From positions 2,431,001 to 2,495,000 of the forward strand of contig NZ_CP119676.1 of NCBI RefSeq assembly GCF_029318635.1: a stretch of 64,000 bases of DNA, read 5' to 3'. Below are positions 1 to 64,000 of this stretch, one piece after another. Every line of letters begins with the position of its first letter. Position 1 is the first letter of the stretch. The DNA comes from Varunaivibrio sulfuroxidans. Lineage in GTDB: Bacteria; Pseudomonadota; Alphaproteobacteria; Rhodospirillales; Magnetovibrionaceae. The notes under the pieces were generated by a model. The model saw only the letters and a program-made list of their open reading frames with translations, did no database searches and had not been told where the DNA came from. The position numbers and the translations under genes are program-made.

Positions 1-387
1 CGACGGGGCCGCCGCGCCCCGGCCCAGCCAGCCGCCGCCGGCGCCGATCGCGATCAAGGCGACGGCGGCGGCCAGCCGGCGTAGTGTCGGGGCCGGCGCC
101 CAACGTTTGACGTCGTTATGCGCCGTCCCGCCCGCCGCCGTTTCTCTCAACCCCAGCATCGCCGTCATGGTCGGGCTGAGTTCCTCGTTCAAAACGGCGT
201 CGTAGCGCAGATGTAAATCCTGCTTTTGCGCGCGATAGGCCGCCACCTTGCGCGCCAGTTCGGGGCTTTTGGCGATGGCCGTTTCGATGTCGTCGCGGTC
301 CGCGCCGTCCAGTTCGCCATCGACATAGGCGTGAACCATGGCGTCGAGTATGGAGCCGTCGGAGGCGTCGTTCTTTTTGCCGTTCAT
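1..387 (-). CDS. Anti-sigma factor, partial (runs off the left edge)
   Basis: My own reading of the minus strand from the ATG at 387-385 gives 129 open codons to the window edge. The N-terminal part contains AYVDGELDGADRDD, the typical opening of short anti-sigma factors, in which a helical cytoplasmic domain holds the ECF sigma factor. A single hydrophobic, Gly/Ala-rich stretch near codons 108-125 (AAAVALIAIGAGGGWLG) looks like the membrane anchor. The start overlaps the stop of the upstream sigma gene as ATGA, so the two are probably translationally coupled. No HxxxCxxC zinc motif is visible in the part present. The sensor half lies outside the window, so the signal it detects cannot be inferred. 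Confidence 0.8.
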   Translation of the reverse strand, partial: MNGKKNDASDGSILDAMVHAYVDGELDGADRDDIETAIAKSPELARKVAAYRAQKQDLHLRYDAVLNEELSPTMTAMLGLRETAAGGTAHNDVKRWAPAPTLRRLAAAVALIAIGAGGGWLGRGAAAPS

Positions 388-899
388 TTGATCCTCCTCA
401 GTGCCGGGGCATGGCGGGTGTCTCCCTCCATCAAGATGCGCAGACGTTCGCGTCCGCGCGACAACCGCGACATCACCGTGCCCATGGGGATGTCGAGAAT
501 TTCGGAGACCTCCTTGTAGTCCATCCCCTCCAGCCCGACCAGGACGACGACCTCGCGCTGATCGAGACTGAGGGCGGCCAGGGCGCGTTCGATATCGCGG
601 ATGATGACGCCGTGTTCGGAATTTTCGGTGGCGGCGACGGTGTCATCGAGGGCCTCGTCCCAAGCATCGGTGGGCCGATTTTTCTCGCGTCGGTGGTTGT
701 TCAGATGGACGTTGTGGACAATGCTCAGAAGCCAGGCGCGCAGATTGCTGTCGCGGCGAAAAAGGTGCAACTTCTCAAGCGCGCGTTCCAGGCTTTGTTG
801 CACCAGATCGTCGGCGCGATGGATGTCGCCCGACAACAGGGCGCGGGCGTAACGCCGGACCCGGGGCAACTCGCCTGCGATGGCGTGGCGGATATCCAT
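384..899 (-). CDS. RNA polymerase ECF-type sigma factor
   Basis: This 171-residue protein has the two-domain layout of an ECF sigma factor. A region-2 helix bundle (about residues 8-75) includes DDLVQQSLERAL and LRAWLLSIVHN, and a region-4 helix-turn-helix (about 108-160) includes LSLDQREVVVLVGLEG and MGTVMSRLSRGRERL. It should direct RNA polymerase to a small stress regulon and be held inactive by the membrane anti-sigma factor that follows with a 4-bp ATGA overlap. A TATGAT hexamer on this strand at 959-954 could be a -10 element, but no matching -35 is obvious. It lies in the same direction as the secreted SnoaL-like gene upstream, from which a strong hairpin separates it. The exact ECF group cannot be assigned by eye. 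Confidence 0.9.
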   Translation of the reverse strand: MDIRHAIAGELPRVRRYARALLSGDIHRADDLVQQSLERALEKLHLFRRDSNLRAWLLSIVHNVHLNNHRREKNRPTDAWDEALDDTVAATENSEHGVIIRDIERALAALSLDQREVVVLVGLEGMDYKEVSEILDIPMGTVMSRLSRGRERLRILMEGDTRHAPALRRIK

Positions 900-974
900 G
901 TCGAAGGGTCCTTATCACCGCTTTCGAGCGCTATCTCGGCCCGTGGCGGAGCGATCATAACGCATCTCGCCGAC

Positions 975-1015
975 GGCGTCTCCCGGTCTGAATTGTCGCG
1001 AGACCGGAAGACGCC
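975..1015 (-). terminator. Intergenic hairpin between the SnoaL-like gene and the sigma gene
   Basis: Two 15-nt arms (975-989 and 1001-1015) pair with a single C/A mismatch around an 11-nt loop. No T-run follows on either strand, so this may be an attenuator, an mRNA stabiliser or a Rho-independent-like end for the upstream gene. Confidence 0.5.
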
Positions 1016-1054
1016 CCGGGGAGAGATCGTGAACGGCGGCTTTCGTCGGCGCGC

Positions 1055-1507
1055 TTAGTACGCCGTCAGCTTGGGGTCGATCTGCCAGATTTCATCGACC
1101 AACCGTTCGCCGCGATAGACCAGCACATAGCGCACCGGAATGGTTTTATTGCCGGCGAACTTGACCCGCGCCACCACGGTCGCGCCCTGCGCGTTGGCGC
1201 CTTGGGAAATATCGATCACCTCGGCGTGCATTTTACCCTGTCCCTTGGTGAACTTCGTCCACACTTGGGCGATGCTGTCCGCCCCGGTGTAGGCGCCGTC
1301 GAGGGGACCGCCGACCCACTGGAAAAGGGCGTCCTTGGCGTAATGGGATTTCAGCGCGGCGATATCCCCCGCGGCGATGGCCTGAAAATGCGCTTCGGCC
1401 ATGTCCGTGGCGCTCATGCCCATGGCGTCGTCGGCGAAGGCGTTGGACAGCGGCGCGCCCAGGGCGGCGGCGACGGTGGCGGTGGCGAGGATATGTTTCA
1501 TGTTCAT
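1055..1507 (-). CDS. Exported SnoaL-like / NTF2-fold protein
   Basis: The 150-residue product begins with a Sec signal peptide (MNMKHILATATVAAALGAPLSNAFA, cleavage expected near residue 25). A single alpha+beta domain follows with the pattern of the SnoaL/NTF2 superfamily: MAEAHFQAIAAGDIAAL, then ALFQWVGGPLDGAYTG, with a strand-rich C-terminus ending DEIWQIDPKL. AAGGA lies just upstream of the start. Members of this fold range from hydrolases and isomerases to non-catalytic binding proteins, so no reaction can be assigned. It is the first gene of a same-strand run leading to the sigma/anti-sigma pair and could be either a target of that sigma factor or a signal-related periplasmic protein. 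That link is inferred from position only. Confidence 0.75.
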   Translation of the reverse strand: MNMKHILATATVAAALGAPLSNAFADDAMGMSATDMAEAHFQAIAAGDIAALKSHYAKDALFQWVGGPLDGAYTGADSIAQVWTKFTKGQGKMHAEVIDISQGANAQGATVVARVKFAGNKTIPVRYVLVYRGERLVDEIWQIDPKLTAY

Positions 1508-1533
1508 CGAAGGATTTCCTTGATCAGGTTAAC

Positions 1534-1560
1534 GGCGGAACATCCGCCTCTATAGGGGTA
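1534..1560 (-). promoter_or_regulatory. Inverted repeat and partial TACCCCTATA motif before the SnoaL-like gene
   Basis: Upstream of the start lies GGCGGA-ACA-TCCGCC (1534-1548), a perfect 6-bp-arm inverted repeat. Directly next to it on the minus strand is TACCCCTATAGAGG (1560-1547), which resembles one half of CsoR-family operators. Both are candidate operator sites; a -10-like TATAGA falls inside the second. Confidence 0.35.
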
Positions 1561-1863
1561 AACACGCCCACGCCGGTTTTATTCCCAAGAGGAGATATTT
1601 TTTTTTGTTTCTTCGATCCGCCGTTGGGAATAGGGGGGGGGGATAATCCTTGCCTTTTTTTAGGGCGCGGGTTAAGTCAGGGGTGGTTTTCTTCAGGGTT
1701 GAGCCGATGAACGCAATTTTCACGATCGCGAAAGTACGCAAGAACGATGTGACGGTTCCGTCGCGTGCGCGTGTGTTCGCCGCCTTGACGACGACCAAAC
1801 CGGCGACGGTGAAAACTCAAACCGCACCTTAGGCGGGCCGGTTCGCATAAACGTGAACGAAAC
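1561..1863. other. Intergenic stretch with homopolymer runs, no convincing gene
   Basis: This stretch contains a T9 run and a run of about ten G. Short open frames on both strands show no convincing ribosome-binding site or recognisable protein, so I do not call a gene. The terminator just downstream suggests that some short + strand transcript ends here. Confidence 0.5.
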
Positions 1864-1897
1864 AGGCCCGCGCAAGACGCGGGCCTTTCGTTTTTTT
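1864..1897 (+). terminator. Rho-independent terminator upstream of asd
   Basis: AGGCCCGCG-CAAGA-CGCGGGCCT forms a 9-bp perfect stem (1864-1886) followed by TTCGTTTTTTT. No recognised + strand gene precedes it, so it may end a small RNA or a very short gene within about 1650-1860. Confidence 0.75.
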
Positions 1898-1943
1898 GGG
1901 GGGGCGCGTATATGCCGGCGCCATTAAAGTGGAGTAGCGATAC

Positions 1944-2969
1944 ATGGGATACAAGATTGCAGTCGTCGGGGCGACGGGGAATGTCGGACGCGAGATTCTG
2001 AATATCCTCGCGGAGAGAAATTTTCCCGCCGACGAGGTGGTGGCGTTGGCGTCGAGTCGCTCCGTCGGGCGTGAGATATCAATGGGCGAGGACGACGTGC
2101 TCAAGGTCCAGGACCTGGCGACGTTCGATTTTTCCGGTACCGATATCGTGCTGTCGTCCCCCGGTGCGAAGGTGTCGGCCGAGTTCGCGCCTAGGGCCGC
2201 CGCCGCCGGGGCTGTGGTGATCGACAACACCTCGCACTTTCGCACCGACCCCGACGTTCCCCTGGTGGTGCCCGAGGTCAATCCCGGTGCGATCGCGGGC
2301 TATACCAAAAAGGGCATCATCGCCAATCCCAATTGTTCGACGATCCAATTGGTGGTGGCTTTGAAGCCGCTTCATGATCTGGCGCGCATTCGACGTGTCG
2401 TGGTGGCGACCTACCAGTCGGTGTCGGGCGGCGGTAAGGACGCTATGGATGAACTGTTCAATCAGACCCGCGGCATTTACATGAACGATCCCGCCCACAA
2501 ACATCAAAACAAGTTCACCAAGCAGATCGCCTTTAATGTGATCCCTCACATCGATATCTTCATGGACGACGGCGCGACCAAGGAAGAGTGGAAAATGATG
2601 GTCGAAACCAAGAAAATTCTCGACCCCAAGATTAAACTCACGGCGACCTGCGTGCGGGTTCCCGTCTTTGTCGGTCATGGCGAGGCGGTAAACGTGGAAT
2701 TCGAAACCCCGTTTGATGAAGATCAGGCGCGCGAGGCCTTGCGCGCCGCGCCGGGCGTCTCGGTGATCGATCATCGCGCCGACGAAGGCTATGTCACCCC
2801 GGTCGAGTGCGCCGGCGAGGACGCGGTTTACGTCAGTCGCCTGCGCGCCGACCCCACGATGGATAACGCCCTCAACATGTGGGTGGTCTCGGACAATCTG
2901 CGCAAGGGCGCGGCGCTCAACACGGTGCAGATCGCCGAGGTTCTGGCGGCGGATTATCTGGGCGCATGA
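1944..2969 (+). CDS. asd: Aspartate-semialdehyde dehydrogenase
   Basis: This enzyme reduces aspartyl phosphate to aspartate semialdehyde with NADPH, the branch point to lysine/diaminopimelate, threonine and methionine. The 341-residue length is normal. The N-terminal nucleotide fold starts with AVVGATGNVG (residues 6-15), the catalytic cysteine is C131 in NPNCSTIQ, and the later VRVPVFVGHGEAV segment carries substrate-binding residues of the family. The ATG is preceded by GTGGAG. The gene stands alone between a terminator and a convergent response regulator and is complete with no anomalies. Confidence 0.97.
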   Translation: MGYKIAVVGATGNVGREILNILAERNFPADEVVALASSRSVGREISMGEDDVLKVQDLATFDFSGTDIVLSSPGAKVSAEFAPRAAAAGAVVIDNTSHFRTDPDVPLVVPEVNPGAIAGYTKKGIIANPNCSTIQLVVALKPLHDLARIRRVVVATYQSVSGGGKDAMDELFNQTRGIYMNDPAHKHQNKFTKQIAFNVIPHIDIFMDDGATKEEWKMMVETKKILDPKIKLTATCVRVPVFVGHGEAVNVEFETPFDEDQAREALRAAPGVSVIDHRADEGYVTPVECAGEDAVYVSRLRADPTMDNALNMWVVSDNLRKGAALNTVQIAEVLAADYLGA

Positions 2970-2979
2970 ATACCCGCCC

Positions 2980-3642
2980 TCATGGGTGATTAGGGTCCCG
3001 TCCCTTTTGGGGTGGGGCCTTAATTTTTTGCTGTTCTCCGTCTTCGTCGGGCCGGTCGTCGTCGGGGTTGAATAAGGCGTTGATGTCTGATTGTTTTAGG
3101 GCGTCGTCGGGGGCGACCGAACTGAGCCAGTCCTTACGCCGTTCATCCGTGATGCTGTGGTCCTTACGCCTGCGGTCGGGACCGAAATAATGCCCCACGC
3201 GCACGAACGGTCTGGGCCGTTCGATGACCGCACGAATACGGGAAAACAGCCCTTTGGCCGAAAAGGGCTTGACCAAAAATTCAGTGACGCCGGCGTTGCG
3301 CGCCGCCGACAGGCGCCAATATTCACCATATCCGGAAATCATGATGATCGGAACGAAAGGGTTGGTGCTGTCGGGGGATGTTCGGACAATCTTAGTGAAT
3401 TCGACACCATCGAGTGGCGTCATTTCCCAATCGAGAAGGATGATGTCGGGGGTGAAAACCTGAAGGCGCGTAAGCGCCTCGCCGCCGTCGGATGCCTCAC
3501 GGATATCTCTTGCGCCTAAGGTAAAGAGAACCTGACGAATAATAGAGCGCATAAACGCGTTGTCTTCGACAATCAGAAAACTGATGTTATTTAAATATTC
3601 GCTCTGATCCGAAACGGATGACTTGGATATTTTTTTTGTCAT
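2980..3642 (-). CDS. Receiver-domain response regulator with FGPDRRR tail
   Basis: A CheY-like receiver domain occupies about residues 18-140. The acidic pocket is E26/D27, the phospho-acceptor is D71 in LLDWEM, and the conserved lysine is in FLVKPF. Downstream is a linker, GHYFGPDRRRKD, and a low-complexity charged tail; no DNA-binding or enzymatic output domain is visible. It is therefore likely a single-domain relay or docking regulator. I chose the ATG at 3642 rather than the TTG two codons earlier; neither has a clear ribosome-binding site. The gene 320 bp upstream encodes a close paralogue with the same tail motif. No histidine kinase is adjacent, so the partner must be encoded elsewhere. 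Confidence 0.88.
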   Translation of the reverse strand: MTKKISKSSVSDQSEYLNNISFLIVEDNAFMRSIIRQVLFTLGARDIREASDGGEALTRLQVFTPDIILLDWEMTPLDGVEFTKIVRTSPDSTNPFVPIIMISGYGEYWRLSAARNAGVTEFLVKPFSAKGLFSRIRAVIERPRPFVRVGHYFGPDRRRKDHSITDERRKDWLSSVAPDDALKQSDINALFNPDDDRPDEDGEQQKIKAPPQKGRDPNHP

Positions 3643-3958
3643 TTTCAATAAAATTCACTTTTGTGAATGACGTTATATTTATGACAAATCAGATGCTTCG
3701 GCAAGGAAAAGTATTGGTGTGAACTTTTTCTGGGAATGAATTTTGTGGATGGTATTTTATGCGTCTCCCGTGGAGATAAAAATCTAATTTACGGAGCCCA
3801 CGGGGCGGGGTGGGGCCGCGGTCGCCGTGCACAAAGTCTTCCCCGGCGAAGCGGTTTGGTGTCGCCTGGGTTCATCGACGGCCATGCGTCGCACCATTGA
3901 GCGCCGCCCCACTGATCCGATGGTGAAGTCGGTCCCGTCCCCGGAAAATATACGCCCC
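3643..3958. other. Gap between the two response regulators
   Basis: The part nearest the downstream regulator is AT-rich and contains ATTCAC-TTTT-GTGAAT (3653-3668), a short inverted repeat 10 bp before its start that could be an operator. The rest shows nothing recognisable. Confidence 0.45.
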
Positions 3959-4528
3959 TCATCCCGGAGGAGAGGGGTGCGGGGTGTTTGCGGCTTCATC
4001 GTCACCGCTGAGAAAATCGGAGCCGACGATCTCCGCGCGTCGATCGGGTCCTTTGAAGGGAAGGTTGCGGCGTCTGCGATCGGGGCCGAAATAAATTTGG
4101 GTGCGCACGAAGTTCCGCGGCCTCTCTATAACGGCCTGAATGCGGCTGAACAGGCGTTGCGCGGAAACGGGTTTGACTAAAAACTCGTTTACCCCGGCGT
4201 CACGGGCGTCCATGACGTGCTGAAAAGCGGAATATCCGGTCATCATGATGATCGGCAGGAACGGGTTCGGGCTATCCTCGCCTCTGCGGATGAACTGGGT
4301 AAACTCGATCCCGTCCAGCGGCGTCATGCGCCAATCCAAGATGACGATATCGGGCGTTACGACTTTCAACAATTTCAGGGCGTCCGCCCCATCGGTGGCT
4401 TCATGGATGGTCTCGGCGCCCAAAGAAGAGAGGATGCGCCGGACGATCGTGCGCATGAAGTCGTTGTCGTCAACAACGAGGAAGCTAATCCTTTTGAGGT
4501 ATTCCGTCGCCATCTCCGTCCGTTCCAT
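3959..4528 (-). CDS. Receiver-domain response regulator, paralogue of the 2980-3642 gene
   Basis: The 189-residue protein is a single receiver domain. The acidic residues are D20/D21, the phospho-acceptor is D65 in VILDWRMTPLDG, and the conserved lysine lies in FLVKPVSAQRLFSRI. It is followed by the tail IYFGPDRRRRN and a second GPDRR copy. Roughly half of the residues match the neighbouring downstream regulator, including the unusual DW.MTPLDG.EFT segment, so the pair probably arose by tandem duplication. The C-terminus is short and Pro-rich with no output domain. An internal ATG (residue 6) is an alternative start. The cognate kinase and target are unknown. Confidence 0.88.
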   Translation of the reverse strand: MERTEMATEYLKRISFLVVDDNDFMRTIVRRILSSLGAETIHEATDGADALKLLKVVTPDIVILDWRMTPLDGIEFTQFIRRGEDSPNPFLPIIMMTGYSAFQHVMDARDAGVNEFLVKPVSAQRLFSRIQAVIERPRNFVRTQIYFGPDRRRRNLPFKGPDRRAEIVGSDFLSGDDEAANTPHPSPPG

Positions 4529-4834
4529 TGCCCCATGCCGCGCAATCGCCCCATGCCGCGCAAGGCGCGCGGGGCGCTAAAAGTCGAACACGTTCGACCG
4601 CCACCCGAAAATTACCGAGAACCGAGATACATACCCGTTCGAGGGTAAGTCCATGACGACCAATACGCAACCTTGCCAAGGGAAAACTTCACACGTATCG
4701 TATGTTGCAGGTGCGAAATTCGCAGGGGGCGATACTCCGGTCGATGCGCGGAACCTTTGCTGGGGGCGTTCGAACGGTGGGTCTTTCGGTCCGCCCTCCG
4801 CGCGCCGAGGTTTGTTTTATTGGAGAACGCACGA
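4529..4834. repeat. Intergenic region with an 18-bp tandem duplication
   Basis: Two adjacent 18-bp units at 4530-4547 and 4548-4565 (GCCCCATGCCGCGCAATC and the same with AAGG at its end) differ at two positions. The rest of the divergent intergenic region before mcl2 holds no gene I can support. Confidence 0.6.
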
Positions 4835-5743
4835 ATGCCCGCTTCCGCCCGTCCTCGTTCCCGTCCTCGCCGTAGCGTCCTTTATATGCCGGGATCTAAT
4901 GCCCGGGCTTTGGAGAAAGGGCGCACCCTGCCTGCCGACGCCTTGATTTTGGATTTGGAGGACGCGGTGGCCCCGGACGCCAAGGTGGAAGCGCGTGAGC
5001 GGGTGGTGGGCGCACTTGGCGCTGGTGGCTATGGGGCGCGGGAAATCGTCGTGCGCACCAATGCGTTGGACACGTCCTGGGGGTATGGCGACGCGGTGGC
5101 GGTGGCGGGGTCGGGGGCGGATGCGCTTTTGCTGCCCAAGGTCGAAAGCGCCGACGCCGTGCGTCAGGCGGAACGGATATTGAGCGCCGCCGGCGCACCC
5201 GAGACAACGGCGATCTGGTGTATGATGGAAACGCCGCGCGGAATTTTGCACGTCGAGGAAATCGCGGCGGCGAGTCCAAGGGTCGCCTGCCTGGTGATGG
5301 GAACGTCCGATCTGGCGAAGGACTTGCACGCCGCGCACACCCGCCACCGTACGCCGATGATCACCGCCCTGGGACTGTGCCTACTGGCGGCGCGGGCCCA
5401 CGGCTTGGCGATCGTCGATGGCGTGCACTTGGATTTGGACGACGACGAGGGTTTCGAGCGCGCCTGCGTTCAGGGCCGGGATCTGGGGTTCGACGGCAAG
5501 ACCTTGATCCATCCCAGGACAATCGCGGTGGCGAACCGGGTGTTCGCCCCGTCGCCGGAAGACGTGTTGTGGTCGCGGCGCATGATCGACGCCTTCGACG
5601 CCGCCCGCGCCGCGGGTCAGGGGGTCGCCGTGCTCGACGGCAAGTTAATCGAGAGCCTGCATGTCGTCGAGGCGAAGCGCCTGGTCGCCCTGGCGGAACA
5701 GATCACGGCCCGAGGGGACGGGGCCCGAGGGGACGGCGTATGA
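4835..5743 (+). CDS. mcl2: CoA-ester lyase family protein, probable (3S)-malyl-CoA thioesterase
   Basis: This HpcH/HpaI-type TIM-barrel protein has 302 residues from the ATG at 4835, which has TGGAGA upstream; the longer open frame before it has no support. It starts RSVLYMPGSNARALEKG and carries LDLEDAV, WCMMETPRGI, VMGTSDLAKDL and GFDGKTLIHP. These match the second malyl-CoA lyase homologue of Rhodobacter, which hydrolyses (3S)-malyl-CoA to malate, better than Mcl1 itself. The next gene, a mesaconyl-CoA hydratase, overlaps by ATGA, which supports a role in the ethylmalonyl-CoA pathway. A citryl-CoA lyase-like activity cannot be excluded. The last codons contain a 14-bp tandem duplication encoding ARGDGARGDG. 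Confidence 0.85.
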   Translation: MPASARPRSRPRRSVLYMPGSNARALEKGRTLPADALILDLEDAVAPDAKVEARERVVGALGAGGYGAREIVVRTNALDTSWGYGDAVAVAGSGADALLLPKVESADAVRQAERILSAAGAPETTAIWCMMETPRGILHVEEIAAASPRVACLVMGTSDLAKDLHAAHTRHRTPMITALGLCLLAARAHGLAIVDGVHLDLDDDEGFERACVQGRDLGFDGKTLIHPRTIAVANRVFAPSPEDVLWSRRMIDAFDAARAAGQGVAVLDGKLIESLHVVEAKRLVALAEQITARGDGARGDGV

Positions 5744-6801
5744 CGGTGGTGAAAACCGACGGCGGAAATTTTTTCGAGGATTTTGAGGTCGGCCGCGAAC
5801 TGTTGCACGCCACGCCGCGCACGGTGACGGAAGGCGACGTCGCGCTGTACACGGCCCTTTATGGACCGCGCTTCGCACCCCAGTCCTCGGACATTTTCGC
5901 CATGGACATGGGCTTCGAGGCCGCCCCGATCGACGATTGGTTGGTTTTTCATATCGTTTTCGCCCGTTCCGTGCCGGACATCTCGTTGAATGCGGTGGCC
6001 AACCTGGGCTATGGCGAGGGGCGTTTCGGGGCGGTGGTCTACCCCGGCGACACTCTGTCGGCGCGCTCACGGGTCATTGGGGTGAAGGAAAATTCCAATC
6101 GCAAGACCGGCATCGTCTATGTGCGCACCACCGGCGAGAACCAACGCGGCGAGGCGGTGCTCGAATACGTTCGTTGGGTGATGGTGCGCAAGCGCGACGC
6201 GGCGTCAACCGCCCCCGAAACCATCGTTCCCGAACTGGCCGAGTCTGTCGGGTTGGACGCCCTGCATGTCCCCGAAGGCTTGAATTTCGGCGGCTATCAC
6301 CTGGGTGCGGCGGGCAGTCCCCACGTGTGGGACGATTATCGGGTTGGCGAAAAAATAGACCACGTCGATGGCGTGACGGTCGAGGAGGCCGAGCATCAGA
6401 TGGCGACCCGGCTCTATCAAAACACGGCGCGGGTCCATTTCAATCAGCACCTTGAAAAGGACGGTCGTTTCGCCCGGCGGCTGGTTTACGGCGGCCATGT
6501 CATCAGTCTGACCCGCGCCCTGAGCTTCAACGGCTTGGCCAACGCCTTTAAGGTTGTCGCCCTGAACGGGGGGCGGCATGTCTCGCCTCTGTTCGCAGGA
6601 CATACCGTCTATGCGTGGAGCGAGGTTCTCGATAAATTCGAGTTGCCCGGTCGCGAGGATGTCGGCGCCCTGCGTCTGCGCACGACCGGGGTGAAAGACC
6701 GTTGTTGCGGGGATTTTCCCTTTAAATCGGATGACGGCGCATACGACCCTTCGGTTGTCCTCGACGTGGACTACACGGCTTTGATGGCGCGCCGCGCCTA
6801 G
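5740..6801 (+). CDS. mch: Mesaconyl-CoA hydratase (beta-methylmalyl-CoA dehydratase)
   Basis: The ATG at 5740 overlaps the mcl2 stop (ATGA) and gives a 353-residue MaoC-type double hot-dog protein. Diagnostic stretches shared with the Rhodobacter enzyme include FFEDFEVGREL near the start, PDISLNAVANLGYGEG, VIGVKENSN, then GEKIDHVDGVTVEEAEH and RLVYGGHVISL in the second half. It interconverts mesaconyl-C1-CoA and beta-methylmalyl-CoA, the step before cleavage to glyoxylate and propionyl-CoA in the ethylmalonyl-CoA pathway of acetate assimilation. An alternative, much earlier start in the same frame runs through mcl2 and is rejected. The gene is complete. Confidence 0.92.
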   Translation: MTVVKTDGGNFFEDFEVGRELLHATPRTVTEGDVALYTALYGPRFAPQSSDIFAMDMGFEAAPIDDWLVFHIVFARSVPDISLNAVANLGYGEGRFGAVVYPGDTLSARSRVIGVKENSNRKTGIVYVRTTGENQRGEAVLEYVRWVMVRKRDAASTAPETIVPELAESVGLDALHVPEGLNFGGYHLGAAGSPHVWDDYRVGEKIDHVDGVTVEEAEHQMATRLYQNTARVHFNQHLEKDGRFARRLVYGGHVISLTRALSFNGLANAFKVVALNGGRHVSPLFAGHTVYAWSEVLDKFELPGREDVGALRLRTTGVKDRCCGDFPFKSDDGAYDPSVVLDVDYTALMARRA

Positions 6802-6831
6802 GGGGAGAAGGTTTTTTTAGAGGCGGGCACG

Positions 6832-6859
6832 TTGACTTGCGCCCCGTCGTCGCTAAAGT
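6832..6859 (+). promoter_or_regulatory. Putative sigma-70 promoter of the sdh operon
   Basis: TTGACT (6832-6837) is followed after 16 bp by TAAAGT (6854-6859). It lies about 75 bp before the sdhC start and just ahead of a hairpin. Confidence 0.5.
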
Positions 6860-6867
6860 GCTTCAAT

Positions 6868-6892
6868 CGTTGTTTGATTCGAGCAAACAACG
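6868..6892 (+). promoter_or_regulatory. Hairpin/inverted repeat in the sdh leader
   Basis: CGTTGTTTG-ATTCGAG-CAAACAACG is a perfect 9-bp inverted repeat with a 7-nt loop, placed between the predicted transcription start and sdhC. It could be an operator or a leader RNA structure. Confidence 0.6.
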
Positions 6893-6931
6893 CCAATATC
6901 ACCCGGTTCCAATCTCGTAAAGGCCGATTCC

Positions 6932-7327
6932 ATGGCAAGCCAAAACCGTCCACTTTCGCCGCATCTTCAAATTTATCGCCCGCAGATCACCTCGATACTC
7001 TCGATCGCCCACCGCATGACCGGCCTGACCCTGACCCTGGGCGCCTTGCTGCTGACCTATTGGCTGTCGGCGGGGGCCTATGGTCCCGAGGCCTTCGCGC
7101 GGGCGCAGGAATTTTTGCAGAGCTGGTTCGGTCGTATCGTGTTGCTCGGCTTCACCTTCTCGCTATTTTATCACCTTTGTAACGGCATTCGCCATCTCGG
7201 CTGGGATATCGGCATGGGATTCGATTTGTGGAAGTTGCGGGTCTCCGGCTTGGTTGTGGTGGCGGCGTCATGCTGCCTGACGGTCCTAAGCTGGTTGTTC
7301 GCCTATGGACATTTGGGGAAATTGTAA
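6932..7327 (+). CDS. sdhC: Succinate dehydrogenase cytochrome b556 subunit
   Basis: This 131-residue membrane subunit of respiratory complex II has three hydrophobic segments (about residues 30-48, 66-82 and 100-125). The N-terminal RPLSPHLQIYRPQITSILSI and SIAHRMTG segments are typical of the family. H81 in FYHLCNGIRHLGWD is the expected heme b ligand. It anchors SdhAB and helps form the ubiquinone site with SdhD. The stop overlaps the sdhD start by one base. The frame opening at 6832 is a shadow. Confidence 0.95.
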   Translation: MASQNRPLSPHLQIYRPQITSILSIAHRMTGLTLTLGALLLTYWLSAGAYGPEAFARAQEFLQSWFGRIVLLGFTFSLFYHLCNGIRHLGWDIGMGFDLWKLRVSGLVVVAASCCLTVLSWLFAYGHLGKL

Positions 7328-7710
7328 TGGCTGAATTGCGTTCATCGCTGGGAAGGGTGCGCGGTCTCGGCTCGACCCGGGAAGGCGTTTTGCATTGGTG
7401 GTCGCAACGGATGACTTCCGTGGCCTTGGTGCCGTTGTCGCTGTGGTTCGTCTATTCGGTGATCACCCTGACCGGGGCCGATTACCAGGCGTTCCAATAC
7501 TGGCTCAGCGAGTTCGGCAACACCGTGTTCATGGTGCTGTTCATCCTGACGCTGTTTCATCACGCGCAGTTGGGCGTGCAGGTCGTGATCGAGGATTATG
7601 TCCACGGCGAAGCCTGGAAGATGGGCAGCCTGATTGCCGTTAAATACGCCGCCGTGCTGTTTGGCGCGTCGTGCATTTTCGCCGTTCTCAAGATTTCATT
7701 TGCAGGCTGA
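7327..7710 (+). CDS. sdhD: Succinate dehydrogenase membrane anchor subunit
   Basis: The 127-residue protein starts at the ATG that overlaps the sdhC stop (TAATG). It has three membrane helices (about residues 31-50, 62-84 and 100-122). Signature segments are [14 protein letters not shown] at the N-terminus and [22 protein letters not shown], where the heme-proximal histidines lie. It completes the complex II anchor, and translational coupling with sdhC is likely. The upstream extension in the same frame lies inside sdhC and is not used. Confidence 0.95.
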
Positions 7711-7715
7711 CCGAC

Positions 7716-9506
7716 ATGACCGAAGCGTACAAAATTACCGATCACAAATATGACGCGCTGGTCATCGGCGCCGGCGGCGCGGGTCTTCGCGCGACGCTGG
7801 GGATGACCTCGTCCGGCCTTAAAACGGCGTGCATCACCAAGGTTTTTCCGACCCGCTCGCACACCGTCGCGGCGCAGGGCGGCATCGGCGCGGCGCTTGG
7901 CAATATGGCCGAGGACGACTGGCGTTGGCATATGTACGACACCGTCAAGGGGTCGGACTGGCTGGGCGATCAGGACGCCATCGAATACATGTGCCGCAAC
8001 GCGATCCCCGCGGTTCAGGAGTTGGAGCACTTCGGCGTGCCCTTTTCGCGCAATGCCGAGGGACGCATTTACCAACGCCCGTTCGGCGGCCACATGCGCA
8101 ATTTCGGCGAGGCTCCGGTGCAGCGCGCCTGCGCCGCCGCCGATCGCACCGGACACGCGATCCTGCATACGTTGTACCAACAGTGCCTTAAGCGCGACGC
8201 CGAATTCTTCGTCGAGTATGTCGCCATCGACCTGATCATGGATGACGAGGGCGCATGCCAAGGCGTCTTGGCGTGGAACCTGGACGACGGCTCGCTGCAT
8301 CGTTTCCAGGCCCACACGACGGTCTTGGCCACCGGCGGTTATGGCCGGGCGTGGTTCTCGTGCACGTCGGCCCATACCTGCACCGGCGACGGCAACGGCA
8401 TGGTGGCGCGCGCCGGGTTGCCGCTGCAAGATCTCGAATTCGTTCAGTTCCACCCTACCGGGGTTTACGGCGCCGGTGTGCTGATTACCGAAGGCGCGCG
8501 CGGCGAAGGCGGCTATTTGACCAATTCCGAGGGCGAACGCTTCATGGAGCGCTATGCCCCGACCGCCAAGGACCTCGCTTCGCGCGATGTGGTGTCGCGG
8601 GCGATGACGGTGGAAATTCGCGAAGGGCGTGGCGTCGGCCAGCACAACGATCATATCTTCCTACATTTGGAGCACCTGGGCGGCGATTTGCTCCATGAGC
8701 GGTTGCCGGGGATTACCGAGTCGGCGCAAATTTTCGCCGGTGTCGACGCCACCCGCGACCCGATCCCGGTTCTGCCGACGGTCCACTACAACATGGGCGG
8801 CATCCCCACCAACATTCATGGCGAGGTTTTGCGTCCGACCGCCGACGACCCGGACGCCATTTGCCCGGGCTTGATGGCGATCGGCGAATGCGCCAGCGTT
8901 TCGGTCCACGGGGCCAACAGGTTGGGCACCAATTCGCTGCTTGATATCGTCGTCTTTGGGCGCGCCGCGGGCTTGCGCGCGGCGGAGATTGTCAAGCCCG
9001 GTTCCTCTTTGCCGCCGCTGGCCAAGGGGGATACGGAAAAAGCGTTGGATCGCCTGGATCGCCTACGCAACGCCTCGGGCGTGATGCGCACGGCGGATAT
9101 TCGCCTGGAAATGCAAAAAACCATGCAGAACAACGCCGCGGTGTTCCGCGATCACGACGTTCTCGAAGAGGGACGGCGCAAGATCGATTCGGTGGTCGAG
9201 GCCTTGGGTGAAATCAACGTTTCCGATCGCTCGATGGTCTGGAACTCCGATCTCGTCGAGGCCCTGGAATTGGAAAACCTTTTGGCGTGCGCTCAGATCA
9301 CCATGCATTCGGCGCTCGCCCGCGAAGAAAGCCGGGGTGCGCATGCCCGCGAGGACTTCGCCGAACGGGATGATGAAAAGTGGATGAAACATACATTGGG
9401 CTGGCTGGGCGAAAACAACACGGTGCGTCTCGATTATCGGCCCGTCCATACCTGGACGCTGACCGACGAGGTCGAGTACATCGTCCCCAAAACCCGCGTC
9501 TATTAA
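7716..9506 (+). CDS. sdhA: Succinate dehydrogenase flavoprotein subunit
   Basis: The 596-residue catalytic subunit oxidises succinate to fumarate. It shows the FAD dinucleotide fold ([11 protein letters not shown], residues 16-26) and the flavin-attachment histidine H49 in [10 protein letters not shown]. The substrate-side segments are [23 protein letters not shown] and [13 protein letters not shown]. Length and order match complex II of alphaproteobacteria. The start at 7716 lies 5 bp after the sdhD stop; the track upstream of it overlaps sdhD. No irregularity is seen. Confidence 0.97.
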
Positions 9507-9521
9507 GGGAGGACATGGACA

Positions 9522-10298
9522 ATGGTTGAATTCATGCTTCCCAAGAACTCCCGTCCGGTGGCGGGCAAGACCGTCAAGGCGCCCGAGGGAACCAAGCGGG
9601 TCAAGGTCTTCAAGATCTACCGCTTCGACCCCGATGCCGACGCGCAGCCGCGCATCGACACCTTCGAAATCGATCTCGACGCTTGCGGGCCGATGATCTT
9701 GGATGCCTTGATCAAGATTAAGAACGAGATCGATTCGACCCTGACCTTCCGTCGTTCGTGCCGCGAGGGGGTGTGCGGGTCGTGCGCGTTCAACATCGAC
9801 GGCGTCAACACGTTGGCGTGTATCAAGCCGATCGGCGACGTGCGCGGCGACGTGAAGATTTACCCGCTTCCCCACATGCCGGTGGTGAAGGATTTGGTCG
9901 CCGATCTTTCGGTGCCTTATGCGCAGTACGCCTCGATCGAGCCGTGGTTGAAATCGGACACCCCCGCGCCGACCGGCGAGCGCCCGCAAAGCCCCGAGGA
10001 ACGCGCCCGCCTGGACGGCATGTGGGAATGCGTGCTGTGTTTTTGTTGCCAGACCAGTTGCCCGAGCTATTGGTGGAACGGCGATCGTTATTTGGGCCCG
10101 GCGGTATTGCTGCAGGCCTATCGCTGGATCGCCGATTCCCGCGATGAAGCGACCGGCGACCGGCTCGACAATGTAGACGATCCGTTCCGCCTGTACCGTT
10201 GTCACACCATCATGAACTGCACCAACACCTGCCCGAAACACCTTAATCCGGGCAAGGCGATCGCCGAGATCAAGCATCTGTTGTTAAAGCGGCGCTAA
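9522..10298 (+). CDS. sdhB: Succinate dehydrogenase iron-sulfur subunit
   Basis: The 258-residue electron-transfer subunit has the [2Fe-2S] ligands C80, C85, C88 and C100 ([10 protein letters not shown] and later LAC). The [4Fe-4S] and [3Fe-4S] cluster motifs are in [12 protein letters not shown] and [18 protein letters not shown]. It passes electrons from SdhA to ubiquinone. The start is preceded by GGGAGGA, 15 bp after sdhA. It is the last gene of the sdh operon and is followed by a terminator-like hairpin. Confidence 0.97.
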
Positions 10299-10349
10299 AA
10301 CTCGGAGATCTCACGGCTTGCCATGGGATGGGGATGGCGAAAAGAGATT

Positions 10350-10383
10350 AAGGACCGCTGGGTAAATTGGCGGTCTTTTGTCT
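10350..10383 (+). terminator. Terminator after sdhB
   Basis: AAGGACCGC and GCGGTCTTT arms (about 10350-10358 and 10370-10378, one mismatch) enclose an 11-nt loop and are followed by a T-rich stretch. Confidence 0.6.
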
Positions 10384-10642
10384 TTTGGCGTCCTTAAGAC
10401 GCCGCAAGGGAAGCCAAAATTTGGATAATTGTCTCGTTCTTTAAGGGCGCGTGCGCTGCGCCGCGGGCAGAGGGGCTAATAAACGAGACGAAAGCGCCTA
10501 TATAAGTACATGGGACGGCTTACCACAGCCCCATCCACAGCCCCATGTTCGTTGTTATATGTCGTTCGTTATTATATGTCGGGTCTCGGTTTTTATTTAG
10601 AGCTTCTTTGCTCGGGGCGGTTTCGAAAGGTGATTGACACTC
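10384..10642 (+). repeat. Leader region of zapE with two short tandem repeats
   Basis: CCACAGCCCCAT occurs twice in tandem (10523-10534 and 10535-10546). It is followed directly by two 17-bp units beginning GTTCGTT (10547-10563 and 10564-10580), which differ at one base. The repeats lie 60-120 bp before the zapE start. I see no gene here. Confidence 0.7.
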
Positions 10643-11764
10643 ATGATTGACGGCCCTCTTGCAGAATATCGCGCCCGCGTTAATGGGGGCGACCTGAAAC
10701 CGGATCCGGTTCAGGCCCTGGCCGTGGAAAAACTGCAAAGTCTTTTTAACGCCCTCAAGGCGTATGAGCCGGTTCGCGGCCCGAAAAACTGGAAAGAACG
10801 CTTCGGCCTCGCCCGTCGCCGCGAAGACCCGCCCCAGGGTCTTTATCTTTATGGCGGCGTTGGACGAGGAAAATCCATGGTGATGGATTTGTTTTTCCAA
10901 ACCCTGCCGATGGATAAAAAACAACGCGTCCATTTTTACGCCTTTATGCAGAAGGTCCACGCCCGCCTCAATGAGTACCGCAAGTTCAAGGGCCGCGAAT
11001 CCGACCCGATTCCACCGATCGCGCGTCAACTGGCGGCGGAAGCGACGGTGCTGTGTTTCGATGAATTTCAGGTTCTCGATATCGCCGATGCGATGATCTT
11101 GGGGCGCCTATTCGAAACCTTGTTCGAGGAAGGCGTGGTGGTTGTCGCGACCTCGAACCGACCGCCGCGCGATCTGTATAAGGATGGGTTGCAGCGCGAC
11201 TTGTTCATGCCGTTTATCGACCTCCTGGAACGGAAAATGGATGTCTTGGCGTTGAACGGCGACCTTGATTACCGCCTGGAAACCATGCGCACGTTGGATA
11301 CCTACTTGATGCCGGCCGACATGGACGCCGAGGAGAAATTGGAAGAAATTTTCCGTCGCCTGACCCAGGGCGTACGTCCGAAGGCGGCGATTATCCCAGT
11401 GCAGGGGCGCGACGTCGCCATCCCCAAGGCGGTCGGCGGCACCGCGATGATCGATTTCGACGATATTTGCGGACGCCCCCTGGGCGCGGGTGATTATCTG
11501 GAAATCGCCCGGCGTTATCACACCGTAATTGTCTCCAATATCCCCAAGTTGTCGGCTGATCGCGGCGACGAGGCGAAACGTTTCGTCGCCTTGATCGACG
11601 CCTTATACGAGGCGCGAGTCAATTTCATTTGTTCCGCGGATGCGAAGCCGGATCAACTTTATGTTGCAGGTCATGGGCATTTTGAATTCGCCCGCACGGC
11701 ATCGCGCCTTGTCGAAATGCAGTCGGTTGCCTACATGGAGAAATGGCGTGCGCAACAGATGTGA
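10643..11764 (+). CDS. zapE: AFG1-like ATPase / cell division protein ZapE
   Basis: The protein is a 373-residue AAA-type P-loop ATPase of the AFG1/ZapE family. It has Walker A at LYLYGGVGRGKSMVMD, a Walker B-like VLCFDEFQVLDIADAM, and the family C-terminal segments SNIPKLSADRGDEAKRF and RLVEMQS. ZapE interacts with FtsZ in E. coli, and the mitochondrial homologue acts in protein quality control. I prefer the ATG at 10643 because AAAGG lies 12 bp upstream; the TTG three codons earlier is too close to it. In many Rhodospirillales this gene sits, as here, between sdh and mdh. Confidence 0.92.
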   Translation: MIDGPLAEYRARVNGGDLKPDPVQALAVEKLQSLFNALKAYEPVRGPKNWKERFGLARRREDPPQGLYLYGGVGRGKSMVMDLFFQTLPMDKKQRVHFYAFMQKVHARLNEYRKFKGRESDPIPPIARQLAAEATVLCFDEFQVLDIADAMILGRLFETLFEEGVVVVATSNRPPRDLYKDGLQRDLFMPFIDLLERKMDVLALNGDLDYRLETMRTLDTYLMPADMDAEEKLEEIFRRLTQGVRPKAAIIPVQGRDVAIPKAVGGTAMIDFDDICGRPLGAGDYLEIARRYHTVIVSNIPKLSADRGDEAKRFVALIDALYEARVNFICSADAKPDQLYVAGHGHFEFARTASRLVEMQSVAYMEKWRAQQM

Positions 11765-11975
11765 ATTGCGCGCTTTCCTGGAATGGGAAGTTAAAAGCAC
11801 CCCTTGTCATGGGGTTAGTCGTGTTCTTAGAAACACCTTGAAAATAAAGACGTTCTTATTGCATTTCTGGGATAGCTTCTTGCCCCGAGACGGGAAAAGG
11901 TCTAGTAACGAAAAAATGATTTTTGCACTGCGGCATGTCCCCCGCCCTTGGGATGGACTGGCAGTTTCCCGGTGA

Positions 11976-12953
<978 letters not shown>

Positions 12954-12964
12954 TCCGTGTTTCT

Positions 12965-13000
12965 CGCCCTGTGCCTGCAGGGCACTGCAGGCACAGGGCG
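12965..13000 (+). promoter_or_regulatory. 16-bp perfect palindrome between mdh and sucC
   Basis: The arms 12965-12980 and 12985-13000 are perfectly complementary (CGCCCTGTGCCTGCAG and its reverse complement) around a GGCA loop. No T-run follows, so it is unlikely to be a simple intrinsic terminator; an mRNA-processing, stabilising or attenuating hairpin is more likely. Confidence 0.75.
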
Positions 13001-13045
13001 TGGCGCACTTTCTGAAACCAGAAGCCTGCACGAGGCATTGTAGCA

Positions 13046-14242
<1,197 letters not shown>

Positions 14243-14243
14243 G

Positions 14244-15119
14244 ATGGCTGTTCTCGTTAATGCCGAAACCAAAGTGATCTGTCAGGGCTTTACCGGCGCG
14301 CAGGGCACGTTCCATTCCGAACAGGCGATCGCCTACGGCACCCAGATGGTGGGCGGCGTGACGCCGGGCAAGGGTGGGTCGCGCCATCTCGATCTTCCGG
14401 TGTTCGACACCGTCGCTCAGGCCGTGCACGCGACCGAGGCCAACGCCTCGGTGATTTACGTGCCGCCGCCGTTCGCCGCCGACGCCATCTTGGAGGCGAT
14501 CGACGCCGAGCTTCCTCTCGTCGTGTGCATCACCGAGGGCATTCCGGTGCTCGATATGGTGCGCGTCAAGCGCGCCTTGAAGGGGGCGAAAACACGTCTG
14601 ATCGGTCCCAACTGCCCCGGCGTCATCACGCCGGGTGAATGCAAGATCGGGATCATGCCGGGGCATATCCACACCAGGGGCAAGGTTGGCATCGTCTCGC
14701 GCTCGGGCACCTTGACCTACGAAGCCGTGGCGCAGACGACCACCGCCGGATTGGGGCAGAGCACGTGTATCGGCATCGGCGGCGATCCCGTCAATGGCAC
14801 GAATTTTGTCGATTGTCTGGACATGTTCCTGGGTGATCCCGAGACCGAAGCGATCGTGATGATCGGTGAAATCGGGGGCAGCGCCGAGGAAGAGGCGGCC
14901 GAATTCATCAAGGCGTCGAAAACGAAAAAACCGACGGTTGGCTTTATCGCAGGGATGACGGCGCCGCCGGGGCGCCGTATGGGCCATGCCGGCGCGATTA
15001 TTTCCGGCGGCAAGGGCACGGCGTCGGACAAGATCGAAGCGCTCAAAAGCGCAGGCATCGCGGTCGCGGACTCTCCGGCGTCCTTAGGGCGGACCATGCT
15101 GGAAATTCTTAAAGGGTAA
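14244..15119 (+). CDS. sucD: Succinyl-CoA synthetase, alpha subunit
   Basis: The 291-residue subunit carries the CoA-binding Rossmann domain ([18 protein letters not shown], residues 12-30). The phosphorylated active-site histidine is H248 in RRMGHAGAI, and [10 protein letters not shown] is present. It follows sucC after one base. It forms the alpha/beta heterodimer of the TCA enzyme. Length and motifs are standard. Confidence 0.97.
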
Positions 15120-15144
15120 CCAGGCGTAACAACTGGAGGTAACT

Positions 15145-15179
15145 GGGTTCGATTGCGCCGCCAGGGGGCGATCGAACCC
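15145..15179 (+). promoter_or_regulatory. Inverted repeat between sucD and sucA
   Basis: GGGTTCGAT (15145-15153) and ATCGAACCC (15171-15179) are perfect 9-bp arms around a GC-rich centre that can extend the stem imperfectly. No T-tract follows; it is probably an internal operon hairpin. Confidence 0.5.
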
Positions 15180-15225
15180 GTGACCAACATCAGAAAGGGA
15201 AATCCGAAACGGATTTTCAAGGGCA

Positions 15226-18180
15226 ATGGCGACATCGATCGATACATTCTTAAATGGCACTAATGCGGCTTTCGTGGCCGAATTGTATACGCGTTACCTC
15301 AAGGATCCCGACAGCATAGACTCCAGCTGGAAAACCTATTTCGAGGCCTTGGGCGATAATGAAAAGGCGGTCTTTGACGATCTCGTCGGGGCCTCGTGGG
15401 CGCCTCGGGAAACGGGGGTTGTCGGGCGTTACGCCCGTCCCGTCGGCAATACCCTGAGTGACGCCTACGCCACGCATGACGAGCTTTCGACGCATGCCGG
15501 CCAGGGAGGTGGTGAACTGGCCAACCGACCGTCGGTAGGCGCGGTGCGCCGGGCGACGCTGGATTCTATCCGCGCCTTGATGATGATCCGCTCCTACCGG
15601 GTGCGCGGCCACCTTATCGCGCGTTTCGATCCGTTGGGATTGGAAGGCAATACCGAACACGCCGAGTTGGATTACCGGCACTACGGCTTTGCCGATTCCG
15701 ATCTCGATCGTCCGATTTTCATCAATAGCGTCCTCGGGCTCGAAACCGCGACGCTGCGCGAAATTTTGCAAATCCTCAAGGAAACCTATTGCGGTTCGAT
15801 CGGTGTGGAATACATGCACATCATGGAGCCGGACGTGAAGTCCTGGATTCAAAGCCGCATCGAGGGAATTCGCAATCAGACCAGCTTCACCGTGCGCGGT
15901 AAACGCGCCATCTTGGAACGCCTGGTCGAGGCCGAAGGCTTCGAGAGCTTCCTTCAAGTCAAGTATACGGGCACCAAGCGTTTTGGCCTGGATGGCGGCG
16001 AGGCGACGGTGCCCGCGCTTGAGCAGATCATCAAACGCGGCAGCCAATTGGGGATGAAGGAAATTGTTTTCGGGATGCCTCATCGCGGCCGCCTGAACGT
16101 GTTGGCCAATGTCCTGCGCAAACCCTATCAGGCGATTATCTCGGAATTTCAGGGAAATTCGGTCCTGCCCGACGAGGTTTTGGGGTCGGGCGACGTCAAG
16201 TATCACCTGGGAACGTCCGCCGATCGCGTTTTCGACGGCGCCAACATTCATTTGTCCCTGGCCGCCAATCCGTCCCATTTGGAAGCCGTCAACACGGTGG
16301 TTCTGGGCAAGGTGCGTTCGAAACAAAAATTGCATGACGACCGTAAGCGCGAGCAAGTGATGGGTATATTGTTGCACGGCGACGCCGCGTTCGCCGGGCA
16401 GGGGCCGGTCGCCGAAACCCTCGATTTGTCGCAGCTCAAGGGCTACCGCACCGGAGGGACCATCCACTTCATCGTCAATAACCAGATCGGCTTCACCACC
16501 GCGCCGCGTTATTCGCGCTCCTCGCCGTATCCGTCCGATGTCGCCAAGATGATCCAGGCGCCGATTTTCCACGTCAACGGGGACGACCCCGAGGCGGTGG
16601 TTCACGTTTCGCGCATCGCGGTCGAATTCAGGCAGGAGTTTCATCGCGACGTGGTGATCGACATGTTCTGTTATCGCCGTCATGGCCATAACGAAGGCGA
16701 CGAGCCGATGTTCACCCAGCCGATCATGTACAAGACCATCGCCGGCCATCCGACGACACGCCAGTTGTACGCTCAAAAGCTGATTAGCGAAGGCATTTTG
16801 TCGCAACACGACGCCGATCAACTGGTTCAAGACTTCCACGCGCACTTGGAGCGTGAATTCGCCGCCGCCGATACCTACCGTCCCAACAAAGTCGATTGGC
16901 TGGAAGGCGAGTGGAAGGGGCTGGCGCAACTGAGCGGCGAAGAGGAGCTGCGTGACGACGACACCTCGGTGTCGATGGAACTGCTTGAAGAGGTCGGGCG
17001 CGCCATTTCCACGCCGCCGGACAACTTCGCGCTGAACAGCAAGATCGCCCGTCAGTTGAAGAACAAGAGGAAAATGATCGACACCCAAGAGGGCGTCGAT
17101 TGGGCGACCGCCGAGGCGCTCGCTTTTGGGACCTTGTTGGTCGAGGGCGCGATGGTGCGCCTGTCGGGTCAGGATTCGGGCCGTGGCACGTTTTCGCAGC
17201 GCCATTCGGTGCTGGTCGATCAGGAAAACGAGGAACGCTACGTTCCGCTCAACAACATTCGGCGCGATCAGGCCGAGTTCGAGGTCATCGACAGCCCGCT
17301 TTCCGAAGCCGGCGTGCTCGGCTTCGAATATGGCTACTCGCTGACCGACCCGCATGCCCTGGTGATCTGGGAGGCGCAATTCGGCGATTTCGCCAACGGC
17401 GCACAGGTGATCATCGATCAATTCATCGTTTCCGGTGAAACCAAATGGTTGCGCATGTCGGGTGTCGTCATGTTGTTGCCCCACGGCTTCGAGGGCCAGG
17501 GACCGGAACATTCCTCGGCGCGCTTGGAGCGTTACTTGCAACTGTGCGCGGAAAACAATATTCAGGTCGTCAATTGCACGACGCCGGCGCAATATTTCCA
17601 TGTTTTGCGTCGTCAGGTTCGCCGTAATTATCGCAAGCCCCTGGTTGTGATGGCGCCCAAGTCGTTGCTGCGTCATAAATTGGTGGTTTCCAACTTGGGG
17701 CAAATGGGGCCGCGTACGCGGTTTCGCCGGGTTTTGCCGGAAGCCGACCAGTTGGTTCTGGACAAAAACGTGCGCCGCGTCGTGCTCTGTTCGGGTAAGG
17801 TTTACTACGACCTTCTGGCGGCCCGGCGCGAACGCAAGATCGACGATGTGGCGCTGGTGCGTCTGGAACAGATATACCCCTTTCCTTGGAAAGGGATGCA
17901 GCAGCAGCTGTCGCGCTATCCCAACGCGGAAGTCGTCTGGTGTCAGGAAGAACCGGCGAACATGGGGGCGTGGACCTTTGTCGCACAACGCATCGAAACT
18001 ATTTTGCGCGAGATCGAACACACTTCGGCGAAGCCGTTTTACATCGGCCGACGCGGTGCGGCGTCACCCGCGGTCGGGCTCTTAAAGCGTCACCAAGAAG
18101 AACAGGCCTGGGTGGTCGATCAGGCGCTTGAGGGCAATCTGAAAGACATCGTTCAACCCCATCAACGCCCGAATTACTGA
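15226..18180 (+). CDS. sucA: 2-Oxoglutarate dehydrogenase E1 component
   Basis: The 984-residue thiamine-diphosphate enzyme decarboxylates 2-oxoglutarate and loads the succinyl group onto the lipoyl arm of SucB. The N-terminus (FVAELYTRYLKDPDSIDSSW) is the E2-docking region of the family. Characteristic segments are FGMPHRGRLNVLANV, LHGDAAFAGQG, HFIVNNQIGFTT, YRRHGHNEGDEP and, in the C-terminal half, LLPHGFEGQGPEHSSARLER. The position between sucCD and sucB-lpd is the usual alphaproteobacterial cluster. A long antisense open frame across this gene is only a codon-bias shadow. Confidence 0.97.
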   Translation: MATSIDTFLNGTNAAFVAELYTRYLKDPDSIDSSWKTYFEALGDNEKAVFDDLVGASWAPRETGVVGRYARPVGNTLSDAYATHDELSTHAGQGGGELANRPSVGAVRRATLDSIRALMMIRSYRVRGHLIARFDPLGLEGNTEHAELDYRHYGFADSDLDRPIFINSVLGLETATLREILQILKETYCGSIGVEYMHIMEPDVKSWIQSRIEGIRNQTSFTVRGKRAILERLVEAEGFESFLQVKYTGTKRFGLDGGEATVPALEQIIKRGSQLGMKEIVFGMPHRGRLNVLANVLRKPYQAIISEFQGNSVLPDEVLGSGDVKYHLGTSADRVFDGANIHLSLAANPSHLEAVNTVVLGKVRSKQKLHDDRKREQVMGILLHGDAAFAGQGPVAETLDLSQLKGYRTGGTIHFIVNNQIGFTTAPRYSRSSPYPSDVAKMIQAPIFHVNGDDPEAVVHVSRIAVEFRQEFHRDVVIDMFCYRRHGHNEGDEPMFTQPIMYKTIAGHPTTRQLYAQKLISEGILSQHDADQLVQDFHAHLEREFAAADTYRPNKVDWLEGEWKGLAQLSGEEELRDDDTSVSMELLEEVGRAISTPPDNFALNSKIARQLKNKRKMIDTQEGVDWATAEALAFGTLLVEGAMVRLSGQDSGRGTFSQRHSVLVDQENEERYVPLNNIRRDQAEFEVIDSPLSEAGVLGFEYGYSLTDPHALVIWEAQFGDFANGAQVIIDQFIVSGETKWLRMSGVVMLLPHGFEGQGPEHSSARLERYLQLCAENNIQVVNCTTPAQYFHVLRRQVRRNYRKPLVVMAPKSLLRHKLVVSNLGQMGPRTRFRRVLPEADQLVLDKNVRRVVLCSGKVYYDLLAARRERKIDDVALVRLEQIYPFPWKGMQQQLSRYPNAEVVWCQEEPANMGAWTFVAQRIETILREIEHTSAKPFYIGRRGAASPAVGLLKRHQEEQAWVVDQALEGNLKDIVQPHQRPNY

Positions 18181-18228
18181 GGGCGTGGGACATCATCTTT
18201 TTTATGCAATGAGGAAATAGAGGTCATT

Positions 18229-19579
18229 ATGGCGACGGAGATCAAAGTACCGGCTCTGGGCGAATCGGTCACCGAAGCGACTGTGTCAAAGTGGTTAAAG
18301 AACGTCGGCGACGCGGTCGGCGTCGATGAACCGCTGGTCGAATTGGAAACCGATAAGGTGACGATGGAGGTCAACGCCACGACCGCCGGCGTCCTGGCGG
18401 CGATTAGCGCCGCGGAAGGCACCGACGTCGAGGTTGGCGCGGTGCTGGGGGCGATCGATGAAAGCGCCTCGGCGGCGGACGCCCCGGCTCCGGCGAAGGC
18501 GGCTCCGGCCCCCGAAGCGGCTCCGGCGAAGGCGGCTCCGGCCCCCGTGGCCGCGGCGGCCTCCGCTGCGCCGACCCCCGCTGCGCCGACCCCCGCCCCG
18601 GCTCCGGCTCCGGCTGCGGCGGCTCCCGGATTGTCTCCAGCGGTGCGCCGGCTCGTCGAGGAAAACGGCCTCGACGCTTCGGTCATTCCGGCCAGCGGTA
18701 AGGACGGACGCTTGGTTAAGGGCGATGTGCTGACTTATCTCGAAAATCGCCCGTCCCCGCCCCCGCCCCCGCCCCCGCTCCCGCTTCGGGGCAAAGACTC
18801 CTGCGGCTCCCGCGCCTGCAGCGCCTGCGCCAAAGGCCGTCGCTCCGTCGGCGTCTTACCCGCCGCGTCCCGACGCCCCCCGCGAAGAACGGGTCGGAAT
18901 GTCCCGGTTGCGTCGGCGTGTCGCCGAACGGCTGAAGGAAGCGCAAAACTCCGCCGCGATGTTGACCACGTTCAACGAGGTTGACATGACCGAGGTCTTG
19001 GCGATGCGCAAACGGATACGCGACCAGTTCGAAAAGAAACACGGCGTCAAGCTGGGCTTCATGTCGATTTTCGCGAAGGCCTGCGTCGTCGCCCTGCGCG
19101 AATTTCCCGCCATCAACGCCGAAATCGAAGGAACCGATATCCTTTACAAGAATTACTACGATATCGGCATCGCCGTGGGCACGGAAAACGGCCTCGTCGT
19201 CCCCGTCGTGCGTGATGTGGATGCGCAATCGTTCGCGCAAATCGAGCAAACGATCGCCGACTATGGCCGGCGCGCCCGCGAGGGCCGCCTGACCATCGAC
19301 GAAATGACCGGCGGCACCTTTACCATCACCAACGGCGGCGTCTTTGGCTCGCTGTTGTCCACGCCGATCTTGAACGCTCCGCAATCGGGAATTCTGGGGA
19401 TGCACAAGACCCAGATGCGCCCGATGGTGATGCCCGACGGATCGATCGAGGCGCGCCCGATGATGTATTTGGCGTTGTCCTACGATCACCGCATCGTCGA
19501 TGGTCGCGAAGCCGTTTCGTTCCTGGTGCGCGTCAAGGAATCCCTTGAGGATCCTCAGCGTATCATGCTCGACGCCTAA
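18229..19579 (+). CDS. sucB: 2-Oxoglutarate dehydrogenase E2 (dihydrolipoyl succinyltransferase), apparent frameshift in the linker
   Basis: The gene is split over two frames. The first (18229-18984) encodes the lipoyl domain with the lipoylated lysine in [11 protein letters not shown], a long Ala/Pro linker and the E1/E3-binding domain ([15 protein letters not shown]). The second (productive to 19579) encodes the catalytic core from about [19 protein letters not shown] to [13 protein letters not shown]. The frame changes between about 18750 and 18790 in a C-rich tract (CCCCCG repeats). All three frames of this tract give plausible linker in pieces, and the Ala/Pro pattern is restored if one base is missing near 18752 and one near 18787. 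A sequencing or assembly indel is most likely, because loss of SucB would break the TCA cycle. A true mutation is possible. Confidence 0.85.
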
Positions 19580-19612
19580 GCCAACGCGGGGACAAAAGGA
19601 AGACCAATTATC

Positions 19613-21019
<1,407 letters not shown>

Positions 21020-21162
21020 CTACCGATACGGACCGTTCGTTCTAAAATGATGGCCGAGGCGTGGCCGTATTTTGGAACGGACTCTTGGTCGCGACGTTTG
21101 AAGTTTCAGTATTCGCGCCCTTTCCTAACGGCTCCGTCGGGTTGATGTTGGAACCGGACGTA

Positions 21163-21203
21163 AGCAAAAGGCCCCCCAGGCATAACCTGGGGGGCCTTTT
21201 GCT
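21163..21203. terminator. Strong bidirectional terminator between lpd and the chemoreceptor
   Basis: An 18-bp perfect stem (21163-21180 with 21186-21203) encloses CATAA. A/T-rich arms at its base make it a terminator in both directions, serving the convergent lpd and chemoreceptor genes. Confidence 0.9.
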
Positions 21204-21276
21204 TGGCGATTTTTCGTCCGGGTCCCGGTGTCGATCGGACCGACGGAACCCGGTCGAAGCAATAGTCCAAAAAGGA

Positions 21277-23340
21277 TCAGCCGCTGCGAATCTGGCTTAG
21301 GAAGGTTTCGACCGCGGTTTTCAGCATTTGCGACTGGTGGGCGAGATCGCTGGCGCCCTCGTGGACCTGCGACGCCGTTTCCTCGGCCTCGCTCGCTGCA
21401 CTGCTGACGGACACGATATTCTCCGACAGGTCGCGGGTGCCGTTGGCGGCTTCTTCGACGTTGCGGGCGATTTCCTGGGTCGCCGCGCCCTGTTCTTCGA
21501 CTGCGGAAGCGATCGCCGAGGCGATTTCGCTGATGCCATCGATGGTTTCGGTGATGCCGCGGATCGCCGCCACCGAGTTTTTCGTCGCGGCTTGGATATC
21601 GCCGATTTGGGATGCGATATCCTCCGTCGCCTTGGCCGTCTGGTTGGCGAGGTTCTTGACTTCGGAGGCAACTACCGCGAATCCCTTGCCGGCTTCGCCC
21701 GCCCTAGCCGCCTCGATGGTGGCGTTGAGCGCGAGGAGGTTGGTTTGCTCGGCGATGTCGGTAATCAGGCTGACGACCTCGCCGATTTTGTTGGCCGATG
21801 TCGCTAGGCCTTGAACCATCTGGTTGGCGCGATGGGCTTCGGAGACGGCGTTGGAGGCAATTTCACTCGATTGGGCGACTTGACGGCTAATTTCGCTGAT
21901 CGAGCTGGTCAATTCCTCGGCGGCCGAGGCCACGGTCTGCACGTTGGCCGATGCTTCCTCGGCGGCGGCGGCCATCGAGGAGGATTGCATTTTCGTGCGA
22001 TCCGCCGTCGCAGTCATGGTTTGGGACGAGGTTTTCATTTGTCCCGATGATCGACTGACCGCTTCGACCACGCTGCCGACACTATTTTCGAAATCATCGG
22101 CCATGGCGTTCATCATCTCGTGTTTTTCTTTTTCGGCCTTGATTTCGGCTTCTTTCTTATCGCGCTCCATCTGCTTAACGCGCAGGGCGTTTTCCTTGAA
22201 GATGCTGACCGCCGACGCCATCTGGCCGATTTCGTCGTTTCGCCCTTGCGCCGGGATCGTGATCTCCAGTTGGCCTTCGGCCAATCCCATCATGGCGGAA
22301 GTCATCGACTTCAGCGGCGCGGTGAGCAGGCGTTTCAAAATAACGATCAAAAGGATGGCCATGACAATAAAGAAGGTCACCTTCAGGGCGATGATCCATA
22401 AATCGGCATCGTTCTGGGTTTGCGTCAGGCGCTCCTGGGTCTTGTCCATCTTCACCTCGAAAGCCTTCGATTGGGTTTCGACGGTGGTGCGTTCCCGGGT
22501 GCTGGTCTGTTGCAGCGCGGCGAGTTCTTTTTTGCGTTGCTCGGCCAATGACGAGAGATGCTTCTTGGCGTCGGCCTCAAGCTTGATCAGATCGGCGCGC
22601 GACACCCCCACTTCCAAAACGCCGCGTACTGGATTGGCGGCATTATGGCAGGACTGGCATTGCTCCTCGTTTTTCAAAACATAATAAGAGAACATGACGG
22701 GGGTTTCTTCCCCATCGACATTCTTGGCCGACCCGTCCAACGTGATGTCGTTGGACCCGCTTTTCACCGCCTTTTCCAAAGACTTCGCCCGCGCACCCTC
22801 GATCTTGGTGATGGTTTTTGAAGGGGTGCGTGGTTCGAACATGGTGCTGCCCAGCAGTTTGTTCACGGCGTCGATGGTTTTATTGTCGCTAAACGCGGCG
22901 ACGCCATCGGCGCGCCACAAATTGATGGTGACGATCGAGGGACTTTCGTGAAGGGTGTCGAGGATATCTTGGGCCGCCGGGGCGTCGCCGCGCATCATGG
23001 CGGCCTTAATTAGGGTCACCGCGTTGCTGGTGATGCCCTCACGCTTGCCGAGCAGGAATTTACTTTCGCCTTGATATTTGCCGGTCTCCTCGGCTTCGAT
23101 CAACTTGTGGGTCTTGGAGAGGTTATCTTCCTTGGCTGTTAGGGAGGTTTTTAGAAGTTTGAGAATTTGGCCGTCTTTGTCGCTAAGCGCCTTGCGTGTC
23201 GTGGCGACGACGGAATTCATTTCCTTGGAGACTTTGTGGGAAATGTATTTATTGACTGCAATGTCGGCCACCGAAGCGATACCGAGCAACAGGACGATCG
23301 CAAAAATAATTTTTGCGCTTAAGGAACCGAGATAACGCAT
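21277..23340 (-). CDS. Methyl-accepting chemotaxis protein with a periplasmic c-type heme motif
   Basis: The 687-residue chemoreceptor has a first membrane helix at residues 10-27, a periplasmic domain (28-313), a second helix at 314-336, a HAMP domain (337-390) and a cytoplasmic signalling domain. The hairpin tip is EQTNLLALNATIEAARAGE. The periplasmic part contains CQSCH (C228, C231, H232), the attachment site of a covalently bound heme c. It sits in a segment (EETPVMFSYYVLKNEEQCQSCH) like the heme-containing Tll0287-like/DUF3365 sensors. A redox, oxygen or NO stimulus is therefore likely; this is inference. A GAGGGG ribosome-binding site precedes the ATG. No CheR-binding pentapeptide is seen at the C-terminus. 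Confidence 0.92.
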   Translation of the reverse strand: MRYLGSLSAKIIFAIVLLLGIASVADIAVNKYISHKVSKEMNSVVATTRKALSDKDGQILKLLKTSLTAKEDNLSKTHKLIEAEETGKYQGESKFLLGKREGITSNAVTLIKAAMMRGDAPAAQDILDTLHESPSIVTINLWRADGVAAFSDNKTIDAVNKLLGSTMFEPRTPSKTITKIEGARAKSLEKAVKSGSNDITLDGSAKNVDGEETPVMFSYYVLKNEEQCQSCHNAANPVRGVLEVGVSRADLIKLEADAKKHLSSLAEQRKKELAALQQTSTRERTTVETQSKAFEVKMDKTQERLTQTQNDADLWIIALKVTFFIVMAILLIVILKRLLTAPLKSMTSAMMGLAEGQLEITIPAQGRNDEIGQMASAVSIFKENALRVKQMERDKKEAEIKAEKEKHEMMNAMADDFENSVGSVVEAVSRSSGQMKTSSQTMTATADRTKMQSSSMAAAAEEASANVQTVASAAEELTSSISEISRQVAQSSEIASNAVSEAHRANQMVQGLATSANKIGEVVSLITDIAEQTNLLALNATIEAARAGEAGKGFAVVASEVKNLANQTAKATEDIASQIGDIQAATKNSVAAIRGITETIDGISEIASAIASAVEEQGAATQEIARNVEEAANGTRDLSENIVSVSSAASEAEETASQVHEGASDLAHQSQMLKTAVETFLSQIRSG

Positions 23341-23375
23341 CGGCAGGACCCCTCATTAATCAATGGATTTTTGGG

Positions 23376-23405
23376 ATCATAGTCCCTAATTCGCAAAAAC
23401 GGCAA
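23376..23405 (-). promoter_or_regulatory. Promoter of the heme chemoreceptor gene
   Basis: On the minus strand TTGCCG (23405-23400) is followed after 18 bp by TATGAT (23381-23376), about 35 bp before the start codon. Confidence 0.55.
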
Positions 23406-23578
23406 GAAAGGGTTAATTTTTTATAAACAAACGTGTTTTGTAATTAAAAATTGACACTTTAAGGCGAGATGGAAAGCAAAAACGGACGGTCATGGGCGGA
23501 CGCGCGCGGACGGTTCCGGCAAGATAACGGCAGGCGGCGCGGGCATGGTCGAAAGGTGGACATTGTTGGGCGGGCGGA

Positions 23579-24610
23579 TCAATCCCCGGCGCTGCCGTCA
23601 CCGCGATAAGTGCCCCCGGCGACGGTGGTCAATGCCCGCTGAATGGCGACCGGAGATCCCATGATGTTAAGAAAGCTGTGGTCGCCCATCATCGACAAGT
23701 CGGGAAAATCTATGGCGATGCGAAAGCGCGCCGACAGGGCGTAGGCCTTTTTCTCCGACACTAAAATTTCATAAGGAAGGTGGGCGGTCGAGCGCAGGGG
23801 CTTAAAATCGATTTCCTTCATGATATAGTGATCGTCCTGCTGATCGCTATTGCCGCCATGGCCCTTCATGGCGACGCCGAAGACGGTTTCGTTTTTTCCG
23901 GGAATGTCGATGCGATAGACCTTGCTGACACCCGACAGATGCGCAGCGAGGTTTTTTTCGATTCGTGCCGTCATCTCGCCATAGCTGGCCGCGCCACCGA
24001 GGATGAGAGGGTCGTCGAAATAGGGCATCGTAAACATATAGTGGTAGTGGTTCAGGGCCTTCGCGCTGAGGCCGTCTTTGGGGCCAAATTCTTTTTGCGC
24101 CCCCAGGGCGTGGGCGAGGGCGTCGCCGGCGAAGGCTAGATCGGACTTCATCCGGTACGCCGCCGCCATGTATCTGGGGTTGGTGTAGGCGACCTGAACC
24201 TGTCCGCCAAGCGTGGTGATGGAGACGCGCTGCGCCGCCCCATAGCCGCCAAATTTCGACAGGCCCGCCGCCCGTTTTAAGGCCGTATTGGTGACGGCGA
24301 CGATCGTCGCGCCGGAATACGGGGTATAGGTGCCGACGATTTCGAAACCGGCGGCGCTTAACTTGGACGACACATCCTGGACAATTTGGTCGGGCTCGCC
24401 CGGTCCCTCGGAGGCGAGAACGAACGGTTTCATTTTTTCCGCCCCGGTATCCGCCTGTGTCAGAGCGGCGTTGAAAACCAGAGCGGCGCTGAAAAAGAGC
24501 AAGACGGCGACGTTAAGCCCACACATGGCGCGCCCGAAAGCCGCGCGGCGCGCGCGCCCACGGCAGGTGGCGCGGCGCGACGGATTGGGCGTCTGGTTGC
24601 GATGTGACAT
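23579..24610 (-). CDS. Exported protein of unknown function
   Basis: I do not recognise this 343-residue protein by name. It has an unusually long Arg-rich N-region (residues 1-28), a hydrophobic core (about 29-48) and then a soluble domain. That domain opens FVLASEGPGEPDQIVQDVSSKLSAAGFEIVG, which resembles the start of DUF302-like folds. Later features are GGYGAAQRVSIT, VQVAYTNPRYMAAAYRM and two His-rich patches (LNHYHYMF and GHGGNSDQQDDHYIMKE). The ATG at 24610 is supported by GGGGGA 9 bp upstream. Its promoter has a TATGAT -10 and a CsoR-type palindrome over the -35, so repression by a metal- or thiol-sensing CsoR-family regulator is plausible. Periplasmic location is inferred. Confidence 0.7.
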   Translation of the reverse strand: MSHRNQTPNPSRRATCRGRARRAAFGRAMCGLNVAVLLFFSAALVFNAALTQADTGAEKMKPFVLASEGPGEPDQIVQDVSSKLSAAGFEIVGTYTPYSGATIVAVTNTALKRAAGLSKFGGYGAAQRVSITTLGGQVQVAYTNPRYMAAAYRMKSDLAFAGDALAHALGAQKEFGPKDGLSAKALNHYHYMFTMPYFDDPLILGGAASYGEMTARIEKNLAAHLSGVSKVYRIDIPGKNETVFGVAMKGHGGNSDQQDDHYIMKEIDFKPLRSTAHLPYEILVSEKKAYALSARFRIAIDFPDLSMMGDHSFLNIMGSPVAIQRALTTVAGGTYRGDGSAGD

Positions 24611-24643
24611 ATCTGAATTCCCCCTCAGGATTCCCGGATTTTT

Positions 24644-24675
24644 CCAGGCTTCTCATTAACCAGGCTTTTCATTAT
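24644..24675. repeat. 16-bp tandem repeat in the leader of the exported-protein gene
   Basis: CCAGGCTTCTCATTAA (24644-24659) is followed by CCAGGCTTTTCATTAT (24660-24675), two copies with two differences, within the 5' untranslated region. Confidence 0.7.
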
Positions 24676-24710
24676 TGGTCGCGGCGCACGCCGCGATCCC
24701 CCCGCAGGGT

Positions 24711-24740
24711 ATCATACGGGACAGATACCCCTAAGGGGTA
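24711..24740 (-). promoter_or_regulatory. Promoter with CsoR-type palindromic operator
   Basis: On the minus strand a TATGAT -10 lies at 24716-24711. At the -35 position sits a perfect palindrome TACCCCT-A-AGGGGTA (24726-24740). TACCCC/GGGGTA palindromes are typical operators of the CsoR/RcnR/FrmR/CstR repressor family. Binding here would block RNA polymerase at the exported-protein gene. Confidence 0.55.
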
Positions 24741-24843
24741 GTACAATGCGCCCACACCCGCAATGGATGTGATTTTTTCACGCTCTTTTGTCTCGTGTTC
24801 GGGGTGTCTCGTATTCGGGGCCGGGATATGTCGCGGGGGGGCG

Positions 24844-25803
24844 TCAAACGTCGCGGGTCTCGCGCCGTTTGCGCGCCCGGGGATGGGCGGCGTGATAGAC
24901 GGTGCTGATCCGGGTGGCGTCAACACTAGTGTAGCGCTGGGTCGATGATAAGGACGCATGGCCGAGCAATTCCTGAATGGTGCGCAGATCGCCGCCGCCG
25001 GCAAGTAGGTGTGTGGCGAAGCTATGGCGTAGGGCATGCGGGGTGGCGCTATCGGCGAGACCTAAATAAGCGCGCAGTTCACGCATCCGCCGTTGCGCCA
25101 CCGCGGGGTTGAGCCGCTTGCCACGCACGCCGAGAAACAGGGGGCTTTGGTCGCTCGCATTATCCCCACGCCAGGGGCAGGCGGCGATGTAGGCGGCGAC
25201 GGCCGTCTCGACGGCGGGCAAAATGGGGACCAAACGGTCTTTGCCGCCTTTGCCGCGGATCATCATGCTGTCCCCGCGCGGCGCTTGGTCGCGGTTGAGC
25301 GCCAACGCCTCTCCCAAGCGCAGGCCACAGCCGTAAAGAAGAGTCAGCAGGGCGGTGTCGCGTTTGGCGACCCATGGAAGGTCGGCGAGATCGCCAACCG
25401 CGTCCAGCGATTCCAAGGCCTCGTCCTCGGACAGGGCCTTGGGAATCGATTTTGGGATCTTGGGGGTGCGTATGGTTTTCAGCGCGGCGTTGGCGCCGAG
25501 ACCGGTTTTTTCCAGATGGCGGAAAAAACCGCGCACCGTGGATAGCGCCCGCGCCGTCGAAGTGCGCGACAGGCCGCGCATCGCCCGCCCTGCGAGCCAA
25601 CTGCGAAAATCCGAACTCTTGAGCCGCGCCAAGTCTCCAACGCCGGGTTGATATCCTAGATGTTCGGTAAGAAACGTCAAAAATGCCGCGATATCGCGTT
25701 GGTAGGCATCCAGGGTGTGGGGCGACGCCCGTCTCTCGTCGGCGAGCCATCCTCGCCATCCGGCGATGGCTTGCACGAGAGCGGGTTCGGCGTTGTATAT
25801 CAT
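24844..25803 (-). CDS. xerC: Tyrosine recombinase XerC
   Basis: This 319-residue site-specific recombinase resolves chromosome dimers at dif together with XerD. The N-terminal SAM-like domain covers about residues 10-105. The catalytic set is complete: R162 (GCGLRLGE), the lysine in GKGGKDR, H256 and R259 (PHALRHSF), H282 (LLGHASL) and nucleophile Y291 (QRYTSVD). It is encoded 56 bp downstream of the DUF484 gene on the same strand, the usual arrangement of chromosomal xerC. No integrase context is present, so this is the housekeeping enzyme. Confidence 0.93.
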   Translation of the reverse strand: MIYNAEPALVQAIAGWRGWLADERRASPHTLDAYQRDIAAFLTFLTEHLGYQPGVGDLARLKSSDFRSWLAGRAMRGLSRTSTARALSTVRGFFRHLEKTGLGANAALKTIRTPKIPKSIPKALSEDEALESLDAVGDLADLPWVAKRDTALLTLLYGCGLRLGEALALNRDQAPRGDSMMIRGKGGKDRLVPILPAVETAVAAYIAACPWRGDNASDQSPLFLGVRGKRLNPAVAQRRMRELRAYLGLADSATPHALRHSFATHLLAGGGDLRTIQELLGHASLSSTQRYTSVDATRISTVYHAAHPRARKRRETRDV

Positions 25804-25859
25804 GATCTTACCCGTACCTTGTGATATCCCGCGGGGTTTATTAGGCTAAATCATCGCGC

Positions 25860-26603
25860 TCAGGCCGCCTGGCGGAGTATTTGTTCGCATTTACGTTCGA
25901 CGATACGCGCCAAAAAGCCCAGAAGTTCGGTGCCTTGACCGGGATAAAATGCGCCGACGCTACGTGAACCCAGGGCGAGTATGCCGGGCGGCGTGTGCGC
26001 GCCCGCATTGAGCCGCGCCACCCCCGCCGAGCGGACCAAGGTGGACGCCGGACCAAAGAGGGCGCCGTTGTCGCTGATGTCGCTGATCAAGCGGGCGCTT
26101 GTTCCCCCGCCCAAGGTTTCATCGCCATAACCAGCCCCGAAACGCCCAATTCCGGAAGTCAGAAAAAGTGGTGATAAGGGACGTTCGGCGTCGTTCGGAT
26201 GAAGCTCGAAGCCGATGGTCGCGGCATCGACGTTCAAGATGAGCGGCAGATCCTCGGCGATGGTGCGCGCCAATTGCTCCAGGTCGTCGGCGCCGAGCAG
26301 CGAGAGGGCGGCGGTATGCGTGCGCGCCTGGTGGGACATGTTGGTGCGGCTGGTTTCGATAACGTCTTGAGCGCACGAGGACAGATTTTCGATTTCCTCG
26401 CGCAGGCGCGACAACAGGACCTGCTGCATATCGACGACGCCCCCTCCGCCGTCGCCCCAGCGTGCTTTGATGTCGGCGCTGACCAAAAGTTCCGGATAGG
26501 CGGATAAAAAATGAGGATGTTTACGCAAGTAGGCGAGGACGTCGTCCTCGGTGATGGATTCGCCTCGATCCACGCCCGCCTGTCCTTCACGTTCACCGTT
26601 CAT
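25860..26603 (-). CDS. DUF484 family protein
   Basis: The ATG at 26603, preceded by GGAGGA, gives a 247-residue protein; the frame extends further upstream without support. It begins ITEDDVLAYLRKHPHFLSAYPELLV, the diagnostic DUF484 N-terminus. A coiled segment (LLSRLREEIENLSSCAQDVIETSR) and a GAF-like domain ending LGFLARIVERKCEQIL follow. DUF484 genes are regularly linked with xerC, as here. The biochemical role is not known. It is divergent from priA, with about 90 bp between the starts. Confidence 0.88.
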   Translation of the reverse strand: MNGEREGQAGVDRGESITEDDVLAYLRKHPHFLSAYPELLVSADIKARWGDGGGGVVDMQQVLLSRLREEIENLSSCAQDVIETSRTNMSHQARTHTAALSLLGADDLEQLARTIAEDLPLILNVDAATIGFELHPNDAERPLSPLFLTSGIGRFGAGYGDETLGGGTSARLISDISDNGALFGPASTLVRSAGVARLNAGAHTPPGILALGSRSVGAFYPGQGTELLGFLARIVERKCEQILRQAA

Positions 26604-26695
26604 AGTTCCTCCGTAGTGAAATAAAGCCCCAATTTGCCCCCGTCGCCTTGAAAGTCCTTTCACGACAATGGGCGGATGCGGGTAAAGTGTACGTC

Positions 26696-28936
26696 ATGAT
26701 GGATTCATCCGCCAGTTCGACGATACCCGCGCCACCGAAACCCGCGGGATCTTTTTGCGCCGGGGCGCGGGTGCGCGTCGTGCTCGCGCTGCCGGTCGGT
26801 GCGGGCTACGACTACCGGGTCGCCGCGGGGATGACGTTGTCCGTCGGCGATTTCGTCAAGGCGCCGTTTGGGAAACGCCGTCTCGTCGGGGTCGTCTGGG
26901 GGACGGCTACGGGGGACGTCGCCGAGGAAAAAGTGAAGGACGTCGCGGCCATCATGCCGACGCCGGCGATGCCCGGCGAACAGCGCCGGTTTCTCGAATG
27001 GGTCGCCGCCTACACGCTATCGCCCTTGGGCGCGGTGTTGAAAATGGCGCTCAGCGTCCCCGAGGCGCTGGAGCCGCCGAGGGAAAGCCTTGTTTATGTT
27101 CTTAACGCGCGAAGTCGTTGGCCGGAAGCGCCGCGCTTGAGCCCGGCGCGCCGGCGTATTATCGCTCTTTTAGACGATGCTCCGGCAATGCGCGCCGCCG
27201 ATATTTCCCACGAGGCCGGCTGCTCGGCGTCGGTGCTGCGCGGACTTGTTCAGGCGGGGATCGTGCGTGGATACGCCGCCCCCGTTCCCGAACGGACCTT
27301 CGCGGTTCCCGATCCGGATCGGCCCGCCCCGGCGCTGAACCCGGACCAGCGCCGGGGCGCCGATGTCCTGGCCGAGCGGACGGCGGCGGACGCGTTTTCG
27401 GTTGTGGTCGTGGATGGGGTTACCGGATCGGGGAAGACGGAAGTCTACTTCGAGGCGATCGCCGCCGCGCTGCGTCGGGGACGTCAGGTTCTGGTGCTGC
27501 TGCCCGAGATCGCTTTGGGCGCCCAATGGCTGAGGCGTTTCGAGGCGCGATTCGCCGCCGCGCCGGCGCAGTGGCATTCGGATCTGAGCGCCGCCCGGCG
27601 TCGGGAAACCTGGCGCGCCGTGGCCGATGGGCGGGCGCGGGTGGTGGTCGGCGCGCGTTCGGCGCTGTTCCTGCCGTTCTGCGATCTGGGGTTGATCGTT
27701 ATCGATGAAGAGCACGACAGCGCTTTCAAACAGGAAGAAGGGGTCATTTACCACGCCCGCGACATGGCCGTGGTGCGTGGACGGATCGGCGGCTTTCCCG
27801 TGATTCCGGTTTCGGCGACGCCATCGTTGGAAACGCTGGTCAATATAGAGTCCGGGCGCTACGAACAAATCGCGCTGCCGACGCGTCATGGCGACGCACT
27901 GCTGCCCGATGTCGGCCTGATCGACATGAGGAAAGAACGCCCCGGCGCTCAAAAATGGATATCTACCGAATTGCGCGAGGCCGTCGCGCGTACCTTGGCT
28001 GCGGGCGAGCAGGCTTTGTTGTTTTTGAACCGTCGGGGATATGCGCCGCTAACCCTGTGTCGAACATGTGGACACCGAATGCAGTGCCCGGGGTGTAGTG
28101 CGTGGCTGGTCGAACATCGCAGCCGTAAGCGCCTGTTGTGTCATCACTGCGGTTTTTCAATGGCGCGTCCCGTCCGGTGCCCGGCCTGTGACGATGAAGA
28201 CACCATGGTGGCCTGCGGGCCGGGGGTCGAACGTCTCGCCGAAGAAGCTCGCGAAATCTTTCCCGACGCGCGCATCGCCTTGGCCAGCAGCGATACCTTG
28301 ACCGGGCCCCAGGCCGCTTTCGATTTAGTGCGCCGCATTGAAGACCATGCGGTGGATATCGTCATCGGCACCCAGGTCGTCGCCAAGGGGTATCACTTTG
28401 CGTTGTTGACGCTGGTGGGGGTGATTGATGGGGATGTCGGGCTGATGGGCGGCGATTTGCGTGCCGGAGAAAGAACCTACCAGTTGCTCAGTCAGGTTTC
28501 CGGTCGCGCCGGACGGGCGGCGCGGGCGGGGCGGGTCTTGATGCAGACATACCTGCCCGATCATCCGGTCATGACGGCTTTGGTGAACGGTGACCGCGCG
28601 GCCTTCCTGTCCGCCGAGAAAGATGGCCGTAGGGCGACCCACATGCCGCCTTACGGGCGACTGGTGGCGCTGATCGTTTCGGGCCGCGACGCACGAACGG
28701 TGGACGCCATGGCTCAGCGCCTGGCGCGATCGGCGCCATCGAGCAAGACCATTCAGGTGCTTGGTCCGGCGCCCGCGCCGATGGCGTTTTTACGGGGGCG
28801 ACATCGCCGGCGTCTTTTGCTTAAGGCGCGCAAGGAGGTTCGCGTGCAGACGGTTGTCGCCGCCTGGTTGCGAAGCGCGCCCGCCATGGCGGGCGTGCGG
28901 GTGCAAATCGATGTCGATCCGATGAGCTTTTTTTAA
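26696..28936 (+). CDS. priA: Primosomal protein N' (replication-restart helicase PriA)
   Basis: The 746-residue SF2 helicase restarts stalled replication forks. It shows an N-terminal DNA-binding domain (VRVVLALPVGAGYDYRV), Walker A at [15 protein letters not shown], the DEEH box at LIVIDEEHDSAFKQ and a cysteine-rich zinc module. The module contains CRTCGHRMQCPGC and CHHCGFSMARPVRCPAC. The motifs GTQVVAKGYHF and QVSGRAGRAARAG follow. The ATG at 26696 (or the adjacent one at 26699) matches the conserved N-terminus. No Shine-Dalgarno is seen, but TAAAGT lies 7 bp upstream, so the mRNA may be nearly leaderless. Confidence 0.95.
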   Translation: MMDSSASSTIPAPPKPAGSFCAGARVRVVLALPVGAGYDYRVAAGMTLSVGDFVKAPFGKRRLVGVVWGTATGDVAEEKVKDVAAIMPTPAMPGEQRRFLEWVAAYTLSPLGAVLKMALSVPEALEPPRESLVYVLNARSRWPEAPRLSPARRRIIALLDDAPAMRAADISHEAGCSASVLRGLVQAGIVRGYAAPVPERTFAVPDPDRPAPALNPDQRRGADVLAERTAADAFSVVVVDGVTGSGKTEVYFEAIAAALRRGRQVLVLLPEIALGAQWLRRFEARFAAAPAQWHSDLSAARRRETWRAVADGRARVVVGARSALFLPFCDLGLIVIDEEHDSAFKQEEGVIYHARDMAVVRGRIGGFPVIPVSATPSLETLVNIESGRYEQIALPTRHGDALLPDVGLIDMRKERPGAQKWISTELREAVARTLAAGEQALLFLNRRGYAPLTLCRTCGHRMQCPGCSAWLVEHRSRKRLLCHHCGFSMARPVRCPACDDEDTMVACGPGVERLAEEAREIFPDARIALASSDTLTGPQAAFDLVRRIEDHAVDIVIGTQVVAKGYHFALLTLVGVIDGDVGLMGGDLRAGERTYQLLSQVSGRAGRAARAGRVLMQTYLPDHPVMTALVNGDRAAFLSAEKDGRRATHMPPYGRLVALIVSGRDARTVDAMAQRLARSAPSSKTIQVLGPAPAPMAFLRGRHRRRLLLKARKEVRVQTVVAAWLRSAPAMAGVRVQIDVDPMSFF

Positions 28937-29288
28937 GTCCGCCGACGTGGCGACACGCGTCTTTGGAGACTCAAAAGAACGGCATTCACCCATACGGTAT
29001 CTTTACCGTCGTCGCGTTTTGGCGGCGTTGACGTTGGATAAATTAAAAGAACGGCTTTTTATGGCAATTCCCTTATATGCGAACACACTATAACATATTG
29101 ATGTATTAATATTTATTAGCATTTTGCGTCTGCTCACGTGTCGGGTTGCCAGGGGGTGTCTTGTGTGCTAGATAATGCCCGCTTTCACGGCGGGGGAAAT
29201 AACCCGGCGTACACGGTATCGCGGGGGTGCGGGGGAAGTTCCCTGTTACGTTTTGCGAAGTCATTAATTAAGTCGGGGATCATCCCAG
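28937..29288 (+). other. Leader region of the atp operon
   Basis: The region is AT-rich in its middle and holds no gene that I can support. ACGGTA-TCTT-TACCGT (28994-29009) is a weak hairpin after priA. The promoter described separately lies near its end. Confidence 0.5.
29146..29174 (+). promoter_or_regulatory. Putative promoter of atpHAGDC
   Basis: TTGCCA (29146-29151) and TAGATA (29169-29174) are separated by 17 bp, about 115 bp before atpH. Confidence 0.55.
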
Positions 29289-29848
29289 GTGTCATCCGAA
29301 ACCACAGGCGCTACCGGTTTGGCGGCTCGATACGCGGCCGCTTTGTTCGATTTGGCGAAACAGGCCGAAAAGCTGGATGCCGTCGCGGACGATATGCGTT
29401 CGTTGTTGGCGATGATCGACGATAGCGCCGACCTGCGCCGACTGATTTCATCGCCGGTTATCGCTCGCGCCGATCAGCGTTCCGCGATCTCGGCGTTGCT
29501 CGAAAAGGCGGGGGCCGACGATTTGGTCCGCCGTTTCGTGATCATCGTTGTCGAAAATCGGCGTCTCGCCATTCTCGCCGCCGCGGCGCGCGCGTTTCTT
29601 TCCCAGTTGTCGGAAAGCCGCGGTGAGGTGCGTGCGCTCGTGACCTCCGCCAAGGAACTCAGCGATAAACAGCGCCAGGCGATCGCCGGCGCGTTGAAGA
29701 AAGTGACGGGGGCCGACGTCTCCGTTCAATCCCATGTGGATGGCGACCTGTTAGGCGGTTTGATCGTGAAGATCGGATCGCGTATGGTCGATACGTCCCT
29801 TCGTACCAAGTTGCAGCAAATGCGCCTCTCCATGAAAGGTGTGGGTTA

Positions 29849-29849
<1 letters not shown>
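29289..29849 (+). CDS. atpH: ATP synthase F1 subunit delta
   Basis: This 186-residue delta (OSCP) subunit connects the F1 head to the peripheral stalk. It starts with GTG at 29289. The N-terminal [13 protein letters not shown] and C-terminal [23 protein letters not shown] are the family signature. It opens the F1 operon atpHAGDC and its stop overlaps the atpA start by one base. F0 genes are absent from the window, as usual in alphaproteobacteria where they form a separate operon. Confidence 0.95.
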
Positions 29850-31381
<1,532 letters not shown>

Positions 31382-31433
31382 TCTTGCCGTCGAGCCTTGA
31401 ATTGAATAGAAACCAGCAGACGGGACAGGCCTG

Positions 31434-32327
31434 ATGCCGAGTTTGAAGGACCTCAAAGTCCGCATCAATAGCGTCAAATCGACGCGTAAGATCACGTCGG
31501 CCATGAAAATGGTCGCGGCGGCCAAGTTGCGCCGCGCCCAGGAAGCCGCCGAGGCCGCGCGCGCCTACTCCCTGCGCATGGATCGAATGCTGGGTTCCTT
31601 GGCGTCGTCGTTTAAGGGCGTCGATGGCGGCCCGGCATTGTTGTCGGGATCCGGGCGCGATCAGACCCACTTGATCGTGGTGTGCACATCCAACCGGGGC
31701 CTGTGCGGCGGGTTTAACGCCACCATCGTTCGCGATGCGCGGCGTATGATTGCAGAGCTCAAGGGGGCGGGGAAAGACGTCAAGCTGTTGTGTGTCGGAA
31801 CCAAGGGACGCGGCATGCTGAAACGGGACTTCGGCGACGATATTGTCGAAACCCTGGGCGAGATCGGCAAAAAAGGCGTGACTTATGAAGAAGCCGACTC
31901 CCTCGCCCAGAAGGTGACGGTCATGTTTGAAAATGGCGACTTCGATGTCTGTCACGTTGTTTTCAACCGGTTTCAATCGGCGATGACCCAGGTCGTCACC
32001 CGTCAGCAATTGATCCCTTTCATGCCGGGTGACGATGCCGCCGATGCGCACGCGAAAGACAACGGCCCCGTCGCAAGTTATTTATATGAACCCGACGAGA
32101 GCGAAATCCTGGACGCCCTCTTGCCGCGCAATCTCGCCGTACAGTTTTTTCAGGCTCTGCTTGAAAATTCAGCTTCCGAGCACGGCTCACGGATGACGGC
32201 GATGGACAGCGCGTCGCGTAACGCCAGCGATATGATCGATGGTCTGACGTTGACCTTCAACCGCACCCGTCAGGCCTATATCACCAAGGAACTGATCGAA
32301 ATCATCTCCGGCGCGGAAGCGCTGTGA
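31434..32327 (+). CDS. atpG: ATP synthase F1 subunit gamma
   Basis: The 297-residue rotor shaft of F1 has the long terminal coiled helices characteristic of gamma. The N-terminus is [33 protein letters not shown], and the C-terminus is [28 protein letters not shown] followed by [23 protein letters not shown]. The central fold contains [12 protein letters not shown]. It lies 52 bp after atpA and 39 bp before atpD. Confidence 0.97.
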
Positions 32328-33791
<1,464 letters not shown>

Positions 33792-33817
33792 TCGCCGGGC
33801 GGGTAGGAGCTATGTCA

Positions 33818-34237
33818 ATGGCCGAAACGGTCGAATTTGAATTGGTCTCGCCACAAAAGCTGTTGAAATCACAGCCGGTCGATATGGTCGTCGTGCCCTG
33901 CGCCGAGGGCGATATCGGCGTGCTGCCTGGGCACACGCCGTTGATCGCCACGGTTCGTCCGGGTGTCGTCGATATTCACGATGACGGCAAGGTCGCCGAG
34001 CGAATTTTCGTCGCCGGCGGCTTTGTCGAGGTGACGGCGGTGCGCTGCACGCTTCTGGCGGAAGAGGCGATCGCCATCGCCGACATCAACCGCGCGGACG
34101 TCGAAGAGCGTCTTAAGGCAGCCAACAAGGCCCGCGAAGATGCGGCCGACGCCGCCGAAAAAGCCAGCGCCGAAACCGGCATCGAAACCTTGGAAGCGAT
34201 GCTCGAAGCGATGGAAAGCGTCGTTCATACCCACTGA
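33818..34237 (+). CDS. atpC: ATP synthase F1 subunit epsilon
   Basis: The beta-sandwich domain (VEFELVSPQKLL, EGDIGVLPGHTPLIATVRPG) and a C-terminal helical part identify epsilon. The subunit couples rotation to F0 and can inhibit ATP hydrolysis. Two ATGs compete: AGGAG at 33805-33809 lies 8 bp before 33818 but only 2 bp before 33812, so I chose 33818 (139 residues). The gene ends the operon; I see no clear intrinsic terminator before the convergent hemerythrin gene. Confidence 0.94.
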   Translation: MAETVEFELVSPQKLLKSQPVDMVVVPCAEGDIGVLPGHTPLIATVRPGVVDIHDDGKVAERIFVAGGFVEVTAVRCTLLAEEAIAIADINRADVEERLKAANKAREDAADAAEKASAETGIETLEAMLEAMESVVHTH

Positions 34238-34472
34238 TCGCTCGTTCATGGGCGCCGCGACGCCCTCGCGCCGACGCAAGGATGGTTGCTCGGGGGCCGT
34301 TCGGGGTCGCTCGGAGAGGAGTCACGCCCTATCCTATGGGGGAGAGGGATACGGTCACCTTCCCCGGCTCCCGGGTCATAAGCCGCAGCCTCGCCGCCGG
34401 TCAGGTTCGGCCTTGAATACGTTTGAGGAAATTTTCCTGAGAGAAAAGAGCGCCGCCATCGTGAAGGGTCCT

Positions 34473-34919
34473 TCATGAGGCATGTTTGTGCGCCTGGCAA
34501 GACGCGCCCCGCCGCGAGGGTACGGTGACGCCGATGTAGGGGGCGTACTGCTGGTCGGCGCGTAAAATGTGCTTTGTCAGCCAATCGCGCAGGAATTCCA
34601 GGACCTCATGAATATTGATGGCGTTCGGGTCTTGCTTGTACAATGCGGAAATATTGGCGACCGTTTTTGAAATTTCTCTGTGGGTTTTGATGTGTTCTTG
34701 CGTGTCGGGGTACTCACTGTCGATGAACAGACTTTCCTCACGCTCGAAGTGGCGATTTACGTAATCGTTCAGGCATGAAATCGTTTGTGAAATTTCTTCT
34801 TGGGTAAAGCCGTTATCGACACGGCTGAACAACTCGTTGGTGATGTTGATAAGCATTTGATGGTCAAAATCAATGAGTGTATGGCCAACCAGATATCCAT
34901 CATCCCATTGAATGAACAT
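34473..34919 (-). CDS. Bacteriohemerythrin
   Basis: This 148-residue single-domain hemerythrin should bind oxygen at a di-iron centre in the cytoplasm. Ligand positions are recognisable: H20 in LIDFDHQ, H57 and E61 in NRHFEREE, H76 and H80 in EHIKTH, and H117 and D122 in KHILRAD. The N-terminal WDDGYLVGHTLIDFDHQ is the bacterial family signature. The short Cys/His-containing tail (RRGASCQAHKHAS) is unusual. GGGGGG precedes the start. In microaerobic proteobacteria such proteins store or deliver oxygen or act in oxygen sensing; the precise role here is unknown. Confidence 0.92.
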   Translation of the reverse strand: MFIQWDDGYLVGHTLIDFDHQMLINITNELFSRVDNGFTQEEISQTISCLNDYVNRHFEREESLFIDSEYPDTQEHIKTHREISKTVANISALYKQDPNAINIHEVLEFLRDWLTKHILRADQQYAPYIGVTVPSRRGASCQAHKHAS

Positions 34920-34975
34920 ATGCGTCCCCCCTATCGTCTTTAAACATTAAAACCATTAAAAAAATATGGTCATAA

Positions 34976-34981
34976 ATTATA
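34976..34981 (-). promoter_or_regulatory. Consensus -10 element of the bacteriohemerythrin gene
   Basis: TATAAT on the minus strand lies about 57 bp upstream of the start in AT-rich DNA. A TGACAA stretch 18 bp further upstream could serve as the -35. Confidence 0.5.
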
Positions 34982-35281
34982 CACAAAAGCAATGCAAAGT
35001 TGTCATATTTCTGACCATAAATACGGTCGTAAAAACAAAACGAAAATGAAAAAGGGGCTCGGGAAGGCGCACTCATTCTTGCTTGATGGGGAATGGGGTA
35101 TTTTGGAAAAAATGAGGGCGTGGGGGTGTGAATGCAGTCTTTTCCGGGGTCTTCAGTCCCGAACGGGGCGGTCTCGAATGGCGTGTGTTTTGATCTTTGC
35201 GTGGCGGGTATGTATGATTCGATTGAGGTCGTTGCCCTATTCTCTTTTTGCGTGTGATCTTATGGGCGGCTTTACCCTAAG
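34982..35281. other. Stretch without a supported gene
   Basis: An open frame of about 100 codons on the + strand runs into the mobile element downstream and looks like no known protein. I see nothing else of note. Confidence 0.5.
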
Positions 35282-35418
35282 CCTAGTGGTTTGAGTTTAA
35301 CATTTGAGTCCGATGCAATTGGACACAAATGTGTGAAGAAATCAAACTGCAACAAAAAGATAGATAGTGGTCGGCCCGATGGTTCGCGGGAGCGAAACGT
35401 CGGAGTCGATCCACTAGG
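35282..35418. mobile_element. 137-bp MITE-like element, copy 1
   Basis: The element is bounded by CCTAGTGG and CCACTAGG, with imperfect terminal inverted repeats of roughly 15 bp. A copy in inverted orientation at 46418-46554 matches at 136 of 137 positions. CTAG at each edge suggests insertion at a CTAG target with TA duplication, as IS630-type elements do. It has no coding capacity, so it must be moved in trans if mobile. Confidence 0.85.
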
Positions 35419-35673
35419 CCCTGCACTCGATTAAGATACGGTAATGGTATGAACGAATTTGTTCACCCGCAAGACGCAAGGACGCAGGAAACCGGATCGG
35501 TTTTCAGGTCCTTGTAACACCGCAGAGGGGCAAATATGCGCGACATCATCCACGGCAAAGAAACGCGGCGCCAAAGCTCTTGACCGGGGACGTCACTCCC
35601 TCCGCGGGTTTTCCCTGGCGTTCCGTTGCCGTTTCAGCGTCATCTCGTGTTTCACACTTTGGATGCGCGATTT
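35419..35673. other. Spacer between two elements
   Basis: The spacer contains a compound hairpin around 35479-35516 (AAGGAC with GTCCTT outside, AAACCG-GAT-CGGTTT inside). No gene is supported. Confidence 0.4.
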
Positions 35674-35674
35674 A

Positions 35675-35939
35675 GGGTCAGGACCTATTCATCTGAAGCG
35701 TCTGGCGGAGATGAATTTAAGTGTGGGTTAGGCGGAGAAGCCGCCGCAATGGCCCTCATTGCAAGGATTTTCAAACGACATCCGCGCTTAAATTCATCCC
35801 GTCCCGCAGGGATTTGTGAAAAATGCCCCAAGGACGTCGTCGAAGACTTTTGAAAGTGAACGGCACTTCCGGCAAGTCTTCTCCTAGACTTGTGACATTT
35901 TTCACAAACCAGACGCATCAGATGAATAGGTCCTGACCC
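35675..35939. mobile_element. 265-bp MITE-like element with 32-bp terminal inverted repeats and internal hairpins
   Basis: The ends 35674-35705 and 35909-35940 are inverted repeats identical at 31 of 32 positions, starting AGGGTCAGGACCTATTCATC. TA flanks both sides. Three internal inverted repeats stack inside: 35710-35721 with 35787-35798 (GATGAATTTAAG), 35813-35825 with 35896-35908 (TTTGTGAAAAATG), and a GAAGACTT/AAGTCTTC pair within the second. It encodes nothing. Its right edge forms the stop codon of the Sel1 gene. Confidence 0.85.
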
Positions 35940-36868
35940 TAGTCCGAACAGCTTTTAAAGCCCTTTTTTACGCATAAAATGGCGAGCGTGGTGGCCTTGT
36001 CGATTTCGGTCGGGAGCATTTTTTCCGTCATCGCGTTCAGATCCTTCGCTGCTTCCTTGACGCCCTGCGAGAACGCCAGCATGAACCACATATACGCCTG
36101 CTTGTTGTCCTGTTTTCCCGCTTCTCCCGAGGCGTACATCTTGCCGAGGGCGTACTGGGCGTCGGCCTCGCCTTGCTTGGCGGCGGCCAGATACCACTTC
36201 GCCGCCGTTTTCACATTCTTGGAGACGCCTACGCCGTTCTCAAAAAACATGCCCAAGAGGCGTTGGGCTGTCGCATCGCCTTGCTTGGCGGCGAGCGTGA
36301 ACCACTTCACCGCATCCGGGATGTCCTGAGGCGCGCCTTCGCCGCCGAGCGATATCTTGCCTAAGGCAAACTGCGCCTTCATGGAACCGTGGCGCGCGGC
36401 GCGTAGATACCATTTTTGAGCCTCTGCGATATCCTTGTTCACCCCTTCACCCGCCTCATACATCGTGCCCATGGCGTACTGGGCGTCGATGTAATTTTGG
36501 TTGGCTGCGAGCCGGTACCATTTGGCGGCTTCCTTGATGTCCCGGGGCGCGCCTTGGCCGGTATCGTATAGAATGCCAAGATTGTACTGGGACGCCGCGT
36601 TCCCCTGCTTGGCGGCGCGGCGAAACCACAGGATGCTTTTCGCAAGGTCCCGCGGGACGCCATTTCCGCTGTAATACGCCTGGGCCAGATTAAACTGGGC
36701 CTCGGCCATACCTTTTTCGGCGAGGGGACGCCATTCTTCTACGGCGATTTTCCAATCCCCCTTTTGCGCGGCATCGAGAGCTTCCTTATAGCCTGCACGG
36801 GCCGTATCGAGGGGAAGTAGCGAGAGCATCACGGCAAAAAACAGAATGGGGACGAAAAAGTATCGCAT
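35939..36868 (-). CDS. Secreted Sel1-repeat protein
   Basis: The ATG at 36868 with GGAGAA upstream gives 309 residues, beginning with a signal peptide (MRYFFVPILFFAVMLSLLPL, cleavage near ARAGY). The rest is a chain of about seven Sel1-like repeats of 36 residues, each with the pattern A.YNLG..Y..G.GV..D...A..W...AA.QG. These form a helical scaffold for protein-protein contacts, probably in the periplasm. The stop codon TAG coincides with the TA flank of the 265-bp element, so the original C-terminus may have been altered by that insertion. Confidence 0.88.
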   Translation of the reverse strand: MRYFFVPILFFAVMLSLLPLDTARAGYKEALDAAQKGDWKIAVEEWRPLAEKGMAEAQFNLAQAYYSGNGVPRDLAKSILWFRRAAKQGNAASQYNLGILYDTGQGAPRDIKEAAKWYRLAANQNYIDAQYAMGTMYEAGEGVNKDIAEAQKWYLRAARHGSMKAQFALGKISLGGEGAPQDIPDAVKWFTLAAKQGDATAQRLLGMFFENGVGVSKNVKTAAKWYLAAAKQGEADAQYALGKMYASGEAGKQDNKQAYMWFMLAFSQGVKEAAKDLNAMTEKMLPTEIDKATTLAILCVKKGFKSCSD

Positions 36869-36993
36869 GAGAAATTCTCCAAAAAGTATTATCGGACGCA
36901 CCGCCGCGATGGGGGCGCGCGACACACGAAATTGAACGATAAAACGTAATGAAAATCAACGATGGCGCGTGGTTGAGGGGCGGCTTCTTGAGT

Positions 36994-39153
36994 TTAGCGT
37001 CCGCCGCCGCCTTTTTTTGTTCCGGCGCGCCCTTTCGCACTTTTTCCCTTGCCCGCCCCGACGCCGCCCGCGCGCGCCGCCCTGGGCGCGACGCCGGCCC
37101 GATCGAGGCCCAGTTCGTGGGCTTCGAGGCGGCGGATTTCGTCGCGTAGGCGGGCGGCTTCTTCGAATTCGAGGTCGGCGGCGGCCTGGCGCATGCGTTT
37201 GTCCAGATCCTCGATATGGCCGCGCAGGCTTTTGCCGACCCGGTGGGCGTCGCCGGAAACTCCGGTATCGACGGTGACGTAGTCCTGCTCATAGACCGAA
37301 CCCAGAGCGTCGGCGATGGTTTTTTTAATGCTCGCCGGGGTGATGCCGTGCTCCAGATTGTAGGCGGTTTGCTTCTCGCGCCGACGGGCGGTCTCGTCGA
37401 GGGCGTACTTGAGGCTGTCGGTGATCCGGTCGGCGTACAAGATGACCCGTCCCTCGACATGGCGCGCCGCGCGCCCGATGGTTTGCACCAGGGATGTGCG
37501 CGAACGCAGGAAGCCTTCCTTGTCGGCGTCGAGGATGGCGACCAGCGCGCATTCGGGAATATCCAATCCCTCGCGCAGCAGGTTGATGCCGATCAACACG
37601 TCAAACGCCCCCAGGCGCAAATCGCGGATGATCTCGATGCGCTCCAACGTGTCGATGTCCGAATGCATGTAGCGCACGCGAATGCCGTGCTCGTGCATAT
37701 ACTCGCTTAGGTCCTCGGCCATTTTTTTGGTCAAGGTGGTGACCAGCACGCGCTGCCCGGCGGCGGCGGCGGCCTTGGCCTCGCCGAGCAGGTCATCGAC
37801 CTGGGTATCGACCGGGCGGATGATGCATTCGGGATCCAACAGACCGGTCGGTCGGACGACTTGTTCGATGATCACGCCCGCCGTGCGCTCCAGCTCCCAC
37901 GGACCGGGCGTGGCGGAGACGAAAATGGTGTCGGGGCGCATCCGATCCCACTCGTCGAACTTCAGCGGCCGGTTATCGACGCACGACGGCAGGCGAAACC
38001 CGAACGAGGATAAGGTGGTCTTGCGGTTGAAATCGCCCTTGTACATGGCCCCGATTTGGGGCACGGAGACGTGGCTTTCATCGACCACCATCAGCGCGCC
38101 GGCGGGCAGATATTCGAACAGGGTCGGCGGCGGCTCGCCGGGGGCGCGCCCGGTCAGGTAGCGCGAATAATTTTCGATGCCGCTGCAAAACCCCGTGGTT
38201 TCCAGCATTTCCATGTCGAAGGTCGTGCGTTCCTGGAGGCGTTGGGCCTCCAACAGCTTACCCTCGCGCACGAAGGCGTCGAGTTGGTCCTTTAACTCGG
38301 TCTTGATCTTGGGGATCGCCTGGATCAGGGTCGGGCGCGGCGTGACGTAGTGGCTGTTGGGATAAATCGTGATGGTTTCAAGATCGGCGTTTTTTTCGCC
38401 GGTCAGCGGGTCGATTTCATAGATCGCCTCCAAATCGTCGCCGAACAGAGAGACCCGCCACGCCCGATCCTCGTAATGGGAGGGGAAAATTTCGACGACA
38501 TCGCCGCGCACCCGGAACGCGCCCCGCCCGAAGGCGACGTCGTTGCGCTTGTATTGCAGTTCGACCAGGCTGGCGAGCAGGGCGTCCTGATCGACCTGCA
38601 TCCCGCGCTCTAGCTTGACCACCATGTCGGCGTAGGTTTCCGCCGAACCGATGCCGTAAATGCACGACACCGAGGCGACGATGATGACGTCGTCGCGCTC
38701 GAACAGGGCGCGCGTGGCGCTGTGGCGCATGCGGTCGATTTGTTCGTTGATCGAGGCGTCTTTTTCGATGTAGGTGTCGGTGCGCGGAACGTAGGCCTCG
38801 GGCTGATAATAGTCGTAGTACGAGACGAAATACTCAACGGCGTTGTGTGGAAAGAAGGCTTTCATTTCGGCGTAAAGCTGGGCCGCCAGGGTTTTGTTGT
38901 GGGCGAGCACCAGGGTCGGGCGCTGCACCTGGGCGATGGTGTGGGCGATGGTGAAGGTCTTGCCCGATCCGGTGACGCCGAGCAGGACCTGATCGTGATT
39001 TTTTTCGCGCAACCCCTCGACGAGCGCGGCGATCGCCTGGGGTTGGTCGCCCGCGGGGCGGTAATCGGAGATCAACTCGAACGGCTTGCCCCCTTCGGGG
39101 CGGGGCGTGTCGTCGTCGGCGAAAGGGCCGGGCAGGATGATCGAGGTGCTCAT
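36994..39153 (-). CDS. uvrB: Excinuclease ABC subunit B
   Basis: The 719-residue UvrB verifies DNA damage in nucleotide excision repair with UvrA and UvrC. It has Walker A at [12 protein letters not shown], the beta-hairpin segment [21 protein letters not shown], the helicase motifs [10 protein letters not shown] and [12 protein letters not shown], and [11 protein letters not shown]-terminal UVR domain (about residues 655-690, [29 protein letters not shown]) binds UvrC. The tail is Gly/Lys-rich. I chose the ATG at 39153 with AAAGGG upstream; an in-frame ATG ten codons earlier has no such site. Confidence 0.96.
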
Positions 39154-39179
39154 GGCCCTTTTATAAAGCTTCAAAGACT

Positions 39180-39208
39180 CCATAGCCAGTACTGCGATGT
39201 GCTATGGT
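39180..39208. promoter_or_regulatory. Divergent uvrB/methyltransferase control region
   Basis: CCATAGC (39180-39186) and GCTATGG (39201-39207) form an inverted repeat between the divergent genes. On each strand GCTATGG contains a -10-like hexamer; for the methyltransferase this is only 5-6 bp from the start codon. Confidence 0.35.
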
Positions 39209-39213
39209 GGGCC

Positions 39214-39846
39214 ATGGACGACGAACTTGAACCGGTAAAGGCCTTTTTTCCCGCCACGGCGATGCCCGACGCCGATTGGTGGAACGCCCTGTGGCCCGAT
39301 CCGCAAGCCGTGGTGCGCGCCCTGGGTGTGGAATCGGGGATGCGCGTCCTCGACCTGTGTTGCGGTGACGGCCACTTCACGGCGGCGCTGGCCGCCGTTG
39401 TGGGGCCGCTGGGGCGCGTCTGGGGCGCCGATCTCGACGACGATCTTTTGGACGCGGCGCGCTTGCGGATCGAAAAAAGTGGGGCCGCGGGTTGGGTCGA
39501 TTGGCGGGTGATGGACGCCTGCGATTTAAAGGATATTGCCGAGGCGCCGCTTGACGCGGTTTTCTTGGCCAACACCTTTCACGGTGTGCCGGACAAGGGA
39601 GGGCTGGCGCGCGCCGTCCGGGAGGTGCTCGGGGCGGATGGGGCGTTCATTATCGTCAATTGGCATAAAAAAGAGCGCGAGGAAACGCCGGTCCTCGGCC
39701 AACCGCGAGGCCCCCGAGGGGAACTGCGCATGACGCCCGAGCAGACCGTGGGCGTCGTCCTGCCCCAGGGATTTACCCTGCACGGAGTCGTCGATGTCGG
39801 GCCGTATCATTACGGGGCGGTGTTCACCAAGCTCCGAGGTCTTTGA
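39214..39846 (+). CDS. Class I SAM-dependent methyltransferase
   Basis: The 210-residue protein has the Rossmann methyltransferase motif I VLDLCCGDGHFTAALAAVV (about residues 45-63). An acidic residue ends the second strand (VWGADLDDDLLDAAR), and a downstream VNWHKKEREETPVLGQPRGPRGE segment is present. It lies 60 bp from and divergent to uvrB. The substrate cannot be deduced; small-molecule or protein methylation are both possible. The longer in-frame extension upstream overlaps uvrB and is rejected. Confidence 0.82.
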   Translation: MDDELEPVKAFFPATAMPDADWWNALWPDPQAVVRALGVESGMRVLDLCCGDGHFTAALAAVVGPLGRVWGADLDDDLLDAARLRIEKSGAAGWVDWRVMDACDLKDIAEAPLDAVFLANTFHGVPDKGGLARAVREVLGADGAFIIVNWHKKEREETPVLGQPRGPRGELRMTPEQTVGVVLPQGFTLHGVVDVGPYHYGAVFTKLRGL

Positions 39847-39946
39847 AATTCCCGGGAAAGCGGATCGCGCGGGGCGCCACTTCGCTGTTGCGCGTCTTGC
39901 GTTCAAAGAGTAGCTTTCCGTCGTCCTGTCAACACCAGCCCAGTAG

Positions 39947-41158
<1,212 letters not shown>

Positions 41159-41188
41159 CGACGGATAATTTTTCTCCGCGGAAAATGA

Positions 41189-41223
41189 AAATAAAGAGGC
41201 GCCGCAAAGGAGCCTCTTTATTT
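41189..41223 (+). terminator. Terminator after aspC
   Basis: AAATAAAGAGGC (41189-41200) pairs perfectly with GCCTCTTTATTT (41212-41223) around an 11-nt loop. Confidence 0.85.
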
Positions 41224-41366
41224 GGCGAAAGCCTTGGATTCGCTCCCTCGCTGGCGTAGGCTTCAGGGAAAGGCGGGCGCGTGGTCCGCCGGTTCTCTTG
41301 AAGTGACGTCCGGGGCGCCGGACCCTGTGGTGCGTGACCGCCCGGACGCAGGGAAAGGAGGCAGGC

Positions 41367-43397
41367 ATGAGCGACAAAACGTCTCGTGCGCCCCGCTGCG
41401 CGGCTCTGATTGGCCCCTACCTCAGCGGCAAGACGACCCTCTTGGAAAGTTTGTTGCATAGCGCGGGAATCGTCCACCGTAAGGGGTCGGTGCGCGACGG
41501 CACGGCGCTCGGCGACACGTTCGCCGAAGCGCGCAAGCGCCAGATGTCCACCGAAGTGAATATCGCGCAGGGCGTATTTCTCGGCGACGCGTGGACCTTT
41601 ATCGACTGCCCGGGTTCGATCGAACTGGTGCAGGCCGGACGCGACGCCTTGCGGGTGGCCGACATCGCCGTTGTCGTCACCGAGGCGGATCCTGAAAAAG
41701 CGCTGATGTTGGCGCCGTACCTGCACATGCTCGACGAAATGGACTTGCCGCATATCCTGTTCTTCAACAAGATCGATAACAACTACAACGGCATTAAGGC
41801 CATGTTCGAGGCGGTGCAGGATATCAGCGTCCGTCCGCCGGTGCTGCGTGAAATTCCGATTCGCCAGGGCGACGCCGTCGCCGGCTACGTCGATCTGGTC
41901 AGCGAACGCGCGTTTAAATGGCGCGACGGCGCGCCGTCGGATTTGATCTCGATGCCCACCATCGTGGCGGCGCGTGAGGAGAGCGCCCGCGAGGAAATGC
42001 TGGAAACCCTGGCCGACTTCGACGACGCCCTGCTGACGGAACTTCTGGAGGACGTCACCCCGTCTCCGGCGGAGATTTACGATAATCTGGCGCGCGATTT
42101 GGCCCGGGACGTTGTCGTTCCGGTTTTTTTTGGTTCGGGCGAGCACGACCATGGGGTCAAGCGCCTACTAAAGGCCTTGCGTCACGAAACGCCGGAACCG
42201 GATGTTCGGGCGCGGCGCTTGAATGTTTCCGAAGCCGCGAACGCCACGCCCTTGGTTCAGGTTTTTAAAACCGTCCATTCCGGCCAAGGCGGTAAGGTGT
42301 CGATGGCGCGGGTCTGGCGCGGCGAAATCCTGGACGGGGCGAGCTTAGGGGGGGATCGGATCAGCGGGGTGTGGTCGGTGATGGGCGCGAAAATGCTCAA
42401 GAAAGACGGGCCGGCCGTCGTTGGCGACGTGGTCGGATTGGGTCGGCTTGAGGGGGCGCGTACCGGGGATATTTTGACGTCCTCGGGGGGCATGGCGCAG
42501 ACGGACGCTCTTTCACCATTGGAGCCGGTCTACGCCCTGGCGCTACGCCCGGCCAATCCTGGGGACGATGTCAAATTGACCGCGGCGTTGGGCCTATTGT
42601 GCGCCGAAGACGCGGCGCTGCGGGTCGTCGCCGAGGCGTCAACGGGAGAATTGCTCCTTCAGGGTCAAGGGGACGTCCATTTGGCGATTGCATTGGATAC
42701 GCTTGGCGATCGTTTCGGTCTCAAGATTGAGGCGACGCGGCCCAGGGTGCCCTATAAGGAAACCGTGCGCAAAAGCGTTACCCGACACGCCCGCCACCGC
42801 AAACAGAGCGGCGGGCACGGTGAGTTCGGTGATATCACGGTGGAAATCGCGCCCCTGCCCCGTGGTGGAGGGTTCGCGTTCGACGAACGGATCAGCGGAG
42901 GTCGTGTGCCTAAAAAATACATTCCCGCCGTGGAAAACGGCGTTATCGAGGCCTTGCGTAAGGGGCCATTGGGCTTTCCCGTGGTCGATTTGTCTGTGGT
43001 TTTGGTGGATGGGCAGCATCACGAGGTCGATAGCTCGGACATGGCGTTTCGCAAGGCGGCGGGGCTGGCTCTGCGCGAAGGCCTGAACGCCTGCGACCCG
43101 GTTCTGTTGGAGCCGATTTGCCGAGTCGTGATCGCCGCGCCCAGTCGTTATTCGTCCAACGTGCAGCGCGTCGTTAGCGCCCGGCGTGGGCAAATTCTCA
43201 GTTTTAATGCGCGTGAGAGCTGGAGCGGTTGGGATGAAATCGAGGCCTATATCCCACAGGCAAACCTTGACGATCTGATTGTTGACGTGCGTTCGCAAAC
43301 CGTTGGCGTGGGGACATTGCGCCAGAAATTCGACCACCATCAGGAATTGGTCGGACGCTTGGCCGATGAGGCCTGTCAGGAGCAGGGGCGGGCCTAA
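41367..43397 (+). CDS. EF-G-like translational GTPase (FusA2 type)
   Basis: The 676-residue protein has the domain layout of elongation factor G but a diverged G domain: P-loop GPYLSGKT instead of the usual A-H-x-D-x-GKT, then FIDCPG and FFNKID. Domains II-V follow (LVQVFKTVHSGQGGKVSMARVWRG, SGGHGEFGDITVEIAPL, SGGRVPKKYIPAVENGV). It belongs to the EF-G-like paralogues found beside canonical fusA, whose cellular role is unclear. GGAGG 6 bp before the ATG at 41367 fixes the start. The stop codon overlaps the terminator A/T tract of the small-RNA candidate on the other strand. Confidence 0.9.
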   Translation: MSDKTSRAPRCAALIGPYLSGKTTLLESLLHSAGIVHRKGSVRDGTALGDTFAEARKRQMSTEVNIAQGVFLGDAWTFIDCPGSIELVQAGRDALRVADIAVVVTEADPEKALMLAPYLHMLDEMDLPHILFFNKIDNNYNGIKAMFEAVQDISVRPPVLREIPIRQGDAVAGYVDLVSERAFKWRDGAPSDLISMPTIVAAREESAREEMLETLADFDDALLTELLEDVTPSPAEIYDNLARDLARDVVVPVFFGSGEHDHGVKRLLKALRHETPEPDVRARRLNVSEAANATPLVQVFKTVHSGQGGKVSMARVWRGEILDGASLGGDRISGVWSVMGAKMLKKDGPAVVGDVVGLGRLEGARTGDILTSSGGMAQTDALSPLEPVYALALRPANPGDDVKLTAALGLLCAEDAALRVVAEASTGELLLQGQGDVHLAIALDTLGDRFGLKIEATRPRVPYKETVRKSVTRHARHRKQSGGHGEFGDITVEIAPLPRGGGFAFDERISGGRVPKKYIPAVENGVIEALRKGPLGFPVVDLSVVLVDGQHHEVDSSDMAFRKAAGLALREGLNACDPVLLEPICRVVIAAPSRYSSNVQRVVSARRGQILSFNARESWSGWDEIEAYIPQANLDDLIVDVRSQTVGVGTLRQKFDHHQELVGRLADEACQEQGRA

Positions 43398-43538
43398 AAA
43401 AAAGCCGGGCCCAAGGCCCGGCGAAGTCAAAAGGGAGGTCTCACGTCTGGGAGACGCAAAAATCCTGATACGAGGGTCCGTGTCCAAAGGGGGGGAGAAG
43501 GACGGGAACACCTCATTGCTGCGTGGCAATATCAAGAC
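43396..43538 (-). ncRNA. Candidate small RNA A with C/U-rich anti-Shine-Dalgarno loops
   Basis: On the minus strand a promoter-like TGGACA-N16-TATATT (43571-43544) is followed by about 142 nt of non-coding sequence. This ends in GCCGGGCC-TTG-GGCCCGGC plus eight T (to 43396), a classic intrinsic terminator with no minus-strand gene upstream to serve. Visible structure from 5' to 3': hairpin ATTGC-CACGCA-GCAAT; hairpin GTGTTCC...GGACAC exposing CTTCTCCCCCCC; hairpin CGTCT-CCC-AGACG; single-stranded ACCTCCC; terminator. A paralogue lies about 300 nt upstream on the same strand. The C/U loops resemble those of alphaproteobacterial anti-SD sRNAs; expression is inferred. Confidence 0.65.
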
Positions 43539-43543
43539 GTCCT

Positions 43544-43571
43544 AATATAAGAAAAAACTGAAATATGTCCA
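43544..43571 (-). promoter_or_regulatory. Promoter of small RNA A
   Basis: TGGACA (43571-43566), a 16-bp spacer and TATATT (43549-43544) lie on the minus strand. Confidence 0.5.
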
Positions 43572-43697
43572 GAAAAAAATTAGGACATTGGAATTGATTG
43601 CCGTAAAGGGCTTCCGCGCAGTATGGCGTAGGGTGTATCGGCATGAACGGCTGCCGGGCATGCCATCTCTGGGGAAATTGAGGTGTACGGAGCGGAG

Positions 43698-43849
43698 AAA
43701 AAAAAGGCCGGGCACGAATGCCCGGCGAGTTTAACAGGGAGGCTTCACGTCTAGGAGACGTCGGACCCGTTCAACCCCAGGGAGGAGGAAGGGAACAGGC
43801 CCGTGTCGGGCTTGCGCCCGAGGGGTGATGTTGCAATGCAACATCGACA
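43698..43849 (-). ncRNA. Candidate small RNA B, paralogue of A
   Basis: A TATAGT -10 (43861-43856) precedes about 150 nt that repeats the architecture of RNA A. It has a perfect 5' hairpin GATGTTGC-ATT-GCAACATC and an extra GCAA-tetraloop hairpin TCGGGC-GCAA-GCCCGA. A 9-bp stem (GGGCCTGTT with AACGGGTCC, two G-U pairs) exposes CCCTTCCTCCTCCCTG. Then come CGTCT-CCT-AGACG, single-stranded GCCTCCC, and the terminator GCCGGGCA-TTCG-TGCCCGGC-C-T8. The third hairpin and the CCTCCC segment are almost identical to RNA A, so the two arose by duplication. The -35 is weak. Confidence 0.65.
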
Positions 43850-44173
43850 AGAGGGACTATACGTAAATTGACCCTTAGGGGCCAGCCTCTTTGTTGCAGT
43901 TCCGTTATGCGTTATGCGCATATCAATAAAAAGTAAAAGAAGAACCGTCATGCGCAATTTTAAGTGTCCCCGTTTGATCGCGAAGTCCTTCGCAAGCGGG
44001 CCCGATGCGGCGTGAAATGGGGATGAATAACGCGAAGTTCGATCTGTGGGGGCTTGGGGATGGGGCGCGGGCGGGGGTAAGGCGGCGTCATTCCAAACGC
44101 CCATATCGCTCCGAAACGATAACTCTGAGGTTGCGGAAGGCAAAGGTGCAAAAAGATGTCTTCGAGCGCATGA

Positions 44174-44190
44174 TATGCAAATTTTGCATA
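44174..44190. promoter_or_regulatory. Palindrome TATGCAAA-T-TTTGCATA, candidate Fur/Mur-type box
   Basis: The palindrome has perfect 8-bp arms around a single base. TGCAA/TTGCA dyads are bound by Fur-family regulators (Fur/Mur) in alphaproteobacteria, but the arm spacing here is short and no target gene begins close by. Confidence 0.35.
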
Positions 44191-44333
44191 ATTAAACACA
44201 TTGCACATAATAAAAACGTATAAAATGCCCCTTATTTTTTTGCTGCATTGCAATAAATTATTTTTTTAAGGAACCGTTCTTGGACGCCCCTTATTGGCGC
44301 CCATCATCCCTCTATATACGGTTGGGGACGGAC

Positions 44334-44371
44334 ACTCACAAGCCGCCCGCAAAGGCGGGCGGCTTGTGAGT
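44334..44371. other. 17-bp perfect stem hairpin
   Basis: The arms 44334-44350 and 44355-44371 are perfectly complementary (ACTCACAAGCCGCCCGC and its complement) around AAAG. No T-run follows on either strand. It lies about 100 nt beyond the stop of the minus-strand gene at 44474. Confidence 0.7.
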
Positions 44372-44473
44372 CGGGGGGTAAACGAGGCTGGACACAAAGG
44401 GGAACTTTCCACGGTCGGGGCGCGTCCCCATTCTGATCCGCCCCACCCCTCGCCAATCACGGAGAGGCGAGAC

Positions 44474-44812
44474 CTAGCCGCGCTGAGGTCTGCTGATTTT
44501 CAGGCCGATTTCGGAGAAATAGTGCGCGTGTCCTTTGTGTTCGCTAGAGGTCATTAAGGAGGGGTACGTGCTGGTGCTCGCCACCATGGCGCTTAAGGAC
44601 TTAGCGTTCGGGTGGATGGCTCCCTGCCTGATTCGCGCAAAATATTGCGCGTGAGTCACGTGCTCGGAAGAGGGCATCAGGGTGCTCTGCCCAGACAAGG
44701 CGGCGCCGACGAGGGTGGTATTGTCGCTGGCCAACGCCGGAACGGCGGCAAGAGGCGCGGCGCCGGCGAGGATGGCGATGGTGACAAGGGCGTTTTTTGG
44801 GGAGGTTTTCAT
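44474..44812 (-). CDS. Small secreted protein with a duplicated SSEH..HA.YF motif
   Basis: I do not recognise this 112-residue protein. Residues 1-29 form a clear signal peptide (hydrophobic core LVTIAILAGAAPLAAV, cleavage after ALA). The mature part holds two copies of LM-x-SSEH-x-x-HA-x-YF-x-x-I at residues 45-61 and 86-102, 41 residues apart. The regularly spaced histidines and glutamate could bind a metal or heme, but no classical motif is present. AAGGAAA precedes the ATG, which supports real translation. It stands alone in AT-rich surroundings within a region of small unusual genes. Confidence 0.7.
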   Translation of the reverse strand: MKTSPKNALVTIAILAGAAPLAAVPALASDNTTLVGAALSGQSTLMPSSEHVTHAQYFARIRQGAIHPNAKSLSAMVASTSTYPSLMTSSEHKGHAHYFSEIGLKISRPQRG

Positions 44813-45177
44813 GATCTCGGTTTCCTTGGGTTGGAGTGAAGGGAAAGCGTCGGAAGGCGCTATAAATTAGATATACATAATATACATGTTAAATATGAAT
44901 ACAGCCTGAACCGAACATAAATCTATTCTGAATATGCCGATCTTATATAAAATTCTTTATTATCAATGAGTTAAATTGTTTTTAGCGGGTGTTTATATTG
45001 CATGTGTCCGGGTTGGTGTATAATCGCAAAAAGTGCAAAAATTGAATTTTGCGCCGTACCGGTGGACGCCAATGGAAGCGGGCGCGAGTCGGCATCTGAG
45101 GAACGCTATTTGGGAAGTGGAAGGTCTTGTCGGGGCCTTGGGGGTGCGATCCCGACAGTGAAACGGGAGTCACAATC
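44813..45177. other. AT-rich intergenic stretch
   Basis: Between the divergent starts at 44812 and 45178 there is an AT-rich core (44870-45010) likely to hold the promoters for both. I could not single out a convincing -35/-10 pair. Confidence 0.45.
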
Positions 45178-45522
45178 ATGACAACAACCGAGATCTATAT
45201 ATGTCGCGAAGGGCAAGCCCTGGAAGATGGTCAAGTGGAGTACAGCGATAGGATCATTTCCCGCGAAGATGCTGAATCGGACGCCTTCATTCGCTGTTCG
45301 GCGCACGGTTGGATCAAAAAGATAGCTTACTATAAGGTCAACGATGCGGGCGATTTTCGAATTTTTTACGCTTACACCAACCCCAACGTTCTCCCCGAGG
45401 GAAGGCCACAGGCCTCGAAAAACGCCGTGGGTAAGTCGGCACGGGTAAATAAGAAAAAGATCAAGCAAAAGAATACGCTATGGCGGAAGTTGGCCTTTTG
45501 GAGCAGGGCGCGGCGGCGCTAA
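45178..45522 (+). CDS. Hypothetical basic-tailed protein
   Basis: From the ATG at 45178, with CGGGAG 8 bp upstream, the frame gives 114 residues. The first part is acidic and compact (EIYICREGQALEDGQVEYSDRIISREDAESDAFIRC). A strand-rich middle (AYYKVNDAGDFRIFYAYTNPN) and a strongly basic C-terminus (ARVNKKKIKQKNTLWRKLAFWSRARRR) follow. No known domain is recognised. The basic, Trp-containing tail might contact nucleic acid or membrane. It is not in an operon with its neighbours. Confidence 0.6.
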   Translation: MTTTEIYICREGQALEDGQVEYSDRIISREDAESDAFIRCSAHGWIKKIAYYKVNDAGDFRIFYAYTNPNVLPEGRPQASKNAVGKSARVNKKKIKQKNTLWRKLAFWSRARRR

Positions 45523-45943
45523 GTTTTTCGTCCGCCCCACGCTCGTGGTTTGCATCTCCTCGATGGGGCCGGCGGCGCGCGTCGTTATAGGGCTAAGGGC
45601 GCGCTCTCGCGAGAGAGTGTGTGGGAGGGACGTTTTTCCCAAATGAGATCCGTTTGGATGGGAGCAAAAAAACCATAAAAAATAATAAGATGAAATTGTA
45701 TATTAGATTTATTTAATTTTAAGTTGCAAATGTGCTGTTAAATCGCCACCTTAGTGATGAAGCTTGCCCTCGCCGTTGGGATGATGGTGTTCGCTCCGCG
45801 ACGCAGCGAGGGATTTTTGCTTGTGTGAGCCGGCTAATTGAACGGCCGTTGGGTGATGACGTGGATGTTTGTCCCTGGGGGCAAGCATTTTGGACACCCC
45901 GGACAATAACGCCAGGGATAAAGAATCCCTGAAGATGGAGGCG
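45523..45943. other. Intergenic stretch before dsrC
   Basis: The stretch contains the 12-bp palindrome CTCTCGCGAGAG (45604-45615) and an AT-rich segment (45660-45735). A minus-strand His-rich frame (about 45 codons ending near 45751) lacks a clear ribosome-binding site and is not called. Confidence 0.45.
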
Positions 45944-46237
45944 ATGATGGAATTAAACGTTGATGGTGAAGGATTTCTTGTCAACCGTGATGACTGGTCA
46001 CCGGAAGTGGCGAAGCAAATCGCCGCGAACGATGGCCGTGAGCTGACGCAAGAGCACATGAATTATATCTTGGAGGCGCGCCGCATATTCGAGGAAAACG
46101 CGACGGTGCCGCCGATTCGGAAATTCACCAAAGTCATGGGCGTGGACAAGAAACAGCTGTTCGATACCTTTGAAACGGGCCCTATGAAGTTGATCTGCAA
46201 GTGGGGCGGGTTGCCCAAGCCGACGGGGTGTGTGTAA
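45944..46237 (+). CDS. dsrC: DsrC/TusE family sulfur-carrier protein, CX10C type
   Basis: The 97-residue protein has the family sequence LNVDGEGFLVNRDDWSPEVAKQIA near the start and ends CKWGGLPKPTGCV. Both conserved cysteines are present: the penultimate C96 and C85, separated by ten residues. This distinguishes DsrC, which cycles persulfides or a trisulfide for dissimilatory sulfur enzymes, from TusE, which keeps only the last one. I chose the ATG at 45944 behind GGAGG; the next codon is also ATG. No dsrAB, tus or heterodisulfide-reductase-like genes are adjacent, so partners must be elsewhere. Confidence 0.85.
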   Translation: MMELNVDGEGFLVNRDDWSPEVAKQIAANDGRELTQEHMNYILEARRIFEENATVPPIRKFTKVMGVDKKQLFDTFETGPMKLICKWGGLPKPTGCV

Positions 46238-46332
46238 GGCCTTATTTTTCGAGGCGCTGGGATGCAACCCATCCCCCGCCATTGCGCCGCCGCGTTATAA
46301 GATCAAAAAGGCGCGCGACCTTCGAGAAAAAA

Positions 46333-46365
46333 ACAACGCCGCCTTTATCACGAAGGCGGCGTTGT
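46333..46365 (-). terminator. Hairpin downstream of dsrC
   Basis: A 13-bp perfect stem (46333-46345 with 46353-46365, ACAACGCCGCCTT) is preceded by an A-run, making a good terminator for minus-strand transcription. It could also end dsrC mRNA. Confidence 0.7.
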
Positions 46366-46417
46366 GCCGACTTTGGTTTCGCCGTGGGGTATTTCGGGGC
46401 CGATTCATTGTCGGCGA

Positions 46418-46554
46418 CCTAGTGGATCGACTCCGACGTTTCGCTCCCGCGAACCATCGGGCCGACCACTATCTATCTTTTTGTTGCAGGTTGATTTCTT
46501 CACACATTTGTGTCCAATTGCATCGGACTCAAATGTTAAACTCAAACCACTAGG
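46418..46554. mobile_element. 137-bp MITE-like element, copy 2 (inverted relative to copy 1)
   Basis: The reverse complement matches 35282-35418 with one difference (G for T at the GCAGGTTGATT position). CCTAGTGG and CCACTAGG bound the element, and CGA flanks both sides. It is non-coding. Confidence 0.85.
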
Positions 46555-46686
46555 CGATTTTCACGGAAATTTCATTCTAAAAGCATGAAAATTTTCTGAA
46601 AACACCTTGTGTTCCTGTGCGGCAACGCCCCGCCCCGGCGTGAAAACGATGGAACCAGGTAGGGCGAAAGGCCGTTTCCCGGGCGG

Positions 46687-47034
46687 TTAGTCCTCGGGGG
46701 TTCCCCCGTCGCCATTCATGCCGCCGTTTTTGTGCTCCATCTCATTGTCTTGTTCCATGTCCTGTCCCATGCCTTGATCCATCTTAGGCATGTCCGTTTC
46801 CTTGGCGTCGCCGTTTGAATCGGAACAGGGTTGGCCTTGCACGCAATCGGACTGTGAATCCATCATGCCATTTTGACCGTCTTCCGTTTTGTTTCCATTT
46901 CCCTGATCTTCAGCCATGGCGATGTTGGAGGAGAAAAGAGACGCCCCTCCCGCGTTCATTTTGAGAGGAATTACGCCAAGCAGGGGTACGAGAAAAGCGA
47001 TCTTAAGAAGGTTGGCCGTATATGTCCGCGCCAT
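46687..47034 (-). CDS. Secreted Met/Asp-rich acidic protein
   Basis: The ATG at 47034 gives 115 residues: an N-terminal signal segment (ANLLKIAFLVPLLGVIPL) with probable cleavage near NIAMAED. The remainder is low-complexity and acidic, rich in Met, Asp, Asn, Gly and Gln (MPKMDQGMGQDMEQDNEMEH), with two cysteines in DCVQGQPCSD. Met-rich periplasmic proteins of this type can bind copper, and the acidic residues could bind other cations; this is inference. CGGGAG lies 10 bp upstream. An earlier start would overlap trxC. Confidence 0.6.
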   Translation of the reverse strand: MARTYTANLLKIAFLVPLLGVIPLKMNAGGASLFSSNIAMAEDQGNGNKTEDGQNGMMDSQSDCVQGQPCSDSNGDAKETDMPKMDQGMGQDMEQDNEMEHKNGGMNGDGGTPED

Positions 47035-47099
47035 GATGAGCATACTCCCGTAATACTCGAGTTTTAGATTCGCAATCCTCATCCCAAATCGAGGGAATA

Positions 47100-47537
47100 T
47101 CAAGTGGATTTCGCGATCCACGCCTTCAGGGGGCCGGCGGCCATCGCCCCCGATACACGGGCGTTTTCCCGTCCGTTTTTAAACAGAATCAGGGTTGGAA
47201 TGCCGCGAATGGCGTAATCACCGGCAAGCTTTTGTTCCTCGTCGGTGTTGACCTTGAGGAAGCGCACGGCGGGCTCCAATTCGGCGGCGACTTGCTTGAA
47301 TACCGGATCCATGGCTTTGCAGGGGCCGCACCACGCCGCCCAAAAATCGACGACGACGGGAATTTTTGTCTTGGCGATGTGAACTTTGAAGTCTGCCCCG
47401 GAAACCATGATCGGCTTGGCGCGATAGAGTTTCGCGCCGCAAACGCCGCACTTGGCCATCGCGGCGGGCTTATCCGCCGGAACGCGGTTCGCCTGCGTGC
47501 ACTCGGGGCATACGATTTGATAAAGGGGCGCGGACAT
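47100..47537 (-). CDS. trxC: Thioredoxin 2 with N-terminal zinc finger
   Basis: The 145-residue cytoplasmic thioredoxin has an N-terminal zinc module (C10, C13, C30, C33 in CPEC...CGVC) and a thioredoxin fold. Its redox site is WCGPC (C70, C73), and the cis-Pro loop is in RGIPTLILF. TrxC reduces protein disulfides and is usually linked to oxidative stress. The gene lies between fetAB and the Met-rich secreted protein on the same strand. Length and motifs are normal. Confidence 0.95.
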   Translation of the reverse strand: MSAPLYQIVCPECTQANRVPADKPAAMAKCGVCGAKLYRAKPIMVSGADFKVHIAKTKIPVVVDFWAAWCGPCKAMDPVFKQVAAELEPAVRFLKVNTDEEQKLAGDYAIRGIPTLILFKNGRENARVSGAMAAGPLKAWIAKST

Positions 47538-47613
47538 GGATGGGCCTTTTCGTCGGGGTGTCAGAGGATCGTTCGAAAAAAATATAGCCTACGCAAGGCG
47601 CATGGCAAGGGGG

Positions 47614-48423
47614 CTACCGGGACGAACGCATCCGGTCCAGGCGTAGACGGTGGCGGCCGTCGCTTAGTCGGCGCACCGCCAGGGCGACGGCGCCCAAGAC
47701 TCCAAGGCTGGTCGATCCGGCGAGCAGGAACATGATTAAAATCTGATACTTGACCGCCTCGCCTGGATCGACGCCGGCTAGAATTTGACCGGTCATCATG
47801 CCGGGCAGTGAAATAATTCCCGCCGCCGACATGGCGTTGACGATCGGCATCATGCCTGCGCGCGCCGCGTCGCGGACCAGGGCCGACAAGGCGAGATAAC
47901 GGCTGTGGCCCAGCGTGAGGCGGGCCTCGATGGCGTCTTTTTCGCGCAGGGCGGTGCTAAGCAAGCGTTCCAGGGCGATCGAGATGGCGTTCAGGGTGTT
48001 GCCCAAGATCATGCCCAGCAGCGGCAGGGCGAAGCGGGGGTCGAACCAGGGGTCGGGGCGGATGGCGCTGAGCAGGGCGACGGTCGTGACGATGGTCGCT
48101 GCGGTCATCATCGACGAGGTCCCGATGACGTAGGCCCACGGTCCGGTAAATCTATGGTGCTGACGCGCGACGATTTCCCGCCCGGCAAGCAAGATCATCA
48201 CCAATGCCGCCGCCGTCGTCCACAACGGCGACACCAGGGAGAAGAGGATTTTCAGAACCATCCCGATCAGCGTCAGTTGCACTGCGGCGCGTATGGCGGC
48301 GATCGCCAGATTGCGCGCGATGTTCAGCCTTAAGATAACCGACAATCCGCCGGCTAAAACCAACAGCCCCGAGGCTATCGCCAGATCGACGTAACTCAAT
48401 GCGATATAGGGGGCGGAGGTCAT
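47614..48423 (-). CDS. fetB: ABC transporter permease, FetB family (UPF0014)
   Basis: The 269-residue membrane protein has six to seven hydrophobic helices and the UPF0014/FetB signature: IRAAVQLTLIG near residue 45, and later GMILGNTLNAIS, EARLTLGHSR and LPGMMTGQILAGVDPGEAVKYQI. FetAB was described in E. coli as an iron exporter that protects against oxidative stress. The ATG at 48423 lies 8 bp after GGAGG and overlaps the fetA stop as ATGA, so the two are translated together. The upstream extension of the frame is inside fetA. Confidence 0.9.
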   Translation of the reverse strand: MTSAPYIALSYVDLAIASGLLVLAGGLSVILRLNIARNLAIAAIRAAVQLTLIGMVLKILFSLVSPLWTTAAALVMILLAGREIVARQHHRFTGPWAYVIGTSSMMTAATIVTTVALLSAIRPDPWFDPRFALPLLGMILGNTLNAISIALERLLSTALREKDAIEARLTLGHSRYLALSALVRDAARAGMMPIVNAMSAAGIISLPGMMTGQILAGVDPGEAVKYQILIMFLLAGSTSLGVLGAVALAVRRLSDGRHRLRLDRMRSSR

Positions 48424-49049
48424 TGCGGGGCCTCCGAAGGCGGATGTTGCTTCGTTCCGCCGCGCAGGCCGCGATGATCGACGGTCAATGTTCGGGTGGC
48501 GAAGCGCCGGGCCTGCGCTTTGTCGTGGGTGACGCAAACGATGGCGTTTCCAGCGGCGGCGTACGCCTTCAAAACCGCCTCCACCCTTAACGTCGCGCCA
48601 TGGTCAAGCCCGGAGGTCGGCTCGTCGAGCAGGAGGACGTCGGGGGTGTTCACCAACAGGCGCGCGAGGGCAAGGCGTTGACGTTCGCCGCTTGACAATC
48701 GCCCGACATCCCAATTGAGGGCGGATGTTTCAAGGCCGAGCTGTTCGAACAAGATTTTCGCCGCGCTCCGGGTGTCGGTGGGGAAATGCGCGCCCACGGT
48801 CGGCTCCCACCAGCCGGATTGGGCGGCCAGATAGCCTACCCGTCGCCGCCAAATGGGGGCGTCGAGGGTCTCCCTGGAAACATTGTCGAGGTGGACCTCG
48901 CCGCTGTTGGGATCGAGATCGGCGATGGCGCGCAGCAAAAGAGACTTGCCGATACCGGAAGGCCCCATCAGAACCACGCGTTCCCCCGGGGAAACGTCGA
49001 GATCGAAGGGGCCATAGCCCAGGTGGGTGATGAGGTGCGCGCGTAACAT
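48420..49049 (-). CDS. fetA: ABC transporter ATP-binding protein, FetA type
   Basis: The 209-residue ATPase has Walker A GPSGIGKS, signature LSSGERQRLALARLL, Walker B VLLLDEPTSGLD and the H-loop VCVTHD. It pairs with the overlapping FetB permease as a metal (probably iron) exporter. The N-terminus is short and lacks a clear ribosome-binding site; ATG at 49049 and GTG at 49052 are both possible. A helicase gene starts divergently 123 bp away. Confidence 0.88.
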   Translation of the reverse strand: MLRAHLITHLGYGPFDLDVSPGERVVLMGPSGIGKSLLLRAIADLDPNSGEVHLDNVSRETLDAPIWRRRVGYLAAQSGWWEPTVGAHFPTDTRSAAKILFEQLGLETSALNWDVGRLSSGERQRLALARLLVNTPDVLLLDEPTSGLDHGATLRVEAVLKAYAAAGNAIVCVTHDKAQARRFATRTLTVDHRGLRGGTKQHPPSEAPQ

Positions 49050-49172
49050 CACTTTGCATTAGCACTGCTTTTCGGGGCGGCAAAGCAAAACCGCGTGCAA
49101 GAGGCGAACATATTTGCGCCGCGGGCGTATCGTGAGCATGGCGCGCGGCGGCGGGCGCGTTATACTCGGCCC

Positions 49173-52046
49173 ATGAATTCGCCCGTGCCGCCATCCGCAA
49201 CGCCGCCCGAAAGTTCGTCCGCGAGACGATCGCAAGGCGACTCCGACCCACGTCGGTTCGCCGATGTTTTTCCCGCGGGGATGCGCGCTCTTGTCGTCGG
49301 TGTGCGTGGCGCGGTCATGGTGGATGTTCATGGCGAGGTGCGTAGCCTTTCCTCGGCCCAAGCGCGCCGGACGCTGTCCTCCGGCATAGGGGGGAAACGA
49401 CCCCATGGGCCGGTTCTTGTTTGCCATGGCCGGGCGACGGCGAAACGGCTCGATCTCGAGACGATCCATGTGTTGGATGTTTTGGAGCTGTTCGCCTTCG
49501 TGCGGCCCGCTCGCTTTTGCCTGCCTACCGCGCGGGGTGTCGCTCAGGAACTGGACCTGCCGATCCCCGCGACGATGGCGCGCGAGGCCGAAAGTCTTCT
49601 CGGGTCGGCGGCGGCGCTGCTGGGGCAATTGGCCGAAGACGCCCCGCTGCTGGGCCGCGATCTCGCCCCGACGGCGTGGGCGATGAAGCAGGGCGGTTGG
49701 CCGTGGGCCGATTATGTCCTGGCGGCGTTGGGCGTGGATCCCGGTCGGGATACCCCGCACACGCGCAATCTTCTCGAAGGGTTCAGGGTCTGGAACAAGC
49801 TGAAGGAGTGGGAGGAACGCCCCCCCGAGGGTCCCCCCGGTCATGACGGCGTCGCGCCGGACGAGGCGCGGGCGCGGCTGGATTTTCTTCTGGGGGCGGG
49901 CGGTAAGGCGGAGCGCCGCCGGCAGCAATCCGATTACAGCGCCGGGGCCGCCGAAGCCTTCACCCCGATGGCGGCGGAGGGGCGTCCCCACTTTATCCTC
50001 GCCGAGGCGGGCACAGGCATCGGCAAGACCCTGGGCTATATCGCCCCGGCCAGCGTGTGGGCGGAAAAAAACGCCGCCCCGGTATGGATCAGCACCTTCA
50101 CTCGCAATTTGCAACGCCAGCTCGACGGCGAACTGGATCGTCTTTACCCCGATCCCGACGAAAAAAACCGCCACGTCGTGGTGCGCAAGGGCCGCGAAAA
50201 CTATTTCTGCCTGCTCAATTTCGAAGAGGCGCTCGCCCGCCTGCCCGCCCGTCCACAGGACGCGGTGGCGTTGGGTTTGATGGCGCGCTGGGCGCAATTC
50301 ACCCGAGACGGCGACATGATCGGCGGCGATTTCCCCGCTTGGTTGGGCGACCTCCTGGGCCGTGCGATGACCTGGGATATGACCGATACCCGGGGGGAAT
50401 GCGTATATTCGGCGTGCGCGCACTATAAACGCTGCTTTATCGAACATTCCCAACGCCGCGCACGTCAAGCCCGGTTGGTGATCGCCAATCACGCCCTGGT
50501 TCTGGCTCACGCCGCGATGATGGAGGCGACGGGCGGGGCACAGCGTGACCCGTCGGCGCCGACGCGCTATGTGTTCGACGAGGGACATCATCTTTTCTCC
50601 GCCGCCGACAGCGCTTTTTCGGCGCAGCTTTCGGGACGCGAAGGGGGCGACCTGCGGCGCTGGATACTGGGTGCGGAAGAAGGCGCCAGATCGCGCTCGC
50701 GAGGCCTCAAGGCGCGCCTTGAGGACCTCATCGGCGATGACGGCAAGGTTCAGGATTTGATCGTCGATATTCGCAAAGCGGCCCATGCGCTCCCTGGGGT
50801 GGGATGGCTCCAGCGTCTTTCCGGGGGGCAGCCCTACGGTCCCGCGGAAACCTTTTTGCTCTGCGTGCGCGATCAGGTCTATGCCCGCTGCGCGCACAAG
50901 CGCGCCGGCGGCTATTCGCTGGAAACGCCGACACGCCCCCCGGTCGATGGCCTGTTCGAGGCGGCGCGGGATCTGGACGACGCCTTGCGCGCCCTGGCCC
51001 AACCCCTGGGCGCGCTGGCGGCATGTCTGGCGGACAAACTCGACGACGAGGCCGATGAACTCGACAGCGCCCAGCGGGCGCGTATCGAAGGGGTGATCCT
51101 CAGTCTGCAGCGACGCGCCCTGATCCCCGTAAAGGCGTGGCGGGCCATGCTCGACAGTTTACGGCAGGGCGAAACGCCGGCCGAATTCGTCGATTGGCTG
51201 AGTGCGGAGCGCCTTGGCGGACGGGATGTCGATTTTTCCCTGCACCGTCATTGGGTTGATCCGATGGCGCCGTTCGCCGAGGTCATGGAAGCCTCCGCCC
51301 ATGGCGTCCTGGTGACGTCGGCGACGCTGCGCGATGCGCCGGATAGTGAAAACGCGGGCTGGCTCGCGGCGGACCGGCGGACCGGCGCGCGGCATATCCC
51401 CGGTGACGTCGTGCGCTTCGCCCATGCCTCGCCGTTCGATTATGCCCAGGCGAGCCGGGTTGTCGTCGTCACCGACGTCAACAAAAACAGCGCCGATCAA
51501 GTCGCCGCGGCCTATCGGGAACTGCTCCTGGCGGCGGGAGGCGGCGCTTTGGGCCTGTTCACGGCGATCAACCGCTTGCGTACGGTGTACGCGCGCATCG
51601 CCCCGGCGCTGGATGACGCGGGCCTTGCGCTGTACGCCCAACATATCGACCCCCTGGACACCGGGACGCTGATCGACATCTTTCGCGCCGAACCGAATTC
51701 ATGTCTGTTCGGCACCGACGCGGTGCGTGATGGGATCGATGTCCCGGGCAGCTCCTTGCGCCTAATCGTATTCGATCGCGTGCCCTGGCCGCGCCCGGAC
51801 ATTTTACACAAGGCGCGTCGCCAGGCCTTCGGGATGGGGGCTTACGACGACATGCTGACACGCTTGAAATTGAAGCAGGCTTTCGGACGATTGGTGCGTC
51901 AACAAGGCGACCGGGGCGTTTTCATCATGCTCGACGGGGCCTTGCCCACGCGCCTGACGACGGCCTTTCCCGAAGGGGTCGAGGTGTTGCGATGCGGCTT
52001 GAAAGACGCCATCGCCGAGGTTCGGGGGTTTCTAAGCGCGCCGTGA
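49173..52046 (+). CDS. DinG-like ATP-dependent DNA helicase (XPD/Rad3 type)
   Basis: This large SF2 helicase of 957 residues has Walker A at LAEAGTGIGKTLGYIAPASVWA and a DEAH-like box FDEGHHLF. Cysteines CVYSACAHYKRC, together with an earlier one in ENYFCLL, are placed to bind a [4Fe-4S] cluster. The C-terminal motifs are FGTDAVRDGIDVPG, VFDRVPWPRPD and KQAFGRLVRQQGDRG. The N-terminal about 230 residues are specific to the long alphaproteobacterial form. TATACT lies 8 bp before the ATG at 49173 and no Shine-Dalgarno is visible, so translation may be leaderless. A role in repair of R-loops or damaged DNA is inferred. Confidence 0.88.
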   Translation: MNSPVPPSATPPESSSARRSQGDSDPRRFADVFPAGMRALVVGVRGAVMVDVHGEVRSLSSAQARRTLSSGIGGKRPHGPVLVCHGRATAKRLDLETIHVLDVLELFAFVRPARFCLPTARGVAQELDLPIPATMAREAESLLGSAAALLGQLAEDAPLLGRDLAPTAWAMKQGGWPWADYVLAALGVDPGRDTPHTRNLLEGFRVWNKLKEWEERPPEGPPGHDGVAPDEARARLDFLLGAGGKAERRRQQSDYSAGAAEAFTPMAAEGRPHFILAEAGTGIGKTLGYIAPASVWAEKNAAPVWISTFTRNLQRQLDGELDRLYPDPDEKNRHVVVRKGRENYFCLLNFEEALARLPARPQDAVALGLMARWAQFTRDGDMIGGDFPAWLGDLLGRAMTWDMTDTRGECVYSACAHYKRCFIEHSQRRARQARLVIANHALVLAHAAMMEATGGAQRDPSAPTRYVFDEGHHLFSAADSAFSAQLSGREGGDLRRWILGAEEGARSRSRGLKARLEDLIGDDGKVQDLIVDIRKAAHALPGVGWLQRLSGGQPYGPAETFLLCVRDQVYARCAHKRAGGYSLETPTRPPVDGLFEAARDLDDALRALAQPLGALAACLADKLDDEADELDSAQRARIEGVILSLQRRALIPVKAWRAMLDSLRQGETPAEFVDWLSAERLGGRDVDFSLHRHWVDPMAPFAEVMEASAHGVLVTSATLRDAPDSENAGWLAADRRTGARHIPGDVVRFAHASPFDYAQASRVVVVTDVNKNSADQVAAAYRELLLAAGGGALGLFTAINRLRTVYARIAPALDDAGLALYAQHIDPLDTGTLIDIFRAEPNSCLFGTDAVRDGIDVPGSSLRLIVFDRVPWPRPDILHKARRQAFGMGAYDDMLTRLKLKQAFGRLVRQQGDRGVFIMLDGALPTRLTTAFPEGVEVLRCGLKDAIAEVRGFLSAP

Positions 52047-52175
52047 TCGCGCGCGGGGACATGCATAACGACATTTCTGGAGTGCCGGGCGCAGAAATGC
52101 TAAGTTCTGGATGTGGGGCGCGACGAGGTTCGCGCCGCCATGCGTTTTTTCCGCAAACGGTAACGAGGAGCCATT

Positions 52176-52586
52176 ATGACAGGTATTTCGCATCACGCGG
52201 CTTTGATCTACGCCATGGTCTTGGCTTCGGCGGCGGATCGGGAGATGACCGACGCCGAGTTGAAGCGTATCGGCTCGATCGTGGAAACGGTGCCGGTCTT
52301 TTATGATTATCCCGCCGAGGCGCTGCCCAGTACGGCGGCGTCGTGCGCCGACCTGCTCGATGATGAAAACGGTCTCGATATGGCGTTGGACCTGATCGAA
52401 GGAGCGTTGCCGCCGAAATTGCGCGATACCGCCTACGCCCTGGCGTGCGATATCGTCGCCGCTGATGGTGAGGCGCATCAGGAAGAATTGCTCTATCTCG
52501 AAATGCTGCGCCATCACCTCAACGTCGATCGTCTATCGGCGGCGGCCATCGAGCGGGGCGCGCGGGCGCGGTTCGCGACCTTGTGA
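52176..52586 (+). CDS. TerB-like protein
   Basis: The 136-residue all-helical protein has the TerB-like pattern: YAMVLASAADREMTDAELKRIGSIV, then repeated acidic helix starts (LACDIVAADGEAHQEELLYLEMLRHHL). TerB domains are linked with tellurite and stress responses and probably bind calcium through acidic residues. No other ter genes are adjacent, so the role is unassigned. GAGGAG precedes the ATG. It is convergent with the HPP membrane-protein gene. Confidence 0.78.
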   Translation: MTGISHHAALIYAMVLASAADREMTDAELKRIGSIVETVPVFYDYPAEALPSTAASCADLLDDENGLDMALDLIEGALPPKLRDTAYALACDIVAADGEAHQEELLYLEMLRHHLNVDRLSAAAIERGARARFATL

Positions 52587-52623
52587 TCGCGCGCCGGCCC
52601 GTTCCCGGTTCCTCGATGGGCTC

Positions 52624-53208
52624 CTACCAATACGTCGGATAGGGCGCCTTGCGGGTCAGGGTATGGAACGCCAGGGCGATGGCGCTCAAGATAACCGCCC
52701 CGGTCAGCGTCGGGTTGAGCAGGAACGGCCAGCTTGCGTGCGTCAGCATAATGATCACCGGGTTGGATCCGGCGGGCGGGTGCACGGTTCGGGTCAGTTG
52801 CATGACGGCGATCGCGGTGGCCAAGGCGAGCGCCGCGCTCCACCAGGTTACGCCCAGGACGGAAATAAAAACCAACCCGGTGAACGACGAAAGAACATGC
52901 CCGCCGATGACGTTGCGAGGCTGGGAAAAAGGGCTGTCGGGAAACCCGAAGACAAGGACGCACGTCGCGCCGAAAGAGCCGAGCAGCAGGGGGTGCTGCG
53001 TCGTTTCGGTCAGGAAAGCCAAAGCGGCGATGGCGATGAGCGCCCCACACCAAACCCGGGCGACATGGATGAGCGATGGCGCGCCTGGGGGGGCGGCGTG
53101 ACCGCCGCCGATGCGCATGCCCCACCGCCGCAGGGGGGCGCCGGGCGTCTCGGGGCGGGGATCGTTTGTGGGTGACGCGTTCGGTGTATGTGGGGCGTCG
53201 TTGGTCAT
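52624..53208 (-). CDS. HPP family membrane protein
   Basis: The 194-residue protein has an N-terminal hydrophilic stretch, four to five hydrophobic segments (about residues 50-66, 72-90, 104-120, 124-140 and 160-180) and the family motif HPPAGSNP (143-150). It also has PLLLGSFGATCVLVFG. HPP proteins are predicted integral membrane proteins; plant relatives act in nitrite transport. A CAAAC-N4-GTTTG dyad just upstream of its start also precedes the tetR gene, so this TetR regulator probably controls it. Confidence 0.85.
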   Translation of the reverse strand: MTNDAPHTPNASPTNDPRPETPGAPLRRWGMRIGGGHAAPPGAPSLIHVARVWCGALIAIAALAFLTETTQHPLLLGSFGATCVLVFGFPDSPFSQPRNVIGGHVLSSFTGLVFISVLGVTWWSAALALATAIAVMQLTRTVHPPAGSNPVIIMLTHASWPFLLNPTLTGAVILSAIALAFHTLTRKAPYPTYW

Positions 53209-53224
53209 CTCGGCTCCTTTGAAA

Positions 53225-53238
53225 CAAACGGTTGTTTG
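53225..53238. promoter_or_regulatory. Candidate TetR operator before the HPP gene
   Basis: CAAAC-GGTT-GTTTG lies 17 bp upstream of the start codon and matches the dyad at 54021-54034 at all arm positions. Confidence 0.6.
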
Positions 53239-53256
53239 ATAAAAATAGAATGCGTA

Positions 53257-53292
53257 TCAAGGTTTGGGCCAAGGTTCGGGCCAAGGTTTGGG
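53257..53292. repeat. Three tandem 12-bp repeats
   Basis: TCAAGGTTTGGG, CCAAGGTTCGGG and CCAAGGTTTGGG stand in tandem directly upstream of the HPP operator. Confidence 0.75.
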
Positions 53293-53367
53293 TCGTTTTT
53301 TGAATACAACCCATTTTTCGCTCCGGGCGCCGGTTTTCTACCGGCCCTTGTCCACTTCTGCGTGGGG

Positions 53368-53979
53368 TTAATTTTGCTTGAGGTCCCGGTTTCGGGCCTC
53401 CTCGACCTCATTTTCGGGCGTCGGGGGGTGTTTCGATAGCTTCATCATGGCGTCTTGCAATGCGCTCGTATCCTCGAAGACGCGCGACATCATCAAGGCC
53501 CCCTGAATTAAGGCGACGGCCTTGCGCCCTTCCGCGCGCGCCGCGCGCGGAGACATGCCGCCTGCCGCGTAAATGTGGGCGTACGCGGTGATCCAACGCT
53601 CGAAATAACGGCGAATAAGCGGCCTGAACTCGGGGATGGTGTCTAGGGTTTCAAGGGCGAGATTGCCGATCAGGCAGCCGCCGCGCCGGGCCGTGAAATA
53701 AGCCTCGGTCGCCGCCCCCATGCGTGCAAGGCGCGCGGTGGGGGACGCCGTTTCATCCTCGGCTATGGAAAAAATAGTGTCCTTGAAGAGGGTATCGACA
53801 TGACCCATGGCCTCCTCGGCGAGGTCTTCCTTGCTTGGAAAATAATGGTAAAGGCTGCCGCGCAGAAGACCGCACGCGGCGCTGATGTCGGCCATGGTCG
53901 TGCGTTGGTAGCCCTGGCGGCGGAAAAGTTCCAAGGCGCCGGCAATGACCTCTTCCTTATCCGTTTTTTGTATCGGCAT
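53368..53979 (-). CDS. TetR family transcriptional regulator
   Basis: The ATG at 53979, after GAGGAA, yields 203 residues. The N-terminal helix-turn-helix is typical (GYQRTTMADISAACGLLRGSLYHYFPSKEDL, about residues 24-54), and the ligand-binding domain includes GCLIGNLALETLDTIPEFRPLI, resembling regulators of the AcuR/NemR-like groups. The promoter contains a CAAAC-N4-GTTTG dyad also present before the HPP gene, suggesting autoregulation and repression of the membrane protein. The inducer is unknown. Confidence 0.9.
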   Translation of the reverse strand: MPIQKTDKEEVIAGALELFRRQGYQRTTMADISAACGLLRGSLYHYFPSKEDLAEEAMGHVDTLFKDTIFSIAEDETASPTARLARMGAATEAYFTARRGGCLIGNLALETLDTIPEFRPLIRRYFERWITAYAHIYAAGGMSPRAARAEGRKAVALIQGALMMSRVFEDTSALQDAMMKLSKHPPTPENEVEEARNRDLKQN

Positions 53980-54020
53980 GTGCGTTCCTCGTGTCTCTAT
54001 AACGTATCCTTGATACATAC

Positions 54021-54034
54021 CAAACGATTGTTTG
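54021..54034. promoter_or_regulatory. Candidate TetR autoregulatory operator
   Basis: CAAAC-GATT-GTTTG lies about 40 bp upstream of the tetR start and shares both arms with the site in front of the HPP gene. Confidence 0.6.
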
Positions 54035-54147
54035 TCAAAATATTTAAAATCATCTCCGCCGGCGTGTCCTGGCGAACGAAACCGCGCGCGACCACGCCAC
54101 CCGATGAAGGACGACCCCTCATAGAGGGCGTCCCGTGGGGTGAAATA

Positions 54148-54179
54148 AAAAGGCCCACCTCACTTGAGGTGGGCCTTTT
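54148..54179. terminator. Terminator after groL
   Basis: AAAAGGCCCACCTCA and its complement form a 15-bp dyad with A/T ends, bidirectional, just beyond the groL stop. Confidence 0.88.
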
Positions 54180-54213
54180 CGATGGCGAAACAGAGCGCCG
54201 GATGGAACGGGAC

Positions 54214-55887
<1,674 letters not shown>

Positions 55888-55941
55888 TTATCAATCCTTG
55901 TGCTGGGTCGAAAATTTCGGAAGAAAGAGAAATAAAAAGGC

Positions 55942-56244
55942 TTACTTCTTTTTCCCGCTTTCGATGATGCCGAGGAGATCGGATTCTTTCATAATCAACA
56001 GTTCGACGCCGTCGATCTTGACTTCGGTTCCGGACCATTTTCCGAACAGAACGCGGTCGCCGGCCTTGACGTCCAGGGGGACGACCTTGCCGTCTTCGTT
56101 ACGCGCGCCGCTGCCGACAGCGACGATTTCGCCTTCCATCGGCTTTTCCTGGGCGGTGTCGGGAATAATGATCCCGCCTGCCGTCTTTTCTTCTTGTTCC
56201 ACGCGCTTGACCAGCACGCGATCATGAAGAGGCCTGAATTTCAT
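55942..56244 (-). CDS. groS: 10-kDa co-chaperonin GroES
   Basis: From the ATG at 56244 (GGAGG upstream) the product has 100 residues: [27 protein letters not shown], with the mobile loop around [10 protein letters not shown], and [18 protein letters not shown]. It caps GroEL and enables folding. The frame extends 15 codons upstream without support. The gene is preceded by a sigma-70 promoter overlapping a CIRCE box, so it is repressed by HrcA until heat stress. Confidence 0.97.
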
Positions 56245-56304
56245 GGGTATTCCTCCGATAAAGGTTTTTTCTAGGAAAGGGGAAAACACAATTTCCAGCG
56301 ATTA

Positions 56305-56331
56305 TTAGCACTCGCCCTATGTGAGTGCCAA
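56305..56331. promoter_or_regulatory. CIRCE element (HrcA operator)
   Basis: TTAGCACTC-N9-GAGTGCCAA matches the consensus TTAGCACTC-N9-GAGTGCTAA at all but one position, upstream of groS. Confidence 0.93.
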
Positions 56332-56332
56332 C

Positions 56333-56361
56333 GATCTAAGGTGATCCCCCCATTCTGTCAA
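56333..56361 (-). promoter_or_regulatory. groESL promoter
   Basis: On the minus strand TTGACA (56361-56356) and TAGATC (56338-56333) are separated by exactly 17 bp. CIRCE follows immediately and would overlap the transcription start. Confidence 0.85.
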
Positions 56362-56404
56362 GTGCGCGGAGGATGAATTTTTTACGAAAACGGCCCGGCA
56401 AGGC

Positions 56405-58138
56405 TCATTGCGCCGGCGGCCTGTGTGCGCTATCCCAGACGGCGAGATACTGCCCTCGATAATCTTGAAAATACAATGCGCGGGCGCTGTCCGCGGTTTT
56501 TTCGTTGGGATAGGTGATGAGAACGCCGTTGGGGTGCTCGCCCAGCCACTGGGTTGCTTCATCCAGGGTGCGAAATTCACCCATCGGCGTCTTCAAACGG
56601 CCAAGAAATTGATACTGGCCGTGATAGTTGCCGACTTGGGCGAAGGGACGCCCGGCGTCCTCCCAAGCCTTAAGCTTGAGGGAGATCGGTTTGAGGTCGT
56701 AGGCGGCGTGCAACGCCGGAGCGAGCGCGAGATGCAGAAATACGATCTGGGTCATCGCCAGGCTCGATAGGGCCGCGACCTGCGCGCCGACGCGCCGCCC
56801 GCGTCCGCGCCAGGCGAGAAGTGCGCCGCCCGCTAGCGGAAAGACCAACCAATACCCCTCGACAAGATGCAGCCAGGGCGGAATGCCACCCAGATCAAAT
56901 CGGGCGAGCAAAAGAGCGCCATAGATGGCGATAATCAAAATCGCACTGAGGGCGGCGATGAAAAGCGCGGGGGGGCGGATTGTCCAGTCGATGGCTTTCT
57001 TGGTTTGTTCTTGCGCTTGCGCACGGTCCTGATGGCGGACCAGCAAGAAGGCGAACAGCACCATGATCGCCGGAAATTCCGGCAATAGGTAGTGGGGCTG
57101 TTTCCCGCTGATTAGGGAAAAGGCGATAAACACCGGAACGATCCACAACAGCAAGAATCGTCCGCCGCCATCACGCCACGCCGCCCGCAACCCGACTTTC
57201 GCACGCCAGGATGTCCATCCGCCGACGGCGGCCCATAGGCGGGGCCAAACCGTCCACGGCAATAACAGGACGGGCAGCAGCAGCAGATACCAATAATAAG
57301 GACGGCGATGCGCGAAGGATTTGACCATGCGCCCGGCCGACTGTCTCCAGAAGATGGCGTCGGCGTAGGCCGGTCCGCCGACGACGGCGGCGGGGATCGC
57401 CCATGACAGGGCGACGGCGAAGCCGATGGCGACGGCGATCAGAATCGACAGGTACCACTTTTTCCAGAACGCCTTATCGCGCCTGGGCGCGATCTCGGGC
57501 GCGAAGGACAGGACACGACCCCAGTAAGGGGCGAGCAGGGCGATCGGTAGCAAGTGCAGCAAAATCACCGGCCCCTTGGCTAATGCGCCGAACCCCATGG
57601 CGAGTCCGAGAGTGATAAAGGCGGGCCAATGACCACGTCCGCCGCCGGCGCGCCATGCGCCGAGCAGAGCGGAAATCCCCATCAGGGTGAAAAACGTGAC
57701 CAACATGTCGAACATGGTCATCGACGAGAAAACCGCCCAATAAAACCCGGTCAGAACCATCGGCGGGGCGATGCGCGCGATTAGGGCGTCGGCGTCGCTG
57801 GGCCACAATTGGCGAGCGATGCGGTAGGTCATGAACAGATTGGCGAGGCCGAACAGCGGGGCCACGAGGCGTGGGGTGACATCGTTGACGCCGAAGATCG
57901 CCCATCCCAAGTGGATCATCCAAAAAAGCAAAGGCGGTTTTTGCGAATACAGTTCACCGTTGAGATGGGGGACCAAAAACGAATGGTCGCGCCACATTTC
58001 CCAGGCCACGGTGATGTAGCGGGTTTCATCAATCGGCAGGTAGGGGCGCAGCATGATTCCCGCGGTCATGACCAAAAACCAGAGTAAGATCCACAATTTT
58101 GGACCGTCGAGGGGACGATGTGGGGACGATGAAATCAT
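56405..58138 (-). CDS. GT39/ArnT-like membrane glycosyltransferase
   Basis: The 577-residue protein has about 11 transmembrane helices. The family N-terminus contains LPIDETRYITVAWEM with the catalytic-site acidic DE pair, followed by NGELYSQKPPLLFWMIH and GALAKGPVILL. The family transfers sugars from polyprenyl phosphate to lipid A, lipids or proteins on the periplasmic side. It is the last gene of a three-gene overlapping operon with a GT2 enzyme, which could make the polyprenyl-phosphate sugar donor, and a VTT-type membrane protein. The acceptor is not known. Confidence 0.88.
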   Translation of the reverse strand: MISSSPHRPLDGPKLWILLWFLVMTAGIMLRPYLPIDETRYITVAWEMWRDHSFLVPHLNGELYSQKPPLLFWMIHLGWAIFGVNDVTPRLVAPLFGLANLFMTYRIARQLWPSDADALIARIAPPMVLTGFYWAVFSSMTMFDMLVTFFTLMGISALLGAWRAGGGRGHWPAFITLGLAMGFGALAKGPVILLHLLPIALLAPYWGRVLSFAPEIAPRRDKAFWKKWYLSILIAVAIGFAVALSWAIPAAVVGGPAYADAIFWRQSAGRMVKSFAHRRPYYWYLLLLPVLLLPWTVWPRLWAAVGGWTSWRAKVGLRAAWRDGGGRFLLLWIVPVFIAFSLISGKQPHYLLPEFPAIMVLFAFLLVRHQDRAQAQEQTKKAIDWTIRPPALFIAALSAILIIAIYGALLLARFDLGGIPPWLHLVEGYWLVFPLAGGALLAWRGRGRRVGAQVAALSSLAMTQIVFLHLALAPALHAAYDLKPISLKLKAWEDAGRPFAQVGNYHGQYQFLGRLKTPMGEFRTLDEATQWLGEHPNGVLITYPNEKTADSARALYFQDYRGQYLAVWDSAHRPPAQ

Positions 58139-58884
58139 TTTTGCCGTTCTCCCGATGCGTCAAGAGGGCCACGCCCCTCGTTTAAGGGGGGGGCCAAAGC
58201 GTCGCCGCCGATTTCGCTATCCACGGCGTCGTCCAATTTCTTGCCATGGCGCAACTTGCGATAAAGATAGACGCCAAGCAGGCTGGATGTCACGAACAGG
58301 ACGACCCCGACGCCGATACGCAATGTCGGATCAATGGCGATGCCACTGCCCATGAGGGCGAAAATCATGGTTTGGGGAAGGTAACCCAGGGCCGATCCCG
58401 AGAGAAACGGTCGGCTGCGCACGCTGGAAACGCCGGCGGCCAAGTTGGTCACGGCGTTGCTGCCGACCGGCAACAGGCGCACGATCAGCGTCATGGTGAA
58501 AGTATGATCGTGCAAGAAAGAGTCTATTTTGCGGACTTTGTCGGGATAACGCGCGGTGACGAATGCGCGTCCGACGAAGCGGGCGTAATAAAAGGCGAGC
58601 AAGCACCCTAAGATGGAACCGGCCAGGGCAAGCCCGGTTCCCGCCAGAAATCCGAAGCCATAACCGCCGAGGAACGAAATTGCCTGACGGGGCAATCCCA
58701 CGGCGGTGGCGATCGTGACGGCGGCGATAAAAATGATATCTCCCTTGACGCCGTGTCCGCGCACCGCGGTGTCGATCCAGCTTGCATCGAGTAGGACGCC
58801 GCTTTCTAAGGCGCGCAGGAGATATCCCGCGGCGATCAGGGTGGCGATGACGATGAAACCACGGATCAGAACTTTGGGGTTCAA
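58135..58884 (-). CDS. TVP38/TMEM64 (VTT domain) membrane protein
   Basis: The 249-residue protein has about six hydrophobic segments and the VTT/SNARE-associated core: GLPRQAISFLGGYGFGFLAGTGLALAGSILG, then VRLLPVGSNAVTNLAAG and GSALGYLPQTMIFALMGSG. Related DedA proteins are polyprenyl-phosphate or lipid transporters. I chose a TTG start at 58884 because it overlaps the upstream stop as TTGA and keeps the first hydrophobic segment. The end overlaps the GT39 start as ATGA. A role in recycling or flipping the lipid carrier used by its neighbours is inferred. Confidence 0.8.
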   Translation of the reverse strand: MNPKVLIRGFIVIATLIAAGYLLRALESGVLLDASWIDTAVRGHGVKGDIIFIAAVTIATAVGLPRQAISFLGGYGFGFLAGTGLALAGSILGCLLAFYYARFVGRAFVTARYPDKVRKIDSFLHDHTFTMTLIVRLLPVGSNAVTNLAAGVSSVRSRPFLSGSALGYLPQTMIFALMGSGIAIDPTLRIGVGVVLFVTSSLLGVYLYRKLRHGKKLDDAVDSEIGGDALAPPLNEGRGPLDASGERQK

Positions 58885-59675
58885 GGGCGGGGGCCTTCTA
58901 TTTTTTCGATAACGGGTCTGGAGCCGCGCCGGATCAGCCAGTTCACGCCGAAGATATCGATGATGCCGACTTTCAATCGTCCCCATAGGCCGTATTTGGA
59001 CTGACCGCGCTCGCGGGGGCGATGGTTGACTTCGATCGAGCGCACCCGCCCGCCGCGGCGGATCATTAAGGCGGGCAAAAAGCGGTGCATGTGATCGAAG
59101 CGGGGCATGTCGAGGAAGGCCGTGCGGGTGAACACCTTCAGGCCGCACCCGGTGTCGGGGGTATCGTCCTTGAGCAGGCGGGCGCGCACCGCATTGGCGA
59201 TTTTCGATTGCATGCGCTTGGACCAGGTGTCCTTGCGTTTGGCGCGCCAACCGGCGACGAGAAGGGTGTCGGGCGCGTCGTCGGACTCGAGAACCTTGAG
59301 CAAATTGGGAATATCGTTGGGGTCGTTCTGTCCGTCGCCGTCCAAGGTGGCGATGATGGTCGCCTGCGCGGCGGCGACGCCGGTGGCGACGGCGGCGCTT
59401 TGCCCGCAACAGGCGCGATGGCGCATGACCGTCAGGTTGTCGAGCCGCCGCGCCTGCTCGCTCAACGTTCGCGCGGTGCCGTCGGCGCTGCCGTCATCGA
59501 CGTAAACGATTTGAAAGGCGCACACGCCGTTCAGCGCACTCTCGATTTCACCGATCAGGGGCGCGACGTTATCTTCCTCATTGTAAACGGGGACGACAAC
59601 GGCTAGGTGATAGGGAGAGGGTGCGCTAGGACCGTCGGAAACGGCGGCGGTGGCGCGCGATGTGTTTTCTGCCAT
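58881..59675 (-). CDS. GT2 glycosyltransferase, dolichyl-phosphate-mannose synthase-like
   Basis: This cytoplasmic GT-A enzyme has AVVVPVYNEEDNVAPLI at the start of the fold, VYVDDGSADGTART, and LDGDGQNDP with the DxD metal motif. The C-terminal acceptor segment PRERGQSKYGLWGRLKVG is typical of polyprenyl-phosphate sugar synthases. It has 264 residues from the ATG at 59675; a GTG twelve codons upstream is an alternative, and neither has a clear ribosome-binding site. It begins the overlapping operon with the VTT protein and the GT39 transferase and probably supplies the lipid-linked sugar. Confidence 0.88.
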   Translation of the reverse strand: MAENTSRATAAVSDGPSAPSPYHLAVVVPVYNEEDNVAPLIGEIESALNGVCAFQIVYVDDGSADGTARTLSEQARRLDNLTVMRHRACCGQSAAVATGVAAAQATIIATLDGDGQNDPNDIPNLLKVLESDDAPDTLLVAGWRAKRKDTWSKRMQSKIANAVRARLLKDDTPDTGCGLKVFTRTAFLDMPRFDHMHRFLPALMIRRGGRVRSIEVNHRPRERGQSKYGLWGRLKVGIIDIFGVNWLIRRGSRPVIEKIEGPRP

Positions 59676-59804
59676 GGCTGGGGTCGCGGCTGGAGTTGGA
59701 CCTGGGTTCACCTGGAACCATTAAGCCCTGCTTTTACACCGCCTAGGCGGTGTTGGCCAGCGCCGATCATGACCGAAGGGCGCTATTCACAAAGAAAACA
59801 CATT

Positions 59805-59836
59805 TTACGCCGGGACCGGATTACGCCGGGACCGGG
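59805..59836. repeat. 16-bp tandem repeat
   Basis: TTACGCCGGGACCGGA (59805-59820) is followed directly by TTACGCCGGGACCGGG (59821-59836), in the leader of the diguanylate cyclase gene. Confidence 0.75.
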
Positions 59837-59908
59837 ATTGCTTGGACCTTGGGGCGATGGCGGTCTTGTGCCGGGATGAGGGGCGTGACGAAAAACGGGA
59901 AAGTCTCG

Positions 59909-60973
59909 ATGGGAGATACGTCGTATAGTGAATCCGCCGATCAGGCCGATGAGTATGCGCGCGCGGCGTTGACGCTGATGCGGGCCAAGGGCGTCGTCGC
60001 CAACCCAAATAATTTTGCGGTCTGGTATTGCCATTTTTCGGGTAAGCGGCCCGAATTGTCGCAAACGCTGCAAATCCTTTTGGACAATGGTCAAAATTTC
60101 ACGCCTGAACGCAGTGACGAATTGTTTCGCCGTTTTTTCACGGTGGAGGAAGAAAATAAGAATCTCTTCGAAACGGCCGGTCAGATCGAAAATGAAATCT
60201 CAAAAATCCTCACGACGTTGGATTTGGCGGGCGACGGCGCGGCGCGTTATGGGCGGACCCTAAGCGACGCCTCGCGAAGCATTGGCGGCGCGGGCGCGGA
60301 AGACCTGCAAGGCATGATCGTCAAGGTGATCAAGGAGACGCGCGGCATGGAGCGTCTCAACAAGGCGCTGGAAAATCAGCTCGAAAAATCGAGCGGCGAA
60401 ATCGTGCAGTTGAAGGACGACCTGGAAGAAATGCGCCGCGAGGCGATGACCGATTCCCTGACCGGACTGGCCAATCGCAAGCGTTTTGATCTTGAATTGC
60501 GCCGCGCCGCGATGACGGCGATGGAAGACGGCGCGCCCTTGTGTCTGCTCATGGTCGATATCGACCATTTTAAGCGTTTTAACGACACTTATGGGCATCA
60601 GGTCGGCGATCAGGTTTTGAAATTATTGGGCGCGACACTGAAGGCATCCGTGCGCGCCGACGATATGGCGGCGCGCTATGGCGGCGAGGAGTTCGCCATC
60701 ATTCTGCCGCAGACGAAAATCGACGAGGCGAAGAAGGTGGCCGAGGAAATCCGCCATAAGATTAGCGCGAAAAACTTGATCAACCGCCAAACCAAGGAAG
60801 ACATGGGAAAAATAACGGTGTCGATGGGAATCGCCCAATTCGCCTACGGCGAAAGTCTCGGCGTTTTGATCAAACGGGCCGACCAAGCGCTATACATGGC
60901 CAAGCGGACGGGCCGAGACCGTAGTCTTAGCGAGCGGGACCTGGACGATAAGGCGCTCTCGTTCGACCATTGA
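59909..60973 (+). CDS. Diguanylate cyclase (GGDEF domain)
   Basis: The 354-residue cytoplasmic protein consists of an N-terminal helical domain (about 1-110) with AVWYCHFSG, a coiled coil (about 135-178) and a GGDEF domain. The active site is GGEEF at 258-262. R249-x-x-D252 five residues before it forms the inhibitory c-di-GMP site. It should make c-di-GMP from two GTP and be feedback inhibited. I took the ATG at 59909 with ACGGGA upstream; an ATG at 59876 in the same frame is possible. No membrane segment is present. Confidence 0.9.
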   Translation: MGDTSYSESADQADEYARAALTLMRAKGVVANPNNFAVWYCHFSGKRPELSQTLQILLDNGQNFTPERSDELFRRFFTVEEENKNLFETAGQIENEISKILTTLDLAGDGAARYGRTLSDASRSIGGAGAEDLQGMIVKVIKETRGMERLNKALENQLEKSSGEIVQLKDDLEEMRREAMTDSLTGLANRKRFDLELRRAAMTAMEDGAPLCLLMVDIDHFKRFNDTYGHQVGDQVLKLLGATLKASVRADDMAARYGGEEFAIILPQTKIDEAKKVAEEIRHKISAKNLINRQTKEDMGKITVSMGIAQFAYGESLGVLIKRADQALYMAKRTGRDRSLSERDLDDKALSFDH

Positions 60974-60983
60974 GCCGCGAGCG

Positions 60984-61023
60984 CGCCCACCGCTATGGCG
61001 GATATCTCCGCCCGCGGTGGGCG
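60984..61023 (+). terminator. Compound hairpin after the diguanylate cyclase gene
   Basis: Outer arms CGCCCACCGC/GCGGTGGGCG enclose an inner hairpin GGCGGA-TATC-TCCGCC. No T-run follows; it is a terminator-like or 3'-stabilising structure. Confidence 0.55.
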
Positions 61024-61043
61024 ACTTCAGGGCGTTGGAAGCA

Positions 61044-61145
61044 TCATCCGTTCCAGAGCATCGGCAGCATCATAAGCCAAAGGCCGGAGACGACGATCAG
61101 AACAAGATCGACGCGGCGAAGGGGGAAATTGCGGATGCGGGACAT
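61044..61145 (-). CDS. Very small membrane protein (33 residues)
   Basis: On the minus strand GAGGAAAAGCCC precedes an ATG at 61145 and opens 33 codons. The peptide starts MSRIRNFPLRRVDL and continues with one hydrophobic helix (VLIVVSGLWLMMLPML) before ending WNG. The positive N-terminus and single helix fit a small inner-membrane protein with its N-terminus inside. It is not recognisable as a named family. The ribosome-binding site and hydrophobic composition support it, but it is short enough to arise by chance. Confidence 0.5.
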   Translation of the reverse strand: MSRIRNFPLRRVDLVLIVVSGLWLMMLPMLWNG

Positions 61146-61380
61146 GGGCTTTTCCTCTTGGCTATCGTGTTAAAAAAACGCTTCGCTCGGTGGGTGTTGC
61201 GCCATTAAGGCACAAAGCGCCTGAACGGCCCCTGAGGGCGACGTTTATCTTCGGTTCAGGTTTTGGCGCTCATGTCGCCGCGCCATGCGCGTTTCCGGGC
61301 GGCGGCGTCATGGCGGCGGCATTTTTTTTACGGTTGGCCCACCGAGGCCGTTCCGTGGCGTCCGACGGCCATGCTATACC

Positions 61381-63657
61381 ATGGCGATGAACGATTCTTC
61401 CGATCCTTTCCATGACCCGATGGCGTCCGATGGCGCCCCGCGGGCGTTGTCGGCGCGTCACCTCGAACGTCTGAACGAAACGCAACGCCGGGCGGTCGAG
61501 ACGACCGACGGTCCGGTGCTGGTGTTGGCGGGGGCGGGGACCGGCAAAACTCGGGTGCTGACCACCCGCCTCGGGCATATCCTCCTCAGTGGCAAGGCGC
61601 ATCCCCAGGAAATTCTCGCCGTGACCTTTACCAACAAGGCCGCGCGCGAGATGAAGGAACGGGTCGCCGATTTGGTGGGCCGACCCGTCGAGGGGTGGTG
61701 GATCGGCACCTTTCACGCCCTGGCGGCGCGGGTTTTACGCCGTCACGCCGATTTGGTCGGCCTGAAATCGAATTTCACCATCTTGGACACCGACGATCAA
61801 AATCGTTTGATCAAGGAGCTTTTGCCCGCCCAGGGCATCGATTCCCAGCGCTGGCCGCCCAAAGTCGTGGGCGGAGTTCTTCAGCGCTGGAAAGACCGCG
61901 CCCTCGGCCCGGAAAAGGTGACCGGGGCGGAAGGCTCGGACATCGCCGAGGGGCGCGTTGTGGCTCTTTATCGCGCCTATCAGGAGCGGTTGAAACAGCT
62001 TAACGCGGCGGATTTCGGCGATCTACTGCTTCATTGCGTGACCATATTTCAGGCCGCGCCCGATGTTCTGGCGCGCTATCAAGAGCGGTTCCGCTACATC
62101 CTGGTCGATGAATACCAGGACACCAACGTCGCCCAGTATCTATGGCTACGCCTGCTTGCGCAGAAGCACAAAAATATTTGCTGCGTCGGCGATGACGATC
62201 AGTCGATTTATTCGTGGCGGGGCGCCGAGGTCGGCAATATTCTGCGCTTCGAGAAGGATTTTCCGGGCGCCGTGATTATCCGTCTGGAACGCAATTACCG
62301 ATCGACGCCGCATATCTTGGCGGCGGCGTCGGGCCTGATCGCACACAACCAGGGACGCTTGGGAAAGACCTTGTGGACCGATCTTGACGGCGGCGAGAAA
62401 GTCCGTGTGCGGGGTGTCTGGGACAGTCCCCAGGAAGCCCGCGCCATCGGCGATGAGATGGAGACCCTCCACCGCCGGGGCGACCCCCTCAGTTCGATGG
62501 CGGTGCTGGTGCGCACAGGCGCGCAGACCCGCGAACTGGAAGAATGCCTAATAACCATGGGCATCGCTTACCGTGTGGTCGGGGGATTGCGCTTTTATGA
62601 ACGCCAGGAAATTCGCGATGTGGTGGCGTATCTGCGCGTGATCGCCCAACCCGACGACGACCTAGCGTTCATGCGCATCGTCAACCTTCCCAAAAGAGGG
62701 CTGGGCGAGGCGTCCCTGCGCGATGTCCACCTGTACGCCCGCGCCCAGGGCATTTCCCTGTATCGAGCGGCCGGACGCTTGGTCGAAACCGACGAATTGC
62801 GCCCCGCCGCCCGGCGCGCCCTGGGTGCGCTGATCGCGCACTTCGAAGCCTGGCGCGGGCGGAGCGCCGAAATCAAACTGGCGGAACTGCTCGATCAGGT
62901 GTTGAACGGTTCGGGATATCTGCAGATGTGGCGCGAGGACAAGGCGCTGGACGCCCCGGGCCGAGTCGAAAACCTAAAGGAATTAACGGTCGGGATCGAG
63001 CCGTTCGAGACTTTGGAAATGTTTCTCGAGCACGTCGCCCTGGTGATGGAGAACGAAACCGCGAGCGAGGACGACAAAGTCACCTTGATGACGCTGCACG
63101 GCGCGAAAGGCCTGGAGTTCGACACCGTTTTCATGCCCGGCTGGGAAGAGGGCCTGTTCCCGCATCAGCGCGCGCTGGACGAAACCGGAACCCGGGGGCT
63201 CGAAGAGGAACGCCGTCTGGCCTACGTCGGCTTGACCCGCGCGCGTCAACGCGCGGTGATTTTATTCGCCGCCAACCGGCGTATTTTTGGGCAATGGAAA
63301 AGTGCGCTGCCGTCGCGGTTTCTCGAAGAATTGCCCGGGGAGCATGTCGAGCGCATCGTCGAGACGGGACTGTACGGCAACGCGGGGATCAACGCCGGGT
63401 CGGGTGGACCGGGGGTTCCCGTGGCGTTTCCCGCCAGATTGCGCGCGGCCCCCCGTACCGGGCAGGAAGCGTCGCGGCGGCGGACGCAAGGCGCGGACGA
63501 CGATGCGCCGTTCGGTGTTGGAGTGCGGGTGTTTCATCAAAAATTCGGTTACGGTCGCGTGCGCGCCGTTGACGGCGATAAACTGGAGATCGCCTTCGAT
63601 AAAGCGGGCGTCAAAAAGGTCATGACCTCCTTTATACGCCCCGCCGACGCACTTTAA
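61381..63657 (+). CDS. uvrD: UvrD/PcrA-type superfamily I DNA helicase
   Basis: The protein is a 758-residue SF1A helicase. It has LNETQRRAVETTDGPVLVLAGAGTGKTRVLTTRL (Walker A), AVTFTNKAAREMKER, VDEYQDTN (motif II), CVGDDDQSIYSWRGA, TLMTLHGAKGLEFDTVF and EERRLAYVGLTRARQRA. The C-terminal ending VFHQKFGYGRV.A..G.K is the RNA-polymerase-binding/Tudor-like tail. It acts in mismatch and excision repair. ATGs at 61381 and 61387 are both possible. TATACC lies immediately before the first, so the message may be leaderless. Confidence 0.95.
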   Translation: MAMNDSSDPFHDPMASDGAPRALSARHLERLNETQRRAVETTDGPVLVLAGAGTGKTRVLTTRLGHILLSGKAHPQEILAVTFTNKAAREMKERVADLVGRPVEGWWIGTFHALAARVLRRHADLVGLKSNFTILDTDDQNRLIKELLPAQGIDSQRWPPKVVGGVLQRWKDRALGPEKVTGAEGSDIAEGRVVALYRAYQERLKQLNAADFGDLLLHCVTIFQAAPDVLARYQERFRYILVDEYQDTNVAQYLWLRLLAQKHKNICCVGDDDQSIYSWRGAEVGNILRFEKDFPGAVIIRLERNYRSTPHILAAASGLIAHNQGRLGKTLWTDLDGGEKVRVRGVWDSPQEARAIGDEMETLHRRGDPLSSMAVLVRTGAQTRELEECLITMGIAYRVVGGLRFYERQEIRDVVAYLRVIAQPDDDLAFMRIVNLPKRGLGEASLRDVHLYARAQGISLYRAAGRLVETDELRPAARRALGALIAHFEAWRGRSAEIKLAELLDQVLNGSGYLQMWREDKALDAPGRVENLKELTVGIEPFETLEMFLEHVALVMENETASEDDKVTLMTLHGAKGLEFDTVFMPGWEEGLFPHQRALDETGTRGLEEERRLAYVGLTRARQRAVILFAANRRIFGQWKSALPSRFLEELPGEHVERIVETGLYGNAGINAGSGGPGVPVAFPARLRAAPRTGQEASRRRTQGADDDAPFGVGVRVFHQKFGYGRVRAVDGDKLEIAFDKAGVKKVMTSFIRPADAL

Positions 63658-63875
63658 GGTCGCGCAATTCTTTTTTCTCGTTTCATAGGGACGGCTATCG
63701 GAGGGGCGGTTATCGGATAAAGTTTCGCCCCCCCGTTTCAGGTTGGAGCCGCGTTCAGAACGGCGCCGAGGCGAAAAAACGTGTCTCCAGGGAAGCCTTG
63801 GGCGGCAACCTTGGAAACACGATAGCAGGACTTCCCCTCAGTTTTATGCCCCCCTCGGTTTTACGCCCCGAGAAA
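63658..63875. other. Intergenic stretch after uvrD
   Basis: Imperfect arms CGTGT.TCCA.GG and CC.TGGA.ACACG around 63779-63820 may form a terminator. Nothing else is recognisable. Confidence 0.4.
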
Positions 63876-63912
63876 AGACGCGCCGGATCCGGATGAAGAG
63901 GTCCTGACCCTA
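63876..63912. mobile_element. Solo end related to the 265-bp element
   Basis: Read from the right, TAGGGTCAGGACCTCTTCAT and the following CCG and GCGTCT match the terminal repeat of the 35675-35939 element at most positions. No matching left end is evident in the preceding 250 bp, so it may be a decayed or partial copy. Confidence 0.6.
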
Positions 63913-63993
63913 ATAAAAGACAGCGACAAATACCGCCATCGCGAGCAACCCAACCATGGGGAGACCGTACTTATCTAGCATCTCAGACATCAT
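63910..63993 (-). CDS. Tiny membrane protein ending at the repeat boundary
   Basis: The minus-strand frame from ATG 63993 (or the next ATG at 63990) encodes M-MSEMLDKYGLPMVGLLAMAV followed by FVAVFY and TAG. It has a short charged N-terminus and one hydrophobic helix. The stop codon is the TA plus first G of the repeat end at 63912, so the reading frame may have been cut short by an insertion. Only seven bases upstream are visible, so a ribosome-binding site cannot be judged. The family is unknown. Confidence 0.45.
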   Translation of the reverse strand: MMSEMLDKYGLPMVGLLAMAVFVAVFY

Positions 63994-64000
63994 TACACCC

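Follow-up and report, generated by a model that had tools for sequence, protein, structure and literature searches.

The stretch of DNA analysed here (the window) covers 64,000 nt of the Varunaivibrio sulfuroxidans genome, and inspection of its sequence identifies two predicted non-coding RNA genes, B and A, on the minus strand beside a convergent gene for an EF-G-like translational GTPase (Table 1). Each unit has a sigma-70-like -10 followed by a long stem with a pyrimidine-rich anti-Shine-Dalgarno (aSD) loop, and further 3' lie a CGUCU-CC(C/U)-AGACG hairpin, a single-stranded CCUCCC and a terminator made of a GC-rich hairpin and eight U residues. A preliminary description had recognised two paralogous, separately terminated minus-strand sRNA units of shared layout with two aSD segments apiece; our analysis confirms both units and finds that each folds with one aSD in a loop and one single-stranded. 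It was also right that RNA A ends on the stop codon of the EF-G-like gene, as the U tract of A overlaps the TAA at 43395-43397. Folding against dinucleotide shuffles gave the z values listed in Table 1, and 0 of 200 shuffles equalled either unit.

Table 1. Features of the two RNA units, their third copy and the convergent gene (window positions unless a contig is named)
Feature	Position	Strand	Remarks
sRNA B	43698..43849	-	about 152 nt; start predicted from -10; R1 83.6 bits; fold z -5.8
LsrB-like box GCATAACGGAACT of B	43898..43910	-	49 nt 5' of -10, about -61; 1 mismatch to GCAT-N3-TG-N3-T
-10 TATAGT of B	43856..43861	-	operator spacing fixed at 21-22 nt across units
PhaR-type operator palindrome GATGTTGCATTGCAACATC, 5' end of B (putative)	43827..43845	-	perfect palindrome; consensus from PMC12542648
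Operator core TGCATTGCA of B	43840-43832	-	within palindrome GATGTTGCATTGCAACATC
aSD1 of B, UUCCUCCUCCC	43780..43790	-	loop of long central stem
Core hairpin CGUCUCCUAGACG of B	43748..43760	-	sequence and fold
aSD2 of B, AAGCCUCCCUG (single-stranded GCCUCCCUG)	43735..43745	-	sequence and fold
Rho-independent terminator of B	43698..43727	-	GC hairpin and 8 U
sRNA A	43396..43537	-	about 142 nt; start predicted from -10; R1 68.2 bits; fold z -4.4
-35 TGGACA of A	43566..43571	-	similar -35/-10 in relatives' A copies
-10 TATATT of A	43544..43549	-	16 nt (N16) 3' of -35 TGGACA
Degenerate PhaR-like palindrome ATTGCCACGCAGCAAT in A	43515..43530	-	1 mismatch to YGCRNYGCR; -10 spacing as in B
aSD1 of A, CCUUCUCCCCCC	43490..43501	-	long 5' stem exposes CUUCUCCCCCC
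Core hairpin CGUCUCCCAGACG of A	43444..43456	-	sequence and fold
aSD2 of A, single-stranded GACCUCCCUUUU (ACCUCCC)	43429..43441	-	sequence and fold
Rho-independent terminator of A	43396..43423	-	GC hairpin and 8 U
EF-G-like translational GTPase gene	41334..43397	+	NF009379, 921 bits; convergent neighbour conserved in order
Third copy B'	G000:C1:1888662-1888740	-	adjoins trxB-lysR

The statement that no coding gene lies upstream of the two units also holds, the nearest real minus-strand candidate (44474-44812) ending about 620 nt before the predicted start of B. The minus-strand ORFs that overlap A and B resemble shadow ORFs. We rejected a peptide encoded from a 5' ATG, since between this ATG and the core the three frames are random in relatives (13/13/12), with no conserved coding frame. 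Several other elements of the window were recorded. A PhaR-like palindrome with one mismatch, TGCTGCATTGCAATA, lies at 44241-44255 in AT-rich intergenic DNA, neither strand having a clear gene downstream of it, and a long near-perfect palindrome lacking a U tract, CTCACAAGCCGCCCGC-AAA-GGCGGGCGGCTTGTGAG, occupies 44337-44371, where the Hrs13 match is weak. The short ORF region at 46230-46553 is repeated elsewhere in the genome (L018:7961-8092, 93% over 44 aa; L130, same peptide string) and is a dispersed repeat, not a gene.

The covariance model and search in relatives that had been proposed as a check did return relatives: the model, R1, describes the 3' half and was constructed with 37 units drawn from the same order. 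It matches 224 of 248 genomes in the order and, class-wide, 150 of 289. An exact match to the core GACGTGA..CTCCC occurs in 31 of 41 genomes, own genome counted. Across relatives the almost invariant core reads CGUCUCCCAGACGUGAAGCCUCCCUGUU, and many families share CGTCTCCCAGACGTGAAGCCTCCCTGTT almost to the letter. Type A stands beside type B in other Magnetovibrionaceae as well. Selection on structure, which the preliminary description had suggested, finds covariation support in part of the molecule. Compensatory changes are found in the terminator and in the stem just 5' of the core, where the mean stem score is 9.4 (shuffles, 6.7) and p<=0.05 is reached by 52 of 128 non-redundant units, whereas the CGUCU/AGACG core hairpin is invariant and thus gives no covariation support.

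Across the class, the RNA gene lies just 3' of trxB and a LysR regulator gene and shares their strand; an Lrp gene lies farther on, and within the order the EF-G-like gene bounds the locus on the other side. The LysR gene is upstream on the same strand in at least 83 of 169 units, a count that rises when it takes in units that also lie near the EF-G-like gene, and TrxB follows farther out in stretches of sufficient length. The present genome has a split locus: the third copy, B', adjoins trxB-lysR and the pair A and B adjoins the EF-G-like gene. In the 3' module B and B' are 90% identical, and A is 75% identical to either. The neighbour of lsrB in S. meliloti is trxB. The AbcR1 and AbcR2 genes of S. 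meliloti occupy the intergenic region adjoining lsrB, and its PabcR1 promoter has an LsrB box at about -61 (PMC8844928). Among the units studied here, the box GCAT-N3-TG-N3-T occurs in 63 of 166, versus 2.5 in shuffles (maximum 8), and in 35 of the 74 units with a recognisable -10 the GCAT starts exactly 49 nt 5' of it, which corresponds to about -61. Both B and B' have the box at equal spacing with one mismatch each, and none was found upstream of A. One PhaR-less genome (L047; G027:C6:119445 and 123831) has two near-identical copies of the sRNA at a distance of 4.4 kb, neither with a consensus operator.

The 5' end of B carries a further signal. The PhaR (AniA) motif YGCRNYGCR was defined in S. 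meliloti; MmgR is a documented case of PhaR control in that species, with a site close to the mmgR start that has been proven (PMC12542648); AbcR is not mentioned in that study. The palindrome of B fits this motif 21 nt after the -10, B' fits it too, and A deviates by one mismatch. The operator is present in 26 of 35 type-B units versus about 1.0 in shuffles, and in most units showing both elements its start and the first base of the -10 upstream are 21-22 nt apart. A larger set has it in 59 of 82 units from PhaR-encoding genomes versus 5 of 27 from genomes with no TIGR01848 match, which we count as PhaR-less (Fisher p 2e-6), and R1 and PhaR co-occur class-wide (p 9e-13), although both values treat related genomes as independent and overstate that independence because the genomes are related and differ in size. 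The relation has exceptions in both directions, as those 5 PhaR-less units keep the site and 23 of the 82 units in PhaR-encoding genomes are without it. The 3.07-Mb genome encodes PhaR, PhaC and PhaZ, and it contains only three perfect TGYTGCRNYGCARCA sites, which precede B, B' and phaZ (identified by TIGR01849, 630 bits); a further operator core match lies upstream of phaR. Sites with one mismatch were no commoner in the genome than a reversed control, and therefore only the three perfect sites were used. As a separate observation, CGCTGCAGTGCAACA lies between a -10-like TATCTT and an ATG at G000:C1:2990740 (L131 1501-1515) and may mark another PhaR-controlled gene.

The preliminary description had seen a 5' hairpin in B. 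The palindrome is indeed present and folds, but from its sequence and distribution it is best explained as a putative DNA operator for PhaR. That it forms a strong 5' stem of B would also suit an RNA stability hairpin in which PhaR has no part, and yet we regard this as improbable: the letters of TGC-N3-GCA are conserved and not just their pairing, the spacing to the -10 is fixed, the motif recurs upstream of phaZ and phaR, and absence of the operator tracks PhaR loss. Moreover, in units without the operator a replacement 5' hairpin is significant in just 5 of 39, which argues for a DNA site over a pure RNA element, and a 5' hairpin kept solely for RNA structure was rejected for this reason. 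Far less credible still is that the hairpins just terminate or attenuate some longer transcript with a coding function, or serve to regulate the EF-G mRNA. The overlap between the terminator of A and the EF-G-like stop codon might suggest it, but A and B each carry promoter elements of their own, the core is conserved far beyond what terminators need, no coding frame is conserved, and the EF-G-like gene lies on the opposite strand.

Taken as sRNAs, A and B probably represent sibling, trans-acting members of the AbcR (ar15) lineage, with B gated by the PHB-sensing PhaR. It is the synteny and the promoter that place them there, since most relatives and, of the three copies in this genome, B' alone lie beside an lsrB/vtlR-type LysR gene. 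Their architecture agrees as well, and the AbcR motif M1, CUCCCA (PMC5461406), is found in the core hairpin CGUCUCCCAGACG of A and of most relatives, with CUCCUA in B. M2 (GUUCCC / UUCCCCUC) was not found, CCUCCCUG (CCUCCC) standing in its place. The Rfam comparison that had been proposed as a check was run, and the ar15 model (RF02345) has no match in the window or in the genome itself, so that the assignment to AbcR depends on synteny, promoter and architecture; as this model is above cut-off in 0 of 289 genomes of the class, it is itself narrow. The CcsR/cuckoo or ar14 type suggested in the preliminary description did not survive, because even with E allowed up to 5 no such Rfam model matches, and some hairpins are without the aSD motif, CCUCCUCCC being confined to one loop of B. 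A different possibility, which we consider unlikely, is that these RNAs belong to SorX (RF02784) or RFMSmelC671 in a broad sense, and so to a separate lineage that shares the lysR locus by chance. SorX is the best Rfam match in the window, although at 37.6 and 33.5 bits it stays below the cut-off of 46.6; it reaches the cut-off at two R1 loci (L097 and L290) and may thus be a related branch, and SmelC671 is described with a conserved CUCCCUGU between variable hairpins. However, SorX is processed from the ompR-1 3' UTR whereas these RNAs have their own promoters, L290 adjoins trxB-lysR, and on the S. meliloti chromosome SmelC671 and abcR1/2 reportedly lie some 1.3 Mb apart. A 6S RNA neighbourhood, looked for as a test of SmelC671, was not found at the loci in genomes of tentative family identity. 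A weak SorX-like element (27 bits) was noted directly 3' of hppA, the gene for an H+-pyrophosphatase, which has been reported as a target of SisA in Caulobacter (L018 4558-4629; G000:C1:590557-590628, minus strand). Very unlikely, in our judgement, is membership in the aR8 family (MmgR / SisA-D), the other PhaR-regulated aSD sRNAs of Alphaproteobacteria. In its favour, the suhB/mmgR model (RF00519) gives matches in the window of 27.7 and 27.3 bits, below the cut-off of 41, there is a CUCCCU core followed by ACU and a terminator, and mmgR has its PhaR site near the start. But the aR8 core is UUUCCUCCCU with an FGase gene as usual neighbour; this core is absent from the window units, which have GAAGCCUCCCUG / GAGACCUCCCUU instead and belong to the trxB-lysR/EF-G-like neighbourhood. 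We rejected membership because, in the 76 genomes with both an RF00519 match above cut-off and an R1 match, no locus is shared among those listed. One genus-level group contains three tandem aR8 copies (G280, G408 and G505; G280:C7:54432-55030 and equivalents).

For the preferred reading, that of AbcR-lineage siblings with B under PhaR, we infer a model that covers transcription of the RNAs, binding by PhaR, dependence on Hfq, repression of targets and the physiological timing. The promoter of B would combine an LsrB-like activator box with a PhaR operator just 3' of the start. When PHB is absent, free PhaR would occupy the operator and block transcription of B; when PHB granules form, PhaR would be titrated and B made. 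B could then pair through CCUCCC/CCUCCUCCC with the Shine-Dalgarno regions of many mRNAs and block their translation, probably with the involvement of Hfq. By analogy with known AbcRs, these targets would be transport and metabolic mRNAs, and both A and B probably shut off translation of nutrient-uptake and metabolic genes. RGGGAGGC precedes the ATG of 20 genes, versus 5 with a reversed control pattern, and is too unspecific a pattern to define targets. A has a similar RNA body and a different promoter, with no LsrB box and a decayed operator, and so would act as a repressor of the same type in different conditions.

On balance, we lean slightly towards a wider reading in which AbcR-lineage sRNAs are repressed by PhaR directly in a large part of Alphaproteobacteria, and siblings lose the operator on PhaR loss or promoter change. 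As part of this joint reading, and with the same modest preference, the CGUCUCCCAGACGUGAAGCCUCCCUGUU core would define an uncurated class-wide sRNA family. If this is true, the carbon-storage state would gate a global translational brake on nutrient uptake, a simple and testable link between carbon storage and the shutdown of nutrient import. For the symbionts and pathogens of this class, AbcR sRNAs are a leading case of global control over nutrient uptake, and they have been described mainly in Rhizobiales. If the RNAs studied here are of the same lineage, the AbcR core would be class-wide and absent from Rfam, and its promoter would unite the signal of a redox/metabolic LysR regulator with PHB storage through PhaR. 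Genomes that have kept or lost PhaR, with one or two siblings, also form a natural series for studying how sRNA promoters are rewired.

Compared with known systems, B and B' share with CcsR/cuckoo and ar14 (NfeR1) the CCUCCUCCC in one loop; in those RNAs, however, the motif occupies every loop of similar hairpins, whereas here conservation is highest at a single-stranded site. By its description, RFMSmelC671 (sm84, ReC71) shares with these RNAs a single-stranded conserved segment, CUCCCUGU, between variable hairpins and a 3' terminator. SorX resembles them in the order of hairpin, CCUCCCUGUU and GC terminator, and differs in being a processed RNA. The aR8 RNAs, MmgR of S. meliloti and SisA-D of Caulobacter, also have a short aSD core before the terminator and several siblings with separate promoters, and the PhaR site at the mmgR promoter recalls that of B, although core and locus are different. 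Set against AbcR1 and AbcR2 of S. meliloti, A. tumefaciens and Brucella, the RNAs here have CCUCCCUGUU as core in place of UUCCCCUC/GUUCCC, go undetected by the ar15 model and show an extra 5' PhaR-type operator, and A and B have moved to the EF-G-like locus in this genome. Like A and B, however, AbcR1 and AbcR2 are siblings, often in tandem, that differ in their promoters; they likewise combine a loop aSD with a single-stranded aSD in a strongly conserved stretch and carry CUCCCA in a hairpin, and their locus also adjoins an LsrB/VtlR LysR gene, with an LsrB box at -61 to -49.
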